64,000 nt of DNA. Origin: Chromatocurvus halotolerans. Its GTDB lineage: Bacteria; Pseudomonadota; Gammaproteobacteria; Pseudomonadales; Halieaceae. The stretch covers positions 1 through 64,000 of the forward strand of contig NZ_SLWX01000016.1 in NCBI RefSeq assembly GCF_004340525.1, given 5' to 3'. Positions within the stretch are counted from its first letter, which is position 1. Every line of letters begins with the position of its first letter. The position numbers and the translations under genes are program-made. The notes under the pieces were generated by a model. It was not told the DNA's origin. It made no database searches and was given only the letters and a program-made list of their open reading frames with translations. This document shows, piece after piece, positions 1-64,000 of this stretch.

Positions 1-20
1 TTTACGAAGTTTGCCATCAT
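1..20 (-). other. Possible 5' end of a gene running off the left edge
   Basis: On the minus strand, downstream of trkA, an ATG-ATG pair at 20-15 opens a frame (M-M-A-N-F-V) that leaves the window. It is preceded by a G-rich stretch that could be a ribosome binding site. In many gammaproteobacteria trkA is followed by the K+ channel gene trkH, but seven residues are too few to identify anything. The rest of 1-90 shows no other feature. Confidence 0.2.
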
Positions 21-90
21 TGCGCCCCGATCACTGCACGTGACATGGATTATCCCACGTCGATACTATTCGGTTAAGTCCGACAGGCTG

Positions 91-1467
91 CTAGGAGAAA
101 AATCCGAAGCCAACGGCGAACAGTTTCTCTACCGCCGCGAGCTTCGTCTTGTCGACAAGGAACAGGATAATATGATCGTCGGGCTCCACCACGACATTGC
201 CGTGGGCGATGAGGACCTTGTCGCCGCGAACGATGGCGCCGATGGTCACGCCCGGCGGCAGGCTGATCTGGTCCAGTTCCCTGCCGATGACGCGGGAGGA
301 ATACGCATCGCCACGCGCGATCACCTCGATAGCCTCGGCGGCCCCCCGACGCAGGGAGTGAACGCTGCTGATGTCGCCTCTGCGGACGTGCGCCAGCAGG
401 CTGCTGATCGTGATCTGCTGCGGAGAAATGGCGATGTCGATCTCATCGCCCACCAGCTCCGCATAAGCAGGGTTGGTAATCAGGGTGATGACTTTCTTGG
501 CGCCCAGTCGCTTCGCCAGCATGGACATCATGATGTTGGATTCGTCATTGGCCGTGAGCGCGCAGAAAACGTCCATCGTCTCGATGTTTTCCTCGTGCAG
601 CAGCTGCGGTTCCGCCGCGCTGCCTTCGATAACCAGCGTATGACGCAGCTGTTCGGCGAGATCCCGACAGCGCAGGTAACTGTTTTCGATCAGCTTGACC
701 GCGTAGTCACCCTCGATGGTCTGGGCAAGTCGGGCACCGATGTTGCCGCCGCCCGCGATCATGACGTTGCGGTAGGGTTTGTCGATGCGCCGCAGCTCTG
801 ACATGACCTTGCGGATATTGCCGCGCGCCGCAATGAAGAAAACCTCGTCGTCGGCTTCCACAACGGTGTCGCCTTCCGGAATGATCGGGCGGTTGCGGCG
901 AAAAATGGCCGCCACGCGGGTGTCTACCCGCGGCATGTGCTTGCGTATCTCGCTGAGCGCCTGGCCTAGCATCGGGCCGCCGTGAATGGTGCGCACGGCG
1001 ACGAGCTGCACGCGGCCCTCGGCAAAGTCCATGACCTGCAGCGCGCCGGGATTGATGATCAGCTGGCGGATACTGTCGGTGATGAGCTGCTCTGGGCCGA
1101 TGATCACGTCCACCGGAATGTTGTCCCGCTGGAACAGGAGCTCCTGGTGCACCAGATAGGAGGGTGACCTCACCCGCGAGATCTTGCGCGGCGTGTGGAA
1201 CAGCGTGTGCGCAATCTGGCAGGCCATCATGTTGATCTCGTCGCTGTTGGTCACCGCGACAATCATTTCCGCGTCATCGGCACCGGCTCGGGCAAGCACA
1301 TCCGGGTGGGATGCCTGACCGGTAATCACGGCGATATCCAGCCTGTCCTTGAGGTTGCGCAGACGATCGCTGTCGGTGTCGACAACAACGATATCGTTCT
1401 TTTCGTTTGCCAGATGCTCGGCAAGCGTGCCGCCGACCTGGCCCGCCCCGAGAATGATGATCTTCAT
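91..1467 (-). CDS. trkA: Trk system K+ uptake regulatory protein TrkA
   Basis: Cytoplasmic NAD(H)-binding gating subunit of the Trk potassium uptake system, which acts on the TrkH/TrkG membrane channel. The 458-residue product has the duplicated RCK architecture of full-length TrkA. A first Rossmann glycine motif, GAGQVGG, is near residue 8 and a second, AGGGNIGA, lies near the middle; each half ends in a TrkA-C type ligand domain. The ATG at 1467 places the Rossmann strand (MKIIILGAGQ) at the very N-terminus, as in known TrkA; an in-frame upstream start at 1500 would only add 11 unconserved residues. It follows rsmB on the same strand (87-nt gap), as in the Pseudomonas rsmB-trkA pair, so co-transcription with fmt-rsmB is likely. 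Confidence 0.95.
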   Translation of the reverse strand: MKIIILGAGQVGGTLAEHLANEKNDIVVVDTDSDRLRNLKDRLDIAVITGQASHPDVLARAGADDAEMIVAVTNSDEINMMACQIAHTLFHTPRKISRVRSPSYLVHQELLFQRDNIPVDVIIGPEQLITDSIRQLIINPGALQVMDFAEGRVQLVAVRTIHGGPMLGQALSEIRKHMPRVDTRVAAIFRRNRPIIPEGDTVVEADDEVFFIAARGNIRKVMSELRRIDKPYRNVMIAGGGNIGARLAQTIEGDYAVKLIENSYLRCRDLAEQLRHTLVIEGSAAEPQLLHEENIETMDVFCALTANDESNIMMSMLAKRLGAKKVITLITNPAYAELVGDEIDIAISPQQITISSLLAHVRRGDISSVHSLRRGAAEAIEVIARGDAYSSRVIGRELDQISLPPGVTIGAIVRGDKVLIAHGNVVVEPDDHIILFLVDKTKLAAVEKLFAVGFGFFS

Positions 1468-1554
1468 GTTCGCACGCCCGTCAGTCCTGCGAGTGCGCAC
1501 AGTAAAGAATTCACGCAGGGATTGTAAGCCTGTTCGTCGCTATTGGGCGCTGAC

Positions 1555-2859
1555 TCAGCGGTGTTTTTCCAGAAGGGCGAAGTACAGGCCGTCGGGTCCA
1601 TCGTGCCGGGGCATGATCTGTCGGCCGTGCATGCAGGGGAGACCTATGTCGGGCAGGGACACTTCACCGGCGTTGTCCTGCCGCGCCAGAAAGCCAGCCA
1701 CTACCGCCTGATTCTCCTCAGGCAGCACGGAGCAGGTGACGTAGAGCAGTCTACCCCCCGGGCGCAGGTGCGGCCAGACGCCGCTCAGGATCTGCAGCTG
1801 CTGCGCGGCGAACTGTGCTATGTCCTGCGCCCTGCGCAGAAGCTTGATGTCCGGATGGCGCCGGATAACGCCCGTCGCCGAACAGGGGGCATCCACCAGG
1901 ATGCGGTCGAACTGCCTGTCTGCCAGGACGGTGGTCGCCTCGGCGGCGTTCGCCGTCACCAGTTTTGCATCCAGCTGAAGTCGGTTCAGGTTCTCGCGAA
2001 CCCGGCGCAGTCGCTCGGCATCGATATCCATCGCGGTCACACTGCCGATGTCGGGTACGGCTTCCAGCAGATGGCAGGTTTTGCCACCGGGCGCCGCGCA
2101 GGCGTCGAGTACGTGATCCCCGGGTCTCGCTCCCAGCAGTTGTGCGGCGAGTTGCGCGGCCTCGTCCTGAACACTGGCGGCGCCCGCAGCGAAGTCCGGC
2201 AGCTGATCCACGCCCACCGGCTGCGCGAGATAAACCGCTTCGCGGGTGAGTATTCCGGCCCTTGCGGGGATGCCGCATGCGGCGAGCTGTGCAATCCAGT
2301 CGTCGCGGCTGACCTTGAGCCGATTGACCCGCAGTACCATGGGCGGCTGCTGATTGTTTGTCGCCAGCAGCGAAATGGCGTAATCCGGCCAGGCGGCGTG
2401 AAGCGCCTCATAAAGCCACTGCGGATGAGCGGCGGCCGCCGCCGGGGACAGACTGCCGGCAAGCGCCTCGGCCTCCCTCCCGTAACGCCGCAGCACGGCA
2501 TTTACCAGGCCTTTTGCCCAGGGTTTGCCCAGTTCGCGGGTGGCTTCGACAGTGGCCGCCACCGCTGCGTGGTCGGGGATGCGGCTGTCGCTCAGCTGGT
2601 AGAGACCCAGCATCAGCAGTGCCTGTACGTCGCTATCGCGTTCGCGCAGGGGTTTGTCGAGCAGCTGTGTTAGCAATGCCTGCAGGCGCGGAGCCAGGCG
2701 CAGGCTGCCGTAGCAGAGCTGTGCCAGCAGTGGTCGGTCGCGCTCTGCAAGCCCCGGCATGGCCTGGGCCAGTGGCCCGTCCAGCGTGCTGCCCGCAAGC
2801 ACCTGGGCGAGGACGGTAGCGGCGGTGGCGCGGACCCCGCAAGCCGAGGGTGCGGTCAC
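1555..2859 (-). CDS. rsmB: 16S rRNA (cytosine-967-C5)-methyltransferase RsmB
   Basis: SAM-dependent methyltransferase that makes m5C967 in 16S rRNA. The N-terminal third is the NusB-like RNA-binding helical domain. The C-terminal domain has the SAM-binding DACAAPGGKT motif, motif IV DAPCSATGV and motif VI YVTCSV; the two cysteines are the release and catalytic residues of the RNA m5C (NOL1/NOP2/Sun) family. I prefer a GTG start at 2859, because its GTGA overlaps the fmt stop by 4 nt, the usual signature of translational coupling; an ATG at 2880 adds seven residues and is the alternative. Order fmt-rsmB-trkA on one strand matches Pseudomonas. Confidence 0.94.
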   Translation of the reverse strand: MTAPSACGVRATAATVLAQVLAGSTLDGPLAQAMPGLAERDRPLLAQLCYGSLRLAPRLQALLTQLLDKPLRERDSDVQALLMLGLYQLSDSRIPDHAAVAATVEATRELGKPWAKGLVNAVLRRYGREAEALAGSLSPAAAAAHPQWLYEALHAAWPDYAISLLATNNQQPPMVLRVNRLKVSRDDWIAQLAACGIPARAGILTREAVYLAQPVGVDQLPDFAAGAASVQDEAAQLAAQLLGARPGDHVLDACAAPGGKTCHLLEAVPDIGSVTAMDIDAERLRRVRENLNRLQLDAKLVTANAAEATTVLADRQFDRILVDAPCSATGVIRRHPDIKLLRRAQDIAQFAAQQLQILSGVWPHLRPGGRLLYVTCSVLPEENQAVVAGFLARQDNAGEVSLPDIGLPCMHGRQIMPRHDGPDGLYFALLEKHR

Positions 2860-3803
2860 GCGGCGGTGTTCGCGAAGCACTGCCCCGGCGCCAGCAGGCT
2901 GCTGCGGGACTTCATGATCTCGACCGCCGGCAGAGGCCGGCCGCCGGGGAATTGCAGTTCATCCACCGCCAGTGCGCCGCTGCCGCAGGCCACCCACAGA
3001 CCGTTTTCGCTGCTTTCAAGCAGTGTTCCCGGAGCGGCGTGGTGACGGATGTCGAGGGAGTGAGCCCCCCAAACCTTGATCCGCTCTCCGTTGATAAAGG
3101 TGTAGGCCACGGGGAACGGATTGAAGGCACGCACACGCCGCGCAACGATAATGGCCGGGAGGGACCAGTCGATGCGAGCCTCGTCCTTGTCGATCTTTGC
3201 GGCGTAGGTCGCATCGGCATCGTCCTGCCTTGCGGCACGCCCACGCGCCGCGGGGAGGTCATTCAGGACAGACAGCAGCAGCGGCGCACCGAGCGCCGCG
3301 AGCCGGTCGTGCAGGGCCCCGGCGGTGGTTTGCGCATCGATCTCGCAGCCTGCCGTTGCCAGCATGTCGCCAGTGTCGAGGCCGGCGTCCATCTGCATGA
3401 TGGTGATGCCGCTGCGCGTGTCTCCCGCCTCGATTGCCCTCTGTATCGGGGCGGCGCCGCGCCAGCGCGGCAACAGTGAGGCGTGCACGTTGAGGCAGCC
3501 CTGTGCCGGTATCTCCAGTACCGTCGCTGGCAGAATCAGTCCGTAGGCGACAACGACCATCACCTCCGGCTGCAGTGCCGCCAGCGACTCCCGGGCCGCC
3601 TTGTTGCGCAGCGACGCGGGCTGGAAGACCGGGAGATCTGCCGCGAGTGCGCGCTGCTTGACCGGACTTGCCTGCAGGCGCTTGCCGCGGCCCGCCGGGC
3701 GATCGGGTTGGGTAAACACACCCACCACCTGCTGCCCGGCCTCCAGCAGGGCCGAGAGATGCGCGGCCGCAAACTCCGGCGTGCCGGCGAAGACGACCCT
3801 CAT
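2856..3803 (-). CDS. fmt: Methionyl-tRNA formyltransferase
   Basis: Transfers a formyl group from 10-formyl-tetrahydrofolate to initiator Met-tRNA, the first step of bacterial translation initiation. The 315-residue protein is of normal length. It starts with the Rossmann-like VFAGTPEFAA and carries the folate-binding/catalytic signature HASLLPRWRGAAP (residues about 108-120) with the conserved downstream Asp region MDAGLDTGD. The C-terminal tRNA-binding barrel follows after residue 205. It is 19 nt downstream of def, which removes the same formyl group, and overlaps rsmB by 4 nt, so def-fmt-rsmB reads as an operon. Confidence 0.96.
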   Translation of the reverse strand: MRVVFAGTPEFAAAHLSALLEAGQQVVGVFTQPDRPAGRGKRLQASPVKQRALAADLPVFQPASLRNKAARESLAALQPEVMVVVAYGLILPATVLEIPAQGCLNVHASLLPRWRGAAPIQRAIEAGDTRSGITIMQMDAGLDTGDMLATAGCEIDAQTTAGALHDRLAALGAPLLLSVLNDLPAARGRAARQDDADATYAAKIDKDEARIDWSLPAIIVARRVRAFNPFPVAYTFINGERIKVWGAHSLDIRHHAAPGTLLESSENGLWVACGSGALAVDELQFPGGRPLPAVEIMKSRSSLLAPGQCFANTAA

Positions 3804-3822
3804 GCCGGCTTACCCGGAGCCA

Positions 3823-4329
3823 TCATGCGTGCTGACGCTGCGATTTTTCGAGCTTTTTGCGGATGCGCTGACGCTTCAATGGGGACAGGTAGTCGACAAA
3901 CAGCTTGCCGTCGAGGTGATCGATCTCGTGCTGCAGACAGATTGCTGCCAGTTCGTCGAGTTCTTCACTGAAGGTCTCGCCGTTGCGGTCAAGGGCGGTG
4001 ACGCGAACCCGCCGCGGGCGATGCACGGTTTCGTAGAAGCCCGGCACGGAAAGACAGCCCTCGTCGTATTCGCCCAGCTCCGGGTCCAGCACGTCGACCT
4101 CAGGATTGATGTAGACGCGCGGCTGATTTCTCTCTGTCGAGGTGTCCATCACCAGTAGCCGGCGATGCTCGTTGACCTGCGTTGCGGCGAGACCGATACC
4201 CGACGCGTCATACATGGTTTCGAGCATGTCGTCGATCAGCGTTCGCAGCGCGTCATCCACCCGCGTCACTGCCTGCGCCTGTTTGCGCAGGCGGGGATCC
4301 GGGAATTCGAGTATTTCCAGAATAGCCAT
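3823..4329 (-). CDS. def: Peptide deformylase
   Basis: Fe2+/Zn2+ hydrolase that removes the N-formyl group from nascent proteins. All three family motifs are present: GIGLAATQ (motif I), EGCLS (motif II, metal-binding Cys) and the catalytic HEIDH (motif III). The ATG at 4329 gives 168 residues beginning [15 protein letters not shown], the canonical deformylase N-terminus, with a purine-rich GGGAAG about 10 nt upstream; a longer in-frame start at 4443 adds 38 residues with no homology and is rejected. First gene of the def-fmt-rsmB-trkA run. A minus-strand -10 at 4442-4447 would give a leader of about 105 nt. Confidence 0.96.
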
Positions 4330-4441
4330 GACTGTCGTGTCTTCCCTGCCTTGAAAAATGAGCTGCGGCAATGCGCAGGCGTGGTGCCGCCGTAGCGATG
4401 ACGGGCTATTGCCAGCGCCGCGGCACCGCCGCAAACCCGGC

Positions 4442-4447
4442 ATTATA
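4442..4447 (-). promoter_or_regulatory. Predicted sigma70 -10 for the def operon
   Basis: The minus strand reads TATAAT here, about 112 nt upstream of the def start. The -35 is poor (TCGCTG at 17-nt spacing). The region 4330-4578 separates the divergent def and LysM genes and contains no convincing open frame. Confidence 0.4.
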
Positions 4448-4578
4448 CTGGTCCGGTGCGTCTGCAGCGATGTTTGCGGGCGGTGGATGTTTTCGCGCTG
4501 CGCTGTCGCTGCTGAATGGTGGTAAGCTTTGACGCGCTACGAATAACAGGGCAGGCAATCCGGAGGCGGGCGGAACAG

Positions 4579-5646
4579 ATGATGAGCATGCAGCAGCAGG
4601 GTTTATCCAGTATTCACAGCCGCGCTCTGCGTTGCGCGGTCGCCGTCATCGGGCTTTCCATGCTGCTGGCACTGCCGGCGCTTTCGCTGGAGGTCCGGGA
4701 AGGCGCGCCTGATACCTATGTGGTCAAGAAGGGCGACACCCTGTGGGGAATTGCCGGGATGTATCTCGAACAGCCCTGGCGCTGGCCGGAACTCTGGGAC
4801 GTCAACCCACAGATCGATAACCCGCACCTGATCTTCCCGGGCGATCGCCTGACCCTGTCCTGGGTCGAGGGTGAGCCACGTCTCGGGGTGCAGCGCAGCC
4901 GCGACGTCACCTTGACCCCGAAGATGCGCGTTTCGCCCCTGGACCTCGCGATTCCCATGATTCCGCTGGATGAAATCGGCGCTTTCCTGCGCCGGCACCG
5001 TATTCTGTCCGCCGATGATATCAATCAATCCGCCTACATTGTCGCCGCCGCCCAGAGCCACCTCGTCTCCGGCGCCGGCGACACCGTGTACGGTCGGGGG
5101 CGCTTTCCCGACGATGAGCCCACCTACGGCATATTCCGTGCCGGTGAGATCTACCGGGATCCAGTGACGCAGGAAGTCCTGGGCTATCAGGCACAGGATA
5201 TCGGTAACGCACAGCTGCTCGGGAGCAATCGGGCCGATGTGGTTGAGCTCGAGGTCACGCGGGTCACGGAAGAAGTGCGTATTGCTGACCGCCTGCTGCC
5301 GCCGGAAGAACGCATTCTTGACGCCACTTTCCAGCCCCGGGCCCCGGACCAGGAAATTCGAAACGGCTACATGATCGCGGTTGACGGCGGCGTCAGCCAG
5401 ATCGGGACCATGGACATTGTGGTCCTCAACCGCGGCGCCCGGGACGGCCTTGAAATCGGTCATGTCCTGGCGATCTACCAGGCGGGCGAGCTGGTCTTCG
5501 ATGAGGTCGCCGGTGACAATGTGCGTTTGCCCGATAGTCGCGCCGGGCTGTGCATGGTGTTCGAGGTCGCCGAGAAGGCCAGCTATGCCGTTGTGCTCAA
5601 GGCTGACCGCGCGCTGAAAGTGATGGACAAAGTCAAGAATCCCTGA
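4579..5646 (+). CDS. LysM-domain envelope protein
   Basis: Predicted exported protein of 355 residues. A hydrophobic signal segment (AVAVIGLSMLLALPALS, about residues 19-35) is followed directly by one LysM domain (about 45-92; YVVKKGDTLWGIAGMYL, NPQIDNPHLIFPGDRL), a fold that binds the glycan strands of peptidoglycan. The remaining 260 residues have no motif I recognise, although the C-terminal part resembles the conserved tail of Pseudomonas PA0020-type proteins. A GGAGG at 4562-4566 precedes the ATG at 4579; ATGs at 4582 and 4588 are equally possible and all keep the signal sequence. The position between def (divergent) and dprA is conserved in Pseudomonas. A cell-wall role is inferred; no enzymatic domain is visible. 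Confidence 0.85.
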   Translation: MMSMQQQGLSSIHSRALRCAVAVIGLSMLLALPALSLEVREGAPDTYVVKKGDTLWGIAGMYLEQPWRWPELWDVNPQIDNPHLIFPGDRLTLSWVEGEPRLGVQRSRDVTLTPKMRVSPLDLAIPMIPLDEIGAFLRRHRILSADDINQSAYIVAAAQSHLVSGAGDTVYGRGRFPDDEPTYGIFRAGEIYRDPVTQEVLGYQAQDIGNAQLLGSNRADVVELEVTRVTEEVRIADRLLPPEERILDATFQPRAPDQEIRNGYMIAVDGGVSQIGTMDIVVLNRGARDGLEIGHVLAIYQAGELVFDEVAGDNVRLPDSRAGLCMVFEVAEKASYAVVLKADRALKVMDKVKNP

Positions 5647-5721
5647 GCTACACTTGCCGGTGCCACACGGATGTGGCGCCGATACCCTGCGGCACACCGA
5701 CAGGGCTTGCAGGGTGAGTGC

Positions 5722-6834
5722 ATGGATGCCGACGTCGTTACCCACTGCCTGCTGCTGCAGGTTGCCGCGGGCCTCTCGCGCGCCGAGAGCTGTCGCCTGC
5801 TGTCGGCCTTTTCCTCGACACACGCCTGTATCGCAGCGGACGCCCGGGCCTGGCGCCGTGCAGGTCTCGAATCCATCGCCGTCGATGCACTGCAGCGGGC
5901 ACGGGATGATCTGCAGGGTGGGCCCGGCACGCCACTGCTCGCCCTGCGGCAACATCTTGCGTCGCTGGACGTCTCTGCCGTGTCACTCTGTGACCCCGGT
6001 TATCCCGCGTTGCTGCGCAGCATCGACAGCCCTCCCCCGTTTCTTTATGTGCGCGGCGCGCCCGATACGCTTGAGTGCCCGCAGCTTGCCGTTGTCGGCA
6101 GCCGCCGGGCGAGTGCGCTGGGCGTTCGCGCCGCGCGTGACCTGGCCGGCGACGTGGCTGCGGCAGGCCTGTGTGTCACCAGTGGTCTCGCGCTCGGTAT
6201 CGACGGCGCAGCGCATCGGGGTGCGATACATGCGGGCGGCCGGACGGTGGCGGTGATGGCAACCGGCATAGATCGGCTCTACCCGGCGCAGCATCGGGAC
6301 CTCGCTGACGCCATCTGTGAATCCGGCTGCCTGGTGTCCGAATTCGCGCCGGGTACGCCGCCCCGGCGCGATCATTTTCCGCGCCGCAACCGGCTGATCA
6401 GTGGACTCGCGCTCGGTACCCTGGTTGTCGAGGCCGGCCTGCCATCCGGGTCACTGATCACCGCCAATACCGCGCTCAACCAGGGTCGGGAAGTGCTAAC
6501 GCTGCCCTGGTCCATCTATCACGGCAATGGCCGCGGCTGTCTGCAGCTGCTGCATGATGGTGCCGTCCTGGTGCAGACATCCCGGGATATCACGGACGCC
6601 CTGGGCAGGCTGCCGCCGCCCGAGGTGCAGCCTGCGTCCGCCGACGCAGAGAATGAGGAGCTTTCCGCCTGCGCCCGCCAGCTTGTCGCCCGGCTGGACG
6701 AAGTCGCGATTGACGCCGACAGTCTCGCCGCCGTTGTCGGCCTGCCTCTGCAGTCGGTGATCGCGGCGTTGACCGAGCTTGAAATGGCGGGCAGCGTACA
6801 GCGCTGTGCCGGCGGCTATGTGCGCAAGCGCTGA
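5722..6834 (+). CDS. dprA: DNA-processing protein DprA (Smf)
   Basis: Single-stranded-DNA-binding protein that loads RecA on incoming DNA during natural transformation; many non-competent bacteria also keep it. The 370-residue product has the Rossmann-like core with VVGSRRAS, SGLALGIDGAAHRGA and FPRRNRLISGLA, then GSLITANTALNQGREV, and ends in a winged-helix (DprA C-terminal) domain of about 60 residues. The ATG at 5722 has AGGGTGAG just upstream (5711-5718) and gives the usual length; the longer frame from 5671 lacks support. It follows the LysM gene by 75 nt and precedes tsaC, the same order as in Pseudomonas. Confidence 0.94.
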   Translation: MDADVVTHCLLLQVAAGLSRAESCRLLSAFSSTHACIAADARAWRRAGLESIAVDALQRARDDLQGGPGTPLLALRQHLASLDVSAVSLCDPGYPALLRSIDSPPPFLYVRGAPDTLECPQLAVVGSRRASALGVRAARDLAGDVAAAGLCVTSGLALGIDGAAHRGAIHAGGRTVAVMATGIDRLYPAQHRDLADAICESGCLVSEFAPGTPPRRDHFPRRNRLISGLALGTLVVEAGLPSGSLITANTALNQGREVLTLPWSIYHGNGRGCLQLLHDGAVLVQTSRDITDALGRLPPPEVQPASADAENEELSACARQLVARLDEVAIDADSLAAVVGLPLQSVIAALTELEMAGSVQRCAGGYVRKR

Positions 6835-7000
6835 CGCCCTCTGTATCTCCCGCTGTGACGCAAGCCGGCAGATGCCACTTGCCACCTCCGGCGCAGTTGC
6901 TAGAATCCCCGCACTTTCATCAATGCCGTCCTCGATATTTCCTAATGCTAACGCCGGTCACACAGTCAGAAGCAGGTATCCCCGTCCGGAGCGCAGGGCG

Positions 7001-7555
7001 GTGATCCCATTTCGCCTGCGCCTTGCTATCGAGGCTCTGACAGACGGCGGCGTCATTGCCTGTCCTGCTGAGGCTGTCTGGGGTCTCAGTTGCGATCCCT
7101 GGAATGTCGACGCGGTCGAGCGGGTGCTGGCGCTGAAGCGGCGACCGGAACACAAGGGGCTGATTCTGGTGGCGGGTGATGTGGTACAGATAGCGCCGTT
7201 CCTGCAGTCGCTGGCACCCGCGCTGCAGCGCAAGGTGATGCTGTCCTGGCCGGGTCCCAATACCTGGCTGTTGCCGCACCGCAATCTCCTGCCAGAGCTT
7301 GTAACGGGTGAGCATGACACGGTTGCGATACGCGTGACCGCGCACCCGATGCTTGCTGCCCTGTGCCGCGCCTGGGGCGGGCCGCTGGTCTCCACGTCGG
7401 CGAACCGGGCCGGCCGGCAGGCGCCGCGTGATCTGTTCCAGGTGAGACGTTATTTTCCCACAGGCCTGGATGCGGTCGTACCTGGCACTGTGAACCGCGC
7501 CGCTCGACCCTCGGTGATCCGAGATGTCCACAGTGATCGCGTGCTACGCTCATGA
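7001..7555 (+). CDS. tsaC: Threonylcarbamoyl-AMP synthase TsaC
   Basis: Makes threonylcarbamoyl-adenylate from Thr, bicarbonate and ATP, for the t6A37 modification of ANN-decoding tRNAs. The 184-residue single-domain TsaC form (no Sua5 extension) shows CPAEAVWGLSCDPWN, the KRRPEHKGLILVA segment with the conserved Lys/Arg, WPGPNTWLLPH and STSANRAGRQAPRD. The GTG at 7001, with GGAG nine bases upstream (6988-6991), puts the start exactly where TsaC homologs begin. The 166 nt between dprA and this gene show no other gene; the qor gene that often follows tsaC in Pseudomonas is absent and hemF follows directly. Confidence 0.93.
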   Translation: MIPFRLRLAIEALTDGGVIACPAEAVWGLSCDPWNVDAVERVLALKRRPEHKGLILVAGDVVQIAPFLQSLAPALQRKVMLSWPGPNTWLLPHRNLLPELVTGEHDTVAIRVTAHPMLAALCRAWGGPLVSTSANRAGRQAPRDLFQVRRYFPTGLDAVVPGTVNRAARPSVIRDVHSDRVLRS

Positions 7556-8491
<936 letters not shown>

Positions 8492-8561
8492 CGAACAGCA
8501 CGATGGCGGGGCGTTACGCCTGCAGGCCCGCAAGGGCACCGCGACTCACGGAGGTCTGAGT

Positions 8562-9401
8562 ATGGCGCAAACCCGGAAATTCGCGGTATTTGGCAATCCG
8601 ATCAAGCACAGCAAGTCGCCGTTGATTCATGCCGCGTTTGCCGAGCAGTTCGGCCACAGCCTGGAGTATCGCGCTGTACGCGTGGAACTCGATGGCTTTG
8701 AACGGGCGGTGCGCGGCTTCTTCGCCTCGGGGGGCAGCGGCCTCAACGTGACGGTTCCCTTCAAGACCCAGGCCAGCGACCTTGCGGACATCCAGAGTGA
8801 GCACTCACGTCTGGCAGGCGCTGCAAACTTCCTCGTCCTCGACGAGCAGGGCCGGATCGCCGCAGACAACACTGATGGCCTTGGCCTGGTGCGCGATATG
8901 GTGGTCAATCAGGGCTGGTTGCTGCAGGGCGCGCGAATTCTCCTGCTTGGCGCTGGTGGCGCAGCGCGCGGCGTGGCTGGCCCCCTGCTGCAGGAAAGGC
9001 CTCACAGCCTGTTCATTGCCAACCGCACTGCGCACAAGGCAGCGCAGCTCGCGCAGGAGTTTGGCGGACTGGGTGATGTCCGCGGTGGTGATATCAGCGG
9101 GATTGAGGAGCGGACCTTCGATATCGTGATCAACGCCACCAGCACCGGCCTGAGCGGTGAGACGCTCTCGCTGGCGCCAGCCTTGCTCAATGAGCGCAGC
9201 TGCTGCTACGACATGGTTTACGGTCCAGAGCCCACGCCTTTCATGCGCTGGGCGGCGCAGCATGCGGCGTGGGCAGTGGCGGACGGCGCCGGCATGCTGG
9301 TTGAGCAGGCCGCCGAGTCCTATTTCCGCTGGTACGGTGCCAGACCGGAGACCGCCCCCGTGATACGTCGCGTGCGCGATGCCCTCGGCGTTGCGGCCTG
9401 A
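8562..9401 (+). CDS. aroE: Shikimate dehydrogenase
   Basis: NADPH-dependent reduction of 3-dehydroshikimate to shikimate in the chorismate pathway. At 279 residues it has NPIKHSKSP at the N-terminus (shikimate-binding serines), NVTVPFK with the catalytic lysine, the Rossmann GAGGAARGV near residue 130, and NATSTGLSGE. The NADP-specific NRT motif (IANRT) follows the glycine loop. A perfect GGAGG at 8550-8554, seven bases before the ATG, fixes the start. Last gene of the plus-strand run that begins with the LysM gene. Confidence 0.96.
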   Translation: MAQTRKFAVFGNPIKHSKSPLIHAAFAEQFGHSLEYRAVRVELDGFERAVRGFFASGGSGLNVTVPFKTQASDLADIQSEHSRLAGAANFLVLDEQGRIAADNTDGLGLVRDMVVNQGWLLQGARILLLGAGGAARGVAGPLLQERPHSLFIANRTAHKAAQLAQEFGGLGDVRGGDISGIEERTFDIVINATSTGLSGETLSLAPALLNERSCCYDMVYGPEPTPFMRWAAQHAAWAVADGAGMLVEQAAESYFRWYGARPETAPVIRRVRDALGVAA

Positions 9402-9433
9402 GCCTCATCGTGGCGGGCGGGAGGGGGTCTCGT

Positions 9434-10024
9434 TCAGGTCGTCATCTGTCCTCGCGGCGTGTCAACGGCAGGTTCCAGCTCCTGGATATGTTGATCCTTC
9501 AGGCGCACATAGTTGTTGGCGCTGTAGCTGAAGAAGTCCATTTCCCGCTCTGACAGTTCCCGCAGCTGGCGCGCGGGTGAACCGGCATACAGATAACCTG
9601 ACTCGAGGCGCTTGCCCGGGGTGACCAGTGCCCCCGCGGCAATCACCACGTCGTCCTCCACGACAGCGCCATCCATCACCGTTGCCCCCATGCCGATGAG
9701 AACGCGATTGCCGATGCGACAGCCGTGGAGGGTGGCGTTGTGGCCAATGGTGACCTCGGCACCGATATCGAGTGGCCAGCCATCGGTGTTGAAGGGGCCT
9801 GCGTGGGTAATGTGAAGGACACTGCCGTCCTGCACGCTCGTGCGATCGCCAATCCGGATCCAGTGCATGTCACCCCGCACAACCGCGGTGGGCCACACGG
9901 AAACATCGTCACCGAGGGTAACGTCGCCCAGCACCACGGCCGAGGGATCTATCAGTACTCGTGCGCCGACAACCGGACGATGGTTGCCGAAGGCTCTCAG
10001 GCTGGTCGCAGTGTAGTGGTGCAT
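9434..10024 (-). CDS. Gamma-carbonic-anhydrase-like hexapeptide protein (YrdA family)
   Basis: Left-handed beta-helix protein of 196 residues built of hexapeptide repeats (for example LGDVTLGDDVSVWPTAVVRG). Putative zinc ligands of the gamma-carbonic anhydrase fold are visible: a His in SVLHITHAG and two in TIGHNATLHGC. The family includes YrdA/PaaY/CaiE-like proteins; several bind zinc, and carbonic anhydrase activity varies by member, so the reaction is not certain. It is divergent from the zinc-ribbon gene, with a 69-nt gap that holds a perfect 14-nt palindrome. Confidence 0.9.
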   Translation of the reverse strand: MHHYTATSLRAFGNHRPVVGARVLIDPSAVVLGDVTLGDDVSVWPTAVVRGDMHWIRIGDRTSVQDGSVLHITHAGPFNTDGWPLDIGAEVTIGHNATLHGCRIGNRVLIGMGATVMDGAVVEDDVVIAAGALVTPGKRLESGYLYAGSPARQLRELSEREMDFFSYSANNYVRLKDQHIQELEPAVDTPRGQMTT

Positions 10025-10046
10025 GCCGGCGGTCTCTGTGAACTTG

Positions 10047-10060
10047 TTACACTAGTGTAA
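10047..10060. promoter_or_regulatory. Perfect palindrome TTACACTAGTGTAA between divergent genes
   Basis: A 14-nt perfect palindrome sits 22 nt upstream of the gamma-carbonic-anhydrase-like start and 33 nt upstream of the zinc-ribbon start. Each strand reads TACACT, a reasonable -10, so it may be a symmetric bidirectional -10 or a dimeric-regulator site. No good -35 was found on either strand at 16-18 nt. Confidence 0.45.
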
Positions 10061-10093
10061 ACGCGAATCGCCAGCGAGGTACAAGTCGGCATC

Positions 10094-10423
10094 ATGCAAC
10101 CCCCTTTCAAGACTACCCGCCGCTTCATTGCCGGTGCAGTGTGCCCGCGCTGCGCGGCCATGGACAGGATTGTCGTCGATCTTGACAGCGACCAGCGCGA
10201 ATGTGTCGCCTGCGGCTTCAGCGATGCCAGACCGGCGGGGCCGGCGCCGAGTGAGCCGGGAACCCGGGTCACGCGCGCGTCGGCCCGCCGCACGGAGACC
10301 GCAGCTGAGGCGGTCACGCTGATTGATCCCTCACCCCGTGAGGGGGGTGACGGATCGCGCGGCATCGGTGCCCGCGAGCCAGCGCCCGCGCCGGGAAAAG
10401 CGCCTGAAGACCCAGGCAAGTGA
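10094..10423 (+). CDS. YheV-like zinc-ribbon protein with C-terminal extension
   Basis: Small protein of 109 residues. The first 50 match the YheV family of putative metal-binding proteins: RRFIAGAVCPRCAAMD, then RECVACGFSD, giving two CxxC pairs for one zinc. Function of the family is unknown. Homologs are 65-85 residues; here the frame continues past the usual end (near AVTLIDP) with about 35 low-complexity residues rich in Gly, Pro, Ala and Glu that overlap the 3' end of the convergent MATE gene by 93 nt. The extension may be real or may mean a stop codon was lost. Confidence 0.75.
   Translation: MQPPFKTTRRFIAGAVCPRCAAMDRIVVDLDSDQRECVACGFSDARPAGPAPSEPGTRVTRASARRTETAAEAVTLIDPSPREGGDGSRGIGAREPAPAPGKAPEDPGK
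10328..10344. repeat. Hairpin over the MATE stop codon
   Basis: CCCTCAC/GTGAGGG, perfect 7-bp stem with a CCC loop, at the meeting point of the convergent zinc-ribbon and MATE genes. No T-run follows on either strand. Confidence 0.35.
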
Positions 10424-11695
10424 CACGCCGCGAGCGGCATTGAAAAGGGCGAACGCCAGCCAGAGCCCGTGATTGCCAAATTCACGGGTGAAGTACCAGA
10501 CAGGCAGGTATACCATTAGTGCACTGAACAGCATGGTCGTCATCAAGGGGCGAGTCTCGGCAGCACCGATAAACACGCCATCCAGCAGATAACTCGGCGC
10601 TGCCAGCAAGGGCAGCAGTATCAGCCAGACATGCACGTCGGCGAGAATCTGCCGGACCCCGTCGATATCGCTCAATAAGGGCAGCAGGACAGGCTGAGCC
10701 ATGGCAACCACCAGACTGATGATACCGGCACCGGCGGCACTCCACAGGGCGCAGCGCGATACGACGCGGTAGAAGCCCGCGAGGTCCCGCGCCCCCAGCC
10801 GGCTTCCCGCCATGCCTTCGGCGGCGTAGGCAACACCATCGAGGGCAAAGGCCGCGAACAGCAGGAACTGCAGCATCAACGCATTCGCGGCCACCACGTC
10901 CTGACCCAGTTTTTCGCCCATCGCGGTAAAGAACGCGAAACACGCGAGCAGGGACAGCGTGCGCACCAGAAGGTTGCGATTGCTGCGCCAGAGGGTGCCA
11001 TAGGCTCGCCGGTCGGTCATGCCGGCGCGCAGTTCGCGGATGCCCGGGAACTGCGGGGCCGCCCGATACACCGCAAACAGGCCCAGCAACAGTCCGCAGT
11101 ACTCGGCGCAGACCGTCGCCATGGCTGCGCCATCGCTGTTGAGGCCCATGCCGATGATGAACAGGGAATCCAGCAGAATGTTCACCGTATTGGTCAGGAG
11201 CAGGATCACCATCGGCCAGCGCGTGTTCTGGCAGCCGATGAACCAGCCGACAATGGCGTAGGTGATGAGTACCGCCGGGGCGCTCAGCAGCCGGATTCCC
11301 ATGTAGGCGCTGGCGTGCCCTGACAGTGACTCCGCGGGTTGCATGACCGCTAGCCCGAGCCGGATCCAGGCGGGCCCCAGCAGCATGACGACGAGGGCGA
11401 TGGCGAGTCCGAGTGCAGCAGAACGTGCCAGCACCAGAAATGCGAGGCTGTCATCGCCTGCGCCGCGGGCCCGGGCGACATGTCCGGTAGTACCCATCCG
11501 CAGAAAGCCGAAGCCCCAGTAAAGAAAAGAGAGAATCGCCCCGCCCAGTGCCACGGCAGCAAGATAGCGGGTGTCCTGCAGGTGGCCAAGCATCGCGGCA
11601 TCGACAAGGCCGAGAATGGGAATCGATATATTTGACAGGATGGCCGGCCAGGCAATCATCCATATGTTGCGGTCGAGGTTACGTATGGCATCCAT
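10331..11695 (-). CDS. MATE family efflux transporter (DinF subfamily)
   Basis: Inner-membrane multidrug/toxin exporter driven by Na+ or H+. The 454-residue protein has about 12 hydrophobic helices in two pseudo-symmetric halves. Its N-terminus (IWMIAWPAILSNISIPILGLVDAAMLGHL) and GFGFLRMGTTG segment are typical of DinF-type MATE proteins, as is FAFDGVAYAAEGM-like FALDGVAYAAEGM in the second half. Substrate cannot be read from sequence. A 7-bp hairpin (CCCTCAC/GTGAGGG, 10328-10344) spans its stop codon. It is convergent with the zinc-ribbon gene and divergent from the cox operon. Confidence 0.92.
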   Translation of the reverse strand: MDAIRNLDRNIWMIAWPAILSNISIPILGLVDAAMLGHLQDTRYLAAVALGGAILSFLYWGFGFLRMGTTGHVARARGAGDDSLAFLVLARSAALGLAIALVVMLLGPAWIRLGLAVMQPAESLSGHASAYMGIRLLSAPAVLITYAIVGWFIGCQNTRWPMVILLLTNTVNILLDSLFIIGMGLNSDGAAMATVCAEYCGLLLGLFAVYRAAPQFPGIRELRAGMTDRRAYGTLWRSNRNLLVRTLSLLACFAFFTAMGEKLGQDVVAANALMLQFLLFAAFALDGVAYAAEGMAGSRLGARDLAGFYRVVSRCALWSAAGAGIISLVVAMAQPVLLPLLSDIDGVRQILADVHVWLILLPLLAAPSYLLDGVFIGAAETRPLMTTMLFSALMVYLPVWYFTREFGNHGLWLAFALFNAARGVSLAWVFRRFSRRGRWLAGTDAARSVTPLTG

Positions 11696-11765
11696 ATGTA
11701 GGCATTTGCCGCATTTCCGGCTGTCTGTGAGAGCAGATGAAACTCTGCGATATCAGGGTCTTAGA

Positions 11766-11793
11766 TTGTTTTGCAGTGCGGATTCGTTATAAT
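11766..11793 (+). promoter_or_regulatory. Predicted sigma70 promoter of the cox operon
   Basis: TTGTTT (11766-11771), 16-nt spacer, TATAAT (11788-11793). Transcription from about 11800 would give a roughly 180-nt leader before coxB. That leader holds a hairpin TCCGCG/CGCGGA (11807-11827) and a distant 7-bp pairing GATGGTG (11851-11857) with CACCATC (11927-11933), so it may be structured. No gene was seen in 11696-11978. Confidence 0.55.
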
Positions 11794-11978
11794 CCGCTCC
11801 GCTTTTTCCGCGTCAGATTCCCGCGGAGGCAGCGCACGTGACAACCTGCTGATGGTGCCAGGATAAAGTAGGCCCACCCTGATCCAACACGCCCAAGTCC
11901 ATACGTTGCGTAACGGCTATCAGGATCACCATCGGGGCGGTTTCGACCCTACAAAGTGACGGATTGGAGACGCGGTAA

Positions 11979-13133
11979 ATGTCTTTGCAAACGAAACGGC
12001 TGATGAGAGCTGCACCTGGCTTCGCTGCCCTGGTGATGGCAATGTCCGGGCGGCTGGCGCTGGCGGCTGACGACAAGATGAATCAGCTCAACATGCCGGT
12101 GGGTGTGACGGACGTGGGCAAGTCCATCTACGATCTGCACATGATCATCCTCTGGATCTGCGTCGTGATTGGCGCACTGGTCTTCGGCGTGATGTTCTAC
12201 TCCATTATTTACCATCGCAAGTCGCGCGGTGCGAAAGCCGCCTCCTTCCATGAGAGCACCAAGGTCGAAATTGCCTGGACCGTGGTGCCTTTCGTCATTC
12301 TTATCGGCATGGCGGTCCCTGCGACATCCACCCTGATTGATATCTACGATTTCGACGACGCCGAAATGGACATTCTCATTACCGGCTATCAGTGGAAGTG
12401 GAAGTACGAATATCTCAATGAAGACGGTGAGAATGTCAGCTTTTTCAGCAATATGAGCACGCCGCAGAGCGAGATTTACAACACTCAGACCAAGAACAGC
12501 AACTACCTGCTGGAAGTGGACGAGCCGGTCGTGATTCCGGTCGGCACCAAGGTGCGTTTCCTGGTTACCGCCAATGACGTCATTCACTCGTGGTGGGTGC
12601 CGGAACTGGCGGTCAAGAAAGATGCGATTCCCGGCTTCATCAACGAGACCTGGGCCATGGCCAACGAAATCGGCACCTACCGCGGCCAGTGCGCGGAGCT
12701 CTGTGGCAAGGATCACGGCTTCATGCCGGTCGTCGTCGAGGTGGTCAGCAAGGAAGACTACGCCAGCTGGATGTCGGAAAAGCAGGCGGAGGCCGAAGAG
12801 ATCAAGTCCCTGATGGCACAGAATTTCAGCATGGATGAACTGATGAGCCGCGGCAAGGCGGTATACCAGCGCGCCTGCCAGGCCTGTCACGGCGCCAGCG
12901 GCGAAGGTGGCGTGGGCACGGCCATTGCGGGTAGCGACGTGGCGACGGGCGAAATCGCCGGTCACCTCAACATCGGCATCAACGGCGTGCCGGGTTCGGC
13001 GATGCAGGCCTTCGGCGGTCAGTTGAACGACGTCGAGATGGCGGCGGTCATCACCTACCAGCGCAACGCATTCGGTAACAACATGGGCGACATGGTGCAG
13101 CCCATTGACGTCTTCAATCACAAGAAAGGCTGA
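11979..13133 (+). CDS. coxB: Cytochrome c oxidase subunit II with fused cytochrome c domain
   Basis: Electron-entry subunit of an aa3/caa3-type terminal oxidase. The 384-residue protein has a signal sequence, two membrane helices (about 50-75 and 95-118) and a cupredoxin domain with a complete CuA site: His in DVIHSWWVP and CAELCGKDHGFM carrying both Cys, Glu, His and Met. The C-terminus has a class I cytochrome c domain with heme motif CQACH near residue 305 and a candidate Met ligand in GSAMQAFGG. This fused architecture is known from Pseudomonas-type oxidases. A TTGGAGA lies about ten bases before the ATG. First gene of coxB-coxA-ctaG-coxC. Confidence 0.97.
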   Translation: MSLQTKRLMRAAPGFAALVMAMSGRLALAADDKMNQLNMPVGVTDVGKSIYDLHMIILWICVVIGALVFGVMFYSIIYHRKSRGAKAASFHESTKVEIAWTVVPFVILIGMAVPATSTLIDIYDFDDAEMDILITGYQWKWKYEYLNEDGENVSFFSNMSTPQSEIYNTQTKNSNYLLEVDEPVVIPVGTKVRFLVTANDVIHSWWVPELAVKKDAIPGFINETWAMANEIGTYRGQCAELCGKDHGFMPVVVEVVSKEDYASWMSEKQAEAEEIKSLMAQNFSMDELMSRGKAVYQRACQACHGASGEGGVGTAIAGSDVATGEIAGHLNIGINGVPGSAMQAFGGQLNDVEMAAVITYQRNAFGNNMGDMVQPIDVFNHKKG

Positions 13134-13146
13134 GGGGGAGTTTACG

Positions 13147-14727
13147 ATGGGAGATCACGCTCACGGTCCGGCCAAGGGCCTTTCGCGGTGGCTTTTCACC
13201 ACCAACCACAAAGACATCGGAACCATGTACCTGTGGTTCTCTTTCGCGATGTTCATTCTTGGCGGCAGCTTCGCCATGATTATCCGTGCCGAGCTGTTCC
13301 AGCCTGGCATGCAGCTGGTCGAGCCCGGCTTCTTCAACCAGATGACCACCCTGCACGGCCTGGTCATGGTGTTCGGCGCAATTATGCCGTCATTCGTCGG
13401 CCTGGCTAACTGGATGATCCCGATGATGATCGGCGCGCCGGACATGGCCCTGCCGCGCATGAACAACTGGAGCTTCTGGATACTGCCGCCGGCATTCCTG
13501 ATGCTCGCCTCCACCCTCTTCATGGAGGGGGGCGCGCCGGGCTTCGGCTGGACCTTCTACGCGCCGCTTTCAACCACCTACGCGCCGCCGTCGGTGACCT
13601 TCTTCATCTTCGCGATCCACATTCTCGGCCTGTCATCCATCATGGGCTCCATCAACATCATTGCCACGGTAATGAACATGCGCGCCCCCGGCATGAGCTA
13701 CATGAAGATGCCGCTGTTCGTCTGGACCTGGCTGATCACGGCCTTCCTGCTGGTGGCAGTGATGCCCGTGCTTGCGGGTGCGGTGACCATGATGCTTATG
13801 GATATCCACTTCGGCACGAGCTTCTTCTCGGCTGCCGGTGGCGGTGACCCGGTGCTGTTCCAGCATATCTTCTGGTTCTTCGGGCACCCCGAGGTCTACA
13901 TAATCATCCTGCCGGCCTTCGGCGTGGTCTCCCAGATCATCCCCGCGTTTTCACGCAAGCCGCTGTTTGGCTACGATTCCATGGTCTACGCGACCGCAGC
14001 GATCGCCTTCCTGTCGTTCATCGTCTGGGCCCATCACATGTATACCGTGGGCATGCCGATCGCGGGCGAGCTGTTCTTTATGTACGCAACCATGCTGATC
14101 GCTGTTCCCACCGGCGTGAAGGTGTTCAACTGGGTCACCACCATGTGGCGCGGGTCATTGTCCTTCGAAACGCCCATGCTGTTCTGCGTTGGCTTTCTTA
14201 TCCTGTTCACCATTGGTGGATTCACGGGCCTGATGCTGTCTATCGCCCCGGCGGACTTCCAGTACCACGACAGCTACTTCGTGGTAGCCCACTTTCACTA
14301 CGTGATGGTTGCCGGTGCGGTGTTCAGCATGAGCGCGGCGGTCTACTACTGGCTGCCGAAGTGGTGCGGCCGCATGTACAACGAGACCATGGGCAAGACC
14401 CACTTCTGGATCTCGTTTATCGGCTTCAACATCACGTTCTTCCCGCAGCACTTCGTGGGTCTGGCGGGCATGCCGCGCCGCATTCCCGACTACGCTCTGC
14501 AGTTCGCCGACTTCAACATGATGTCCAGCATCGGTGCGTTCATTTATGGCGCGTCCCAGATCCTGTTCCTCTACAATGTTGTCGCGACCATCGTCTCCGG
14601 CAAGCCGGTCAGCGATGACAAGGTCTGGGACGGTGCCGAGGGACTCGAGTGGACGGTGCCGACACCTGCGCCTTACCACACCTTTGAAGTGCCGCCGAAG
14701 ATCGATCCGGCCCACGCACATACCTGA
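13147..14727 (+). CDS. coxA: Cytochrome c oxidase subunit I
   Basis: Catalytic heme-copper oxidase subunit holding heme a and the heme a3-CuB centre. The 526-residue, 12-helix protein has TTLHGLVMVFG with the low-spin heme His, WFFGHPEVYI with the His-Tyr crosslink pair, the CuB histidines in WAHHMYTVG and the heme ligands in DSYFVVAHFHYVM. The E of GHPEVY is present, so it is an A-family oxidase with a D-channel. The ATG at 13147, behind GAGGGGGAG, gives MGDHAHGPAKGLSRW, the common N-terminus; the frame opens at 13105 inside coxB but no start there is credible. 13 nt after coxB. Confidence 0.98.
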   Translation: MGDHAHGPAKGLSRWLFTTNHKDIGTMYLWFSFAMFILGGSFAMIIRAELFQPGMQLVEPGFFNQMTTLHGLVMVFGAIMPSFVGLANWMIPMMIGAPDMALPRMNNWSFWILPPAFLMLASTLFMEGGAPGFGWTFYAPLSTTYAPPSVTFFIFAIHILGLSSIMGSINIIATVMNMRAPGMSYMKMPLFVWTWLITAFLLVAVMPVLAGAVTMMLMDIHFGTSFFSAAGGGDPVLFQHIFWFFGHPEVYIIILPAFGVVSQIIPAFSRKPLFGYDSMVYATAAIAFLSFIVWAHHMYTVGMPIAGELFFMYATMLIAVPTGVKVFNWVTTMWRGSLSFETPMLFCVGFLILFTIGGFTGLMLSIAPADFQYHDSYFVVAHFHYVMVAGAVFSMSAAVYYWLPKWCGRMYNETMGKTHFWISFIGFNITFFPQHFVGLAGMPRRIPDYALQFADFNMMSSIGAFIYGASQILFLYNVVATIVSGKPVSDDKVWDGAEGLEWTVPTPAPYHTFEVPPKIDPAHAHT

Positions 14728-14738
14728 GGTCAGACGCC

Positions 14739-15299
14739 ATGTTCCGTGTCAGCCGTAACCCCGCCATCGATACGACAGCCAAGCTGGTTGTCGTTGCGGT
14801 GGCCATGTTCGCCTTTGTGTTCGTGATCATGGTGCCACTGTACAATGTGCTTTGCGACGCCCTTGGCATCAACGGCAAGACCAGCGGACAGGCCTACACG
14901 GCGGTGCAGGCCGGGGTTGACGAGTCACGGGAGATCACGATTCAGTTCGTGGCAACGAACAATGAAGGCATGCCCTGGGAGTTCGGCCCCGAAGACCGCA
15001 TCATGAAGGTTCACCCCGGCGCCTCCAACACCACCATTTTCCACGCCCGGAACCCGTTGCCGAAGGCAATGGTTGCCCAGGCGATACCCAGCGTATCGCC
15101 ATCCCGGGCGGCGGAATATTTCCACAAGACAGAGTGTTTCTGCTTCAACCAGCAGCCACTCGACGGCGAGACCTCCGCGGAGATGCCGCTGCAGTTCATC
15201 ATCGATCGTGATCTGCCCAGGGACATCCGCACAATCACGCTTTCCTATACCTTGTTTGACGTGACTGCGATGGCTGGCGATGCCGTCGCAGCACGCTAG
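14739..15299 (+). CDS. ctaG: Cytochrome c oxidase assembly protein CtaG (Cox11)
   Basis: Membrane-anchored copper chaperone that delivers Cu to the CuB site of subunit I. The 186-residue protein has one N-terminal membrane helix (about 17-37) and a periplasmic immunoglobulin-like domain with the family copper motif CFCF in ECFCFNQQPL. It lies 11 nt after coxA and 51 nt before coxC, the standard alpha/gammaproteobacterial order coxB-coxA-ctaG-coxC. TGAGGT just upstream serves as ribosome binding site. Confidence 0.96.
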   Translation: MFRVSRNPAIDTTAKLVVVAVAMFAFVFVIMVPLYNVLCDALGINGKTSGQAYTAVQAGVDESREITIQFVATNNEGMPWEFGPEDRIMKVHPGASNTTIFHARNPLPKAMVAQAIPSVSPSRAAEYFHKTECFCFNQQPLDGETSAEMPLQFIIDRDLPRDIRTITLSYTLFDVTAMAGDAVAAR

Positions 15300-15350
15300 G
15301 CGACTGACGGGGCCGGCTCGGCCTGCTTGCGCTTTTTACGGAGAACAACG

Positions 15351-16322
15351 ATGACAGCTCAATCCTCGCCCGGCCACGAACCCTATTACGTTCCTGAGCA
15401 AAGCAAGATGGCGGTCTTTGCCACCATCGGTCTTGTCCTCAGCGTATTCGGCGCCGCCACGGGCATCAACGATCTGACGTTCGGCGAACCGGATCAGCCC
15501 GCGTCCTGGACAGTCATGAATATCGGCCTGCTCGTCTTCATCGCGACGCTGTTTATCTGGTTCCGCATGGCGATCCGGGAAAACATTGCCGGCATGAACA
15601 GCGCTCAGCTGAAAAAATCCTACGTGCTGGGCATGTTCTGGTTCATCTTTTCGGAGTTCATGTTCTTCGTGGCGTTCTTCGGCGCCCTGTTCTACGTGCG
15701 CAACCTCGCAGGCCCGTGGCTCGGCGGTGAGGGTGACGGGGGGCGCATGAATGGGCTGCTCTGGGAGGGCTTCCAGTTCTCCTGGCCGATGACACAGACG
15801 CCCCAGGAAGCGGTCGGTGGCGCCGGGAGCCAGGTGATAGCCAATAACGGCTCCTTTACCAGCGCCAGGACCAGTATGGCATTCGCTGAGGCCTCAGCCT
15901 GGTACGCCTGGCTGCCGCTGTGGAACACCATCATCCTGCTGTCATCCAGCGTCACGGTGCACATCGCCCATATGGGCATCCTGGATGGCGATCGCCGGAA
16001 ATTCCACAAGTGGCTCGGGCTGACGGTCCTGCTGGGCGTCATCTTCCTGTCCCTGCAGATTGCCGAGTATTACGAGGCCTACGCACACTTCGGTCTGACG
16101 CTGAACTCGGGCATCTACGGCTCGACGTTCTTCATGCTTACCGGTTTCCACGGTTTTCACGTACTGATGGGCACCACGATGCTGGGGATTCAACTGCTGC
16201 GGTCCATGCGCGGTGGCCACTTCACGTCGGATGACCATTTCGGTTTCGAGGCGTCGAGCTGGTACTGGCACTTTGTTGACGTGGTCTGGGTCTTCCTCTT
16301 CCTGTTTGTCTATATTCTCTGA
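15351..16322 (+). CDS. coxC: Cytochrome c oxidase subunit III
   Basis: Non-catalytic core subunit with seven predicted membrane helices, 323 residues. Diagnostic segments are WFIFSEFMFFVAFFGALFY, LWNTIILLSSSVTVHIAH, LQIAEYYEAYAHFGLTLNSG and FHGFHVLMGT, ending WYWHFVDVVWVFLFLFVYIL-like. The ATG at 15351 follows ACGGAGAAC; the upstream start at 15327 is unsupported. Compared with the mitochondrial form there is a longer loop after helix III or so (about residues 125-180, Gly/Ser rich), as in Pseudomonas CoxC. Convergent with the small DUF2909-type gene; the two stop codons lie inside one 12-nt palindrome. Confidence 0.97.
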   Translation: MTAQSSPGHEPYYVPEQSKMAVFATIGLVLSVFGAATGINDLTFGEPDQPASWTVMNIGLLVFIATLFIWFRMAIRENIAGMNSAQLKKSYVLGMFWFIFSEFMFFVAFFGALFYVRNLAGPWLGGEGDGGRMNGLLWEGFQFSWPMTQTPQEAVGGAGSQVIANNGSFTSARTSMAFAEASAWYAWLPLWNTIILLSSSVTVHIAHMGILDGDRRKFHKWLGLTVLLGVIFLSLQIAEYYEAYAHFGLTLNSGIYGSTFFMLTGFHGFHVLMGTTMLGIQLLRSMRGGHFTSDDHFGFEASSWYWHFVDVVWVFLFLFVYIL

Positions 16323-16326
16323 CGCG

Positions 16327-16572
16327 TCAGCTCTCCAGGGATGTCTGGCCAACTGGCCCGGCATCCCAGGGGTTGCGATGGCCGAGCTGGCCTGACGCCA
16401 CGCCGTATACAATCAGCAGCGCCAGGCCCAGCGCCAGGCCCAGGCGCACGCCCAGTGAGTGGAAGGTGCGACGACTGTTCTTGTCTCCCTGGTCTTTCAT
16501 CAGGAAGTAAAAACCGCTGCCGAGGCTGGCAACGAGGCAGACCATGAGTATGACAATCAGGATTTTCAGCAA
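16327..16572 (-). CDS. Small twin-transmembrane protein (DUF2909-like)
   Basis: An 81-residue protein with two hydrophobic helices joined by a short basic loop (LKILIVILMVCLVASLGSG, then GLALGLALLIVYGVASG). It matches the DUF2909 family of small membrane proteins that sit beside cytochrome oxidase and Surf1 genes. Function is unknown. The best start is TTG at 16572: GGGGGGAG lies five bases upstream and the TTG-CTG-AAA-ATC context gives the family N-terminus (LKILI); the in-frame ATG at 16626 adds 18 unrelated residues. It runs opposite to its neighbours. Confidence 0.8.
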   Translation of the reverse strand: MLKILIVILMVCLVASLGSGFYFLMKDQGDKNSRRTFHSLGVRLGLALGLALLIVYGVASGQLGHRNPWDAGPVGQTSLES

Positions 16573-16674
16573 AGCGGACTCCCCCCGGTGTGTTTGCGTC
16601 GAGTATAGCGCAGTTGCCTTGCACAACCCGCGGGGAAGCCGACGCCCTGTCGATCACCTCCGTCTGTTGCGGAT

Positions 16675-17430
16675 ATGAGGCTGACCTTCGATCTCGAGTG
16701 GCGCATGACGGCGCTCACCCTGCTGTTGCTGCCGCTGCTGGTCAGTCTGGGGCTCTGGCAGCTGGATCGCGAGGCGGAAAAACGTGACCTGGCGGCGCGC
16801 TTTGCGGAACGACAGGCAAGACCCGCGACGGACCTTGCCGGCCTCGACCCGGACCGTGATGATCTCGCTTACCTGCCGGTCGAGTTGCGCGGGCAGTTCG
16901 TGCCTGGACAGTACCTGCTGCAGGACAACCGCATACAGCGTGGCCAGTTCGGTTACGAGATTATCGGACTGTTCCGCCTGGCCGGTGGCGCAGGCTATGC
17001 GCTGGTCAACCGGGGATGGATCGCCGGTGACGCTGCCAGGCGGACGCTGCCGGAGGTTACGCAGCCCCCGGGGGTTGTTGACCTGCGCGGCCAGGTCTAC
17101 ATTCCCCCGGACCCACCTTACCTGCTGGCGGAGCAGGCAGTGCCCGCGGACAACTGGCCGAGCGTCATACAGGCGCTGGAGACGGGGCCGCTGGTACCGG
17201 CGCTGGAGCGTCGACTGGATGCCCCCGTGTTTCCGCACGCGGTGAGACTGGACGCCAATCAGCCCGGCGCGCTGTCGATTGACTGGCAGGTGGTGAATCT
17301 CAGTCCCCAGACCCATCGTGGCTACGCCGTGCAGTGGTTCACCATGGCCGCTGTGCTACTGTTATTTTTTGTGTTCCGCAGCAGTAACCTGTGGGACGTG
17401 CTGCGTCATCGAGCGCGACGGGAGAGTTGA
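16675..17430 (+). CDS. Surf1 family oxidase biogenesis protein
   Basis: Inner-membrane factor for heme a insertion into subunit I (Surf1/Shy1 family). The 251-residue protein has the expected hairpin topology: an N-terminal helix (TALTLLLLPLLVSLGLWQLD, about 9-30), a periplasmic domain and a C-terminal helix (WFTMAAVLLLFFVF). Family marks are LGLWQLDR, VNRGWIAGD, and YAVQWFTMAAVLL. Just downstream lie a SCO-like gene, ctaB and sco, so this is the assembly arm of the oxidase cluster. Confidence 0.92.
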   Translation: MRLTFDLEWRMTALTLLLLPLLVSLGLWQLDREAEKRDLAARFAERQARPATDLAGLDPDRDDLAYLPVELRGQFVPGQYLLQDNRIQRGQFGYEIIGLFRLAGGAGYALVNRGWIAGDAARRTLPEVTQPPGVVDLRGQVYIPPDPPYLLAEQAVPADNWPSVIQALETGPLVPALERRLDAPVFPHAVRLDANQPGALSIDWQVVNLSPQTHRGYAVQWFTMAAVLLLFFVFRSSNLWDVLRHRARRES

Positions 17431-17431
17431 A

Positions 17432-18127
17432 GTGACAAGGTCGACGCCAGACAGAGCCAGCAATGCCGAAGCGGTGACCGGCGGTGCGCGCAATGGACGC
17501 CTCATCCTGCTGCTGATCGCCGGTATTCCGGTGACCATGATCCTCGCCGCCAGCTGGCTGTGGTACTTCGTGGTCAAAGGCGATCTCGATGTGGTGGGCG
17601 CACTCGGCACTGCCAACCAGGGCGAACTGGTGCAGCCGCCGCGGGATCTCGCTGCCGTAGACGCAGCGGACGCCCTGGGTGCGACGCTGGCTTTTCCCGT
17701 GAGTAATCCCAAGTGGACCTTCCTCGTGCCCCAGGCCGGGGCGACTTGCGCAGAGTCCTGCGAGGAGCGGCTGTACCTGACCCGGCAGATTCACATCGCC
17801 ATGGGCAAGGAAATGAATCGCATTCGTCGTGTCTTCATTGCCGATGCGGCGATGCCAGAGATACGCCTGACCGTGCCGGCACTGAGCGACGACAAACCTG
17901 TGCCAGAGGGCTTCGAAACCTACCTGCGCGCGGAGCACCCGGGACTTGCCGCGGTAACCACTACCCCTGCCGCGATGCAGACGCTGTTCCCCGAGCTCGC
18001 GCAGGAACCCGGAACCTGGTATCTGGTGGACCCCGCCGGCTGGATCATGATGTCCTATTCACCGGACATCTCTTACAAGAACGTCATCTCCGACCTCAAG
18101 TTTCTGCTGAAGAACTCCAATGGGTGA
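17432..18127 (+). CDS. SCO-like membrane-anchored protein of oxidase cluster (CxxxC)
   Basis: A 231-residue protein with one membrane helix ([25 protein letters not shown], near residues 22-46) and a periplasmic domain. The domain holds CAESC, a CxxxC pair spaced as in SCO copper chaperones, followed by [21 protein letters not shown] and a C-terminal [14 protein letters not shown] that resembles the end of the SCO/thioredoxin fold. The His that completes the copper site in SCO proteins is not seen at the equivalent place. It corresponds to the uncharacterised gene found between surf1 and ctaA in Pseudomonas (PA0111-like). The GTG at 17432, one base after the surf1 stop and behind GGGAGAG, is the likely start; the last 8 nt overlap ctaB. 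Confidence 0.8.
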
Positions 18128-19031
18128 TGCTGCGGTGACAGACAGGATTCAGCCCGGTCGGGCGACATGGCGGGATTATCGGGAACTGACCAAGCCCGGT
18201 GTCGTGGCACTGATGATCCTCACCTCGGTGATCGGAATGTGCATGGCCGTGCCCGGTATGGTGCCCCTGGATGCCCTGATTCTGGGCAACCTCGGGATTG
18301 CACTCTGTGCCGGCGCCGCCGCGGCCGTCAATCATCTGGTTGACCAGCAGATCGACCAGCGCATGGCGCGCACGCGAAACCGACCCATGGCACAGGGTCG
18401 CGTGTCACCTCTGCAGGCCGGCCTGTTTGCAGCGACGCTCGGCGTGTCCGGCATGCTGATATTACTGATCTGGGTGAACGCGCTGACCGCCTGGCTGACC
18501 CTGGCATCGCTGGTGGGTTATGCCTTCATTTACACGCTGTTCCTGAAGCGGGCCACGCCCCAGAACATTGTCATTGGCGGACTGGCCGGCGCTGCGCCGC
18601 CGCTCCTGGGCTGGACCGCGGTCACGGGAGAAATTCACGGACATGCGCTGTTACTGGTGTTGATCATTTTTGCCTGGACACCGCCGCACTTCTGGGCCCT
18701 TGCCATCCACCGCAAGGCGGAATACGCGCTGGTGGATGTACCCATGCTGCCCGTGACCCACGGTGATGAGTTCACCAAGCTGCACATACTGCTATACACC
18801 ATCATCATGTTTCTTATCACGTTGATGCCCTTTGTGACGCGGCTTTCGGGCCCGCTGTATCTTGCGGGTGCCGTGATTCTCGGCGGTCGCTTCCTGTACT
18901 GGGCCATTGTCCTGATGCGCGGCACCCAGGAAAGGGCCGCCATCATGACCTTCAAATATTCCATCAACTATCTCATGCTGCTCTTTGTGGTCATGCTGGT
19001 TGATCACTACGTGTTTCCGATACAGGGCTGA
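18120..19031 (+). CDS. ctaB: Protoheme IX farnesyltransferase (heme O synthase)
   Basis: Polytopic UbiA-superfamily prenyltransferase that converts heme B to heme O, the precursor of heme A. The 303-residue protein has the first Asp-rich motif [19 protein letters not shown] and a second conserved cytoplasmic loop [17 protein letters not shown], with nine predicted helices. Its start overlaps the preceding gene by 8 nt. Heme O must still be oxidised to heme A by CtaA, whose gene normally precedes ctaB but is missing from this cluster. Confidence 0.97.
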
Positions 19032-19037
19032 TTGACG

Positions 19038-19700
19038 ATGAGTGGACGCGACGGATCTTCGAGGCCTGCCGGTGTGCGCTACACGATCATCGGCGTGCTG
19101 GTCTTCATTTTCATTATTGTGGCGGGCTTCGTGTATCGCGTACAGCAGCCGCGTATCATGACGACCTCGGAGATGCAGGCGAACGGCCTGTATCTCATGG
19201 ACACGCCGCGGGACGTCGGTGAGTTTTCACTGGTCGACCATCGCGGCGAGCCGTTTACCCCGGCGCGCCTTGAGGGTGAGTGGACCCTGGTATTTTTCGG
19301 TTTCACCCACTGCCCCGATATCTGCCCCACCACCATGGCCTTCCTTGATCGCTTTATCGGCGAGCTCGACGGCACCGAAGCCGAGGATACCGAGGTGGTG
19401 ATGATATCGGTGGATCCGGCGCGCGATACCGTGGAGCAGCTGGCGTCCTATGTGCCCTATTTCAACGAGGATTTCACCGGCGTGACCGGCGAGTTTCTCG
19501 ATCTGTTCCGCTTTGCCACCAACCTCAATACGCCCTTTCGCAAGGTCCCCGGGCAGGACGACGATTACGTGGTGGACCACAGTGCCAATGTCATCCTGAT
19601 CAATCCCCGCGGCGATTACCACGGCTTCTTCAAGGCGCCGCTGGATATGGCAAAGATGAAAGTGACGTATCGATCCGCCCGCTACCGCTGGGATCACTGA
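19038..19700 (+). CDS. SCO1/SenC family copper chaperone
   Basis: Membrane-anchored thioredoxin-fold protein that assembles the CuA site of oxidase subunit II. One N-terminal helix (YTIIGVLVFIFIIVAGFVYRV) precedes the domain with FGFTHCPDICPTT (copper-binding CxxxC) and the partner His in VVDHSANVILINPRG, so all three Cu ligands are present. ATG at 19038 gives 220 residues; a TTG two codons earlier is possible. It is six nt after ctaB and ends the oxidase assembly run; polA follows 21 nt later. Confidence 0.95.
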   Translation: MSGRDGSSRPAGVRYTIIGVLVFIFIIVAGFVYRVQQPRIMTTSEMQANGLYLMDTPRDVGEFSLVDHRGEPFTPARLEGEWTLVFFGFTHCPDICPTTMAFLDRFIGELDGTEAEDTEVVMISVDPARDTVEQLASYVPYFNEDFTGVTGEFLDLFRFATNLNTPFRKVPGQDDDYVVDHSANVILINPRGDYHGFFKAPLDMAKMKVTYRSARYRWDH

Positions 19701-19721
19701 CACGCCGGAGAACCACGCACC

Positions 19722-22445
19722 ATGTCCGATACCGCGCCGCTGGTCCTGGTAGATGGCTCATCCTATCTCTACCGTGCCTTTCATGCCCTGCCGCCTCTGA
19801 ACAATTCCCGCGGTGAACCCACGGGCGCGGTCAAGGGCGTGATCAGCATGATTCGCCGACTGTACAAGGATTATCCGGGAAGCACCGTTGCCGTGGTGTT
19901 TGACGCGCCGGGCAAGACCTTCCGCGATGAGCTGTTCGAGTCCTATAAAGCCCAGCGGCCACCGATGCCCGACGATCTGCGCGAGCAGGTGGCGCCGATC
20001 CACAACATTGTGCGCGCCATGGGGCTGCCGCTGCTGTGCGTCGAGGGTGTAGAGGCGGATGACGTGATCGGCACCCTGGCGCGTCAGGCCGCAGGTGCCG
20101 GGCAGCACGTGGTGGTATCTACCGGCGACAAGGACATGGCGCAGCTCGTCAACGCCCATGTGACGCTGGTCAATACCATGACGGATACCGTGCTCGACGA
20201 AGCGGGTGTGCGCGAGAAATTTGGTCTGCCACCCTCGCTCATCATCGACTTCCTCGCGCTGATGGGTGACAAGGTCGACAACATTCCCGGCGTACCCGGC
20301 GTGGGCGAAAAGACGGCCCTGGCGCTGCTGCAGGGGCTCGGCGGCGTGGACGATATCTATCGCTCACTCGACCGTGTGGCAGGCCTGTCTTTTCGCGGCG
20401 CAAAAACCATGGCTGCAAAGCTTGAGGCGGAGGAGGCGTCGGCCCGTCTTTCCTACCAGCTGGCGACGATCAAGACCGATGTCGAACTGCCCTTCGCGGC
20501 GCAGGACCTGGCACCCGGGGAGCCGGATACGGACAGCCTGGTGGAACTGTTCCAGCGCATGGAATTCAAGGCCTGGCTGGAAGAGCTGCTGGTCGCCGGT
20601 GCCTTGGCTGAAGGGGATGACGCGTCGGGCATCAACCGCGACGCCTATGCCCTGGTGACCACACAGCCCGAGCTGGACAGCTGGATCGCCCGCCTCAAGG
20701 AGGCGGAGCTGTTTGCCTTTGATACCGAGACCACAAGCCTCAACTACATGCTGGCGGACATCGTCGGCGTTTCGTTTGCGGTAACACCCGGCGAAGCCGC
20801 CTATGTGCCGCTGGCCCACAGCTACGCCGGCGCGCCGGAGCAACTTGATCGCGAGTCGGTGCTGGAGCAGCTGCGCCCCCTGCTGGAGGACCCGGCCCGG
20901 GACAAGATCGGTCAGAACCTGAAGTACGATAGCAGCGTTCTGGCGCGCTACGGCATCACCTTGCGCGGCATCCGCTTCGATACCATGCTGGAGTCCTATG
21001 TGCTGGATTCCACGGCCACCCGCCATGATATGGACAGCCTGGCCCTGAAATATCTCGGGCACAAGACCATTCACTTCGAGGACGTGGCGGGAAAGGGAGT
21101 AAAACAGATTACCTTTGATCAGGTGGCGCTCGAGCAGGCGGGACCCTATGCGGCCGAGGATGCGGATATCTGCCTGCGACTTCACGAGGTGCTGTGGCCC
21201 CGGCTCGAGGCGGAGCCGGGATTGCGCTCGGTGTTCGAGGACATCGAGCTGCCGCTGGTGTCGGTGCTGTCGAAAATAGAGCGCCAGGGTGCCCTGCTCG
21301 ATTGCGACCTGCTCGGGCGCCAGAGCGAGGAACTGGGCGAGCGGCTCGGCATGCTGGAGAGGGAGGCCCATGATCTTGCGGGCCAGGTGTTCAACCTCGG
21401 TTCCACCAAGCAGCTGGGCGAGATCCTGTTCGACAAGCTGGGCCTGCCTGTCATCCGCAAGACACCCAAAGGCGCACCGTCCACTGCAGAAGAAGTGCTC
21501 GCAGAGCTGGCGCTGGATTACCCGCTGCCCAGGGTGCTGCTGGAATACCGTGGCCTGAGCAAGCTGAAGTCCACCTACACCGACAAGCTGCCGACCATGG
21601 TCAATCCCGAGACCGGGCGCCTGCATACGTCCTACCACCAGGCGGTTACCGCCACCGGCCGACTGTCTTCCTCCGACCCCAATCTGCAGAACATTCCCAT
21701 CCGCAGCGAGGACGGCAGGCGCATTCGCCGCGCCTTCATTGCCCCTGAGGGCTGGAGGGTGCTGGCGGCGGATTACTCTCAGATTGAGCTGCGCATCATG
21801 GCGCACCTGTCTGGCGACGCCGGGCTGCTGGATGCTTTCAACGAAGGCCTGGACGTGCATGCTGCCACGGCGTCCGAGGTGTTTGATGTGGCGCTGGATT
21901 CGGTGTCATCCGAGCAGCGGCGCAAGGCCAAGGCGATCAATTTTGGCCTGATCTACGGCATGTCGGCCTTTGGTCTGGCGCGCCAGCTCCACCTGGGTCG
22001 TCAGGAGGCCCAGGCCTATATCGACCGCTATTTCGAGCGCTATCCCGGGGTGCAGGACTACATGGATCGTACGCGTGCGCTGGCCCACGAGCAGGGCTAC
22101 GTCGAGACGCTGTTTGGTCGACGGCTGTATCTGCCCGAGATCAATGCGCGCAACAAGATGCGACAGCAGGGCGCGGAGCGTACGGCCATCAATGCGCCCA
22201 TGCAGGGCAGCGCGGCGGACATTATCAAGAAGGCGATGCTTACCGTGAGCAAATGGCTGGACGCGGAGTCAGTGCCCGCTTACCTTGTGATGCAAGTGCA
22301 CGACGAACTGGTGCTTGAGGTTCGAGAGGATGTGGTGGAAGAGATCAGTGCGGCGGTCTGCGAGCGCATGTCCGCCGCAGCCGAGCTTGCCGTGCCTCTG
22401 CTGGTAGAGGCGGGCACTGGCAGCAACTGGGACGAGGCGCACTGA
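19722..22445 (+). CDS. polA: DNA polymerase I
   Basis: Repair and lagging-strand maturation polymerase of 907 residues with all three domains. The 5'-3' exonuclease is at about 1-300 ([55 protein letters not shown]). The 3'-5' proofreading domain (about 320-510) keeps its acidic residues: [18 protein letters not shown] and [13 protein letters not shown]. The polymerase domain has motif [17 protein letters not shown], motif [15 protein letters not shown] and motif [11 protein letters not shown]. All three activities are therefore expected. Followed by the sRNA locus, as in Pseudomonas (and Spot 42 in E. coli). Confidence 0.98.
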
Positions 22446-22488
22446 TCAGCGGGTGTGCGGCGTGGGGAAAAAAATTTCCACGGTTATG

Positions 22489-22515
22489 GAACTCGCATGT
22501 CAGCACCCGGTCTAC
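22489..22515 (+). promoter_or_regulatory. Predicted sigmaE/AlgU-type promoter of the sRNA
   Basis: GAACTC (22489-22494), 16-nt spacer, TCTAC (22511-22515). This fits the extracytoplasmic-stress consensus GAACTT-N16-TCtgA and would start transcription near 22520, exactly where the first hairpin of the sRNA begins. It lies 44 nt beyond the polA stop. Confidence 0.6.
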
Positions 22516-22518
22516 TTA

Positions 22519-22638
22519 CGTGTGGCAATTGCCACGCATGATGTCTGCACTTCCCCGGTGCGACATCACTTTCTCTTCCCCTGAGAAAGCCATGTGCCCG
22601 ACTCGCGCTCCCCCTCTGCGTTGGTCGGGCTTTTTTTT
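22519..22638 (+). ncRNA. ErsA/Spot 42-position small RNA with C-rich loops
   Basis: Roughly 120-nt RNA between polA and engB. Four consecutive stem-loops can be read. SL1 is 22520-22537 (GTGGC/GCCAC). SL2 is 22540-22567 (GATGTC/GACATC plus GCAC/GTGC) with loop TTCCCCG. SL3 is 22569-22589 (CTTTCTC/GAGAAAG, perfect 7 bp) with loop TTCCCCT. SL4 is the intrinsic terminator GCCCGAC/GTCGGGC, whose loop holds CCCCC, followed by eight T. Three loops thus expose C-runs able to pair with Shine-Dalgarno sequences. Position and promoter type match Pseudomonas ErsA, an AlgU-dependent Hfq-associated sRNA; identity as ErsA itself is inference. Confidence 0.8.
22596..22638 (+). terminator. Intrinsic terminator of the sRNA
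   Basis: Stem GCCCGAC (22596-22602) with GTCGGGC (22624-22630), an inner CGC/GCG pairing, and T8 at 22631-22638. It is ten bases from the convergent engB stop. On the minus strand no T-run follows the stem, so it terminates only the plus strand. Confidence 0.9.
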
Positions 22639-22648
22639 GGCCTGGGGA

Positions 22649-23317
22649 TTACGGCCTTTCTTCATCGCCCTCACTGTCATACAGCACACTGGTGTCCGTG
22701 AGCCAGGCATCGAGAACCCCCACCAGTGTCTTGTGGCCGGTATGCTTGAGGGACGAGAAGAGCTGAACGGACATCCCTTCGGGGTAGGTTTCCGCACGCT
22801 TGCGCGCCTGCAGCAATGTGGCTTCGGCGGGACCACGCTTTAGCTTGTCGGCCTTCGTCAGCAGCATGTGTACCGGCATACCCGCCGCGCTCCCCCATTC
22901 CAGCATCTGCAGGTCGAAAGGTTGAAACGGGCGGCGGATATCCATCAGCAAAATCAGCCCGCGCAGGCTCTGCCGTTCCTGCAGGTATTTCTCCAGCTGA
23001 CGCGTCCAGGCGTCCTTGACGGCCTTCGGCACCCGCGCGAAGCCATAGCCCGGGAGGTCTACCAGACGCTGCCGGTCACTCAGCGCAAAAAAATTGAGCA
23101 GCTGCGTGCGCCCGGGCGTTTTCGAGGTGCGCGCCAGCTTCGGCTGCCCCGTAAGGCTGTTGATGGCGCTGGATTTCCCCGCGTTGGAGCGACCGGCAAA
23201 TGCCACTTCCCAACCGGTATCTGTCGGGCACTGTGACACCTTGCCCGCACTCTGCAGGAATGTGGCTTTGCGATAATCCGGTGCTGCCATGGCGGTGTCG
23301 CCGGGCGCTTCTGACAT
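22649..23317 (-). CDS. engB: Ribosome biogenesis GTPase EngB (YsxC/YihA)
   Basis: Small Era/Obg-type GTPase needed for 50S subunit assembly. The 222-residue protein has all G motifs: G1 GRSNAGKSS, G2 TPGRTQ, G3 DLPGYG, G4 TKADK and G5 SSLKHTG. An N-terminal tail of about 35 residues is normal. It faces the sRNA gene, and its transcript could run antisense through it. Divergent from the cytochrome c5 gene. Order polA-sRNA-engB is conserved in Pseudomonas and Enterobacteria. Confidence 0.96.
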   Translation of the reverse strand: MSEAPGDTAMAAPDYRKATFLQSAGKVSQCPTDTGWEVAFAGRSNAGKSSAINSLTGQPKLARTSKTPGRTQLLNFFALSDRQRLVDLPGYGFARVPKAVKDAWTRQLEKYLQERQSLRGLILLMDIRRPFQPFDLQMLEWGSAAGMPVHMLLTKADKLKRGPAEATLLQARKRAETYPEGMSVQLFSSLKHTGHKTLVGVLDAWLTDTSVLYDSEGDEERP

Positions 23318-23330
23318 TTTGTTGTCCTGC

Positions 23331-23359
23331 TTTGTCGGGCTGCGTATCTCGTATATAAT
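23331..23359 (+). promoter_or_regulatory. Predicted sigma70 promoter for the cytochrome c5-c4 genes
   Basis: TTTGTC (23331-23336), 17-nt spacer, TATAAT (23354-23359). Directly downstream, GCCACAC (23360-23366) and GTGTGGC (23388-23394) form a perfect 7-bp inverted repeat spanning the predicted start site, either an operator-like dyad or a 5' hairpin. Confidence 0.55.
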
Positions 23360-23425
23360 GCCACACGTTTTTTGCCTCCCATAAACGGTGTGGCATCAAG
23401 CCTACTTTTAAAAACGAGGTACGAC

Positions 23426-23725
23426 ATGAAAAAAGTATTGTTTGCAGCCCTTCTGGCCGCTGGTGCTACTCACGGTGTTGTCGCCGAGCCGAACATGGAC
23501 AAGTACAACAAGAGCTGTGCTGTCTGTCATGCGGCAGGTGTGGCCGGTGCTCCGAAGACAGGCAATGCCGAAGCCTGGGCGCCCCGCCTGGAAAAGGGCA
23601 TGGACGCGCTGGTCGCTTCCGTCAAGGGCGGTCTCAATGCGATGCCGCCCAAAGGCATGTGCTTTGACTGCAGCGACGAAGAGTACATGGAGCTCATCAA
23701 CTACATGTCCAAGCCGGCAGAATAG
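23426..23725 (+). CDS. Cytochrome c5 family protein
   Basis: Periplasmic monoheme cytochrome of 99 residues. After a signal peptide (MKKVLFAALLAAGATHGVVA, cleaved before EPN) comes heme motif CAVCH and, near the C-terminus, MPPKGMCFDCSDEE: a Met ligand and the CxxC disulfide that marks the c5 group. Likely a soluble electron carrier to the terminal oxidase. GAGGT at 23416-23420 fixes the ATG. The c4 gene follows in 30 nt. Confidence 0.93.
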   Translation: MKKVLFAALLAAGATHGVVAEPNMDKYNKSCAVCHAAGVAGAPKTGNAEAWAPRLEKGMDALVASVKGGLNAMPPKGMCFDCSDEEYMELINYMSKPAE

Positions 23726-23755
23726 TCCGCGCTTGGCAGCAGACTGGGAACTGAC

Positions 23756-24385
23756 ATGAAATATGCGATTCTAGCGTTTGGCCTGCTGTGCACAGCACAG
23801 GTAGCCACTGCCGCCACGGCTCCCCGTGGTGATGCCGATGCGGGAAAAACCAAGGCCGCAACCTGCGCCGCGTGTCACGCGGAGGACGGAAACAGTGCGG
23901 TCCCGAGTTTTCCCAAGCTGGCGGGGCTGGGCGAAAAGTATCTTTTCCAGCAGCTGCAGTATATCCGTGACGGTGTGCGCCCCGTGGCCCAGATGGCGGG
24001 CCAGGTCGACAACATGAGCGATCAGGATCTTGCCGATCTTGCCGCGTATTACGACAGCAAGACGCGTTCCGGCAGCACCGCAGACCCGGATCTCGTCGAG
24101 CTGGGAGAGCAGGTCTACCGCGCAGGCATTCCCGAGCGCAACGTAGCTGCCTGTATCGCCTGCCATTCACCCAACGGCGCCGGAAACGACCCTGCAGGCT
24201 TTCCTGCCCTGGGCGGTCAGCACGCGGAATACATCGCCCAGCAGCTGGAGATGTACCGCAAGGGCTACGAGGATCCTGAAGGGCGCGTGACCGATGGTGA
24301 CATCAAGATCATGCGCAGCAATGCCTTCGGTCTGAGCGACATGGAAATCGAGGCGGTATCCAGCTACGCTTCCGGCCTGCGCTGA
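23756..24385 (+). CDS. Diheme cytochrome c4
   Basis: Periplasmic two-domain electron carrier of 209 residues. Signal peptide MKYAILAFGLLCTAQVATA is followed by two homologous cytochrome c domains with heme motifs CAACH and CIACH. Candidate Met ligands lie in VAQMAGQVDNMSD and IKIMRSNAFGLSD. Cytochromes c4 donate electrons to cbb3 or caa3 oxidases in Pseudomonas-type bacteria, fitting the oxidase genes 5 kb away. Ends in a strong terminator. Confidence 0.95.
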   Translation: MKYAILAFGLLCTAQVATAATAPRGDADAGKTKAATCAACHAEDGNSAVPSFPKLAGLGEKYLFQQLQYIRDGVRPVAQMAGQVDNMSDQDLADLAAYYDSKTRSGSTADPDLVELGEQVYRAGIPERNVAACIACHSPNGAGNDPAGFPALGGQHAEYIAQQLEMYRKGYEDPEGRVTDGDIKIMRSNAFGLSDMEIEAVSSYASGLR

Positions 24386-24410
24386 CAGCGTGTCGGGTGC
24401 CCGTCTGGGA

Positions 24411-24437
24411 AGGTGGCCATTGCTGGCCACCTTTTTT
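24411..24437 (+). terminator. Intrinsic terminator after cytochrome c4
   Basis: Perfect 9-bp stem AGGTGGCCA/TGGCCACCT with a 4-nt loop, the last T of the stem opening a run of six T (24432-24437). Confidence 0.92.
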
Positions 24438-24486
24438 ATGGCGTATGAAAATCCACAAACGCCGCGTGCGTGCGGCCCGTGACGCC

Positions 24487-24513
24487 GAACTCGTGCCTCT
24501 TCCTGCTGTCAGA
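24487..24513 (+). promoter_or_regulatory. Predicted sigmaE/AlgU-type promoter of dsbA
   Basis: GAACTC (24487-24492), 16-nt spacer, TCAGA (24509-24513); the spacing and -35 are identical to the sRNA promoter at 22489. Transcription would begin near 24519, about 40 nt before the dsbA ATG. Because the terminator at 24411-24437 isolates dsbA from the cytochromes, it needs its own promoter, and this is the best candidate. Confidence 0.55.
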
Positions 24514-24557
24514 GTACACGCGATAACAAGCCAACGGCGCAATCAGAGAGAGTAACT

Positions 24558-25208
24558 ATGTTCAAGCAATGTGTTTCTACCGTGGTCCTGGTACTGGCGG
24601 TCACTGCCTCTGCACTGGCACAGGACACCTGGAAAGCCGGTGAAGACTATGATGTGATTTCCCCGGCCATCCGAACGTCCGAGCCCGACAAGGTCGAGGT
24701 GCACGAGTTCTTCTGGTACGGCTGTGGCCACTGCTATAACTTTGAGCCCCTGGTGGTGCAGTGGAAGAAGACATTGCCTGAAGATGTCGTGGTGAAGGGG
24801 TCGCCGGCAATATGGAACAAGCCGATGGAGCTTCATGCACAGGCTTTTTACACCGCGGAGGTTCTCGGTGTGCTGGATGATGTGCATCTGCCCCTGTTCC
24901 AGGCCCTGAATGTCGATGGCAAGCGACTGCAGTCGGAAAAGGAAATCGGCAATCTGTTTGAAAAGCACGGCGTTGATCGGGAGGACTTTTCCAAGGCCTT
25001 CAATTCGTTTGGCGTTGGCAGCATGACGCGTCAGGCCAATGCCCGCGCGCGAGCCGCAAAGATAACCGGTACGCCGGAGATGATGGTAAACGGCAAGTAC
25101 CGCATCACCACGCGAAAGGCGGGCAGTCAGGCAAACATGCTGAAAATCGCCGACTTTCTCATAGAAAAGGAACGTTCCGTACTCACCGCCAGCAACGCCG
25201 GTTCCTGA
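24558..25208 (+). CDS. dsbA: Thiol:disulfide interchange protein DsbA
   Basis: Periplasmic oxidase that introduces disulfides into exported proteins. The 216-residue protein has a signal peptide (MFKQCVSTVVLVLAVTASALA), the thioredoxin-fold active site in FFWYGCGHCYNFEP and the cis-Pro loop ITGTPEMMV. The active site is CGHC, as in eukaryotic PDI, instead of the CPHC usual in DsbA. AGAGAGAG precedes the ATG. DsbA also matters here because it helps form the cysteines of the c-type cytochrome and CuA proteins encoded nearby. Confidence 0.95.
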   Translation: MFKQCVSTVVLVLAVTASALAQDTWKAGEDYDVISPAIRTSEPDKVEVHEFFWYGCGHCYNFEPLVVQWKKTLPEDVVVKGSPAIWNKPMELHAQAFYTAEVLGVLDDVHLPLFQALNVDGKRLQSEKEIGNLFEKHGVDREDFSKAFNSFGVGSMTRQANARARAAKITGTPEMMVNGKYRITTRKAGSQANMLKIADFLIEKERSVLTASNAGS

Positions 25209-25227
25209 CTTCCAGGCTTTCCTCTTT

Positions 25228-25260
25228 CAACCGGACGGGCATCCTGCCGCTGTCCGGTTG
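25228..25260. terminator. Hairpin between dsbA and the convergent reductase gene
   Basis: Perfect 9-bp stem CAACCGGAC/GTCCGGTTG with a 15-nt loop in the 63-nt gap between convergent genes. There is no T-run directly after it on either strand (ATTCGCTTT on plus), so it is at best a weak or factor-assisted terminator. Confidence 0.45.
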
Positions 25261-25271
25261 ATTCGCTTTGC

Positions 25272-25889
25272 TTACATGCCGTTACTGTAGGTTTCCAGCG
25301 ACACTTTTCCGCTCGCCCTGATCTGTCGGAATGCATTGCCATATTCACCCAGCATGTCAAGGCAGTAGGTCAGTCGGCCCGCCAGGTAGCTGTGTGCTTC
25401 GGCATCGTTGTCGGCAGCGTCGCTGTTGAATACCTGCGCCACGTTCCTGACAATCAAATGTTCTGGCAGATAGCACAGACGGCTGTTCTTGTAGCTGCTC
25501 ATGCGCAGTTCGGCGATGGGATAGGCGCCATTGTCGCTGGCTGACACCGAGACGATCAGAGCGGGCTTGTGTGCCAGCTCTCCTCCCGCGGCCCACAGCA
25601 GGAAAAAGTTTTTCAGACCTGAAGGCACCATGCCGTGCCATTCCGGAGTGACCACAACAAAGGCATCACAGGAATTGACCTGCTCCCGCAGAGCGGGCAG
25701 GTGCTCCTGCCATGCGCCGCCGCCAGACCAGACGCTTTCGTCCCAGAATGGCAGCGGATTGTCGGCCAGCGTCAGCAGCCAGCGATTTTCGCACCACGCA
25801 CTGTCCTCAAGCTGGCGGTCGATGTAGCGCGCTACCTTCTCGCTCTGCGACTGTGGGCGATGGCTGCCGCTGATAATTCCTGTCTTCAT
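25272..25889 (-). CDS. NADPH-dependent FMN reductase family protein
   Basis: Flavodoxin-fold oxidoreductase of 205 residues. The phosphate-binding loop GSHRPQSQSEKVARY is at the N-terminus and the flavin-contacting segment VVVTPEWHGMVPSGLKNFF at about 78-96 is characteristic of NAD(P)H:FMN/quinone/chromate reductases (azobenzene-reductase-like fold). Substrate unknown. The gene is 30 nt from the Bcr/CflA transporter on the same strand and the two may be co-transcribed. Confidence 0.85.
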   Translation of the reverse strand: MKTGIISGSHRPQSQSEKVARYIDRQLEDSAWCENRWLLTLADNPLPFWDESVWSGGGAWQEHLPALREQVNSCDAFVVVTPEWHGMVPSGLKNFFLLWAAGGELAHKPALIVSVSASDNGAYPIAELRMSSYKNSRLCYLPEHLIVRNVAQVFNSDAADNDAEAHSYLAGRLTYCLDMLGEYGNAFRQIRASGKVSLETYSNGM

Positions 25890-25919
25890 CTCAAGGTCTC
25901 CCTTTGCGTTGTCAATGAG

Positions 25920-27140
25920 TTATGTGTCCTGCAGCACGGCGGGGTCTGATTGACGCTGTCTCAACAGCACCCATCCGGCCACTGCCGCGGCCGCCGCGGT
26001 GATTGCCAGCATGCTCACCATGAGCGGCTCGGGCGAGTCAGCCAGCAAATGGCCCACTGCGCCGGTGATGAGCGCTGACAGGCTCATCTGGATGAAGCCC
26101 AGCAGCGACGATGCCGTGCCCGCGAGTGTCGGGAAGGGTTTCAGCGCAATCGCCATGGCATGTGGCATCACCAGCCCCAGCGCCAGCGCGAAAAAGGTCA
26201 TCGGCAGCACCAGTGCGAGCACGCTCGATGGCTGCCAGCGATGCGCGCCGAGCATGACCACCGTGCTGGTGAGTGCGACTGCGGTACCGAGGAACATTAC
26301 TTGTTCGGAGGTCAGCCGGTTCGCGAGGTTGGCGCTCCAGGCGCTGCCGGCCATGTAGCCCGCTACCGAGGTGAGGAAAATCAGGCCGAAGTATTCCGTG
26401 GGCACGCCGAGCATGGTGATGAAGACGAATCCCGAGGAAGCCAGGTATACCATCAGCCCGGCATACATGAGTGCGCCGGCGCTGCAGACCGCGAGGAATG
26501 ACGGGTGCCGCAGCAGCGTCAGGTAGTTGGCAGCGATATGCCGCGGCCGAAGGCTCTGGCGCAGCGGCAGCGTTTCCGGAAGAAAGCGCCAGGCCAGCAG
26601 ACCGATGGCGGCGCCGTAAACAGCCAGGAAAAGGAAAATGCTGGGCCAGGGAACGTAGCGCAGCATGATGCCGCCAAGTCCTGGCGCGACTGCGGGGGCC
26701 AGCGCCATGAACATGGCGATCAGCGACAGCGCCCGTGCCGCGCGGGTGGGCCCGAAGACGTCGCGGGTGATCGTGCGCGCGAGGGTGGGACCCACGCAGG
26801 CACCAATGCCCTGCACGAAGCGGAAGGTGCTGAGCTGCGACACATCCGTGGAGAGCGCGCAACCGATGGAAGCGAGAATGAACAGCACGGTTCCCGCGAG
26901 AAGTACCGGACGTCGCCCGAAACGGTCCGCCAGCGGGCCGCAGGCGAGGTGAAACAGGGCGAACCCCCAGAGGTAGGCGCTAACCGTCAGATGCATGCTG
27001 GCGATATCGGTGGCAAAAGCACGCTGCATCGACGGCATGGCGGGCAGGTACATATCGATGCTCAGCGGCCCGAGAGCAACCAGGGCGGCGAGGAACACCA
27101 GCATTCTGGTGGAATCGTTGGGATGTGGCGTGGCGGACAT
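25920..27140 (-). CDS. Bcr/CflA family drug-resistance MFS transporter
   Basis: Twelve-helix proton antiporter of the DHA1 family. Motif A GPLADRFGRRPVLL follows helix II, and the helix I segment LGPLSIDMYLPAMPSM is the signature of Bcr/CflA exporters (bicyclomycin, chloramphenicol and similar). The drug motif C region FRFVQGIGACVGPTLARTIT is also present. I chose the ATG at 27140 (406 residues, MSATPHPNDS) because it puts helix I about 12 residues in; an upstream start at 27221 adds 27 basic residues, and neither has a good ribosome site. Confidence 0.88.
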   Translation of the reverse strand: MSATPHPNDSTRMLVFLAALVALGPLSIDMYLPAMPSMQRAFATDIASMHLTVSAYLWGFALFHLACGPLADRFGRRPVLLAGTVLFILASIGCALSTDVSQLSTFRFVQGIGACVGPTLARTITRDVFGPTRAARALSLIAMFMALAPAVAPGLGGIMLRYVPWPSIFLFLAVYGAAIGLLAWRFLPETLPLRQSLRPRHIAANYLTLLRHPSFLAVCSAGALMYAGLMVYLASSGFVFITMLGVPTEYFGLIFLTSVAGYMAGSAWSANLANRLTSEQVMFLGTAVALTSTVVMLGAHRWQPSSVLALVLPMTFFALALGLVMPHAMAIALKPFPTLAGTASSLLGFIQMSLSALITGAVGHLLADSPEPLMVSMLAITAAAAAVAGWVLLRQRQSDPAVLQDT

Positions 27141-27233
27141 GGCGGCGTCATGGTACACCACTGTCGGCGCCAGCGTGTGTTTCCTGCGAGCCTTGCGTAA
27201 AGTGACAGCCTCTTTGTCCACGGGAGAGTCCGC

Positions 27234-28997
27234 ATGGCGCGGTGGTTGTTGATTCTCGGGTGCCTGCTCGTCGTGTCAGGTGTCTCGATGCAGTGGCTGG
27301 GCGACGAAGCGCCGGAGGAAGTGCCCGAGCTCGAGCCCGCCCCCGCGACTGTCCGCGTCACCACCGCAGGCCCTGTGGTGGGCGGCGTGGCTGCAAGCGG
27401 CGCCTACGCCTGGCTGGGCATACCCTATGCCGCCGCACCGGTCGGCGAGCGTCGCTGGCGCGCGCCCCACCTCCCGGAGCCCTGGTCCGAGCCGCGGGTC
27501 TCGGTAACGCACGGCGACGTGTGTCCCCAGTTACCCAGTCTGTTGTCGGGCGTGGACGCAGGCAGCCGTCCCAGTATCGGCAACGAGGACTGTCTGACGC
27601 TGGATGTCTACGCGCCGCCACGTCCGCTGGACGAACCGCTGCTTCCGGTCATGTTCTGGATTCACGGTGGCGGCAACAGCATCGGCAGTGGCAGCAGCTA
27701 CGACGCCTCCCGGCTGGCGCTGGAGCAGAACGTGGTTGTTGTCAGCATCAACTACCGGCTGGGCTTTCTCGGATGGCTGGGGCATGAAGCCCTGCGCGCT
27801 GGGGCAGAAAACCCTGCCGAAGCATCCGGGAACTTTGCGCTGCTCGACATGATACGCGCCCTGCACTGGACGCAGAACAATATCGCCAGTTTTGCCGGCG
27901 ATCCGGACCGCGTCACCCTGTTCGGCGAGTCGGCGGGTGGACGCAACGTCATGGGACTGCTGGCTTCCCCGCTGGCCGGTGGACTGTTCCACCGGGCCAT
28001 TGTGCAGAGCGGATCGATTGCCACCTTTACCGAAGAGCGGGCGGAGCACTATCGCGACGCGCCGGAACCCGGTGCGGCTTTCAGCTCGGCGGAATTGCTG
28101 GTTGACTGGCTGCAGGCGGAGGGTCGCGCCCGGGACCGCGATGCCGCACGCCGCCTCGTCGAAGACCTCTCTGGCGATGCGCTGGCCACCTTCATGCGCT
28201 CGCTCCCGGTAGAGACCATTCTGGCGCCGGCCGCAGACAGCGGAGGTATGTACCGCGCGCCACAGCTGCTGCGCAGTAACCGCGACGAGATGAAGCTGTT
28301 TCTCGCCTTGAACCCCGATCACGTCAAGCGCTGGTTCGGTGTTCTGCCGCGTGTCCGGGATCCCCGGCGCTATGAATTGCTGGCGAGCTATCACAGTGAC
28401 CGCTGGAAGGCGCTCGCTGTCGATGAGGTGGCCGCGAGGGTGCAGGCGGCGCCGGATGCGCCGCCGGTGTACCTGTACCGCTTCGACTGGGATGACAGTC
28501 GCGATGACCTGTGGGTGGATCTGCCGACGCTGCTGGGCGCTGCCCACGGGCTTGAACTCGATTTCCTGTTTCGCCCGGTATTCAGCAGGCTCCTGCCGGG
28601 GCTTCAGACCGAGGAGAACGCCGCTGGTCGCGAGGCGCTGGGCAAGGCCATGCGCAGCTACTGGGGGGCTTTTGCCCATACCGGCGACCCCGGGCGTGGC
28701 CATGGCGGAAGTTATCCCCTGTGGTCCGCGCACAGCGCAGAGGCTCCCTCGTTGATGCTGCTGGACAGCCCGGATGACGGCGGCGTCGGTACTGTTCGAC
28801 AAACGCTCTCCGCAGAGGGAATCCGGCAGCGGCTGATCGCTGACCCGGCGCTGGAGCCTGGCCGCTTTCGCTGCGCGCTTTACGTGGATCTGTTTCTCGA
28901 CAACAGCGGCAACGCGGACTTTTTCTCGCGCCGCGACTACCGTGACCTCGGCTGTGAGGGCTTCCTGCCCTGGGCCCTGCTCGGCGGCAGCGTCTGA
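27234..28997 (+). CDS. Type-B carboxylesterase
   Basis: Alpha/beta hydrolase of the carboxylesterase/cholinesterase family, 587 residues. A short hydrophobic N-terminus (WLLILGCLLVVSGVSMQWL) suggests export or membrane anchoring; the Cys in it is mid-helix and not a convincing lipobox. Catalytic elements: oxyanion hole MFWIHGGGNSIG, nucleophile elbow GESAGG (near residue 229), and the His region AAHGLELDFLF. The EDCLTLDVYAP signature precedes the oxyanion hole. Natural substrate unknown. Divergent from the transporter; convergent with the Lrp gene. Confidence 0.9.
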   Translation: MARWLLILGCLLVVSGVSMQWLGDEAPEEVPELEPAPATVRVTTAGPVVGGVAASGAYAWLGIPYAAAPVGERRWRAPHLPEPWSEPRVSVTHGDVCPQLPSLLSGVDAGSRPSIGNEDCLTLDVYAPPRPLDEPLLPVMFWIHGGGNSIGSGSSYDASRLALEQNVVVVSINYRLGFLGWLGHEALRAGAENPAEASGNFALLDMIRALHWTQNNIASFAGDPDRVTLFGESAGGRNVMGLLASPLAGGLFHRAIVQSGSIATFTEERAEHYRDAPEPGAAFSSAELLVDWLQAEGRARDRDAARRLVEDLSGDALATFMRSLPVETILAPAADSGGMYRAPQLLRSNRDEMKLFLALNPDHVKRWFGVLPRVRDPRRYELLASYHSDRWKALAVDEVAARVQAAPDAPPVYLYRFDWDDSRDDLWVDLPTLLGAAHGLELDFLFRPVFSRLLPGLQTEENAAGREALGKAMRSYWGAFAHTGDPGRGHGGSYPLWSAHSAEAPSLMLLDSPDDGGVGTVRQTLSAEGIRQRLIADPALEPGRFRCALYVDLFLDNSGNADFFSRRDYRDLGCEGFLPWALLGGSV

Positions 28998-29024
28998 TGG
29001 GTCTCGCAGCTAACCAGAGAGCGC

Positions 29025-29507
29025 TCAGTTCCCGGTCAGATGGGACAGCGGCAGGTCGGTGCGCTGGATCACCCGGCGCAGTTCGAAGCTGGAGTGCACG
29101 CCGGTGACCCCGGGAATACGGGTCAATCTGCCAAGCAGAAAGCGCTCGTAGTGCTGCATGTCTACAAGCACGGCCTTCAGCAGGTAATCCGCCGACTGAC
29201 CGGTGACCACCGAGCACTCGATCACCTCGGGGTAGCTGGCGATTTCCTCCTCGAAGGCGGCAAAACGGTCCGGGGTGTGGCGGTCCATGCTGATGCCGAT
29301 ATATGCGGTCAGCTTCAACCCCAGTGCCTCCTGGTCCAGCAGCGCGACGTGGTTGCGAATAATGCCGCTGTCCTCCAGACGTTTCAGTCGGCGTGCGCAG
29401 GGCGTGGGCGACAGGCCCACGGCATCGGCGAGGTCCAGATTGCTGATGCGCCCGTTGCGCTGCAGCGCCTGCAGTATTCGACGATCGATGCGATCCAGTT
29501 TTGGCAT
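29025..29507 (-). CDS. Lrp/AsnC family transcriptional regulator
   Basis: Feast/famine regulator of 160 residues. The N-terminal winged helix (LDRIDRRILQALQRNGRISNLDLADAVGLSPTPCARR, shown here only as residues 4-40) precedes the RAM ligand-binding domain with its GVTGVHSSFELRRV strand. It is divergent from leuA across a 190-nt AT-rich spacer, which suggests that it controls leuA or itself in response to leucine or another amino acid; this is inference. It is closer to full-length Lrp than to AsnC in its T-P-C recognition helix. Confidence 0.92.
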   Translation of the reverse strand: MPKLDRIDRRILQALQRNGRISNLDLADAVGLSPTPCARRLKRLEDSGIIRNHVALLDQEALGLKLTAYIGISMDRHTPDRFAAFEEEIASYPEVIECSVVTGQSADYLLKAVLVDMQHYERFLLGRLTRIPGVTGVHSSFELRRVIQRTDLPLSHLTGN

Positions 29508-29621
29508 GTCCGGTGCCCGTGATTGAAGTGAGTGCAGAGAGAGCCTTTTGTATCTTTTTGAAGATAATAGCCAATAATAGGCAAATTATTAATAAAAACC
29601 TCTAATTAGTGACTGAATAAT

Positions 29622-29677
29622 GGGTGACTTTGCAGCCTTTCACCCGGCACGGGGCGTTACACTTTCACTCAGGTGAA
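29622..29677 (+). promoter_or_regulatory. leuA leader with mutually complementary stems
   Basis: The spacer between the Lrp-type gene and leuA is AT-rich at 29540-29615. Closer to leuA two hairpins can form: GGGTGA/TCACCC (29622-29645) and TTCAC/GTGAA (29664-29677). The arms can also cross-pair (TTCACC at 29639-29644 with GGTGAA at 29672-29677), so two exclusive folds are possible. No leader peptide rich in Leu codons was found. Confidence 0.35.
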
Positions 29678-29698
29678 TGGCACAGGCAGTCAGTCGAC

Positions 29699-31372
29699 AT
29701 GGGCAAGTTTGATCATCGCAGGTATCCGGCGTTCCCGACCGTCAGTCTTCCTGACCGGCAGTGGCCGGATCGTCGCCTGCAACGTGCGCCACGCTGGTGC
29801 AGCGTCGACCTCCGGGATGGCAACCAGGCGCTGATCGAGCCCATGACCGCGCAGCAGAAGTCCCTGCTGTGGGATCAGCTGGTGAAGATCGGCTTCCGGG
29901 AGATCGAGGTCGGCTTCCCTTCGGCGTCCAGCCACGACTACAATTTCGTGCGCGATCTGATCGAGAATGATCGTATCCCCGCAGATGTCACCATTCAGGT
30001 ACTCACACCGGCCCGGGAAGACCTGATCGAGAAAACCTTCGCTGCGCTTGAGGGCGTCCACCGGGCCATCGTGCATGTCTACAACTCCACGTCCACGGTA
30101 CAGCGCGAGCGGGTGTTCGCCATGGAGCGCAGTGGAATCGTCGACATCGCCCGCAGCGGTGCCCGGCTGGTGCTCGACTGTGCCGCGCGCTATCCGGATA
30201 CCGAGTGGCTGTTCGAGTATTCCCCGGAGAGCTTCAGCGGTACCGAGCTCGATTTTGCCGTGGAGGTCTGCGATGCGGTCATGGATGTCTGGGAGCCGAC
30301 GCCTGAGAAACCGGCCATCGTCAATCTCCCGGCGACGGTCGAGATGAGCACGCCCAACGTCTACGCTGACCAGATCGAGTGGTTCTGCCGCCATGTGCGC
30401 CGTCGCGAGGGTCTGATCGTCTCGCTGCACACGCACAACGATCGCGGCTGTGCCGTCGCCGCCGCCGAGCTCGGTGTGCTCGCCGGCGCCGACCGGGTGG
30501 AAGGTACCCTGATGGGCAACGGGGAGCGCACCGGCAATATGGATATCGTGACCATGGCCATGAATCTGTACAGCCAGGGCATTGATCCCGAACTGCAGCT
30601 GGGACACATGGACGAAATCATCCAGACGGTGCGCGACTGCACCCAGCTGCCGGTGCACCCGCGACATCCCTATGCCGGCGAGCTGGTGTTCACGGCGTTT
30701 TCGGGCAGTCACCAGGACGCGATCAAGAAGTGCCTGGCGCGGCGCGACGATGCCGAGCCCTGGCAGGTGGCCTACCTGCCGATCGATCCTGCTGACATCG
30801 GTCGCTCCTATCAGGAAGTCATCCGCATCAACAGTCAGTCCGGCAAGGGTGGCATCGCTTACGTGCTGCAGCGTGACCACGGTTACGACCTGCCGCGCTG
30901 GCTGCAGATCGACTTCAGTGCCGCGGTGCAGGCTCACGCCGAGGCCGCCGAGGGTGAAGTCGACTCGGAGGCCATTCTCGGCCTGTTTCGAGATACCTAC
31001 CTGAATGTGTCCGGGGGCTGGACGCTGGGGGACTACCAGATCAGCCGGGCCGCCGCCGTCGACCAGCTGCAGGTGATTCTTGCCCGTGGCGGGCAGCGCC
31101 ATTCCCTCACCGGGAGCGGCAACGGCGTGGTCGCCGCGTTCGTGGATGCCATGCAGCGCTTTACCGGCAGGCAGCTGGTGCTCGTGGAATACAGCGAGCA
31201 CGCATTGAGCCAGAGTGCCGACGCTGAAGCGGTGTGCTACATACAGCTCAATATTGATGGCGGGCGCCACTGTGGTGTCGGCGTCAGTCACGATATAGTA
31301 CAGGCGTCGTTGAACGGCATTCTCTGCGCCATCAACCGCGCGGTCGGACAGGACGCCATCGCGGCGGCCTGA
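29699..31372 (+). CDS. leuA: 2-isopropylmalate synthase (long LeuA form)
   Basis: First committed enzyme of leucine synthesis: condenses acetyl-CoA with 2-oxoisovalerate. The 557-residue protein is the long type (LeuA2). The TIM-barrel has WCSVDLRDGNQAL (metal-binding Asp), SLHTHNDRGCAVAAAELG with the HxH metal ligands, and GTLMGNGERTGNMD. A C-terminal leucine-sensing LeuA dimer domain follows after about residue 420 (SGNGVVAAFVDAM). The ATG at 29699 gives MGKFDHRRYPAFP, close to known starts; a GTG at 29624 is in frame and adds 25 unrelated residues. Likely regulated by the divergent Lrp protein. Confidence 0.95.
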   Translation: MGKFDHRRYPAFPTVSLPDRQWPDRRLQRAPRWCSVDLRDGNQALIEPMTAQQKSLLWDQLVKIGFREIEVGFPSASSHDYNFVRDLIENDRIPADVTIQVLTPAREDLIEKTFAALEGVHRAIVHVYNSTSTVQRERVFAMERSGIVDIARSGARLVLDCAARYPDTEWLFEYSPESFSGTELDFAVEVCDAVMDVWEPTPEKPAIVNLPATVEMSTPNVYADQIEWFCRHVRRREGLIVSLHTHNDRGCAVAAAELGVLAGADRVEGTLMGNGERTGNMDIVTMAMNLYSQGIDPELQLGHMDEIIQTVRDCTQLPVHPRHPYAGELVFTAFSGSHQDAIKKCLARRDDAEPWQVAYLPIDPADIGRSYQEVIRINSQSGKGGIAYVLQRDHGYDLPRWLQIDFSAAVQAHAEAAEGEVDSEAILGLFRDTYLNVSGGWTLGDYQISRAAAVDQLQVILARGGQRHSLTGSGNGVVAAFVDAMQRFTGRQLVLVEYSEHALSQSADAEAVCYIQLNIDGGRHCGVGVSHDIVQASLNGILCAINRAVGQDAIAAA

Positions 31373-31423
31373 CGCCACCGCCGGAGCGCGGCAGGCCGTT
31401 GTCTGAAACTCGGAGCCTGAACC

Positions 31424-31864
31424 ATGCAAAGCGGTATTTTTCATCTTGCCCTGCCGGTGGACGATCTCGACGCCGCCGCCATTTTCTACGGTGACGTGCT
31501 CGGCTGTCGGCGCGGCCGTTCGTCCTCGCGCTGGATAGACTACGATTTCGGCAGTCACCAGCTGGTGGTACACAAGGTGGAGACGCGCGACATGCCCGTG
31601 GTCGCCACCAACCCGGTGGATGACGAGCAGGTACCCGCGTCGCACTTCGGCCTGGTGCTGCCCTGGGATGACTTCGACGCGCTCCTGTCCCGCCTGCAGT
31701 CCAACAGCATCGATTACGCCATAGGACCGCATACGCGCTTTGCCGGGCGCCGCGGCGAACAGCGCACCTGCTTTGTGCGCGACCCGGCGGGCAACTACCT
31801 CGAATTCAAGTGCTTCCGCAATCCGGAGATGCTGTTTGCCACCGACGGGCTGGATTACCCCTGA
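31424..31864 (+). CDS. VOC (glyoxalase/dioxygenase fold) family protein
   Basis: A 146-residue vicinal-oxygen-chelate protein with two beta-alpha-beta-beta-beta units: FHLALPVDDLDAAAIFYGDVLGC, then FVRDPAGNYLEFKCF. Candidate metal ligands are the His near residue 6, His in SHFGLVL and Glu in YLEFKCF. Such proteins may be glyoxalases, dioxygenases or resistance proteins; substrate is unknown. It is 51 nt after leuA. The following lipoprotein gene begins 17 nt after its stop. Confidence 0.85.
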   Translation: MQSGIFHLALPVDDLDAAAIFYGDVLGCRRGRSSSRWIDYDFGSHQLVVHKVETRDMPVVATNPVDDEQVPASHFGLVLPWDDFDALLSRLQSNSIDYAIGPHTRFAGRRGEQRTCFVRDPAGNYLEFKCFRNPEMLFATDGLDYP

Positions 31865-31881
31865 CGTCCGCTGCGCCGCCT

Positions 31882-32718
31882 GTGCGCCGATGCCGTGCGG
31901 TAATTGCCTGTCTGCTGCTCGCGCTGATCGCCGCCTGCAGCAGCACGCAGTTCTTCTACAATCGACTGGATTTCCTCATTCCCTGGTATCTGTCGGGCTA
32001 CGTGGATCTCGAGCGCGATCAGCGCCAGCTTCTCAAGGACCAGGTGGACGCCTTTCTTGGCTGGCACCGTCGCTCGGAGCTGCCGCGCTACGCCGCGCTG
32101 CTGGCGCGTGCAGAAGCGTCGCTGGACAGTCCGGTTACCGCGGCGACGGTAGAGGAGCTGGCGCTGTCGGCAGAGGAGGAATGGCTGCGCCTGCGCGACC
32201 GCGCGCTCGACGAGCTGATGGTGGTGGGCGAGGCACTGGACGACGAACAATTAGCGGAGTTTATCGGCAATCTTCGCGAGCGCCAGCGCGAGTACGAAGA
32301 AAAATATCTCGATCGCGACAGCGACGAATACCGGCAAGAGGCCTGCGACAGCCTGACCGATAACCTGGAAGACTACCTGGGGCGCTTGGGTCGAGGCAGG
32401 CAGCGTGAGATCTGTGCCATGCTGACAGACCTGCGCCGCGCCGATGTCGCCTGGCTCTCGGAGCGCCAGCGCTGGATCGACTGGCTGGAGGAGGTGCTGC
32501 AGCGCCGCCCAGGGTGGCAGACAGAACTCCGCCAGCGCGTGACGGGTTGGGAAGACACGGTGTCCCCGGACTACCTCAGCATCTACGCGCACAACTCGAC
32601 GCTGATCTACCGCGCCGTGGCCGCGGCGGTGGAGGCTCGCAGCGAGCGACAGGACCGCTACCTGAGACGCAAGCTGTCGGGCCTGCGAGAGGATTTCACC
32701 CGGCTGTCAGCGCCCTGA
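31882..32718 (+). CDS. DUF6279-like lipoprotein
   Basis: Predicted 278-residue lipoprotein. A GTG at 31882 gives MRRCRAVIACLLLALIAACSS, a signal peptide with lipobox IAAC; no ribosome site is obvious. The mature part starts STQFFYNRLDFLIPWYLSGYVDLERDQ, which resembles the DUF6279 family, and is otherwise highly charged and alpha-helical with many Arg/Glu heptads, so a helical bundle or coiled coil is likely. The family has no known function. It may be translated from a vocal leuA-VOC transcript and overlaps the convergent argA by 12 nt. Confidence 0.75.
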   Translation: MRRCRAVIACLLLALIAACSSTQFFYNRLDFLIPWYLSGYVDLERDQRQLLKDQVDAFLGWHRRSELPRYAALLARAEASLDSPVTAATVEELALSAEEEWLRLRDRALDELMVVGEALDDEQLAEFIGNLRERQREYEEKYLDRDSDEYRQEACDSLTDNLEDYLGRLGRGRQREICAMLTDLRRADVAWLSERQRWIDWLEEVLQRRPGWQTELRQRVTGWEDTVSPDYLSIYAHNSTLIYRAVAAAVEARSERQDRYLRRKLSGLREDFTRLSAP

Positions 32719-34029
32719 GGGGCTGCGCAGGCGCTTGAAGAAGACCTTGGAATTGCGCTGCAGGTTGTAAAGGTCGCGACGCTGCGGCGGTAGTGCATCC
32801 CGGGAGGCCTCCTCAAAGCCCTGCTCGATGAACCAGTGTGCGGTCTGGGTGGTCAGGACGAACACGCGGTTCAGTCCGATGCTCCTCGCCTCCTGCTCAA
32901 GCTCCCCCAGCAGTCGCCGGCCTCGGCTCTCGCCGCGGTAGTCGGGGTGCGAGACAATACAGGCAATTTCGCCACAGTCATCCGGGGGGCAGGGATACAG
33001 CGCTGCGCAGGCGATGATGCGGCCGTCGCGCTCAAGCAGGCGAAAGCGCTCGATCTCGGCCTCCAGCATCTCGCGTGAGCGCTTCACCAGTACGCCCTCC
33101 TCCTCGAGCGGCTGTATCAGCTCCAGTATGCCGCCGACGTCGTCGATGCGCGCCCGCCGCGACTGCTCCCAGGGGCGGCGCGTGATCAGTGTGCCGCTGC
33201 CGTCGTGGGTGAACAGCTCACGCAGCAGGGCCCCGTCTTCCCGGTAGCTGATGATGTGGCAGCGCGGCACGCCCTGGCGGCAGGCGCGCCCGGCAGTGTC
33301 CACCAGTGCTTTCTGGGTCGCGTCGGCCACTGCCAGCTGTGGAATTTCCTCCACCGCGCACTGCCTTACCAGCCTGCCTTCCCCGTCATGAACGCCGGCG
33401 CCGGCGCCGAACATGATCAGCTTCTCGGCGCCAATGGCGACCGCCGTGTGGACGGCGATATCGTCCAGTGACAGGTTGAAGACCTCCCCGGTGGGTGAGT
33501 AGCCAAGGGGTGAGAGCAGTACCAGGGATCCGGCGCTGAGCTGCTGGCGGATGCCATCGCCGTCGATGCTGCGAACGCGACCGGTCAGGTGATGATCGAC
33601 GCCGTCGAGCACGCCGATCGGACGACCGGTGACGAAGTTGCCGGAGCAGATGCGCAGATCCGCGCCCTGCATCGGTGAGTTCGGCAGCCCCATGGAAAGC
33701 AGTGCCTCTATGTCCACGCGCAGTGCACCCGCCGCGTCGCGGACGCTGGCCATTGCCTCGCTGTCGCAGATGCGCATGCCGCGATGGAAATCGGTGCGAA
33801 TGCCGGCGCGCTGCAGACGGATTTCGATCTGCGGACGGCTGCCGTGAACCAGCACCAGGTGCACGCCGAGGCTGCTGAGCAGCGCAATGTCGTGAATGAG
33901 GCCCGCCAGTGCACCTTCGCTGGCAACCTCCCCACCGATCATGAGCACGAAGCGCTTGCCGCGGTGTGAGTTGATGTAGGGGGCTGTATTGCGGAACCAG
34001 TCGAAGTCTCCGCTGCCGTGCTCGGTCAC
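32707..34029 (-). CDS. argA: Amino-acid N-acetyltransferase (N-acetylglutamate synthase)
   Basis: First enzyme of arginine synthesis: acetyl-CoA plus glutamate to N-acetylglutamate. The 440-residue protein has the classical ArgA layout: an amino-acid-kinase domain (about 1-280; VLMIGGEVASEG, LVLVHGSRPQIE, LLSPLGYSPTGEVFNL), which binds the feedback inhibitor arginine, and a C-terminal GNAT domain (about 290-430; IACIVSHPDYRGESRGRRLL acetyl-CoA loop). Convergent and overlapping by 12 nt with the lipoprotein gene. Confidence 0.96.
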   Translation of the reverse strand: MTEHGSGDFDWFRNTAPYINSHRGKRFVLMIGGEVASEGALAGLIHDIALLSSLGVHLVLVHGSRPQIEIRLQRAGIRTDFHRGMRICDSEAMASVRDAAGALRVDIEALLSMGLPNSPMQGADLRICSGNFVTGRPIGVLDGVDHHLTGRVRSIDGDGIRQQLSAGSLVLLSPLGYSPTGEVFNLSLDDIAVHTAVAIGAEKLIMFGAGAGVHDGEGRLVRQCAVEEIPQLAVADATQKALVDTAGRACRQGVPRCHIISYREDGALLRELFTHDGSGTLITRRPWEQSRRARIDDVGGILELIQPLEEEGVLVKRSREMLEAEIERFRLLERDGRIIACAALYPCPPDDCGEIACIVSHPDYRGESRGRRLLGELEQEARSIGLNRVFVLTTQTAHWFIEQGFEEASRDALPPQRRDLYNLQRNSKVFFKRLRSPSGR

Positions 34030-34131
34030 GTGTCAATCCTGTCGGTTGTGATCGCCAAGGTTAACCAAAAACGGCGCCAATTTCTTCCACGCCTGCGCGC
34101 TCCTGAAGGGCTAGAGGACGTGGGCCTGTGT

Positions 34132-34155
34132 TAGCATGAAGTCTGTTTCATGCTA
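34132..34155. promoter_or_regulatory. Perfect 9-bp inverted repeat upstream of the GspE/PilB gene
   Basis: Arms TAGCATGAA (34132-34140) and TTCATGCTA (34147-34155) flank a 6-nt centre in the 144-nt spacer between divergent argA and the ATPase gene, ending 18 nt before the latter's start. No T-run follows, so it is an operator-like dyad or 5' hairpin, not a terminator. Confidence 0.5.
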
Positions 34156-34173
34156 CCCGAGCAGGATACGTCA

Positions 34174-35949
34174 ATGACCGCGCCGGATGCCGCACTGCAG
34201 CGCGAGCGCAAGCTCAGCCTGCCAGAACTCGTCGCGCTGCTGCGCCGGGACGGCTGCCTGTCCGAGGCGGAGGCGCGCCGTCTGGGCGGCGTCACTATCG
34301 GTTCGGTTCATCCGCTGGTGTTTCTCGCCGAGCAGCGGCTGGCGGATGCGTCGCGACCGGGAACGGCGCTGACCATGGACCGGCTGCTGTCCTGGCTGGG
34401 CAATCGGGTCGGCCAGGCGGTTTACGAGATCGATCCGCTGCGTATCAACGTCGGCGCTGTCGCCGAGGTCATGTCCCGCGCCTTTGCCGAACGTCACCGG
34501 ATCCTGGCCGTCGAGGCCAATCGCGACAGCGTGGTTGTGGCCAGCGCGGAACCGTTTCTGTATGGCTGGCAGGGCAATCTGGAACACGTGGCGCGGCGGC
34601 CGGTAACGCGGGTCCTTGCCGATCCACGGGACATCGTGCGCTTCACCGCCGAGTTCTACACCATGGCACGCTCTGTGCGCGGCGCCGGTGCCGGCAACAC
34701 GGGCCGCAGTCAGCCGCCGGCGGTCAACAACCTCGAGCAGCTGCTCGACATGGGCTCGCGCCAGGAGCTCGACGCCAACGATCAGCACGTGGTCAGCATC
34801 GTCGACTGGCTGCTGCAGTATGCCTTTGAGCAGCGCGCCAGTGACATCCACGTCGAGCCCCGGCGGGAGGTGGGCAAGGTGCGTTTTCGCATCGATGGTG
34901 TCCTGCATCCTGTCTACGAGCTGCCGCAGGCCGTGTGTGCGGCCATGACTAGCCGCATCAAGATTCTCGGCCGCATGGACGTTGCCGAGAAGCGCCGGCC
35001 CCAGGATGGCCGCCTGAAAACCCGCACCCCGGCCGGCGGCGAGGTCGAGCTGCGCCTGTCCACCCTGCCCACCGCCTTCGGCGAAAAGCTGGTGATGCGA
35101 ATATTTGACCCCGAAGTACTGCACAAGGGCTTTGCTGAGCTCGGGCTTGAGGCAGATGATCTCGTGCGCTGGAACAGCATGACCGGTGCCGGTAACGGCA
35201 TCGCGCTGGTGACCGGACCGACTGGCTCCGGCAAGACCACCACCCTGTATTCCACGCTGCGTCAGCTCGCCACCGACGAGGTGAATGTCTGCACCATCGA
35301 GGATCCGATCGAGATGGTGGAGGACCGCTTCAACCAGATGCAGGTCAATCATGGCATCGACCTGGATTTCTCCACCGGCGTGCGCACGCTGTTGCGCCAG
35401 GACCCGGACATCATCATGGTTGGCGAGATCCGCGATCTGGAAACCGCCAACATGGCGGTGCAGGCGGCGCTCACGGGACACCTGGTGCTGTCCACCCTGC
35501 ACACGAATGACTCGCCCTCGTCACTGTCACGCCTGCTCGAGCTTGGGGTGCCGGCCTACCTGATTCGGGCAACGGTACGCGGTGTCATGTCCCAGCGTCT
35601 GGTGCGTATCCTGTGCGAAAACTGCAAGGTGCCGGAGGCGGCAGATCCCCAGGCCTGGGCGGCGCTGGTGGGCCACGCCGGACCCGCCCCCGCGCAGGTT
35701 TTCGCGCCGGTGGGCTGCCGCGCCTGCCGCCAGACCGGGTTCGTCGGGCGCCGTGGAATTTACGAGGTATTGCTCAACAGTCCCGCGGTGGAAGAAACCA
35801 TTGTGACCCGCATCGATACCGCGGCGGTACGCCGCGCTGCCGCAGCCGAGGGTATGCAGTCCCTGCGCGAGTCGGGTGCACAGCGCGTGCTGAGGGGTGA
35901 GACCACCATAGAAGAGGTCCTGCGCGTTGCGCCGGCGGGTAACCGCTGA
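34174..35949 (+). CDS. GspE/PilB family type II secretion/type IV pilus ATPase
   Basis: Hexameric AAA+ traffic ATPase, 591 residues. The N-terminal half has a GspE_N-like domain. The ATPase core holds Walker A GPTGSGKTTT, the Asp box IEDPIEMVEDRFNQ, Walker B LLRQDPDIIMVGEIRD and the His box GHLVLSTLHTNDS. A zinc-binding tetracysteine, CENCK and CRACRQTG, follows. This is a full GspE/PilB-type assembly ATPase. No pseudopilin, inner-membrane or secretin genes are nearby, so which machine it drives is not known. AGGA at 34164-34167 supports ATG 34174 over the ATG at 34150. Confidence 0.9.
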   Translation: MTAPDAALQRERKLSLPELVALLRRDGCLSEAEARRLGGVTIGSVHPLVFLAEQRLADASRPGTALTMDRLLSWLGNRVGQAVYEIDPLRINVGAVAEVMSRAFAERHRILAVEANRDSVVVASAEPFLYGWQGNLEHVARRPVTRVLADPRDIVRFTAEFYTMARSVRGAGAGNTGRSQPPAVNNLEQLLDMGSRQELDANDQHVVSIVDWLLQYAFEQRASDIHVEPRREVGKVRFRIDGVLHPVYELPQAVCAAMTSRIKILGRMDVAEKRRPQDGRLKTRTPAGGEVELRLSTLPTAFGEKLVMRIFDPEVLHKGFAELGLEADDLVRWNSMTGAGNGIALVTGPTGSGKTTTLYSTLRQLATDEVNVCTIEDPIEMVEDRFNQMQVNHGIDLDFSTGVRTLLRQDPDIIMVGEIRDLETANMAVQAALTGHLVLSTLHTNDSPSSLSRLLELGVPAYLIRATVRGVMSQRLVRILCENCKVPEAADPQAWAALVGHAGPAPAQVFAPVGCRACRQTGFVGRRGIYEVLLNSPAVEETIVTRIDTAAVRRAAAAEGMQSLRESGAQRVLRGETTIEEVLRVAPAGNR

Positions 35950-35986
35950 TCAACCCGCCACGGCAGCGGGCGATGGAGTACAGGAA

Positions 35987-38884
35987 TTGCATGACCTGAG
36001 CCAACAGGTGCAGACACTGCCTGCGGGCCTGGCCCAGGCCGCCGGGACGGCCTGGGACGCGGTGCTGGAAAACGCGGAGAGCCATGAGCGTGCGCCCCTC
36101 GAGGCCCTGGCTGCGGATGCCCGACGCGGACCGCAGCTCGCCCGAATGCTCGCCTGCAGCCAGTATGTGGCGGCACTGCTGCGCCGTCGTCCGGGTCTGC
36201 TGCTGCGAGCAGCGCACAGTGGCGATCTGGATGCATCGCTGCCCGAAGGGTCCTGGCTGCAGCGCCTCGGGGCTGACCTTGCAGAACCTGCCGCCGATCT
36301 TGCCGTGACCCTGCGTCGCTTCCGCCAGTACCACATGCTGCGTATTCTCTGGCGCGACTTCAACCGCCTCGCCGATACCCTGGAGACCGTGCGCGATACC
36401 TCGCTGCTCGCCGAGGCCTGTGTGCATCACGCGCTCCAGGTGTGCGAAGCGCAGCTGGTGGAGCGCTTTGGCCGACCGATCGGCCGGCGTTCCGGTGAGC
36501 GGCAGCCGCTGATCGTGATCGCCATGGGCAAGCTGGGAGCGCGTGAGCTCAACGTGTCCTCGGACATCGACCTGATCTTTGCCTTCCCCGAGGCGGGACA
36601 GACCGACGGCGAGCGCAGGCCGTTGAGTAATGAAGAGTTTTTCACGCGGCTGGGGCGGGCACTGATCAACACACTCGATACCGTGACCGCTGATGGCTTC
36701 GTGTTCCGGGTGGACATGCGGCTGCGGCCCTACGGCGAGAGTGGGGCTCTGGTGCACAATTTTGCCGCGCTGGAAGCCTACTACCAGGAGCAGGGTCGTG
36801 ACTGGGAGCGCTATGCCCTGGTCAAGGCGCGGCCGATCACCGGCGGAGCGGGTCACAGTGCCGCGCTCATGCGCATGCTGCGCCCCTTCGTGTTCCGCCG
36901 CTATGTGGACTTTGGCGTGATCGACAGTCTGCGCGGGATGAAGCGCATGCTTGTGGCGGAGGTGGCGCGTCGGGGACTTGACGACAACGTCAAGCTGGGC
37001 TCCGGCGGTATTCGCGAGATCGAATTCATCGCCCAGTGTCTGCAGCTGATACGCGGGGGTCGGGATAGGGCTCTGCAGCAGCGAGAGCTGCTGCAGGTGT
37101 TGCCAAGCTGCGCTGAACTCGGCTGTCTGCCCGCTGATGTCGTCGAGGAGCTGCGCCAGGCCTATTGTTTCCTGCGCGATACCGAACACGCGATACAGGG
37201 CTACGCCGATCGGCAGACCCAGGAGCTGCCCGACGACGCCCTGGGTCGTGCGGCGCTGGCCGAGGTCATGGCTTACCCCGACTGGGAGAGCTTCAGCGCG
37301 GCTCTGGCAGGGCACCGGCAGCGAGTGGCCGCTCACTTCAACGATCTGATTGCGGCTCCCGAGGACGCCGAGGCCGAACCGGCGCTGGCACCGTGGAATG
37401 CCCTCGATGCCAGTGTCCTGAGCAGGCTGGGCTACGCCGAGGCTGAGGACGCCCTGGAGCGCCTGGCGGACCTGCGGGATGTGACGCGCCTGCGCGGCCT
37501 GCAGCGGGAAAGCCGGGAGCGCCTGGAGCAGTTCATGCCGCTGCTGCTTGAGGCCTGTGCCGGCGTCGGGCAGCCCGACCTGGCGCTGCAGCGCATTCTC
37601 CCCCTGGTGCGTGCCGTGCTCCGGCGCAGCGCCTACCTGATGCTGTTGATGGAGAATCCACCGGCACTGGCAGAGCTGGTCGCCCTGTGTGAGGCGAGCC
37701 CCTGGGTTGCCGAATTGCTGGCGGCGCAGCCCGTCCTGCTGGATGAACTGCTTGACCGCTCCAGTCTCTACTCCGCCCCGGATCGTGAACGCCTCCAGGA
37801 AGAGCTGCGACGTCAGGTCGATCGCCTGCCGCTTACGGATCTCGAGGCGCAGATGGATGCACTGCGCTACTTCAAGGCGGCGCACGTGCTGCGGGTCGCC
37901 GCCAGCGAGCGCCTTGGCCGGCTGCCGCTGATGAAGGTCAGCGACAAGCTCACCTTCATCGCCGAGGTGGTCCTTGAGCAGGTGCTGCGGGTGGCCTGGG
38001 CGCAGCTGGTATCCCGCTACGGTGAGCCCGCCCGCGACGGCGAGGATTCCGGCTTTGTCATCTACAGCTACGGCAAGCTGGGTGGCATTGAGCTCAGCTA
38101 TGCCTCGGATCTGGATCTGGTCTTCATCTACGATGCCGACGCCAGCGGCGTGACCAGCGGTGAACGCAGCATCGACAACAGCGTGTTCTATACCCGCCTC
38201 GGGCAGAAGGTGATACACATCCTCGAGACCCGCATGCCGCTGGGCAAGCTGTACGAGATAGACATGCGCCTGCGCCCCTCGGGGGCATCCGGTCTGCTGG
38301 TGTCCACGCTGAAGGCCTTTGCTGCCTACCAGCGTGACACGGCGTGGACCTGGGAGCACCAGGCCCTGGTGCGGGCCCGATCGGTCGCGGGGGATCGCCG
38401 GGTGGCCGAGGCGCTGGACGAGGTTCGACGCGACATTCTCTGCCAGCCCCGGGATGCGGCGACGCTGGCCGGTGAGGTAGTCGCCATGCGGGAAAAAATG
38501 CGCGAACACCTGTTGCCGACGTCTCTCGGCGAGGACCGGTTCGAGCTCAAACAGTCACCCGGCGGTATCGTTGATATCGAATTTATGGTGCAATACGCCG
38601 TGCTCGCGTGGTCGCATCAGATGCCGGGTCTTACCCGCTGGTCAGACAACATCCGTATTCTCGAGAGCCTCGGAGAGCAGGGCCTGTTCTCGCAGTCCGT
38701 CTGTGACGCGCTGATCAAGGCCTATATAGCGTTCCGCTCTGCGTCTCATCAGCTTGCGCTGCAGCAGGCGAAGGGAATTGTTGCAGCGGCGGATTACCGG
38801 CAGCATATCGATACCGTTCAGGCCCAGTGGCAGACGGTTTTTGGCGGCGTAACCGCGTTATCATCCAGCGACGAGAACAAGTAG
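35987..38884 (+). CDS. glnE: Bifunctional glutamine synthetase adenylyltransferase/deadenylase
   Basis: Nitrogen-control enzyme that adds AMP to and removes it from glutamine synthetase in response to PII and glutamine. About 965 residues with two nucleotidyltransferase domains. The N-terminal deadenylase has GKLGARELNVSSDIDLIF and the C-terminal adenylylase GKLGGIELSYASDLDLVF, each with the D-x-D metal pair, each followed by a helical domain with the GxGGIREIEF or PGGIVDIEFMVQ signature. The start is uncertain: TTG 35987 has GGAG nine bases upstream (35974-35977); a TTG at 35927 overlapping the ATPase gene is the alternative. ilvE follows in ten nt, as in Pseudomonas. Confidence 0.95.
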   Translation: MHDLSQQVQTLPAGLAQAAGTAWDAVLENAESHERAPLEALAADARRGPQLARMLACSQYVAALLRRRPGLLLRAAHSGDLDASLPEGSWLQRLGADLAEPAADLAVTLRRFRQYHMLRILWRDFNRLADTLETVRDTSLLAEACVHHALQVCEAQLVERFGRPIGRRSGERQPLIVIAMGKLGARELNVSSDIDLIFAFPEAGQTDGERRPLSNEEFFTRLGRALINTLDTVTADGFVFRVDMRLRPYGESGALVHNFAALEAYYQEQGRDWERYALVKARPITGGAGHSAALMRMLRPFVFRRYVDFGVIDSLRGMKRMLVAEVARRGLDDNVKLGSGGIREIEFIAQCLQLIRGGRDRALQQRELLQVLPSCAELGCLPADVVEELRQAYCFLRDTEHAIQGYADRQTQELPDDALGRAALAEVMAYPDWESFSAALAGHRQRVAAHFNDLIAAPEDAEAEPALAPWNALDASVLSRLGYAEAEDALERLADLRDVTRLRGLQRESRERLEQFMPLLLEACAGVGQPDLALQRILPLVRAVLRRSAYLMLLMENPPALAELVALCEASPWVAELLAAQPVLLDELLDRSSLYSAPDRERLQEELRRQVDRLPLTDLEAQMDALRYFKAAHVLRVAASERLGRLPLMKVSDKLTFIAEVVLEQVLRVAWAQLVSRYGEPARDGEDSGFVIYSYGKLGGIELSYASDLDLVFIYDADASGVTSGERSIDNSVFYTRLGQKVIHILETRMPLGKLYEIDMRLRPSGASGLLVSTLKAFAAYQRDTAWTWEHQALVRARSVAGDRRVAEALDEVRRDILCQPRDAATLAGEVVAMREKMREHLLPTSLGEDRFELKQSPGGIVDIEFMVQYAVLAWSHQMPGLTRWSDNIRILESLGEQGLFSQSVCDALIKAYIAFRSASHQLALQQAKGIVAAADYRQHIDTVQAQWQTVFGGVTALSSSDENK

Positions 38885-38894
38885 GAGTGCGGGC

Positions 38895-39821
38895 ATGAGT
38901 TTCGCGGATCGCGACGGAACAATCTGGCTGGACGGGGAAATGGTCCCCTGGCGAGAAGCGAAAGTGCACGTGCTCACGCACACGCTGCATTACGGGCTCG
39001 GTGTTTTCGAGGGCGTGCGCGCCTACGCCACAGCCGATCGCGGTGCCTGCATATTCCGTCTGCGCGAGCATACCGACCGCCTGTTCAACTCGGCAAAAAT
39101 CCTGCGCATGCCCATGCCTTTCGATAAGACCACGCTGCTTGAGGCACAGCGCGCGGTGGTGCGGGAGAATAATCTTGATGAAGCGTATCTGCGCCCCATG
39201 GCCTTTTACGGCTCGGAAGGCATGGGACTGCGTGCCGACAGCCTGAAAACCCATGTCATGGTGGCGGCCTGGGAGTGGCCCTCGTACATGAACCCGGAGG
39301 CCCGTGACCACGGCATCAAGGTGCGCACCTCCTCGTACACGCGACACCACGTCAACATCACCATGTGCAAGGCCAAGGCCAACGGCAATTACATCAACTC
39401 CATGCTGGCCCTGCGCGAGGCCCTGGATTCCGGCGCCGAGGAGGCGCTGATGCTCGACAACGAGGGCTATGTCGCCGAGGGCAGTGGGGAGAACGTCTTC
39501 GTGGTGCGCAAGGGCCGCATTTTCACGCCGGACCTGACATCCTGCCTGGATGGTATCACCCGCGATACGATCTTCACGCTGGCCGCCGAGCTGGGGTATG
39601 CCATCGAGGAGCGACGCATCACCCGCGATGAGCTGTATATCGCGGACGAGGCTTTCTTCACCGGCACCGCGGCCGAGGTCGTTCCCATCCGTGAGCTGGA
39701 CGGCCGGGTTGTCGGCAGTGGGTCGCGGGGACCACTCACGGAAAAGCTGCAGGCCATGTATTTTGACTCCGTGCGTGGCAACCGACGGCAGAACAGCGAA
39801 TGGCTGACGCCGGTCAAATGA
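38895..39821 (+). CDS. ilvE: Branched-chain amino acid aminotransferase
   Basis: PLP enzyme of fold type IV that makes Leu, Ile and Val from their 2-oxo acids. The 308-residue protein has THTLHYGLGVFEGVRAY, the PLP lysine in CKAKANGNYINSMLA, the EGSGENVFVV loop and FFTGTAAEVVPI. Such a full set separates IlvE from D-amino-acid transaminase and aminodeoxychorismate lyase. GlnE-IlvE order is conserved in Pseudomonas. With leuA 7 kb away it covers two leucine steps. Its stop overlaps the next start by 4 nt. Confidence 0.96.
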   Translation: MSFADRDGTIWLDGEMVPWREAKVHVLTHTLHYGLGVFEGVRAYATADRGACIFRLREHTDRLFNSAKILRMPMPFDKTTLLEAQRAVVRENNLDEAYLRPMAFYGSEGMGLRADSLKTHVMVAAWEWPSYMNPEARDHGIKVRTSSYTRHHVNITMCKAKANGNYINSMLALREALDSGAEEALMLDNEGYVAEGSGENVFVVRKGRIFTPDLTSCLDGITRDTIFTLAAELGYAIEERRITRDELYIADEAFFTGTAAEVVPIRELDGRVVGSGSRGPLTEKLQAMYFDSVRGNRRQNSEWLTPVK

Positions 39822-40705
39822 TGTCCGGCGACTCTCCGGCCACGGGCGGCGAAACCTCGTCGGGAGAGGGCACAGCGGCGAGGCTGGTGGAGAACCGCCT
39901 GCAGGACGGTATTTTTTATCGCCACTGGTCCCCGCCGGCCCCCGTGGCAGTTCTTCTGCTGGCCCACGGTGCCGGTGAGCACTGTGGCCGCTACCGGGCG
40001 TTTGCCGAGTATTTTTGCGCTCGCAACATAGCCGTTGTGGCACCGGATCACCGCGGTCACGGCGAGTCGCCGGGCCCGAGGGCCCACATCCGCCGCTTCA
40101 GTGAGTTTTTTGCACCGCTGGACGTCCTGTTCGAGCAGATACGGCGCCAGTATCCGTCGTTGCCCGTATTTCTTGTCGGCCACAGCATGGGGGGGCTGAT
40201 TGCGGCCCGGTATCTGCTGTCGCGTCAGGCCAATTTCGCCGGTGCGGTGCTGTCCGCGCCGGCGCTGGAGGTGCCGGATCCCCCCTCACCGATCGCGATC
40301 TGGGTGAACCGCCTCATTTCCCTCGTGTGGCCGACCCTTGGCGTGATGCAGCTGGATGCGTCCGGTATCAGCCGCGACGCGCAGGTGGTTGCGGATTATC
40401 GTGCCGACCCACTGGTGCACAGCGGCAAGTTCAGCGCGCGCCTGGTGACGGAGCTCTTCGGCGCCATGCAGGATGTCGTGCGCGGACGGGACACTATCCG
40501 CCTGCCACTGCTGGTCATGCACGGCGACGCCGACGTCATGACCGCCGTGGACGGCTCGCGGCATTTCGCTGACGGGGTGGGCAGCAGCGATGTGACGCTG
40601 AGAATCTATCCGGGCCTCTACCACGAGATATTCAACGAGCCCGAACGTGAGGCCGTCCTCGACGATCTGTACGACTGGCTGCGGGCGCACGGCGTCGACG
40701 GCTGA
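39818..40705 (+). CDS. Monoacylglycerol-lipase-like alpha/beta hydrolase
   Basis: Serine hydrolase of the Hydrolase_4/lysophospholipase family, 295 residues. Catalytic elements: nucleophile elbow GHSMGG, Asp in VMHGDADVMT and His in YPGLYHEIFNE; HGAGEHCGRY near the N-terminus is the family's HG oxyanion motif. Likely hydrolyses monoacylglycerols or lysolipids in the cytoplasm. The ATGA at 39818-39821 overlaps the ilvE stop, giving the preferred start; M1 at 39800 is possible. rfbD follows one base after its stop. Confidence 0.87.
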   Translation: MMSGDSPATGGETSSGEGTAARLVENRLQDGIFYRHWSPPAPVAVLLLAHGAGEHCGRYRAFAEYFCARNIAVVAPDHRGHGESPGPRAHIRRFSEFFAPLDVLFEQIRRQYPSLPVFLVGHSMGGLIAARYLLSRQANFAGAVLSAPALEVPDPPSPIAIWVNRLISLVWPTLGVMQLDASGISRDAQVVADYRADPLVHSGKFSARLVTELFGAMQDVVRGRDTIRLPLLVMHGDADVMTAVDGSRHFADGVGSSDVTLRIYPGLYHEIFNEPEREAVLDDLYDWLRAHGVDG

Positions 40706-40706
40706 C

Positions 40707-41606
40707 ATGTTGCGCGTTCTCGTTACCGGGGCCCACGGCCAGCTCGGGCGCGAACTGGGTTTCAGCGTGCCGCAGGGTGTCGAATGTGTCGCCCTCGAGC
40801 GTGACGCGCTGGATATCACCGATGCCGCGAGCATTGCCGATGCGCTGTCGCGGGTACGCCCAGCGGCGTTGATCAACGCCGCTGCCTATACCGCGGTCGA
40901 TCGCGCGGAAACGGATCGCGAGGCTGCCCATGCGGTCAACGATGTCGCCGTGGGGCTGCTGGCGACCGCCTGCCGCGAGCGCGATATCCGGATGCTGCAT
41001 GTCTCCACGGACTTTGTTTTCGATGGGGCCTCAGGCCGGCCCTACCAGCCCACAGACACCACCGGCCCCCTGGGCGTCTATGGCGCCAGCAAGCTGGCCG
41101 GTGAGACGCGCCTGCGCAGCGGTGATGCGGGTGGCCTGGTGCTTCGCACCGGCTGGGTATACTCACGCCACGGCGGTAATTTCGTGCTGACCATGCTTCG
41201 CCTGATGGCCGACAAGAGCGAGCTCGGCGTGGTGGCAGATCAGGTCGGGACGCCCACCTGGGCGCGCGGCCTGGCCACGACGCTGTGGGCTTTTGCGGAA
41301 AATCCCGATCTCTGTGGCATTTACCACTGGAGCGATGCCGGCGTCTGCAGCTGGTACGATTTTGCCGTTGCCATCGCAGAAGAGGCCTGTGCCCTCGGAC
41401 TGCTGCAGCGGGCGCCGTACATCCTGCCCATCGCCACGACGGATTACCCGACAGCGGCACGGCGCCCGGCCTGCAGCGTTCTGGACAAGCGCGATACCTG
41501 GCGCGACCTGTCGCTGCAGCCGCTGCACTGGCGCGCGCAGCTGCGCAGGATGCTGCAGGATCTCAAAAACCGGAATCCCGAGGACAGTTCCCATGACCGC
41601 CACTAG
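40707..41606 (+). CDS. rfbD: dTDP-4-dehydrorhamnose reductase
   Basis: Last step of dTDP-L-rhamnose synthesis. The 299-residue short-chain reductase has LVTGAHGQLGREL at the N-terminus, STDFVFDG, the YxxxK pair in YGASKLAGE, and the family HWSDAGVCSWYDFA segment. Second arm of the pathway is on the minus strand at 47.4-48.9 kb. The last 14 nt overlap rfbB, so the two are coupled. Its start directly abuts the hydrolase gene. Confidence 0.95.
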   Translation: MLRVLVTGAHGQLGRELGFSVPQGVECVALERDALDITDAASIADALSRVRPAALINAAAYTAVDRAETDREAAHAVNDVAVGLLATACRERDIRMLHVSTDFVFDGASGRPYQPTDTTGPLGVYGASKLAGETRLRSGDAGGLVLRTGWVYSRHGGNFVLTMLRLMADKSELGVVADQVGTPTWARGLATTLWAFAENPDLCGIYHWSDAGVCSWYDFAVAIAEEACALGLLQRAPYILPIATTDYPTAARRPACSVLDKRDTWRDLSLQPLHWRAQLRRMLQDLKNRNPEDSSHDRH

Positions 41607-42663
41607 AACGCTGATGGTCACGGGTGGGGCCGGCTTCATCGGCGCCAACTTTGCCCACTACTGGATGACGGCCCACCCGGAGGACACGGTCATTGTCTAT
41701 GATGCACTGACCTATGCGGGCAACCGTGCCAGCCTGGCCGCGCTGGAGCCGGCCGACAACTTTCATTTCATTCACGCGGATATCTGCGATCGGGAGCGGG
41801 TGGTGGATTGCCTGAAAACCCACGCGGTGGACACGATCGTGCACTTCGCGGCGGAGAGCCACGTCGATCGCTCCATTACCGGGCCGGATGATTTCATGCG
41901 CACCAATATCCTCGGCACCCATACGCTGCTGGAAGCGGCCAGAGCTGTCTGGCTGGCGGGCGATGGCAGGCCACACCGCTTTCACCACGTGTCTACCGAT
42001 GAGGTCTATGGCTCTCTTGCGGCGGGCGAGGCCGCCTTCCACGAAGGGCATCGCTATGCGCCCAATTCGCCCTATTCGGCGAGCAAGGCGGCGTCTGATC
42101 ATCTGGTGCGCGCCAGCCACCACACCTACGGCCTGCAGGTGACCACCAGCAACTGCTCGAACAATTACGGCCCCTATCACTATCCCGAGAAGCTGATTCC
42201 TCTGTGCCTGACCAATATCCTTCGCGGACGCGCGCTGCCGGTCTATGGCGACGGCAGCAACATCCGCGACTGGCTTTACGTCGAGGATCACTGCCGCGGT
42301 ATCGATAGCGTGCTGGAAAGCGGCCGTGTCGGCGAGGTCTACAACATTGGCGGCAATAACGAGTGGAACAACCTGGATATCGTGCGGCTGCTGTGTGACG
42401 CATTGGACGCGCGCTTCTTCGCAGACAGTCAGCTGGCTCAGCGCTTTCCCGATGCTCCGGCAGCACGCGGTGGCGCCGCCCGTGACCTGGTCACCTTTGT
42501 GCCGGACCGTGCCGGCCACGACTGGCGCTATGCCATCGACGCCGGCAAAGCGGCCAGGGAGCTGGATTACTCGCCGCGGGAGACCTTCGAGAGCGGCATC
42601 GCGCGCACGATCGACTGGTACCTCGACCACACGGCATGGTGGCAGCCACTGCTGCAGGCCTGA
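41593..42663 (+). CDS. rfbB: dTDP-glucose 4,6-dehydratase
   Basis: NAD-dependent second step of dTDP-L-rhamnose synthesis. The 356-residue extended SDR has GGAGFIGANF, DALTYAGNRASL, HFAAESHVDRSI, STDEVYG and the catalytic YSASKAASDHLVRA, then NCSNNYGPYH and YNIGGNNEWNNL. Length and motifs are those of RmlB. AGGA lies about nine bases before the ATG at 41593. It ends three bases from the convergent GGDEF-EAL gene with no visible terminator. Confidence 0.96.
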   Translation: MTATRTLMVTGGAGFIGANFAHYWMTAHPEDTVIVYDALTYAGNRASLAALEPADNFHFIHADICDRERVVDCLKTHAVDTIVHFAAESHVDRSITGPDDFMRTNILGTHTLLEAARAVWLAGDGRPHRFHHVSTDEVYGSLAAGEAAFHEGHRYAPNSPYSASKAASDHLVRASHHTYGLQVTTSNCSNNYGPYHYPEKLIPLCLTNILRGRALPVYGDGSNIRDWLYVEDHCRGIDSVLESGRVGEVYNIGGNNEWNNLDIVRLLCDALDARFFADSQLAQRFPDAPAARGGAARDLVTFVPDRAGHDWRYAIDAGKAARELDYSPRETFESGIARTIDWYLDHTAWWQPLLQA

Positions 42664-42666
42664 GCG

Positions 42667-45600
42667 TCAGCCTGACCCCATCGCCGCATCCCGACCGGAA
42701 GCGGTGTCCGCCGGGAAGGCCCGTGACGGTTGCCAGTCCTTCAGCCAGTTGATGAGTTCCTCCAGCGGCATCGGCCTGGCGAAGGCATAGCCCTGGGCGA
42801 CTTCACAGCCGAGGGCGCGCAGCAGGCGGCAGTGCTCTTCGGTTTCGGCGCCTTCCGCGACGATCTTGATGTCCAGCGCCCTCGCCAGCGACACGATGGC
42901 GCGCAGGATGGCGATGTCCGCGCTCTCACTGGTCATGTTGCGAACGAAGGTCTGGTCGATTTTCAGGGTGTCGATGGGCAGCGCCTGCAGATAGACCAGT
43001 GACGAATAGCCTGAGCCAAAGTCGTCCAGGGCAAAGTGCACGCCGAACTCGGCACAGGCGCTGATGACCTCGGCGACATCGCGGGTATTCTCCAGTGCAC
43101 TGGTCTCCAGTATCTCCAGCTCGAGCTGCCGTCCTTCCAGCATCGGGTGCGCCAGCAGGCGGCGGCGGATGCTCTCGGCAAAGCCCTCCACCAGCAGTTG
43201 CGGCGGTGAAATGTTCACGCTGACCGAGAGGTCGGTACCCGACTCTGCAAGCAGGCTGAGGTCGCGCAGGGCCTGGTCGATGACCCAGTCGCCAAGCTCG
43301 ATCAGTACGCTGTGGTTTTCCAGGGGTATCAGGAAGCGGTTGGGTGGCAGAAAACCCCGATCGGGATGCTGCCAGCGTATGAGGGCCTCGGCACCGTGGA
43401 TCCTTCCGGTGTTGAGGTCAACCTTGGGCTGGTAGTGAAGCCGGAATTCGTTGGCGGCAATCCCCCGCCGCACCTCGTTGACCAGCTGGTGCTTGTCTTC
43501 CAGCAGCTGGTTGCTGGCCTGGTCGAACAGACGGAAGCAATTGCGACCCTCCGTCTTGGCCTGGTACATGGCGTGGTCTGCCTGACGCAGCAGCTGTTCG
43601 GCGTCCAGCTCGTTTTCTCCCAGGGGATAGTGGCTGATGCCAATACTCGCTGTGGGACTGAGCACCTGGCCATCGATAGTGACAGGCTCGGTCGACAGCG
43701 CCAGCAGGCGCTCAACAATGGGCAGGCAGTCGGTTTCCCGCTGCAGATCACTGAGAATGGCGACAAATTCATCGCCTCCGATTCTCGCCAGTGTGTCCCC
43801 CTCCCGCAGCGCGACGTGCATGCGCGCCGCGAGCATTTTCAGCAGCTTGTCACCCACGTCGTGGCCGTGGGTGTCGTTGACCTCCTTGAAGTTGTCGAGA
43901 TCGATGTACGCGACTGCCACCAGGCGGCCCCGCCGCTGGCACTGCTGCATGGCCAGCTTCAGCGATTCCACGCCCAGCGCCCGGTTGGGAACACCGGTCA
44001 GCGCATCGTAGTAGGCCTGGTGCTCCAGCTCCGCCTGCTGGTGCTTGAGCAGGCTGATGTCGGAAAATACCGCAATGTAGCGCGCCACCTCACCTCTGCC
44101 GTCGGTGACGGTATTCACCGAGAGCATCTCGTGGAAGTGCGCGCCGTCCTTGCGCCGGCTGGTGCGTTCGCCGCGCCACTTGCCGGCGGTGCGCAGCTCA
44201 TCGAGCATCCGCTCGTAGAAGTCCTGATCGTGCGCACTGGAGCGCAGAATGGCCGGCGTCTTCCCTTTCACCTCGTCGGGGGTATAGCCGGTGATTTCGC
44301 TGAAGGCGCGGTTGACGTTGATAATGCGCCACTCGGCATCCGCAATAATGATGCCCTCGGCCGCGGTCTCGAAGACTTCTGCTGCCAGCTGCAGTTCGTT
44401 TTCCGCGTTCTTCATGCTGCTGACATCGGCAAAGGAGACGACAATCCGGGAAATACTGCCTGCACTGTCCAGCAGCGGACGGATATTCATCAGTACCCAG
44501 GCGGTCGCACGGGTTCCCTCGCGAGACACGCCGAGCGTCAGGTTGCTGACAGCGCGGCGTTGTCCCAGAACCTGTGACACCGGGTCGGAATCCCTGCTCA
44601 CCTGAGCGCCATCCTTGTCACAGAATGTCCAGCCGAAGTCCCGGAGCTCGCGGCCAATGACATCCCTGGCGCTGACACCGAAGAACTCCGAAGCCATGGG
44701 GTTCATAAGCTGTATGCCGCCGGCACCGCCATAGACAATGATACCGCCGGCAAAACTGTCGAATACGCCCTGCAGCAGCTCCGCGCTGGCGCGTGCCTCA
44801 CGGTCCTTGGCCTCGAGCAGCGCTTCGGCTTCGCTGCGTCGTACCGTGCGCCAGAGCTGTGCCGACAGGAGTTCGACCGTCTTCAGGTCCTGCGCAGAGT
44901 AGGTCGTGCGTTTGTTGCCCACGCCCATGATGATATCGCCGGAACCGGGCTCTACCGGCGATAGCAGCAGCCGTTCCATTGCCCTATCCGCACCGGGCAA
45001 CACCTGCCTGTGAGCGGTGCGGTGATAGTCATTGAGTATCAGTGACTGTGCGCAATCGCTGCTCTCTGCCCACCCGCCACCGGCCAGCAGCGGTTCACTC
45101 TGTAAAGACGCTGACGCGCTGCCGTCGAGTGTTTCGGCGTCCAGCGCATAGGCTTCGATCTGCTGACTTTCACGGTCTATTGTGTAAATGCCGGCGAAGT
45201 GACTGCCGGTCAGCTGGCGGATCACGCTAAGCTGAGTGCGCACGAAGGCGCGGATGTCCACCGGATCAATGTCGGTGGGCATGTCGCGCAGGGCGCGCTC
45301 GCGCCGCGCGTTGAGTTTTTCCTGCTGAAAAAGAGCGCGTATGCGCCGCGTGTAGACCATCAGGAAGCCCGCAAACAGGAACGCCGCGATAGTGATGCTG
45401 ACCCACAGCAGCATGGTCAGGGGTTCGTTTCTCCAGATGTCGAGCCAGGAAATGCCGGAAGTGCGATGGTAGGGGGGCAGACCCAGTTCGGTGAGAATGC
45501 GATGCACTGGCGCGTAGTTCGGTGCGAGGGAAAAATCGCCGTACAGACCACTGATCTCGCGCCGACGCACATCCAGTAGTATCTGCAGAAGCGCATCGGT

Positions 45601-46356
45601 CTGGCTGCCCGTGAGGCTGGGCAGACCGACAAGCGCCCAGCCGGGGTACAGCTGTGTGGACGTTGCCACGGGATAGGCAGACAGGTTCTGCGCATTGATC
45701 ACTCGCAGGGCGTCTGCACCAAATGCCTCTTCGGCGATCAGCTGTTCGAGGATCACGGTCTCGATGAAAGCGACATCGACCTCTCCCGCGAGCAGTGATG
45801 CAATGGCGTTGCGGTGCGAGCCGGTCTCCGTGATCTGCAGGGAACCCGGCAGCTGTGGATCCAGCAGATGCAGCTCATAGAGCGGGGCAGCATAGCCACC
45901 AAAGGAGTCGCGACTGGTGATGCCCACCCGCCGCCCGCGCAAATCTGCGAGTTCGCGGATGTCCGTCGCGTCAGCACGGGCCAGTATCACGCCGCCAACG
46001 CCGCCGACGCGGCCGCCCGGAACCTTGGCCTGGAAAGCCACGAGGGGACGTGTCCGCTGATCGATTTGCTGGGCCTGGGCTGTCTGGTAGGGATTCAGCA
46101 GGGCCGCGTCCAGCTGACGGTTGCGGATTGCCTGCATCAACTCGTCGGGCGGCAGCGGATGCAGGCTGATCCAGTCAATCCCCGAGGCCTGAAAAAATCC
46201 ACGCATGGCGGCAATCTGTTCCCTGAACGCGGAGGACGAGCGTTCCATGCTGATGCCGAGGCGAATGTGCGTCCCGGGTGCGTCCTGCGCGGCGGCCACC
46301 GTGACCTGCGCGGTCACAAGGAGCAGCATGGCGATGATGCGACGCATCCCGATCAC
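42667..46356 (-). CDS. PhnD-like sensor / GAF-like / PAS-PAS / GGDEF-EAL c-di-GMP protein
   Basis: A 1229-residue membrane signalling protein. Order: signal peptide (1-23); periplasmic PhnD/phosphonate-binding-like domain (about 30-295); transmembrane helix (315-335); GAF-like region (about 365-510); two PAS domains (about 525-645 and 655-770); GGDEF domain with intact GGDEF at 860-864 and a product-inhibition I-site REGD (851-854) at the canonical spacing; EAL domain (about 965-1215) with EAL at 990-992, DDFGSGYSS and KIDQTFV. Both cyclase and phosphodiesterase look competent. GTG 46356 overlaps the upstream lipoprotein stop (GTGA) and has GGAG eight bases upstream; ATG 46347 is an alternative. 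Confidence 0.93.
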   Translation of the reverse strand: MIGMRRIIAMLLLVTAQVTVAAAQDAPGTHIRLGISMERSSSAFREQIAAMRGFFQASGIDWISLHPLPPDELMQAIRNRQLDAALLNPYQTAQAQQIDQRTRPLVAFQAKVPGGRVGGVGGVILARADATDIRELADLRGRRVGITSRDSFGGYAAPLYELHLLDPQLPGSLQITETGSHRNAIASLLAGEVDVAFIETVILEQLIAEEAFGADALRVINAQNLSAYPVATSTQLYPGWALVGLPSLTGSQTDALLQILLDVRRREISGLYGDFSLAPNYAPVHRILTELGLPPYHRTSGISWLDIWRNEPLTMLLWVSITIAAFLFAGFLMVYTRRIRALFQQEKLNARRERALRDMPTDIDPVDIRAFVRTQLSVIRQLTGSHFAGIYTIDRESQQIEAYALDAETLDGSASASLQSEPLLAGGGWAESSDCAQSLILNDYHRTAHRQVLPGADRAMERLLLSPVEPGSGDIIMGVGNKRTTYSAQDLKTVELLSAQLWRTVRRSEAEALLEAKDREARASAELLQGVFDSFAGGIIVYGGAGGIQLMNPMASEFFGVSARDVIGRELRDFGWTFCDKDGAQVSRDSDPVSQVLGQRRAVSNLTLGVSREGTRATAWVLMNIRPLLDSAGSISRIVVSFADVSSMKNAENELQLAAEVFETAAEGIIIADAEWRIINVNRAFSEITGYTPDEVKGKTPAILRSSAHDQDFYERMLDELRTAGKWRGERTSRRKDGAHFHEMLSVNTVTDGRGEVARYIAVFSDISLLKHQQAELEHQAYYDALTGVPNRALGVESLKLAMQQCQRRGRLVAVAYIDLDNFKEVNDTHGHDVGDKLLKMLAARMHVALREGDTLARIGGDEFVAILSDLQRETDCLPIVERLLALSTEPVTIDGQVLSPTASIGISHYPLGENELDAEQLLRQADHAMYQAKTEGRNCFRLFDQASNQLLEDKHQLVNEVRRGIAANEFRLHYQPKVDLNTGRIHGAEALIRWQHPDRGFLPPNRFLIPLENHSVLIELGDWVIDQALRDLSLLAESGTDLSVSVNISPPQLLVEGFAESIRRRLLAHPMLEGRQLELEILETSALENTRDVAEVISACAEFGVHFALDDFGSGYSSLVYLQALPIDTLKIDQTFVRNMTSESADIAILRAIVSLARALDIKIVAEGAETEEHCRLLRALGCEVAQGYAFARPMPLEELINWLKDWQPSRAFPADTASGRDAAMGSG

Positions 46357-47294
46357 TCTGGCAGCTCCGGTAGATACGCTGGATCCAGCAGGCCGGCGTT
46401 GCCCTGTGGTGAGTTTGTCACTCCGGCGTTGACGAACAGTTCATTGATGCGACCTACGGCGGCAGACAGCGGGGAATCTCGGTCGAAATAGCCATGCTGC
46501 CTGTCGAGAGTGGGGATCACCACATGGCGCAGTTCTTCCTCGGTGACCCATACGGGATTCCCCCGCAGGCTCGCCAGGCGATAGACCGTATCGACCGGGT
46601 TGTCGTGGACGTGTGACTGCGCTCTCAGAATCGCGCTGACCAGGTTCGCCAGCGCCTTTTTCCGCGTTTTCACCGCATCACTGCGAACCGCAATCACATC
46701 GAAAATGAGTTCCGGGGTGTCCCGGCTCGACAGCAGTGTCACGGCACCGATGTTGCGCAGGGCGCGGGCGTGGGGCTCGTAGGTCGCCACCGCGGCGATA
46801 TCCCCTGCCTCCCAGAGGCCCGGGAGATCCGCGGGCGTTGCTTCCACCAGCTCGATGTCCGAGAGCGCGAGGCCGCCGGAAGCCAGGGCCGCGGTCAGCA
46901 TGAGCATATTGGCGCCGGATGTCTGCAGCGCGATGCGCGCGCCGCGCAGGTCCGCCACCGAGTTGATGCCCGGCCGCACCAGCAGGGAGTCGGCGCCTGA
47001 GGAGACATTCATGACGGCGACGATGGTCAGCGACAGCCCCTGGTCGAGGCCGCGTATGACTTCGTCAAGGGTCAGGCAGGCCGCCTGCAGTTCGCCGCTG
47101 GCGAGCCCCGACAGCGATTCCGCAGCGGATTCCCGGGGGATCAGTTCCACTTCCGGACCAATCCACCCCCACTGCCTTGCCATGGGAATGACGTCGTAAC
47201 CTATCCAGCTGCGGATACCGACCTTGAGCGGCTCCTCGGCGCATCCCGACAGCAACAGTAAAAGCAGCAGGGCGGCCAGACTGCCGCGCCGCAT
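46353..47294 (-). CDS. Substrate-binding lipoprotein (NMT1/SsuA-like), no transporter
   Basis: A 313-residue lipoprotein with a Leu-rich signal and lipobox LSGC, then a periplasmic type II binding fold: VGIRSWIGYDVIPMARQWG, ESLSGLASGELQAACLTLDEV, LRGARIALQTSGANMLML and AVATYEPHARALRNIG. It is the nitrate/sulfonate/taurine-type solute receptor. No ABC permease or ATPase gene is near it. Its stop overlaps the start of the GGDEF-EAL gene, whose own sensor is another solute-binding fold, so the two probably act together. ATG 47294 follows the signal logic; 47327 is possible. Confidence 0.88.
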   Translation of the reverse strand: MRRGSLAALLLLLLLSGCAEEPLKVGIRSWIGYDVIPMARQWGWIGPEVELIPRESAAESLSGLASGELQAACLTLDEVIRGLDQGLSLTIVAVMNVSSGADSLLVRPGINSVADLRGARIALQTSGANMLMLTAALASGGLALSDIELVEATPADLPGLWEAGDIAAVATYEPHARALRNIGAVTLLSSRDTPELIFDVIAVRSDAVKTRKKALANLVSAILRAQSHVHDNPVDTVYRLASLRGNPVWVTEEELRHVVIPTLDRQHGYFDRDSPLSAAVGRINELFVNAGVTNSPQGNAGLLDPAYLPELPE

Positions 47295-47357
47295 CGTGAA
47301 TGTTGCTTCCGGCGATGTTCCCCTCATCCTCCGTTCATACCATGGTCGGGTGTTGCT

Positions 47358-47373
47358 GAACAGGGACCTGTTC
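47358..47373. promoter_or_regulatory. 16-nt inverted repeat GAACAGGGACCTGTTC, operator-like
   Basis: Perfect 7-bp arms (GAACAGG/CCTGTTC) around a 2-nt centre, 64 nt upstream of the substrate-binding lipoprotein start. Such short-centred symmetry is typical of a dimeric repressor site. It is in the 123-nt gap after rfbC. Confidence 0.45.
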
Positions 47374-47398
47374 CCCGGTGTGACGCGTGTCCACATCT

Positions 47399-47414
47399 GC
47401 CGCCAACTGGCGGC
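47399..47414. repeat. Hairpin just after rfbC
   Basis: GCCGCCAACTGGCGGC, perfect 7-bp arms, three bases beyond the rfbC stop on the minus strand. No T-run follows, so a role as terminator is doubtful; it may stabilise or end the rfbAC message with help from other factors. Confidence 0.4.
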
Positions 47415-47417
47415 TCA

Positions 47418-47966
47418 TCAGCCAAGGAGCGGCGCCTCGGCGAGGGCCAGTCCATGGCGGTCCTTGTCCGAGAGTGTCGGGCCCCGGCCGTTTATCAGTG
47501 GCCAGTCGATAGCGATCGCCGGATCGTCCCAGGCCAGGGTGATCTCGCTGTCGGGATGGTAGCGATCGGTGCACTTGTACTGGAAGTCGGCGCTGTCTGA
47601 TATCACGTAAAACCCGTGCGCGAAGCCCGGGGGTATCCACAGCAGGTGATGCTCGATATCGTCGAGTACAGTGCCGAACCACTGGCCGAAGGTCGGTGAG
47701 TCGCGGCGTACGTCAACGGCAACGTCAAAGACGCTGCCCGCTGTGACGCGCACCAGTTTTCCCTGGGTGTGTCGGGTCTGGTAGTGCAGGCCCCGAAGCG
47801 TGCCGCCCTCGGAGCGGCTGTGGTTGTCCTGTACGAATGACAGCTCGAAACCGGCATTGCGGAAGGTGTCGGCGTTCCAGCTTTCGAGGAAGAACCCCCG
47901 CGCGTCGCCGAACACCCGGGGTTTCAGCAGATAAACGCCGGGCAGCGTTGTGGCTTCAAAATTCAT
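47418..47966 (-). CDS. rfbC: dTDP-4-dehydrorhamnose 3,5-epimerase
   Basis: Third step of dTDP-L-rhamnose synthesis, a cupin enzyme of 182 residues. Conserved marks: [36 protein letters not shown] with the catalytic His, [18 protein letters not shown], and [14 protein letters not shown]; the Tyr in YKCTDRYHP completes the site. It overlaps rfbA by 11 nt and is translated after it. Confidence 0.96.
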
Positions 47967-48864
47967 TCAGCATCACGCCGTCGTCGCGCAGCAGACCCTG
48001 CAGATACAGGCCATAACCGCTTTTCTCGAGGGGAGCGGCCAGCCTCTCCAGCTGTGCCGCGTTGATATAACCCATGCGGAAGGCGATTTCCTCCGGACAG
48101 GCAATTTTCAGCCCCTGTCGCTCCTCGACCACACGGATGAAGTTGGCGGCGTCGAGCAGCGAGTTGTGGGTTCCGGTGTCGAGCCACGCCGTGCCGCGAC
48201 TCATAACCTCGACCTGCAGATCGCCGCGGGCAAGATACGCCTTGTTGACGTCGGTAATTTCCAGCTCGCCCCGCCGCGAGGGTGTGATACCCGCGGCGAT
48301 ATCGAGTACGTCGTTGTCATAGAAATACAGCCCGGTAACGGCGTAGTTGGAACGCGGCTGTGCCGGCTTTTCCTCGATGTCCACGGCGGTACCGTCGCTG
48401 CTGAATTCCACCACGCCGTAGCGCTCGGGATCCTGCACGTAGTAGGCGAATACCGAGGCTCCCCGATCGCGCGCCGCGGCGCTTTTCAGGCACTGCGTGA
48501 AGCCGCCGCCGTAAAAGATGTTGTCGCCAAGAACCAGGGCGCAGGGGGCCTTGTCGATAAAGTCCGCGCCCAGAATGAATGCCTGGGCGAGGCCGTCGGG
48601 GCTCGGCTGCACCGTGTATTGCAGGGAGATTCCCCACTGGGAGCCATCCCCGAGAAGATCTGCAAAGGCGCGCTGGTCCCGGGGCGTGGTAATGATCAGT
48701 ATGTCGCGTATCCCCGCGAGCATGAGCGTGGCGAGGGGGTAGTAGATCATGGGCTTGTCGTACACCGGCATTAGCTGCTTGCTCACGGTGCTCGTGAGCG
48801 GGTGTAGCCGGGTGCCGGAGCCACCCGCGAGAATAATGCCCTTGTATGCTGTTTGTACTGCCAT
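47956..48864 (-). CDS. rfbA: Glucose-1-phosphate thymidylyltransferase
   Basis: First step of dTDP-L-rhamnose synthesis. The 302-residue protein has [16 protein letters not shown] (nucleotide loop), [27 protein letters not shown] (metal site), and [16 protein letters not shown]. Length and sequence are of the feedback-regulated RmlA type. Overlaps rfbC. With rfbD-rfbB on plus this gives the full pathway. ATG at 48864; a minus-strand -10 (TATACT, 48907-48912) lies about 40 nt upstream. Confidence 0.96.
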
Positions 48865-48906
48865 TTATACCGCCATTGCGCTGTCAACCTGTCTCGCCGT
48901 GGTCAG

Positions 48907-48912
48907 AGTATA
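48907..48912 (-). promoter_or_regulatory. Candidate -10 for rfbA
   Basis: Minus strand TATACT, 42 nt before the rfbA ATG; -35 at 17-nt spacing is weak (TCGCAG). The surrounding 209-nt divergent spacer (48865-49073) otherwise shows no gene; an AT-rich GATAATATT at about 48978 may belong to the plus-strand glycosyltransferase. Confidence 0.35.
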
Positions 48913-49073
48913 TCTTCTGCTTGTCCGTGCTGCGATCACCCGAACTGCGTTGTGCGTGAATTCCGTTACCGCGATTGATAATATTGTGCGCCTCGTGAAA
49001 AACCCCTTTCGCCGGGCCCTTCGGAGACGTTGTCATCACACAGATTGAACCCATTCAGGACGCAAGCCTGCCG

Positions 49074-50399
49074 GTGGACGGGGTTTCTGCGGCTGTGCTG
49101 CGGCGCGACACCGCGGCACCGATGCCGGGTTCAACGCCAGGCGGTGCCCTCGCGGTTGCCGGTTTCAGCGCGCTGTCCATCGCACTGCTCGGTTACCGCT
49201 CACAGCCCTTTGGCGGCGGGCAGGGCATTTACCTGAAGTATCTCAGCAAGGCGCTGGTTGATGCGGGGCATCGCGTCGATGTGATCTCGGGCCCGCCCTA
49301 CCCGCACCTGGATCCCCGGGTGCGGCTGATACCGTTGCCGAGCCTGGACCTGTTTGAAAACGGCCTGCAGTCCCTGCGCCCGCGACATCTGCTCTCCTAC
49401 ACTGACACGGTGGAATGGCTGAGCAAGCTCACCGGCGGATTCGCCGAACCGTACACCTTCGGCCGACGCGCCCTGAAGTACCTGCGTCGCCACGGCCATG
49501 AGTACGATCTGATCCATGATAACCAGAGCCTGAGCTATGGCATGCTGGCGCTGCAGGCGGCGGGCCTGCCGCTGGTAACCACAGTGCATCATCCCATTAC
49601 CAACGACCTGCGTATTGCGCTGGATGCGGCCAACAGCGTCACCGAGCGCCTGCTCGTGCGCCGCTGGCACCGTTTTCTTACCATGCAGACCCGTGTCGCA
49701 CGCAGGCTGCAGCACGTCATTACGGTCTCGGAGTGCTCGCGACGGGATATTGCGCGTGATTTCGGCCGACCGGTGGAGCAGGTGGATGTCGTTTACAACG
49801 GGATTGATACGGCAACGTTCCGCCCGCTCGAGCAGGTGAAGCGCGAGCCACTGCGCATCATGGCGACAGCCTCCGCCGACGCGCCACTCAAGGGCCTGCG
49901 CTACCTGCTGCTGGCCTTTGCCGACCTGCGGCGACAGTACCCCGGCCTGGAGCTGCTGCTGGTCAGCCGGCCGAAGCCGGGGGGAAAGACGGAAAGGCTT
50001 GTCGATGAACTGGGGCTGCGCCAGGCCATTACCTTCGTCAGTCACATCAGCACGGAGGACCTGGTAACGCACTATGCCCGGGCCACGGTTGCGGTAGTAC
50101 CCTCGCTTTACGAGGGATTCGGCCTACCCGCGGGAGAGGCCATGGCCTGCGGTGTTCCCGTAGTGGCGACGGACGCCGGGGCCCTGCCCGAGATTGTCGG
50201 CGATGCGGGCCTGCTGGTCCCTGCAGCAGATGCCGGTGCGCTGGCGCAGGCCATCAATGCCCTGCTGCGCGATCCCGCCCGTCGCCGTGCACTCGGTGAC
50301 GCGGCGCGCCGACGGATTGTCGAGACCTTCAGCTGGGATGTGTGTGCCCGCGACATGGTCGCCTATTACCGCCGGGTGCTGTCCCTTGCAAACCGTTGA
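49074..50399 (+). CDS. GT4 family glycosyltransferase
   Basis: GT-B fold glycosyltransferase of about 441 residues. The N-terminal domain has the acceptor glycine-rich loop QPFGGGQGIYLKYLSKAL; the donor domain carries VVYNGIDTATFRP and the E-x7-E motif in YEGFGLPAGEAMACGVPVV. It retains the anomeric configuration as a GT4 enzyme; sugar donor and acceptor are unknown, but adjacent rhamnose and Kdo genes suggest a surface glycan. The start is uncertain: GTG 49074 lacks a ribosome site, and ATG 49122 is the next candidate. First of a tight three-gene run with overlapping ends. Confidence 0.87.
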   Translation: MDGVSAAVLRRDTAAPMPGSTPGGALAVAGFSALSIALLGYRSQPFGGGQGIYLKYLSKALVDAGHRVDVISGPPYPHLDPRVRLIPLPSLDLFENGLQSLRPRHLLSYTDTVEWLSKLTGGFAEPYTFGRRALKYLRRHGHEYDLIHDNQSLSYGMLALQAAGLPLVTTVHHPITNDLRIALDAANSVTERLLVRRWHRFLTMQTRVARRLQHVITVSECSRRDIARDFGRPVEQVDVVYNGIDTATFRPLEQVKREPLRIMATASADAPLKGLRYLLLAFADLRRQYPGLELLLVSRPKPGGKTERLVDELGLRQAITFVSHISTEDLVTHYARATVAVVPSLYEGFGLPAGEAMACGVPVVATDAGALPEIVGDAGLLVPAADAGALAQAINALLRDPARRRALGDAARRRIVETFSWDVCARDMVAYYRRVLSLANR

Positions 50400-51099
50400 C
50401 CGATGCCACTTTCCCCTGCTCCCCGGGCAGCGGGTGCTCGATCTGGGCTGTGGAGAGGGTCGCCACGCCGTAGCGGCGCACCTGCACGATGGGGCCGATG
50501 TTCTCGGTATCGATCTGTCCCTCCCCGACCTTCTCACGGCGCGCAGCAGGCACGGGGAATTCCGGCGTAACAGCGATGATGCGATGTTCGCGCTGGCCAA
50601 TGCCAGTGCGCTGGCTCTGCCTCTGGCGGACGACAGTCTCGACGCCGTTATCTGCAGTGAAGTGCTGGAGCACATCGAAGATTACCGCGCTGTGCTGCAG
50701 GAGATACGCCGGGTGCTGCGCCCTGGCGGCCTGCTGTGTATCAGCGTTCCCCGCGCCTGGCCTGAGCGTATCTGCTGGTGGTTGAGCCGCGCCTATCATG
50801 ACGTCCCCGGCGGCCACCTGCGTATTTTCAGCAGACGTCGCCTGCAGGCGGAAATCACGGGGATGGGCTTTGCCTGCTATTACCGGCATGGCGCCCATGC
50901 GCTGCATGCCCCCTACTGGTGGCTGCAGTGCCTGTTCTGGCGTACCCGCGGGACGAATGCCCTGATACGCCAGTATCATCGACTACTGGTCTGGGACATG
51001 CTCGATAAGCCCAGGGTCACGAGAACCCTCGAACGCCTGCTGAATCCCTGGATGGGCAAGAGTGTGGTCATGTATTTCCACAAGCGTGTTGCCACATGA
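50386..51099 (+). CDS. Class I SAM-dependent methyltransferase
   Basis: Small-molecule or glycan methyltransferase of about 237 residues. SAM motif I VLDLGCGEGRHAV is near the N-terminus, then DSLDAVICSEVLEHIED and the post-motif LRPGGLLCISVP, typical of Methyltransf_11 enzymes (UbiE/Coq5-like superfamily). The C-terminal third has Trp- and His-rich segments (YWWLQCLFWRT) that may contact a lipid or membrane. TTG 50386 overlaps the glycosyltransferase end by 14 nt; no ATG is available before the SAM motif. It ends in an ATGA overlap with the next gene. Confidence 0.85.
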   Translation: MQTVDRCHFPLLPGQRVLDLGCGEGRHAVAAHLHDGADVLGIDLSLPDLLTARSRHGEFRRNSDDAMFALANASALALPLADDSLDAVICSEVLEHIEDYRAVLQEIRRVLRPGGLLCISVPRAWPERICWWLSRAYHDVPGGHLRIFSRRRLQAEITGMGFACYYRHGAHALHAPYWWLQCLFWRTRGTNALIRQYHRLLVWDMLDKPRVTRTLERLLNPWMGKSVVMYFHKRVAT

Positions 51100-52178
51100 G
51101 TGGCCTCTACCTCGGGCCCGGTCTTTATCCCGAGCAATTCCTGCGCCCCACGGTCGAGTTCCTGCTGCAAAGCCAGCGCGGCAGCGGCGATATTCCCTGG
51201 TTCGAAGGCGGTCATACCGACCCCTGGGATCACGTGGAGGCGGCGATGGGCCTGTCCATCGGTGGCGAGCTCGCGGCGGCAGAGCGGGCCTATGCCTGGC
51301 TGCAGGCGCGACAGCTGGACGACGGCAGCTGGTGGGCAGCCTATCGCGGCGACATTGCCGAAAATCGGGGACGCCGGGAAACCAATTTTGTCGCCTATGT
51401 TGCCGCGGGCGTCTGGCATCATTACCTGATCAGCGAGGACCGCGAGTTCCTCCTGCGTTGCTGGCCGATGGTGCAGCGGGCCGTCGCTTTCGTTTTGGCA
51501 CAGCAGACAGAATACGGTGAGATCCACTGGGCCGTGGACGCCGCCGGCCGGTCCCTCGAGGATGCCCTCATTACCGGCTGCAGCTCCATCTACAAAAGCC
51601 TCGAGTGTGCCATCAATATTGCCCACGCCGTGCGCAGCCCCCGGCCCGACTGGGTTCTGGCGCGCAGCCGCCTCGGTGCGGCGCTGCGTGAGGCCCCCGA
51701 ACGTTTCGATCGCACCTGGGCGTCCAAGTCCCGCTACTCGATGGACTGGTTCTACCCGATTCTGACGGGGGTCCTGCAGGGCGGCGCCGCCCGCACGCGT
51801 CTTGCCGCGCGCTGGGAGGCCTTTGTCGAGACCGGCCTTGGCTGTCGCTGCGTCGTGGAAGAGCCCTGGGTCACGGTGGCGGAATCCTGCGAGCTGGTCA
51901 TGGCCCTGCTGGCGGCGGGTGATCATGCCCGCGCGGTCGAACTCTACAGCTGGCTGCACCGCTGGCGCAGCAGCGACGGTGCCTACTGGACCGGCTATCA
52001 GTTCGTCGAGGATCTGCTCTGGCCGGAGGAGAAGCCGACCTGGACTGCCGCTGCAATCCTGCTCGCCGCCGATGCGCTGACCGGACACACCGCGGCCTCG
52101 ACACTCTTTACCCGGGTGGACCTGCCGGCGTCTGACGCCGCGAGGCATCGCGCCAACCGCAGCAAGCCAATCCTCTGA
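51096..52178 (+). CDS. Prenyltransferase/squalene-cyclase-like toroid protein, function unknown
   Basis: A 360-residue soluble protein that looks like an alpha/alpha toroid. QW-type repeats, as in squalene-hopene cyclases, are visible: QSQRGSGDIPWF (25-36), QLDDGSWW (73-80) and SSDGAYWTGYQ near 305. The Asp-rich DxDD catalytic motif of squalene cyclases was not seen; a short acidic pair at WAVDAAG is not a match. It could bind or act on an isoprenoid or a glycan (six-hairpin glycosidases share this fold). The ATG overlaps the methyltransferase stop by 4 nt, so the two are co-translated with the GT4 gene. Confidence 0.7.
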   Translation: MSGLYLGPGLYPEQFLRPTVEFLLQSQRGSGDIPWFEGGHTDPWDHVEAAMGLSIGGELAAAERAYAWLQARQLDDGSWWAAYRGDIAENRGRRETNFVAYVAAGVWHHYLISEDREFLLRCWPMVQRAVAFVLAQQTEYGEIHWAVDAAGRSLEDALITGCSSIYKSLECAINIAHAVRSPRPDWVLARSRLGAALREAPERFDRTWASKSRYSMDWFYPILTGVLQGGAARTRLAARWEAFVETGLGCRCVVEEPWVTVAESCELVMALLAAGDHARAVELYSWLHRWRSSDGAYWTGYQFVEDLLWPEEKPTWTAAAILLAADALTGHTAASTLFTRVDLPASDAARHRANRSKPIL

Positions 52179-52183
52179 TTCCC

Positions 52184-52801
52184 TCAGTGGCGGCGCAGAA
52201 TCCGCAGACTGCCGCTGCTGTCGACAGACTCGAACAGCCCCGAGGCCAGCGCCAGCCGGTACACGGTGATCGGTGCCTGCCCACCCTCCGCGGCATCGGG
52301 ATAGACGTCGTGGATGGCAAGGAGCCCGCCGGTGCTGAGTCGGGTTGACCATGCCCGGTAGTCCGCCAGCGCGGCGTCCAGGCTGTGGCCGCCATCGATG
52401 AAAACGAGCCCGAGCGATCCCTGGAAGCACGCGGCGAAGCGTCCGGCGGGAGCCACCACCGGTATGACCACGTCCTCAAGGCCCGCGCGCTGCAGATTGC
52501 TGCGAAATTCATGGAAGGTATCCAGCGTTCCGCTGCGCGGATCGACCAGCCCGCTGTCGTGAAACATTTCACCGGGCTGGTGTTCCTCGGACCCGCGATG
52601 ATGATCCACGGCGAAAACGTGGCCGCCCGCGTCGCGACAGGCCAGGGCAAGATACAGCGTCGAACGGCCGCAATAGCTGCCGATTTCCAGCAGCGGCCCG
52701 TGTGCGCAGGCGGCCTTGCCGTGGTGATACAGGGCCTCGCCTTCATCGATCGACAGGAAGCCCTTGACGCTGTCGACGGGTATGGGCAGTTCTACGGTCA
52801 T
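52184..52801 (-). CDS. Class I SAM-dependent methyltransferase (Methyltransf_24 type)
   Basis: About 205 residues. SAM motif I LLEIGSYCGRSTLYLALA, FAVDHHRGSEEHQ, LVFIDGGHSLDAALADYRAW and LLAIHDVYPDA match the Methyltransf_24 family often linked to cell-surface polysaccharide or cephalosporin-hydroxylase-like groups. Substrate unknown. ATG 52801 is preferred; GTG 52813 is in frame. It runs opposite to its neighbours, convergent with the toroid gene (five bases apart) and divergent from waaA. Confidence 0.82.
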   Translation of the reverse strand: MTVELPIPVDSVKGFLSIDEGEALYHHGKAACAHGPLLEIGSYCGRSTLYLALACRDAGGHVFAVDHHRGSEEHQPGEMFHDSGLVDPRSGTLDTFHEFRSNLQRAGLEDVVIPVVAPAGRFAACFQGSLGLVFIDGGHSLDAALADYRAWSTRLSTGGLLAIHDVYPDAAEGGQAPITVYRLALASGLFESVDSSGSLRILRRH

Positions 52802-52917
52802 CTGGCGGTCCACAGCAAGTCCGGAAAGCGGCGCACGCTAGCGCCTTTGCGGAAGGCTGGCAAGCGCGACAGCGCCTCGTTATGCTGGCTGCCCGACGTT
52901 GTTTCCCGGTAAGCCCC

Positions 52918-54210
52918 ATGCGCCTTGTGTACAGCACGGTTTTCCGCCTGCTTCTGCCCCTGGTGTTTCTGCGTCTGCTGTGGCGCTCGCGTGCGACCCC
53001 CGCCTATCGGCGGCGCTGGGGTGAGCGTCTCGGGCTGGCGCCCGGCAACGAGAGTCGTGCGGCGCGCCCTGATCCGGGCCCCGTGCTGTGGCTGCACGCT
53101 GTGTCGCTGGGCGAGACACTTGCCGCCCGTCCGCTGGTGGAGTTCCTGCTTGCCGAATATTCCGGCACCCCCGTGCTGGTCACCACGACAACGCCCACCG
53201 GCTCGCATCAGGTGCGTGCACTGTTCGGCGAGCGCGTGCTGCATGTCTATGCACCCCTGGATACACCCGGCGCCGTCGGTCGATTCCTGGCCCGGCACCG
53301 GCCGCAGCTTCTGCTGCTGATCGAGACCGAACTGTGGCCCAACCTGCTGCATGGCTGCCGTCAGCGGCATTGTCCGGTGCTGCTGGCCAATGCCCGTCTG
53401 TCCGAGCGCTCTTTTCGCGGCTATGCCCGGCTGGGTCAGTTCGGCCGCAGACTGCTGTCGTGTGTCAGCCATGTGGCCTGTCAGACGCAGGACGATGCCA
53501 GCCGTTTCGCGGCCCTGGGCGTGCCTGCCGATCGTCTCAGCGTGTGCGGCAATATCAAGTTTGACCTGGATGTCGGCGGCAGCCTGCCGGGGCGGATTCA
53601 GGCACTGCTGGCCGAGTGGCACTGCGCCGGGCGCTTCATTTTTGCTGCAGCGAGCACGCATGCCGGGGAGGATGAAGCCGTGCTGAGGGCCTTTGCCGCC
53701 CTGCGCCGGCAGGTACCGGATGCCCTGCTGCTACTGGTGCCCCGGCATCCCGAGCGGTTCGAGGCGGTTCACGGCCTGTGCACCGCCGCCGGCTGGCAGA
53801 CCTGTCGTCGCAGTCTTGGCGAGTCGCCGGGCGCGGATACCGCCGTGTTGCTGGGTGACACGGTGGGTGAGCTGCTGCTGCTGCTCGGTGCCGCGGATGT
53901 CGCCTTTGTCGGTGGTAGTCTGGTGCCGCGGGGTGGACACAACCTGCTGGAACCCGCCGCGCTGGGCGTGCCCGTGCTGTCCGGGGAATCACTGTTCAAC
54001 TTCACCGCGGTGCGCGATCTACTGTTGGCCAGCGGTGCCCTGGCGCTGGTGGAGGACGCTGAAGATCTGGGGAAGGTTCTGTGCGAACTGGCGCGAGACC
54101 CGGCCCGGAGACAGGCGATGGGCAATGCAGGGTCTCTGGCGGTAGCGGGCAATCGCGGCGCCCGGGCGCAGATTGAGGCCCAGGTGCGGCGCCTGCTGCC
54201 GCCACGCTAG
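52918..54210 (+). CDS. waaA: 3-deoxy-D-manno-octulosonic acid transferase (Kdo transferase)
   Basis: Adds Kdo to lipid IVA in the inner-core step of LPS synthesis at the cytoplasmic face of the inner membrane. The 430-residue GT30 enzyme has an N-terminal hydrophobic anchor (STVFRLLLPLVFLRLLW), the acceptor-binding WLHAVSLGET, IETELWPNLL, and the donor-domain VGGSLVPRGGHNLLEPAALGVPV. This proves a Gram-negative LPS envelope. ATG 52918 (MRLVYSTVF) is preferred over 52882; ribosome site is weak. Convergent with tolC. Confidence 0.95.
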   Translation: MRLVYSTVFRLLLPLVFLRLLWRSRATPAYRRRWGERLGLAPGNESRAARPDPGPVLWLHAVSLGETLAARPLVEFLLAEYSGTPVLVTTTTPTGSHQVRALFGERVLHVYAPLDTPGAVGRFLARHRPQLLLLIETELWPNLLHGCRQRHCPVLLANARLSERSFRGYARLGQFGRRLLSCVSHVACQTQDDASRFAALGVPADRLSVCGNIKFDLDVGGSLPGRIQALLAEWHCAGRFIFAAASTHAGEDEAVLRAFAALRRQVPDALLLLVPRHPERFEAVHGLCTAAGWQTCRRSLGESPGADTAVLLGDTVGELLLLLGAADVAFVGGSLVPRGGHNLLEPAALGVPVLSGESLFNFTAVRDLLLASGALALVEDAEDLGKVLCELARDPARRQAMGNAGSLAVAGNRGARAQIEAQVRRLLPPR

Positions 54211-54225
54211 GGGTCTAAAGGGCGA

Positions 54226-55644
54226 TCAGTTTCCCGACGAGGCGGTGGGTGGGGGTGGGCTTTCCAGTTCACTGTCGAGCGCGTAGATGTCCTCCGGACT
54301 CAGCAGGCCTGCCTGTTCCTTCAGGCGCAGCATGTTGAGTACGTAGTCGTAGCGGGAATTGGCGTAGTCCCGCTGCGCCGCGAACAGCGTGTTCTGCGCG
54401 TTGAGAACGTCAACGATATTGCGCGTGCCCACTTCGTAGCCAGCCTGGGTGGCATCGAGGGCGCTCTGTGAGGAGACGATGCTCTGGCGCCGGGCGGCAA
54501 CCCGCGCCACATCGCTCAGCACCGTCATGTGCAGGGAGCGGGCATTGGTTACCGTATTGCGTGACAGGTTGATGCGCTCCTCGCGTGCGCCGATGAATTC
54601 CTGCGCGGCGCGACGTCGCTCCGCGCTGACGGCGCCGCCGGAGAACAGCGGCACCTCAAGAACCAACCCGAACGAGGTGTTCTCTACCTGGCTGTCCGGC
54701 GCGGCGTCGAAGGGCGTCGCCGGCACCCGATTCAGCGAACCCGTGGTTTCCTGGTCCGAGTAGCTCGCACGGCCGCGCAGGGTGGGTGCGTGCGCCATCT
54801 GGCTCGCCCTTGCGCTCTGGCGTGCCGCTTCCTCGGCGTACTTCGCCGCCTTCAGGTTGAAGTTGTTGGCCAGGGCAAACTCGACCCACGCCGAGCGGTC
54901 GAGCGGCTCGGGCTTCTTGATCTCGAAATCCTCATCGAGTACGTCAAGGTTGTTGTGCTCGCGACCGGTGAGAACGGACAGCCTCTCCAGCGCCACGTCG
55001 ACGTTGTTCTCGTCAACGATCCGGTTGACCTGGGCCAGATCGTAGGCGGCCTCGGCCTCATGCACGTCGGTAATGGCGATCAGACCCACTTCGAAGCGCT
55101 GCTGGGTCTGCTCCAGCTGGCGCTCGAAGGCACGTTCCTGTGCTTTCGTGGCTTCCAGGTTGTCCTGCGCGCGCAGGACCGCAAGGTAGGCTTCGACCAC
55201 CCGCAGGATCAGGTTCTGCTGATTGGCGGCGAATGTGGCTTCCGCCTGCCGCGTGATTTCCTTGCCCGACTGGAAAATGAACCAGGCAGGCAGATCGAAA
55301 ATGGCCTGCTGCAGTGAGAAGGTATAGCCTTTGACGTCGGTATTGACCGTGGTCTCGGTATCGATAACGCCGACCTCCCCGGTATCCTGGTTGACGGAGA
55401 AGTTCTCCTGCTGGGCAATCCGTTCGTTGTTGGTGATCTCGTACGTGCCCGAGATCTGCGGAAGCAGCGCGGACAGCGCCGATTTCTCGGTTTCCAGAGT
55501 GGCCCGGTACTGCGCCTGCTCGGCACGGAGCTGGGCGTCGTTTTCCAGCGCCGTTTCGTAGATGTCCCGCAGTGAGTCTCCGCGGGCTGTCAGGGTAAGG
55601 CTCGCCAGCCCCAGGAAAAGGAAAATCGCCGCGCGGATAGGCAT
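54226..55644 (-). CDS. tolC: TolC family outer membrane protein
   Basis: Trimeric outer-membrane exit duct for type I secretion and RND/MATE efflux. The 472-residue protein has a signal peptide (MPIRAAIFLFLGLASLTLTARG) and two repeated OEP (outer membrane efflux) halves of long helices, with the family segments SLRDIYETALENDAQLRAEQ, GYTFSLQQAIFDLPAW, FEVGLIAITDVHEAEAAYD and GYEVGTRNIVDVLNAQNTL. Start at 55644 puts the signal peptide first; the frame continues upstream to 56292 without meaning. Upstream lies the divergent DUF1249 gene, as tolC-yqiB in E. coli. Confidence 0.95.
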   Translation of the reverse strand: MPIRAAIFLFLGLASLTLTARGDSLRDIYETALENDAQLRAEQAQYRATLETEKSALSALLPQISGTYEITNNERIAQQENFSVNQDTGEVGVIDTETTVNTDVKGYTFSLQQAIFDLPAWFIFQSGKEITRQAEATFAANQQNLILRVVEAYLAVLRAQDNLEATKAQERAFERQLEQTQQRFEVGLIAITDVHEAEAAYDLAQVNRIVDENNVDVALERLSVLTGREHNNLDVLDEDFEIKKPEPLDRSAWVEFALANNFNLKAAKYAEEAARQSARASQMAHAPTLRGRASYSDQETTGSLNRVPATPFDAAPDSQVENTSFGLVLEVPLFSGGAVSAERRRAAQEFIGAREERINLSRNTVTNARSLHMTVLSDVARVAARRQSIVSSQSALDATQAGYEVGTRNIVDVLNAQNTLFAAQRDYANSRYDYVLNMLRLKEQAGLLSPEDIYALDSELESPPPPTASSGN

Positions 55645-55815
55645 CGGTAGTGCGTCCTGTGAGTTCTGAAAAAATCCGGAAGCCGAGTGTAGCAGGACCG
55701 GCCATGCCGCGCATGTGCCGCAATTAACAAAACCGGGGGTGCCGCTGGCGCTGCCCATGACAGGTGTTACACTTCTGCGGCCTATCTCGGGAGAGAGCTC
55801 ATATCTGCACCTGTT

Positions 55816-56262
55816 ATGCATAGACAGCGCTACACTGTGGACCTGACCGGATTGCATGCGGTCTGCGAGGCGAACTACGCCCGCATGATGCGTGTTTTCC
55901 CGGCCTACGAAGTCAGCAACCGGACCGAGTTCGCGCTGCTTGACGAGCGCGTGTCGATCGACGTGATCGAGCGCAGTCGCTACACCACGATATTCCGCAT
56001 CGCCTCGCGCCCTGTGGCCCGGGCCTGGCTCGCACCGCTGCAGATGGAAGTCCGCGCCTACCACGACGCGGCAATGCTTGAGGTCGGCTCCTTTCAGGCA
56101 AGCGGCACTGTCCAGGCACGCTACGCCTACCCGAATCCCGCCATGCACCAGCAGGATGAAAAAAATCAGCAGAACCGCTTTCTGGCGGACTGGCTGGAGC
56201 ACTGCCTTGCCAACGGCCTCGCGAGCCTGCCCGACAGCCTCCGCCGCACACCTCAGGTATAA
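55816..56262 (+). CDS. DUF1249 family protein (YqiB-like)
   Basis: A 148-residue cytoplasmic protein with YARMMRVFPAY near the N-terminus and the family pattern MEVRAYHDAAMLEV and KNQQNRFLADWLEHCLANG. It matches the YqiB/DUF1249 family, which is next to cpdA in many gammaproteobacteria, but has no known function. Fifteen nt precede cpdA. The 171-nt divergent spacer to tolC holds a TTACACT -10-like element at 55766-55772 and inverted ACAGGTG/CACCTGT arms 41 nt apart. Confidence 0.85.
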   Translation: MHRQRYTVDLTGLHAVCEANYARMMRVFPAYEVSNRTEFALLDERVSIDVIERSRYTTIFRIASRPVARAWLAPLQMEVRAYHDAAMLEVGSFQASGTVQARYAYPNPAMHQQDEKNQQNRFLADWLEHCLANGLASLPDSLRRTPQV

Positions 56263-56276
56263 CGCAGGTGGCCTCC

Positions 56277-57104
56277 ATGTCCGGGCGCGCACGAGAGCTC
56301 GAGCACAGCGGTGACGTTGTACGGCTGGTGCAGATAACGGATACCCACCTGCAGGGCGAGGCCAATGGCAAGCTGCTCGGCATGGATACGGACCGCTCGC
56401 TGCAGGCGGTGCTCGACCTGGTGCGAAGCGAGCAGCCGGTCATCGACCTGGTTTTGGGCACCGGTGACCTGTCCAACCACGGCGAGCGTGGCGCCTACGA
56501 ACGCCTGCTCGAGTATTTTGCCGGACTCGGTAGCCGGCACGTATGGCTTCCGGGCAACCACGATGACCGTAGCGTCATGCTCGAGGTAGCCGGCGAAAAG
56601 CGGCTTGCCGGCGAGATCCGCCTTGGCGGCTGGCAGATTATGCTGCTCGATTCACAGCTGCCTGGCCAGGTTGGCGGCCACCTCGGCAACGAGGAGCTCG
56701 CCCGTCTCGAAAGCGGGCTCGCGGCGGGACGTGCAGAGGGCCTTCACAGCCTCATCTGTCTGCATCATCAGCCGGTACCGATCGGCTGTACCTGGCTCGA
56801 CCAGCAGAAGGTAGACGACGCGGCGGATTTTTTCCGTATCGTCGATGCCAGCCCTGCGGTGAAAGCCGTCATCTGGGGGCACGTCCACCAGCAATATGAG
56901 CGCCAGCGCGGTGCCGTGCGGCTGATGAGCACCCCCTCCACCTGCATACAGTTCCGTCCCGGGCAGCGCAATTTCTCCCTGGACGACTGCGCCCCCGGCT
57001 ATCGCTGGCTGGAGCTGCACGCGGATGGCCGCGTGCTCAGCGAGGTATCGCGCGTCCGCGACGTCACCTTTGCAGTCGATCTCGGCTCCAACGGTTATCT
57101 GTAA
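56277..57104 (+). CDS. cpdA: 3',5'-cyclic AMP phosphodiesterase CpdA
   Basis: Class III metallophosphoesterase that hydrolyses cAMP, 275 residues. Metal-binding motifs in order: ITDTHLQ, GTGDLSNHG, LPGNHDDR, LICLHHQP and IWGHVHQQY, a complete dinuclear site with the Asn-His pair. cpdA adjacent to the DUF1249 gene and parE is the E. coli order (yqiB-cpdA-yqiA-parE), here without yqiA. The ATG at 56277 has AGG seven bases upstream; a GTG at 56268 is in frame. Confidence 0.94.
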   Translation: MSGRARELEHSGDVVRLVQITDTHLQGEANGKLLGMDTDRSLQAVLDLVRSEQPVIDLVLGTGDLSNHGERGAYERLLEYFAGLGSRHVWLPGNHDDRSVMLEVAGEKRLAGEIRLGGWQIMLLDSQLPGQVGGHLGNEELARLESGLAAGRAEGLHSLICLHHQPVPIGCTWLDQQKVDDAADFFRIVDASPAVKAVIWGHVHQQYERQRGAVRLMSTPSTCIQFRPGQRNFSLDDCAPGYRWLELHADGRVLSEVSRVRDVTFAVDLGSNGYL

Positions 57105-57125
57105 TTCTCCCTAAATGACCTGATT

Positions 57126-59015
57126 ATGAGCGACTATACCGCGCAAGACATTGAAGTCCTGACAGGGCTGGACCCGGTGCGCAAGCGTCCCGGGATGTAT
57201 ACCGATACCAGCCGTCCCAATCACCTGGCGCAGGAGGTCATCGACAACAGCGTGGATGAAGCGCTGGCCGGCCACGCCAGCGAGATCGACCTTGTCCTGC
57301 ACGCCGACGGCAGCGTCACGGTGACCGATAACGGTCGCGGCATGCCCGTGGACCTGCATACGGGGGAGGGGCGGCCCGGTGTCGAGGTCATCCTGTCCAC
57401 ACTGCACGCGGGCGGCAAGTTTTCGTCCAAGAGCTACGCCTTCAGCGGTGGTCTGCACGGCGTGGGCGTTTCCGTGGTGAATGCGCTGTCGCAGGAGCTG
57501 ACGGTGACGGTGCGCCGCGACGGCAATGTCTATCGCATGCAGTTTGCCGGCGGCCACAAGGTCAGTGATCTCGAGGTGGTCGATACCTGTGGGCGGCGCA
57601 ACACGGGCACCAGCCTGCGCTTTCTGCCGGATCCCCAGTACTTCGACTCCATCAATTTTTCCGTGCCGCGTCTGGTGCACGTGCTTCGCGCCAAGGCCGT
57701 CCTCTGCCCGGGACTCCGGGTGCGCTTCACGGATGAAAAAAAAGGCGAGAGCGAGGAATGGTACTTCGAGGATGGCCTGACCGACTATCTCGCGGACGCT
57801 ACCCGGGGCTTTCCCTGTGTCCCTGAGGAGCCGTTCACGGGATCTTTCAGCGGCGCCGATGCCGCCGTGGACTGGGCCGTGCAGTGGCTGCCCGAGGGTG
57901 GCGAGCTGGTGGCCGAGTCCTACGTCAACCTCATTCCCACGGCCCAGGGCGGCACCCATGTCAACGGTCTGCGCAGCGGACTGCTGGAGGCGATGCGCGA
58001 TTTCTGCGAGTTGCGCAATCTGCTGCCCCGGGGGGTGAAGCTGACGCCGGAGGATATCTGGGAGCGCTGCTGCTATGTGCTGTCCGCCAAACTGAGCGAC
58101 CCGCAGTTTTCCGGGCAGACCAAGGAGCGACTGTCTTCCCGTGAGGCGGCGGGCTTTATTGCCGGCATTGCCAAGGATGCATTCAGTCTCTGGCTCAACC
58201 AGCACACGGGTGATGCCGAGCGTCTCGCGGAGCTGTGCATCAATACTGCCCAGCGGCGCCTGCGCTCCTCGAAGAAAGTCGCGCGCAAGAAGATCAGCGC
58301 GGGACCGGCGCTCCCCGGCAAGCTGGCGGACTGCTCGGGTGAGGATCCGGCGCGCTCCGAGCTTTTCCTGGTGGAGGGCGATTCGGCCGGCGGCTCGGCC
58401 AAACAGGCGAGGGACCGCGAGTTCCAGGCGATTCTTCCGCTGCGCGGCAAGATCCTCAACACCTGGGAAGTCGATTCCCAGGAGGTGCTCGCCTCGCAGG
58501 AAGTGCACAATATTTCCATCGCCCTGGGCATCGATCCGGGCAGTGACGATCTTAGCGGCCTGCGCTACGGCAAGGTCTGCATCCTGGCCGATGCGGATTC
58601 CGACGGCCTGCACATCGCCACGCTGGTCTGTGCGCTGTTCGTGCGTCATTTCCGGCCGCTGGTGAGTGCCGGTCATGTCTTCGTCGCCATGCCGCCGCTG
58701 TACCGCATCGACGTCGGCAAGGAAGTGTTCTACGCCCTGGACGAGAGTGAGAAGCAGGGGGTACTGGCGCGCATCGAGGCGGAGAAGAAGCGCGGCAAGG
58801 TTAACGTGCAGCGCTTCAAGGGCCTCGGTGAGATGAACCCCCTGCAGCTGCGCGAGACCACCATGGCGCCGGACACGCGTCGCCTGGTGCGCCTCGTGTT
58901 GGATGCCGGCGACGGGACCAGTAAGATGCTGGATATGCTGCTGGCGAAGAAACGGTCGGGTGACCGCAAGACCTGGCTGGAATCCAAGGGGGATCTTGCC
59001 GAGGTACTGGCCTGA
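57126..59015 (+). CDS. parE: DNA topoisomerase IV subunit B
   Basis: ATPase subunit of topoisomerase IV, which decatenates replicated chromosomes. The 629-residue protein has the GHKL ATP site EVIDNSVDEALAGHA, DNGRGMPVD, and GLHGVGVSVVNALS, and the TOPRIM domain FLVEGDSAGGSAK with LADADSDGLHIATL. The DSDGLHI form (in place of DVDGAHI) and the length of about 630 mark ParE, not GyrB. The quinolone-region EGDSAGGSAKQARDR is conserved. 22 nt after cpdA. Confidence 0.97.
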   Translation: MSDYTAQDIEVLTGLDPVRKRPGMYTDTSRPNHLAQEVIDNSVDEALAGHASEIDLVLHADGSVTVTDNGRGMPVDLHTGEGRPGVEVILSTLHAGGKFSSKSYAFSGGLHGVGVSVVNALSQELTVTVRRDGNVYRMQFAGGHKVSDLEVVDTCGRRNTGTSLRFLPDPQYFDSINFSVPRLVHVLRAKAVLCPGLRVRFTDEKKGESEEWYFEDGLTDYLADATRGFPCVPEEPFTGSFSGADAAVDWAVQWLPEGGELVAESYVNLIPTAQGGTHVNGLRSGLLEAMRDFCELRNLLPRGVKLTPEDIWERCCYVLSAKLSDPQFSGQTKERLSSREAAGFIAGIAKDAFSLWLNQHTGDAERLAELCINTAQRRLRSSKKVARKKISAGPALPGKLADCSGEDPARSELFLVEGDSAGGSAKQARDREFQAILPLRGKILNTWEVDSQEVLASQEVHNISIALGIDPGSDDLSGLRYGKVCILADADSDGLHIATLVCALFVRHFRPLVSAGHVFVAMPPLYRIDVGKEVFYALDESEKQGVLARIEAEKKRGKVNVQRFKGLGEMNPLQLRETTMAPDTRRLVRLVLDAGDGTSKMLDMLLAKKRSGDRKTWLESKGDLAEVLA

Positions 59016-59072
59016 CTCCGGCGGCCGGGGCAGCGCAACCGCAGCCCGCAATCACAACAGGAGAAGCAGACC

Positions 59073-59669
59073 ATGAAAACGACGGCACATAACAGGTGGC
59101 TGACGGCATGTCTGGGCGTTGCACTGGCAGTCTTTACCGGCGCCGCCAGTGCAGAGTGGGAACTCGATGGCGATCGCTCCCGACTGAGCTTCATTTCGGT
59201 GAAGAACGCCTCCGTCGGTGAGGCGCACACGTTCAAGACACTCGAGGGCTCTGTCAGCGACGATGGCAGCGCCAAGGTCGGGATCGATCTCGACAGCGTC
59301 GAGACCGCCATCCCCATCCGCAATGAGCGCATGCGGGAAATGCTGTTCGAAACGGCTAGCTTCCCCGCCGCCAGCATCACGGCCAGCGTCGACCCCGCGG
59401 TCATTGAAAAGGCGAGGAAAGGGCCCATCGAAGTGACCCTGCCGCTGACGGTGGAACTGCACGGCAGCAGCGCAAGCTATGACGCCGCAATGCTGGTGAG
59501 CGTTGCCGAGGACGGCAGTCTGCACGTGGCGACTCGCGAGCCGATTGTCGTGGATGCCGGTGACTTCGCGCTGGGAGCGGGTGTGACAGCCCTGAAGGAG
59601 GTCGCCGGATTGACGTCCATCAGCACGTCGGTTCCCGTTTCTGCCTATCTGGTATTCGATCCAGGCTGA
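59073..59669 (+). CDS. YceI family protein
   Basis: Periplasmic lipocalin-like protein of 198 residues. Signal peptide MKTTAHNRWLTACLGVALAVFTGAASA, then WELDGDRSRLSFISVKNASVGEAHTF, the YceI family opening (which binds polyisoprenoids in characterised homologs); the rest is beta-barrel. Ligand unknown. An AGGAGAAG at 59059-59066 precedes the ATG. It overlaps the 3' end of the convergent heme-repeat gene by 25 nt. Confidence 0.88.
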   Translation: MKTTAHNRWLTACLGVALAVFTGAASAEWELDGDRSRLSFISVKNASVGEAHTFKTLEGSVSDDGSAKVGIDLDSVETAIPIRNERMREMLFETASFPAASITASVDPAVIEKARKGPIEVTLPLTVELHGSSASYDAAMLVSVAEDGSLHVATREPIVVDAGDFALGAGVTALKEVAGLTSISTSVPVSAYLVFDPG

Positions 59670-61957
59670 GGCTGGCGGCTGGCGGCAAGCTGCCGCAGGC
59701 GCTGCAGCCACTGTGGATAAGCGGGGTTGTCAGGCACCAGCGTTACCAGAGAGCGTGCATGAACGATGGCATCGTCCAGATCACCCGCCGCAGCCGCGTA
59801 CTCACTCAGCGCCATGACCACGGCCGGGTTACCCGGTCGCGCACGGTCCAGCGCTCGCAGGGCTTCCCGGCCTTTTTCCTGCATCCCGCTGCTGTAAAGC
59901 GCCACGGCGTTGACATAGCGATGCCGCCAGCCCGCGCTTTCGCGCTCTGCGGCTGCCTGCAGCAGCTCTGAGCCCCGGTCGCGGTTGCCCGTGCGAATCT
60001 CCAGCAGCCCCAGTGCATGCAGGGCATTGCCGTCGTCCGGCGACTGATCCAGCAATGTCTCCAGTTCCCGTCGAGCGGCGTCTTCGTCGCCCCGCTGTCG
60101 CTGCAGGTCGGCGAGGTTGAGGCGCGCAGCCGCCAGTGACGGGTCGAGCGCCAGCGCCTCGCGATAGGCCGACTCCGCCCGCGGCAGGTCGTTGCGTGCG
60201 TGGTGGAACACGCCCAGCTGCAGCTGTGTTTCCGGCATGTCGGCATGCCGCGCCTGCACCGCGAGGTACTCATCGAACAGCTGCAGAAGATGCTCGCGCT
60301 GCGCCGGGCTGACGCGGCCGAGCGGAATGTCCGCAAGATTTTCGGCCAGGGCCATGCGCACGGCGGCGACCGGATCATCCCGCAGCGGATACAGCAGCTC
60401 GAGTCGCTGGCGCGGATCGGCGCCAGCGAGGCTGCGTACGGCACTGCTTCTCAGCAAGGGGTCGGCGGAGCGCAGCATCGGCGTCGCCGTGGGCGCGGCG
60501 TTCTGGCCCGCAAGGGTTTCGAGTGCCGTTGCACGCCAAATGTTTGCAAGCGCGGGATCCGCGATCTGGGCAAGCACCTCTCCGCGGGCGCGGGCGTCAC
60601 CTTCGCGGAGTTGCTGCACGGCCAGCGCCGGGTGCGGGCCGTCGGTATCCGGCGCCATCTCCCAGGCGCGCAGGGATTCCAGCGCCCACTCGCTGTCGCG
60701 TTCGCTGTGGCACTGCGTGCAGGCGTTCGGAGTCCCGAGCACGAGGGTCAGGTCAGGCCGCGGAATCCGCATGCTGTGATCGCGGCGGTCATCAACACCC
60801 ATGTAGCGCTTTGCCGGCATGTGGCAGTTCACACACTGCGCGCCGCTGCCCGTAGGATGACGGTGGTGCTGCTGACTGTCGTAGGCGGCGGGGCTGTGGC
60901 ACTGGGCACACAGCGCGTTGCCCTCGGCACGCAGCCGGTTGTTGTGGGGTTCGTGGCAGTTGCTGCACACGACGCCGGCGCGCTGCATGCGGCTCTGCAG
61001 GAAGGAACCGTGGACAAACACTTCATCGTCGATCTGTCCGTCCGGGTGATACAGGGGCGGCTGAGGCAGCGCCAGGCGGTGGGTGTCGAGGAGATCAGCG
61101 CCGTAGTGGTAGTCGCCAAGCGGCCCACGCCGGGAGTGGCAGCGCGCGCAGGCATTGATCTGGGTATCCGCCTGCAGTGGCTTGTCACGGGTGGCTATCG
61201 CGGCGTCCCCGGCGAACTGCCAGTGACCGCGTTGGCCCAGATCCACATCGAGCCCGGCGCCGGGTTTGCGTGCCCCTGATGGCACTACGCTTTGCATCTG
61301 CCTCACGTGGTTCGCGCCCGGGCCGTGACAGGCCTCGCAGCCGACGCTGATCTCGCGGTAGGTGGTGGCGTAGCGGCGCTCGCTAGCGCTGTAGCCTTTA
61401 TCTACCTGCGTGCTGTGGCACTCTGCACAGCGCGAATTCCAGTTCTGGTAAGGGCCTGTCCAGTGCAGCGGGTCAGTGTGGTCGATGGCCTCATCCGGGT
61501 AGAGGGAGTACCAGCGCTGGCCACCGTCCTCGGCTGGCCGTGCATCCCAGGCAATGCCCAGCGCCTGCAGTCGGCCGTCGTCCAGTGGCAGCAGGTACTG
61601 CTGCAGCGGATAGACGCCAAAGACCTGGCGCACGGGGAAGTCGCGCAGCGCGCCGTCGGCGCCGTCGGTGTGCACCATGAAGTGCTCGCCGTCGCGGTAG
61701 AATCGGGTCGTTACGCCCTGATGGGTAACGCTCACGTCGCTGAAGTCGCCGAGCACGGTTTCCTCGGAGGCCTCCTGCATCGCCAGCTGATGATGTGATC
61801 CCTGCCACTGCTCATAGGCATCGACATGACATCCCGCGCAGCGCTCACTGCCAACAAAGGCTTCCGCCGGCGCCGCCTCCCTGGCCTCGATCGGAACGGC
61901 GACAGGCAAGGTCAGCGCGACCAGCAGAGCGATCAGCAGGTGTGATGGTGTGGTCAG
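59645..61957 (-). CDS. Eight-heme cytochrome c fused to HEAT and TPR repeats
   Basis: A 770-residue exported protein. Eight CxxCH motifs lie at about 40, 177, 207, 270, 331, 350, 375 and 413 (CAGCH, CAECH, CEACH, CARCH, CSNCH, CAQCH, CVNCH, CTQCH), followed by HEAT-like repeats (about 440-560) and tetratricopeptide repeats (about 565-760; ARLNLADLQRQRGDEDAARR). The signal peptide TTPSHLLIALLVALTLPVAVPIEA is clear. GGAGG (61964-61968) is six bases before a CTG at 61957, which looks like the start; the next upstream ATG is at 62074. It is a periplasmic multiheme protein of unknown redox role, partly like cytochrome c554/nrf-type families. Confidence 0.85.
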   Translation of the reverse strand: MTTPSHLLIALLVALTLPVAVPIEAREAAPAEAFVGSERCAGCHVDAYEQWQGSHHQLAMQEASEETVLGDFSDVSVTHQGVTTRFYRDGEHFMVHTDGADGALRDFPVRQVFGVYPLQQYLLPLDDGRLQALGIAWDARPAEDGGQRWYSLYPDEAIDHTDPLHWTGPYQNWNSRCAECHSTQVDKGYSASERRYATTYREISVGCEACHGPGANHVRQMQSVVPSGARKPGAGLDVDLGQRGHWQFAGDAAIATRDKPLQADTQINACARCHSRRGPLGDYHYGADLLDTHRLALPQPPLYHPDGQIDDEVFVHGSFLQSRMQRAGVVCSNCHEPHNNRLRAEGNALCAQCHSPAAYDSQQHHRHPTGSGAQCVNCHMPAKRYMGVDDRRDHSMRIPRPDLTLVLGTPNACTQCHSERDSEWALESLRAWEMAPDTDGPHPALAVQQLREGDARARGEVLAQIADPALANIWRATALETLAGQNAAPTATPMLRSADPLLRSSAVRSLAGADPRQRLELLYPLRDDPVAAVRMALAENLADIPLGRVSPAQREHLLQLFDEYLAVQARHADMPETQLQLGVFHHARNDLPRAESAYREALALDPSLAAARLNLADLQRQRGDEDAARRELETLLDQSPDDGNALHALGLLEIRTGNRDRGSELLQAAAERESAGWRHRYVNAVALYSSGMQEKGREALRALDRARPGNPAVVMALSEYAAAAGDLDDAIVHARSLVTLVPDNPAYPQWLQRLRQLAASRQPQPGSNTR

Positions 61958-62072
61958 GGTTATCCTCCAGGACGGGATGTATCGCAGGGCATCATCCCCC
62001 GCGGGCGCTATGGACAGCAAGCGACAGCGGTTTACCCTGTAGACCGACACATCGCCACGACAGAGGACAGTC

Positions 62073-62792
62073 ATGAAGCTTGGCATTTTGCGCACCGATA
62101 CCGTACGGCCGGAGTGGTCCGCCCGCTTCGGCGAGTATCCGGACATGTTCATGCGGCTACTGGGTCGGCTGGATCCGTCGCTGGAGTTCCGGGTGTACCA
62201 CGTGGAGCGCCAGGAGTATCCCGACGATATCGATGAGGTGGATGCCTACCTGATTACCGGCAGCAAGTTCAGTGTCTACGATGACGAGCCCTGGATTTAT
62301 CGTCTTGCGGACTTCGTGCGGGAACTGCACGCAAGACGCAAGACGATGATCGGTATCTGCTTCGGTCACCAGATGATTGCCCACGCCCTGGGCGGTGAGA
62401 CGCGCAAGTCGCATCGCGGCTGGGGCGTGGGGTTGCATCGTCATCGGCTTCACGGCCGTCCGGACTGGTCTGATGATGGTGACGCGCAGTTCCGGATTCT
62501 GGTCAGCCACCAGGATCAGGTGGAGCGCGTGGCACCGGGTACGGAGGTGCTGGCGGGCAGCGATTTCTGTGAGAATGCGGTGTGCCAGATCGGCGATCAC
62601 ATCCTCACCTTCCAGGGGCATCCCGAGTTCGAGCCCGATTATGCCCGCGAAATCATGCAGCTGCGCCGTGAAACCATCGGCGAGGAGACCTACCAGGCGG
62701 GAATGGACTCCCTTGACGAGCAGCCGGAGACAGAGCGTATCGGCCGCTGGCTGCTGGCCTTCCTGCATAAGCGGGACCGGGCCGTTGCCTGA
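62073..62792 (+). CDS. Class I glutamine amidotransferase-like protein
   Basis: A 239-residue GATase1 protein with nucleophile elbow GICFGHQ (Cys96) and the His-x-Glu pair in FQGHPEFEPDY. It resembles stand-alone amidotransferases of the GMP-synthase-like (GuaA N-terminal) group, including gamma-glutamyl-type hydrolases, but no acceptor partner is next to it, so the reaction is not determined. The HRLHGRPDWSDDGDAQFRILVSHQDQV segment is typical. It is divergent from the multiheme gene across 115 nt. Confidence 0.85.
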   Translation: MKLGILRTDTVRPEWSARFGEYPDMFMRLLGRLDPSLEFRVYHVERQEYPDDIDEVDAYLITGSKFSVYDDEPWIYRLADFVRELHARRKTMIGICFGHQMIAHALGGETRKSHRGWGVGLHRHRLHGRPDWSDDGDAQFRILVSHQDQVERVAPGTEVLAGSDFCENAVCQIGDHILTFQGHPEFEPDYAREIMQLRRETIGEETYQAGMDSLDEQPETERIGRWLLAFLHKRDRAVA

Positions 62793-62808
62793 GGTCAGCC
62801 CCCTGAGC

Positions 62809-64000
62809 TCAGCCCCCCAGGCGGCGCACGCCGCGCCGCAGCAGATAGCCCGACTGTATGAGCGCCGGGACGCCCAGGTGGCCCAGCGCATCAAGATAGC
62901 GCCGCTGTCCGCGCAGGAAGCCCGCGCTGCGAAGCGGGTTGTCCTGATAGGCCATCTGCAATTGGAAAATGCTTTCTTTCAGCGCTGCAAGGGCGGGTCC
63001 GGCAAAGACACGCTCCCCTAACTCCAGAAAAGTGTCGATGTCGCCGAAGGCGGTCACCCTGACCTCGGGCCCGGGGCGCAGGGGTCGCAGGGGGCGGTCC
63101 GCGAGCCAGCGCTCAACATTGTCCGCGGCGCAGCTGCCCATGGCCAGGGCATTGTAGGCCTGTTTCCACAGGGGTTTGGGCGTTGCGGCGGCATCGCCGG
63201 CAATAAAGACGTTCGGTGCCGCCATGCTCTGCAGACAGTTATTTACCGGTGCCCATGAGCGTCTGTCCGGCGCCAGCCCGGACTCGAACAGCAGGGGCGC
63301 GGGTGCCGCGCCGGCTGTCCACAACGTCAGGTCGCTGCGCAGGCTGGTGCCGTCAGCCAGGGTCACCCGGGTCCTGCTCACGCGGGAGACCGCTACGCCG
63401 CAGTGCAGGCTGACCGGGAGGTTCGCGCAGTGTTCGCGCACCGCGGCATCGATGCACGCGGGGGACTGGGGCATGAGCCGGCTGGCGGCTTCCACAAGAT
63501 GAATCCTGAGCGATTCGACGCCCCGGTAGCGGCGCAGGATTTCACCGAGACATTCAACGCCCTCGAAGCTGCCACCGATGATGACAACGCTTGACGGTCG
63601 CCCGCGCGCTGTGACCAAGGCCAGTTGATCGCCGATCTCGGCGCACTCGTCCACACTCTTGAAAGGCAGCGTATGCTTCTGCACGCCGGGTATGCCGAAA
63701 TCGGTATTGACGCCGCCACAGGCGACCACACAGGCGTCATAGGCGAGTCTGTCGCCACCTGCGAGCTCCAGCTGTCCGATGGCAGTATGCAGCCGCGTGA
63801 CGGCCTCCTGCCGCAGGTGATGGCCGGCGCGCCGGCTCAGCGTGTCCCGCGACAGCTGCAGATGCGCCGGACACTTCACGCCAGAGACCAGCTCGTGAAT
63901 GTTCGGCAGGAATTCGAAGGCTGGCTTCGGGTCGAGCAGGGTCACAGCGTGGCGTCCGGAGAGCTGTCGCGCGGCGGCGATGCCGGCAAAGTTCGCGCCG
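62809..64000 (-). CDS. NDH-2-like NAD(P)/FAD-dependent oxidoreductase, 5'-truncated
   Basis: Flavoprotein of the pyridine-nucleotide-disulfide-oxidoreductase superfamily; 397 residues visible and the 5' end is beyond the window. The first visible residues, ANFAGIAAARQLSGRHAVTLL, are the end of the FAD-binding glycine loop and its helix. Within, ACGGVNTDFGIPG and VVIIGGSFEGVECLGEIL (second Rossmann NADH motif), VFIAGDAA, and the C-terminal part after residue 330 (AYQDNPLRSAGFLRGQRR) match type II NADH dehydrogenases/sulfide:quinone reductase-like enzymes. Which is not certain. Confidence 0.85.
   Translation of the reverse strand, partial: GANFAGIAAARQLSGRHAVTLLDPKPAFEFLPNIHELVSGVKCPAHLQLSRDTLSRRAGHHLRQEAVTRLHTAIGQLELAGGDRLAYDACVVACGGVNTDFGIPGVQKHTLPFKSVDECAEIGDQLALVTARGRPSSVVIIGGSFEGVECLGEILRRYRGVESLRIHLVEAASRLMPQSPACIDAAVREHCANLPVSLHCGVAVSRVSRTRVTLADGTSLRSDLTLWTAGAAPAPLLFESGLAPDRRSWAPVNNCLQSMAAPNVFIAGDAAATPKPLWKQAYNALAMGSCAADNVERWLADRPLRPLRPGPEVRVTAFGDIDTFLELGERVFAGPALAALKESIFQLQMAYQDNPLRSAGFLRGQRRYLDALGHLGVPALIQSGYLLRRGVRRLGG

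Follow-up and report, generated by a model that had tools for sequence, protein, structure and literature searches.

What is encoded in the gap between polA and engB of Chromatocurvus halotolerans, and how does it relate to the small RNAs reported beside polA in other bacteria? ErsA of Pseudomonas is AlgU-dependent (PMC5819304), lies between polA and engB, and pairs through an unstructured domain (PMC8575079). The sX13 gene of Xanthomonas, located 175 bp downstream of polA, specifies an RNA with two 4C loops and one 5C loop, and these C-rich loops repress mRNAs bearing G-rich motifs at the ribosome-binding site in an Hfq-independent manner (PMC3771888). sX13 was stated to be exclusive to Xanthomonadaceae, and its authors raised the question of similar RNAs at the polA locus of other bacteria (PMC3771888). 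We took up the question in a 64,000-nucleotide stretch of C. halotolerans DNA, referred to here as the window, for which an initial annotation had proposed a small RNA (sRNA) driven by a stress sigma factor between the two genes.

A predicted four-hairpin RNA gene between polA and engB

The RNA locus (22489-22638) falls inside a gap of 203 bp around which polA and engB are convergent (Table 1). The predicted fold (126 nt) has a minimum free energy of -59.6 kcal/mol, versus -33.3 +/- 3.4 kcal/mol in 200 dinucleotide shuffles (z = -7.7), none of which was as low, and it contains four adjacent hairpins. An Rfam scan of the window and 20 relatives at gathering cut-offs returned no match. A 107-aa open reading frame at 22520-22843 was also considered as a protein; because it passes the terminator and runs antisense through engB, and because the covariation described below is that of an RNA, the protein reading was dropped.

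Table 1. Features of the polA-engB region in the window.
Feature	Position	Strand	Remarks
polA (DNA polymerase I)	19722-22445	+	upstream neighbour; commonest upstream neighbour of the RNA
A/T-rich tract/inverted repeat GGGGAAAAAAATTTCC	22464-22479	+	immediately 5' of the -35 box; possible UP element
-35 element GAACTC, sigmaE/AlgU (RpoE)-type	22489-22494	+	from sequence and conservation
-10 element TCTAC	22511-22515	+	16 nt past the -35 hexamer
Small RNA gene, ~120 nt	22519-22638	+	5' end placed from the promoter, 3' end from the U run
Hairpin 1 (GUGUGGC-AAUU-GCCACGC)	22520-22537	+	loop AAUU, without C
Hairpin 2	22539-22568	+	apical loop (U)UCCCC(G)
Hairpin 3	22569-22589	+	loop UUCCCCU
Hairpin 4, intrinsic terminator	22596-22638 (hairpin 22596-22630, T8 22631-22638)	+	loop UCCCCCUCU, then U8
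engB/ysxC (GTPase)	22649-23317	-	convergent downstream neighbour

Covariation among relatives of the same taxonomic family

A plain-DNA similarity search found only one relative, so that structure and position were needed to find others. The polA-engB gaps of relatives in the same taxonomic family keep the promoter, the four hairpins and the C-rich loops, and most of these relatives, folded singly, gave the same architecture. The family structure was set by hand from the individual folds. Among 21 family sequences, 18 of the 28 pairs are changed at both positions and yet paired, values that none of 500 shuffles reached; with the partner shifted by 1-3 columns, the proportion of paired cells fell from 90% to 32-44%. 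In hairpin 2, all seven model pairs covary.

These results bear out much of the initial annotation, which had placed an sRNA between polA and engB with coordinates that proved correct to within 1-2 bases. Its four adjacent stem-loops are recovered both in the fold and in the relatives, and the three loops that it called C-rich (the second, the third and that of the terminator) are so, the loop of hairpin 1 being without C. Relatives with neither the stems nor the C-rich loops would have counted against it; they keep both.

Distribution of the RNA in the order and the class

From 110 order genomes and 109 class genomes we collected approximately 700-800 nt lying 3' of polA. A simple filter requiring a GAACT-type promoter, then a hairpin array and a terminator, identified 41 order genomes (20 families; a few of these cases are weak) and 26 class genomes. 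A covariance model built from the window's taxonomic family only (R1) was run on whole genomes. Excluding genomes in which no polA was found, the best R1 match lay just 3' of polA on the same strand in 16 of the 29 order genomes with a match (14 outside the family and two in the training family) and in 20 of the 34 class genomes with a match, the remaining 14 having their best match away from polA. The chance of a match at the polA-side position is about 1e-4 per match.

A class-wide model (R2) was then constructed from 75 R1 matches, nearly all of them on the polA side. In its alignment all 28 pairs are double-changed, with 596 such cells versus 179 in shuffles (75 homologues, aligned to fit the model); since the alignment is fitted to the structure, the slid-partner control, with a covariation score of 0.66 versus at most 0.11, is worth more than the shuffle count. 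At E up to 0.1, R2 finds matches in 82 of 143 class genomes, where training loci match by construction and E-values come from a short calibration, and the RNA family is present in more than half of the Gammaproteobacteria genomes that were sampled. R2 matches outside the class were weak, and two that were examined had neither polA nor engB nearby and were treated as chance.

In the window and its genome the sole R2 match is at 22510-22636 (68.2 bits; the window sequence is a training member of R2). The window RNA has the four hairpins of the family in their fixed order with compensatory changes, for which, the window being a training member, the support comes from relatives. It likewise has C runs in loops 2, 3 and 4 and not in loop 1, a position after polA and convergent on the 3' side of engB, and a sigmaE-type promoter.

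Across the 75 homologues the stem letters vary freely and the loops of hairpins 2-4 remain C-rich: CCC occurs in the loop of hairpin 1 in 4/75, of hairpin 2 in 43/75, of hairpin 3 in 65/75 and of hairpin 4 in 68/75. The class-wide consensus has an anti-Shine-Dalgarno-like loop in hairpin 2 (CUCCcUG) and CCCC in hairpins 3 and 4. Many homologues outside the window's taxonomic family carry CCUCCCU as the hairpin 2 loop, which resembles the anti-Shine-Dalgarno end of 16S rRNA.

A promoter of the sigmaE type

The stress-sigma promoter GAACTC-N16-TCTAC given in the initial annotation was found at the same boxes and is kept in relatives. Within the 21 family homologues, the -10 region has a GTC that is invariant or nearly so. 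The A/T-rich tract of the window, possibly an UP element, has comparable counterparts 5' of the -35 box in some relatives (e.g., loci L011, L021 and L026). Because the -35 region lies outside R1 and R2, counts of the box are independent of the models: GAAC[TA] is present in 62 of the 75 polA-side homologues used to train R2 (2.3 expected from shuffles), and 53 of these 62 have it at an identical offset.

The genome encodes a clear RpoE (314 bits, above NCBI's cut-off). Approximately 100 bp 5' of the RpoE match lies the gene's own promoter, GAACTTGCAGGCGTCATCATGGTCTA, which reads GAACTT-N16-TCTA and has the same box and the same spacing as the sRNA promoter. A promoter of this type at rpoE is as expected for a gene that would be autoregulated.

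Copies away from polA and engB as a frequent neighbour

We took 42 R1 or R2 matches that are not immediately 3' of polA on the polA strand. A GAAC[TA] box stands at sigmaE spacing in 33 of them (1.4 expected), two of the 33 (L336 and L337) having the box more distant upstream than usual. On the polA side, engB is convergent and just downstream in 62 of the 63 loci where it falls in the examined stretch. Away from polA it lies within the examined stretch in 22 of 40 loci and is convergent with the RNA in 19 of the 22, so that engB is often a lasting neighbour where polA is not.

That the locus is no more than the end of the polA transcript (its terminator and 3' untranslated region) or a terminator serving both convergent genes, without a regulatory role, is highly improbable on these data. 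Such a reading would account for the site between convergent genes and for the strong terminator at its end, but not for a conserved promoter within the gap, three further covarying hairpins, loop letters that are kept while stems change, or homologues that persist where polA is not a neighbour.

Several individual arrangements were also observed. In three genomes (L332, L338 and L339) the sRNA is on the engB strand with its promoter kept, which suggests that the gene was inverted as a cassette. Tandem copies of a C-loop sRNA occur at L314:581-907 (G229), where one copy has a GAACT box and the next AAACTTT, and at L319:519-849 (G263), where the box is GAACT in one copy and degenerate in the other. 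Between the sRNA and polA of G243 there is a TwoAYGGAY RNA motif (L295:2113-2191; 44.1 bits, cut-off 43).

Relationship to sX13

Held-out sX13 loci scored 33-38 bits with R1, which gave its best match in each locus at sX13, and R2, whose training set included the sX13 locus L268, has its best matches at the sX13 genes in two Xanthomonas-type genomes outside that set (G373 and G377). Conversely, the Rfam sX13 model (RF02232) scores the window at 28.3 bits (E 8e-4), below its gathering score of 50. Both RNAs are encoded downstream of polA, are about 115-120 nt long and begin with a small hairpin, after which come three hairpins with C-rich loops, the last being the terminator. The window RNA shows the combination by which sX13 is recognized, a gene 3' of polA with three C-rich apical loops (4C, 4C and 5C). 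sX13 is the nearest relative of the window RNA in structure and probable mode of action, a relative that the initial annotation did not name.

The two differ in that sX13 loci lack the sigmaE-type promoter, and control therefore differs between the branches, a pattern suggestive of a promoter exchange in the sX13 lineage. The sX13 loci L268, L294 and L296 have a common conserved upstream stretch, TTCACGAACC...TATA.

Relationship to ErsA

The likeness to ErsA is weaker than that to sX13. R1 scores ErsA loci at 19-22 bits, again as the best match in each locus, and in G097, G129 and G156 R2 matches best at ErsA genes (its training set included one relative of ErsA, L063). ErsA (Pseudomon-1) shares with the window RNA the polA-engB gap, an AlgU-type promoter sequence, a C-rich terminator loop and the same GTDB order, which includes genomes whose polA-side RNA is ErsA above Rfam's cut-off. 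Where ErsA has its unstructured domain II with the core GUGUUUAGUGUUGGC, the window RNA has the covarying C-loop hairpin 2. The core is present in f8, f21 and f36 and absent from the window RNA; as this pairing domain is missing, the mode of action need not match.

Could the window RNA nevertheless be an ErsA orthologue in the narrow sense, with the same promoter, the same targets and a linear seed used with Hfq? The shared locus and AlgU-type promoter and the R1 scores speak for it, as does a match of the Rfam ErsA model (RF01719) to the polA side of a genome of the window's taxonomic family (G016; 25.3 bits, E 0.014). We nonetheless regard it as unlikely, given that the same model scores the window itself at 15.4 bits (E 0.9, gathering score 50), that the ErsA core is absent, and that the single-stranded region of ErsA corresponds to a covarying C-loop hairpin.

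Away from polA, two families of the order (f43 and f2) have loci that match the ErsA model, with or without a match to R1 (L333:469-590 in G078, L334:479-576 in G114, L336 and L337). The f2 copies keep the ErsA motif GUGUUUAGUGUUG.

Anti-hemB, Spot 42 and the question of a hotspot

In B. cenocepacia, transcription of anti-hemB (ncS04) has been verified (PMC5688073). Anti-hemB scores weakly with R1 (16.7 bits), and its Rfam model (RF02837), which has two helices only, unlike the window RNA, scores the window at 22.0 bits (E 0.0033, gathering score 49.5). At L301:1499-1590 (G385), adjoining engB, the anti-hemB model (55.2 bits) and R2 match the same place. Anti-hemB (Burkholderia RNA 7) thus probably belongs to the polA/engB C-loop family. 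The alpha-r7 sRNAs of rhizobia, for which a polA locus, three stem-loops and C-rich motifs have been described (PMC3771888), are similar to the window RNA on that description.

The initial annotation had matched the position to those of Spot 42 and ErsA and suggested that, if position alone were shared, the locus would be a hotspot for unrelated sRNAs. For ErsA the match extends to the promoter, the hairpins and the C-rich loops, so that the idea of a hotspot is mostly wrong: one family occupies the locus, with Spot 42 as the apparent exception in E. coli. Spot 42 (spf) does share the position between polA and yihA/engB, but the likeness ends there. It scores 9.4 and 9.6 bits with the family models, essentially through the terminator only, the Rfam scan gave no Spot 42 (RF00021) match in the window, and kinship was rejected.

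Convergence, in which the gap has repeatedly gained unrelated, terminator-like sRNAs rich in C and the likeness is one of G+C-rich hairpins and terminators only, we judge distinctly improbable. G+C-rich terminal hairpins in all such RNAs do inflate scores, and Spot 42, at the same site in E. coli, is unrelated by R1 and R2; yet convergence would not predict four hairpins in fixed order with C runs in hairpins 2-4 only, an unmodelled promoter in 33 of 42 copies away from polA, or genome-wide best matches beside polA or engB.

Taken with the promoter in the unmodelled region, the R1 and R2 matches indicate that ErsA and sX13, and probably anti-hemB as well, branched from one family. As the window falls below the gathering scores of RF01719, RF02232 and RF02837, we file its RNA in this broader family and under none of the three. 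Rfam has no clan for ErsA, sX13 and anti-hemB, which are filed apart, and a search of the open-licence literature found no paper joining ErsA with sX13.

Proposed function and significance

The stress-sigma-driven sRNA of the initial annotation is well supported by comparison, through the promoter, the covariation, the conserved loops and the terminator. We conclude that 22489-22638 is probably the gene of a trans-acting envelope-stress sRNA transcribed by RpoE/AlgU, in a single old family of Gammaproteobacteria to which ErsA, sX13 and probably anti-hemB also belong. The family would sit 3' of engB, usually in the gap that separates engB from polA, with these three RNAs as its lineage-specific forms.

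Envelope stress in this organism would free RpoE, which would transcribe the window RNA. Hairpin 1 probably serves as a cap for the 5' end, and the C-rich loops would be exposed on the other three hairpins, with almost no single-stranded seed; in an RNA without a long seed of this kind, the loops are the most likely starting point of pairing. On the model of sX13, they may base-pair with G-rich Shine-Dalgarno regions and block translation, with or without a role for Hfq, and three loops could serve several targets or a multi-point contact. Loops so compact and repeated might instead mainly titrate a protein or bind other sRNAs as a sponge, leaving ribosome-binding sites aside. We think this improbable, as the decoys of CsrA/RsmA carry GGA motifs, not C runs. 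Furthermore, for the relative sX13 there is direct evidence of pairing with G-rich mRNA motifs (PMC3771888).

A wider proposal, to which we give an even chance, is that a sigmaE-dependent sRNA family was already present in the ancestor of much of Gammaproteobacteria (a class that in GTDB takes in Burkholderiales) and that ErsA, sX13 and anti-hemB descend from this family. Its loops would mimic the anti-Shine-Dalgarno sequence (CUCC in hairpin 2, CCCC in hairpins 3 and 4) and repress translation broadly under envelope stress; in E. coli, Spot 42, which is unrelated, would occupy the locus, and other sigmaE sRNAs would do the work. The window RNA appears to be a new member of a family that ties together RNAs hitherto filed separately (ErsA, sX13 and probably anti-hemB), and sX13, reported as exclusive to Xanthomonadaceae (PMC3771888), is here part of a broader family.

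Follow-up and report, generated by a model that had tools for sequence, protein, structure and literature searches.

The window analysed here is a 64,000-nucleotide stretch of contig NZ_SLWX01000016.1 of Chromatocurvus halotolerans, in which two overlapping genes, encoding a solute-binding lipoprotein and a c-di-GMP enzyme, are inserted between rhamnose (rml) genes (Table 1). The coordinates, the reading frames and the GTGA overlap given in an earlier, sequence-only reading of this DNA were found to be correct when the sequence was re-checked. The lipoprotein frame opens with ATG at 47294 and ends with the stop codon at 46353, and the enzyme gene starts with GTG. A further in-frame ATG is located upstream of the lipoprotein start, at position 47330. 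No consensus promoter was found between rmlC and the lipoprotein gene, and transcripts from rmlAC may read through into it.

Table 1. Features of the lipoprotein-enzyme locus (positions in the window).
Feature	Position	Strand	Basis and remarks
rmlD and rmlB	40647..42663	+	Profile matches; convergent, other flank of the insertion site
Transducer gene (1229 aa)	42667..46356	-	Reading frame, Pfam; signal peptide/anchor, PhnD-like, TM, GAF, PAS, PAS, GGDEF, EAL
EAL domain	42772..43479	-	Pfam, motifs; residues 960-1195, usual catalytic motifs
GGDEF domain	43540..44016	-	Pfam, motifs; residues 781-939, GGDEF motif at 860, I-site RxxD at 851
Transmembrane helix	45355..45411	-	Hydropathy; residues ~316-334, one TM
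PhnD-like periplasmic sensor (Phosphonate-bd, PBP clan)	45442..46287	-	Pfam, 99.9 bits; residues ~24-305
GTGA four-base overlap	46353..46356	-	Sequence; lipoprotein stop and enzyme start
Lipoprotein gene, NMT1/SsuA-type solute-binding domain	46353..47294	-	Reading frame, Pfam; 313 aa, lipobox LSGC (C18)
rmlC and rmlA	47418..48864	-	Profile matches; upstream flank of the insertion site, outside the conserved unit

The lipoprotein exceeds the gathering cut-offs of two Pfam families, NMT1_2 (PF13379; 58.9 bits, cut-off 24.7) and NMT1 (PF09084; 47.0 bits, cut-off 20.5). Against the NCBIfam model SsuA_fam (TIGR01728) it scores 67.6 bits, below the cut-off of 163.5, and is thus related but falls outside that subfamily. 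Thirteen motif residues (W30, G32, Y33, T75, D77, E78, S98, G100, D102, P174, S190, P194 and D199) are each kept in at least 91% of 90 signalling lipoproteins from related loci; all of them are present in 6 of 6 GMC-linked ABC binding proteins, and most also in 12 other ABC binding proteins. Since they are kept in signalling lipoproteins and ABC homologs alike, these residues look like a putative working binding site. The window lipoprotein departs from several residues common in the family (N96, Q124, A167 and L188).

The lipid anchor poses a difficulty. Of 82 lipoproteins, just 4 carry Asp at position +2, and a median of 13 residues separates the Cys from the first conserved motif, which makes for a short tether. 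In Escherichia coli, lipoproteins with a +2 residue other than Asp are sorted to the outer membrane. By this rule, the outer membrane would be the destination of the lipoproteins here, and contact with an inner-membrane sensor would be harder. Such sorting would suit a non-binding accessory protein or envelope-stress reporter whose binding fold is a relic, for which QseG, reported as an outer-membrane lipoprotein acting for the kinase QseE, is a precedent. We regard this explanation as very unlikely, because the motif residues are no less conserved than in the transporter homologs, and a relic would not be expected to show this.

The partner had been described as a PhnD-PAS-GGDEF-EAL protein whose GGDEF, I-site and EAL are intact. 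The motifs are all present, as are these domains, but Pfam adds a GAF_2 domain (residues 367-504) and the second of two PAS stretches (residues 532-647 and 661-767), which had been overlooked, the full order being PhnD-TM-GAF-PAS-PAS-GGDEF-EAL. Judged by its intact motifs, the protein is a predicted bifunctional GGDEF-EAL enzyme. Its score against the phosphodiesterase DibA model (NF045675) is 551.4 bits (best stretch, residues 652-1201), below the cut-off of 980. The sensor passes the Phosphonate-bd gathering cut-off of 27 bits by a wide margin, and the nearest solved structures are those of PtxB and phosphonate-binding proteins; where PtxB has its Ser/Thr-rich stretch, the PhnD-like domain has an LGGY stretch in the profile alignment, and a phosphonate or phosphite ligand is therefore not to be assumed. 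AlphaFold2 prediction of the domain from the single sequence reached a pLDDT of only 34.5. The two genes had been credited with two different binding folds. Separate Pfam families are indeed involved, but "different" is too strong for families that we take to belong to one periplasmic-binding-protein clan and that give weak cross-scores: 20.3 bits in one run and 23.8 bits, over the cut-off, in another for the PhnD part against NMT1, and 17.4 bits for the lipoprotein against Phosphonate-bd.

Loci of related lipoproteins were fetched at three levels: (i) order (60 loci, from the 63 top-ranking places below that of the window itself, with ranks 37, 42 and 62 skipped), (ii) class (62 chosen loci, including every place at E <= 4.1e-60 and leaving out some weaker ones) and (iii) phylum (20 of the listed places, picked for different families). 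The GGDEF, EAL, kinase, permease and ATPase HMMs used to classify neighbours were built by us from the fetched loci and not curated; Pfam was run on 19 order-sample partners and on 5 partners undetected by these HMMs. Among 102 fetched loci scoring at least 280 bits against the family model, the next same-strand gene encodes a signalling protein with a GGDEF-EAL, GGDEF or histidine kinase output in 94 (43/46 at the order, 39/44 at the class and 12/12 at the phylum level) and an ABC component in none, counts that lean towards the pairing because the model was built from order-level members of which 26 of 28 have a signalling partner and none an ABC one. The remaining 8 are unclassified: L042 (broken frames, kinase fragment downstream), L054 and L125 (contig end), L066, L133 (HAMP-PAS, no output domain), L144 (PhnD remnant), L145 and L148. 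Ranking by similarity to the window lipoprotein alone gives 33 signalling, 3 unclassified and no ABC loci among the best 36 order places, the first ABC-linked place being rank 41. The four-base overlap also occurs in 22 of 43 order-level and 22 of 47 class-level signalling loci. Since the arrangement recurs across many genera, the pairing of this lipoprotein with a c-di-GMP enzyme is more than chance; the pair, which had looked unusual, is widespread, and the neighbour search gave the opposite of a lipoprotein that always accompanies ABC genes and never co-occurs with the enzyme. No conserved third gene was found at a fixed place across the family, the neighbour clusters being apparent lineage synteny or mixed families. 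Fusions of lipoprotein and partner ("Rosetta stone" proteins) were considered and rejected: the long frames at L124, L125, L163 and L053 are upstream extensions only, with the domain C-terminal.

The rhamnose setting had been taken to link the pair to surface-polysaccharide output. We reject this link. Of the 29 relatives shown from the family, 16 have rmlB directly next to rmlC with no pair between them, and rml genes occur in 0 of the 142 other loci fetched for the lipoprotein family; because of this empty junction in close relatives and the lack of rml genes elsewhere, the setting is accidental.

The absence of a transporter, in contrast, was borne out. The pair couples a binding-protein gene to one for a membrane-bound transducer that has a periplasmic domain, close lipoprotein homologs do not stand beside ABC genes, and none of the 18 PF00528 permease places of the genome is on the contig of the pair (77,091 bases). 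With no permease and ATPase beside it, the lipoprotein is not part of a recognised ABC importer. It might instead be a displaced subunit that serves an ABC importer with genes elsewhere, and stand next to the enzyme gene only incidentally; the 18 permease places would provide for this, as would 18 ABC-linked homolog loci among those fetched, in which permease and ATPase genes follow and the motif residues are shared. These relatives score at most 211 bits against the family model and mostly lack a lipobox, and a contig search with the lipoprotein returned a single locus (L031) with a binding protein beside ABC-like genes. Displacement is hardly credible in view of the signalling neighbours of the class (94 of 102 loci, none with ABC), the overlapping genes at many loci, and the genome itself (99.99% complete), in which the lipoprotein is the sole clear NMT1 protein, the weak match of its partner aside.

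The input side of the partners is more varied than the window suggests. A PhnD sensor is present in 22 of the 90 order and class loci at 280 bits or more, and 68 (unclassified loci included) have no PhnD match; most other partners carry a small periplasmic domain instead, which in the alignment resembles a single Cache domain. The sCache match is weak and found in 1 of 14 members, and the profile of this domain gives only weak matches to the PDB (best E 0.022). Conversely, 17 PhnD transducers lack a preceding lipoprotein gene. They are interspersed with paired ones on the PhnD tree, and their conserved residues are largely the same; a PhnD sensor thus does not strictly require the lipoprotein. 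The proposed two-layer sensor could thus apply to the PhnD-bearing minority, but most pairs use the small Cache-like domain.

In a tree of 90 lipoproteins (L184, with no lipoprotein match in the frame calls, was left out of trees), the sensor type of the partner changes twice (mean of 20.5 and minimum of 12 in 1000 shufflings), one of the changes being L143, whose partner is a PhnD domain with an internal deletion. The output type changes 14 times (shuffled mean 18.2, minimum 14). The partial correlation of lipoprotein with sensor divergence, given GGDEF, is 0.74 for 20 PhnD pairs and 0.57 for 49 other pairs; that of lipoprotein with GGDEF, given the sensor, is 0.32 and 0.05, respectively. Lipoprotein divergence follows the sensor and not the GGDEF domain, and the conserved unit of the family is the lipoprotein plus the periplasmic sensor domain, with an exchangeable cytoplasmic output. 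Part of this co-segregation could be linkage without contact, because the sensor-coding part of the partner gene is its 5' half, which adjoins the lipoprotein gene, and recombination in mid-gene keeps both together.

These data also bear on the idea that sensing proper falls to the PhnD domain, which would bind a ligand of its own, and that the lipoprotein does no more than modulate this domain, as a scavenger buffering the ligand or passing it on, with no signalling complex. The unpaired PhnD transducers, the lipid anchor at non-Asp +2 sites and the PhnD-type sensor of TtrS-like kinases (the TtrS model matches residues 63-357 of the partner at E 4.1e-18) agree with it. We nevertheless find it rather unlikely, as lipoprotein and sensor diverge together and most partners have the other small sensor, so that the role of the lipoprotein is independent of PhnD.

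The pair is instead probably one receptor, in which a dedicated ligand-binding lipoprotein would act via the periplasmic domain of its partner on exchangeable outputs. In the mechanism that we infer, from ligand binding and physical contact to the direction of the response and the nature of the ligand, the lipoprotein would serve the receptor, and no transporter, as its ligand-binding subunit in the periplasm; it would bind a small solute and close. The closed (or empty) form may then dock on the PhnD-like domain, and the change would pass via the single transmembrane helix and the GAF-PAS-PAS chain to shift the balance of GGDEF (synthesis) and EAL (breakdown), thereby setting c-di-GMP, a signal that governs whether bacteria attach or swim. 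Across the family, the lipoprotein-sensor pair looks like a widespread plug-in sensor whose signalling end is swapped among related bacteria.

Our leading guess for the ligand is a small nitrogenous compound of the guanidine, urea or choline kind, because the motif residues are common to ABC homologs, some of which are under guanidine-I riboswitches (6 of 12 loci of urea-carboxylase-associated, TIGR03427-like ABC binding proteins). The window lipoprotein scores 53.7 bits against the guanidine binding protein model TIGR03427 (cut-off 333.9). A guanidine riboswitch was absent from the window (no Rfam match of any RNA element at gathering thresholds), the genome (no RF00442) and 14 signalling loci. 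A bolder proposal, speculative and on balance doubtful, is that these lipoproteins would form a widespread, undescribed receptor class, derived from or sister to subunits of guanidine/quaternary-amine importers, reporting an external small nitrogenous compound to c-di-GMP or histidine kinase signalling; in the branch of the window, stacking on a PhnD-like second flytrap in the transducer would join two binding proteins of one clan in a hetero-flytrap, which might sense two ligands simultaneously before c-di-GMP is set. Most c-di-GMP enzymes have no known input. In this recurrent two-gene receptor the input half is conserved and the output half swapped, and finding one ligand would therefore hint at what many cyclases, phosphodiesterases and kinases respond to; the kinship with riboswitch-controlled importers provides a short list of first candidates.

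Several known systems resemble the pair. In ScrB-ScrC of Vibrio parahaemolyticus, a binding protein likewise feeds a GGDEF-EAL protein, but it belongs to another family, and its unit has three genes, one of them for a signal synthase. NspS binds polyamines and, to our knowledge, is not a member of the NMT1/SsuA families. In NspS-MbaA of Vibrio cholerae and Sinorhizobium meliloti, the binding-protein gene is reported to overlap that of a GGDEF-EAL membrane protein, as here, and the state of the binding protein to set the cyclase or phosphodiesterase mode (PMC8967002; PMC9993111), a mechanistic precedent for the docking model. The window pair differs in its NMT1-type lipoprotein, in a partner whose sensor is itself a binding-protein domain, and in the histidine kinase partners of its family. 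RmcA of Pseudomonas aeruginosa also has a PBP-clan domain, SBP_bac_3, fused as the sensor of a c-di-GMP protein, this being, according to a 2022 review, the 1 of 27 PBP-clan families studied in c-di-GMP networks (PMC8846402); the window enzyme differs in that its fused domain belongs to Phosphonate-bd and that a further binding protein is encoded separately. The closest transporter relatives found are the ABC binding proteins of urea-carboxylase-associated (TIGR03427-like) and GMC-linked operons, which have the motif residues in common with the lipoprotein but mostly no lipobox, and permease and ATPase genes next to them.

The pair is composed of a lipoprotein gene and a downstream gene for a membrane-bound transducer (partner), which overlap by GTGA. 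The lipoprotein carries a lipobox (LSGC) and a binding domain of the NMT1/SsuA type (Pfam), and the solved structures nearest to it by profile are taurine- and sulfonate-binding proteins. The partner starts with a signal peptide or anchor and a PhnD-like periplasmic domain (nearest solved structure by profile, PtxB), followed by one transmembrane helix (near residues 316-334) and the domains GAF, PAS, PAS, GGDEF and EAL, in that order; its sequence retains intact GGDEF, I-site and EAL motifs. The sequence-only reading had missed the GAF domain and the second PAS domain. It had also described two different binding folds. The lipoprotein and the PhnD part do match different Pfam families, which belong to one clan, and each is weakly matched by the model of the other; because of this common clan and these cross-matches, they are better described as two branches of one fold class.

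Features of the window
Feature	Position	Strand	Basis
Lipoprotein gene, 313 aa	47294..46353	-	reading frame
Membrane-protein (partner) gene, 1229 aa	46356..42667	-	reading frame
rmlB/rmlC junction	42664-47417		
835-aa protein, multihaem cytochrome motifs and TPR repeats	59648-62152		

The lipoprotein-transducer pair is real and widespread, and the view that it is unusual was not upheld. Relatives were found in 185 of 390 genomes of the order, and of the 63 best-scoring places there, not counting that of the window, 60 were fetched; the class and phylum samples comprised 62 loci from 369 genomes and 20 loci from 398 genomes, respectively. At 280 bits or more with the lipoprotein family model, the next same-strand gene encodes a signalling protein in 43/46 (order), 39/44 (class) and 12/12 (phylum) loci and never an ABC component, the next gene being left unassigned in 8 loci of the three samples. 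The partner outputs are GGDEF-EAL (45), GGDEF (21) and histidine kinase (16) in the order and class samples, and kinases in all 12 phylum loci. ABC-linked relatives all score at most 211 bits; they number 18 in the order and class samples together and 3 at phylum level. Since members of this group from the order were used to build the model, plain similarity to the window protein also matters: of the top 36 places of the order search, 33 are signalling loci, 3 are unassigned and none is an ABC locus, the first of which comes at rank 41. By a simple rule, a lipobox is present in 84/90 signalling loci and 2/18 ABC loci of the order and class samples (one of the latter, L081, looks like a false call), and a gene gap of -4 occurs in 44/90 signalling loci.

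The absence of ABC transporter genes near the pair, already noted from the sequence, was borne out. The host genome (99.99% complete, 45 contigs) has 18 ABC permease places, none of them on the pair's contig. Apart from the window lipoprotein and, weakly, the partner, no NMT1 protein was found in it, nor a second clear PhnD protein, with one more place below the cut-off. It is therefore unlikely that the lipoprotein has strayed from an importer of the same type.

Across the family, the input half is conserved and the output half swapped. On the lipoprotein tree (90 rows, i.e., 89 relatives and the window's), the presence of a PhnD sensor in the partner (23 rows) changes twice, against an average of 20.5 changes and never fewer than 12 in 1000 shuffles, while a kinase partner (20 rows) requires 14 changes (shuffled mean 18.2, minimum 14). 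Of the two changes in sensor, one falls at locus L143, whose partner keeps both PhnD ends around a large deletion. In the two related genomes of L143 and L144 the partner's PhnD sensor is truncated or survives as a fragment, and the lipoprotein gene is apparently intact. With GGDEF divergence removed, the association between lipoprotein and sensor pairwise distances is 0.74 (20 PhnD pairs) and 0.57 (49 other pairs); with the sensor removed, that between lipoprotein and GGDEF is 0.32 and 0.05, respectively. Such co-divergence would be expected if lipoprotein and sensor are in contact. Genetic linkage alone could contribute to it, as the sensor-coding part of the partner gene is the one closest to the lipoprotein gene.

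The lipoprotein is dispensable for the PhnD sensor, because 17 PhnD transducers of the order lack a lipoprotein gene before them and are intermixed with paired ones (8 changes on the tree of PhnD domains against a shuffled mean of 13.1). Conserved residues are largely alike in both groups. Unpaired fusions of a PhnD-like sensor with GGDEF(-EAL) or a histidine kinase were seen in L106-L113 and L115-L122, and five PhnD-like places occur in a single genome (G074). The commoner partner sensor is a small non-PhnD domain with no clear Pfam match, which seems to resemble a single Cache domain. In four loci (L128, L130, L163 and L164) the lipoprotein and histidine kinase genes are followed, directly or one gene further, by a gene for an EAL protein, and given this gene c-di-GMP may be the final output of the kinase version too. 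Locus L183 contains a tandem of two lipoprotein-family genes, then a 1306-aa kinase. In the order and class samples the lipoprotein tether is short and Asp at +2 occurs in 4/82 N-termini; it is mostly missing, although the receptor would be expected to work at the inner membrane.

The signalling lipoproteins share conserved positions (W30, G32, Y33, T75, D77, E78, S98, G100, D102, P174, S190, P194 and D199), which presumably line the pocket. All 13 are identical in the binding proteins of six ABC operons (L071, L073, L074, L082, L083 and L090), and they are mostly kept in the 12 other ABC binding proteins. Of the six, L073 was shown to encode a choline-dehydrogenase-like enzyme; genes of similar size follow in others of them. 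Urea-amidolyase-associated genes were identified in two of the 12 (L072 and L081), and in 6/12 (5 of 11 loci checked together, plus L173) the binding-protein gene is closely preceded by a guanidine-I riboswitch, an arrangement already described for guanidine importers (PMC12186494). As the motif residues are common to ABC binding proteins, some under guanidine-I riboswitches, the family pocket is probably suited to a small nitrogenous ligand. That this ligand is plain guanidine is argued against by the lack of the riboswitch in the window's genome and in the 14 signalling loci searched, and by Y33, L76, D77 and E78, four positions of the signalling group that are not shared by the guanidine-type importers.

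In the window the pair sits between convergent rmlDB and rmlCA, from which a link to rhamnose and surface polysaccharide had been suggested; the comparison with other genomes speaks against it. Among 29 family relatives from which the rmlC locus was fetched (spacings counted from listed coordinates), rmlB and rmlC lie within about 150 bases in 16 and roughly 450-1000 bases apart in five (L245, L247, L258, L261 and L268), and in eight the flank fetched, at most 1.5 kb, showed no rmlB. No rml gene was found in 142 lipoprotein-family loci; in the window, which served as positive control, all four were recovered. Most likely, the pair entered the genome at a convergent junction, and its rml neighbours are uninformative on its output. 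Because of the gaps in the five relatives, this junction may be a frequent insertion place.

Full-text searches of open-licence literature found no paper on an NMT1 substrate-binding protein with GGDEF, or on PhnD with GGDEF or diguanylate cyclase, and a wider search of titles and abstract starts in that literature found no description of the lipoprotein-transducer family. The pair would work like NspS-MbaA. The NspS binding protein belongs to a family other than NMT1, and the window lipoprotein, an NMT1 protein, is hence not a member of that family. In NspS-MbaA, the mode in which a GGDEF-EAL protein operates depends on the state of the binding protein, and the two genes overlap (PMC8967002); binding-protein-driven receptors are treated as a recognized general mechanism (PMC9602780). 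The pair would thus be a variation on this known receptor theme, with contact, ligand and activity as predicted features.
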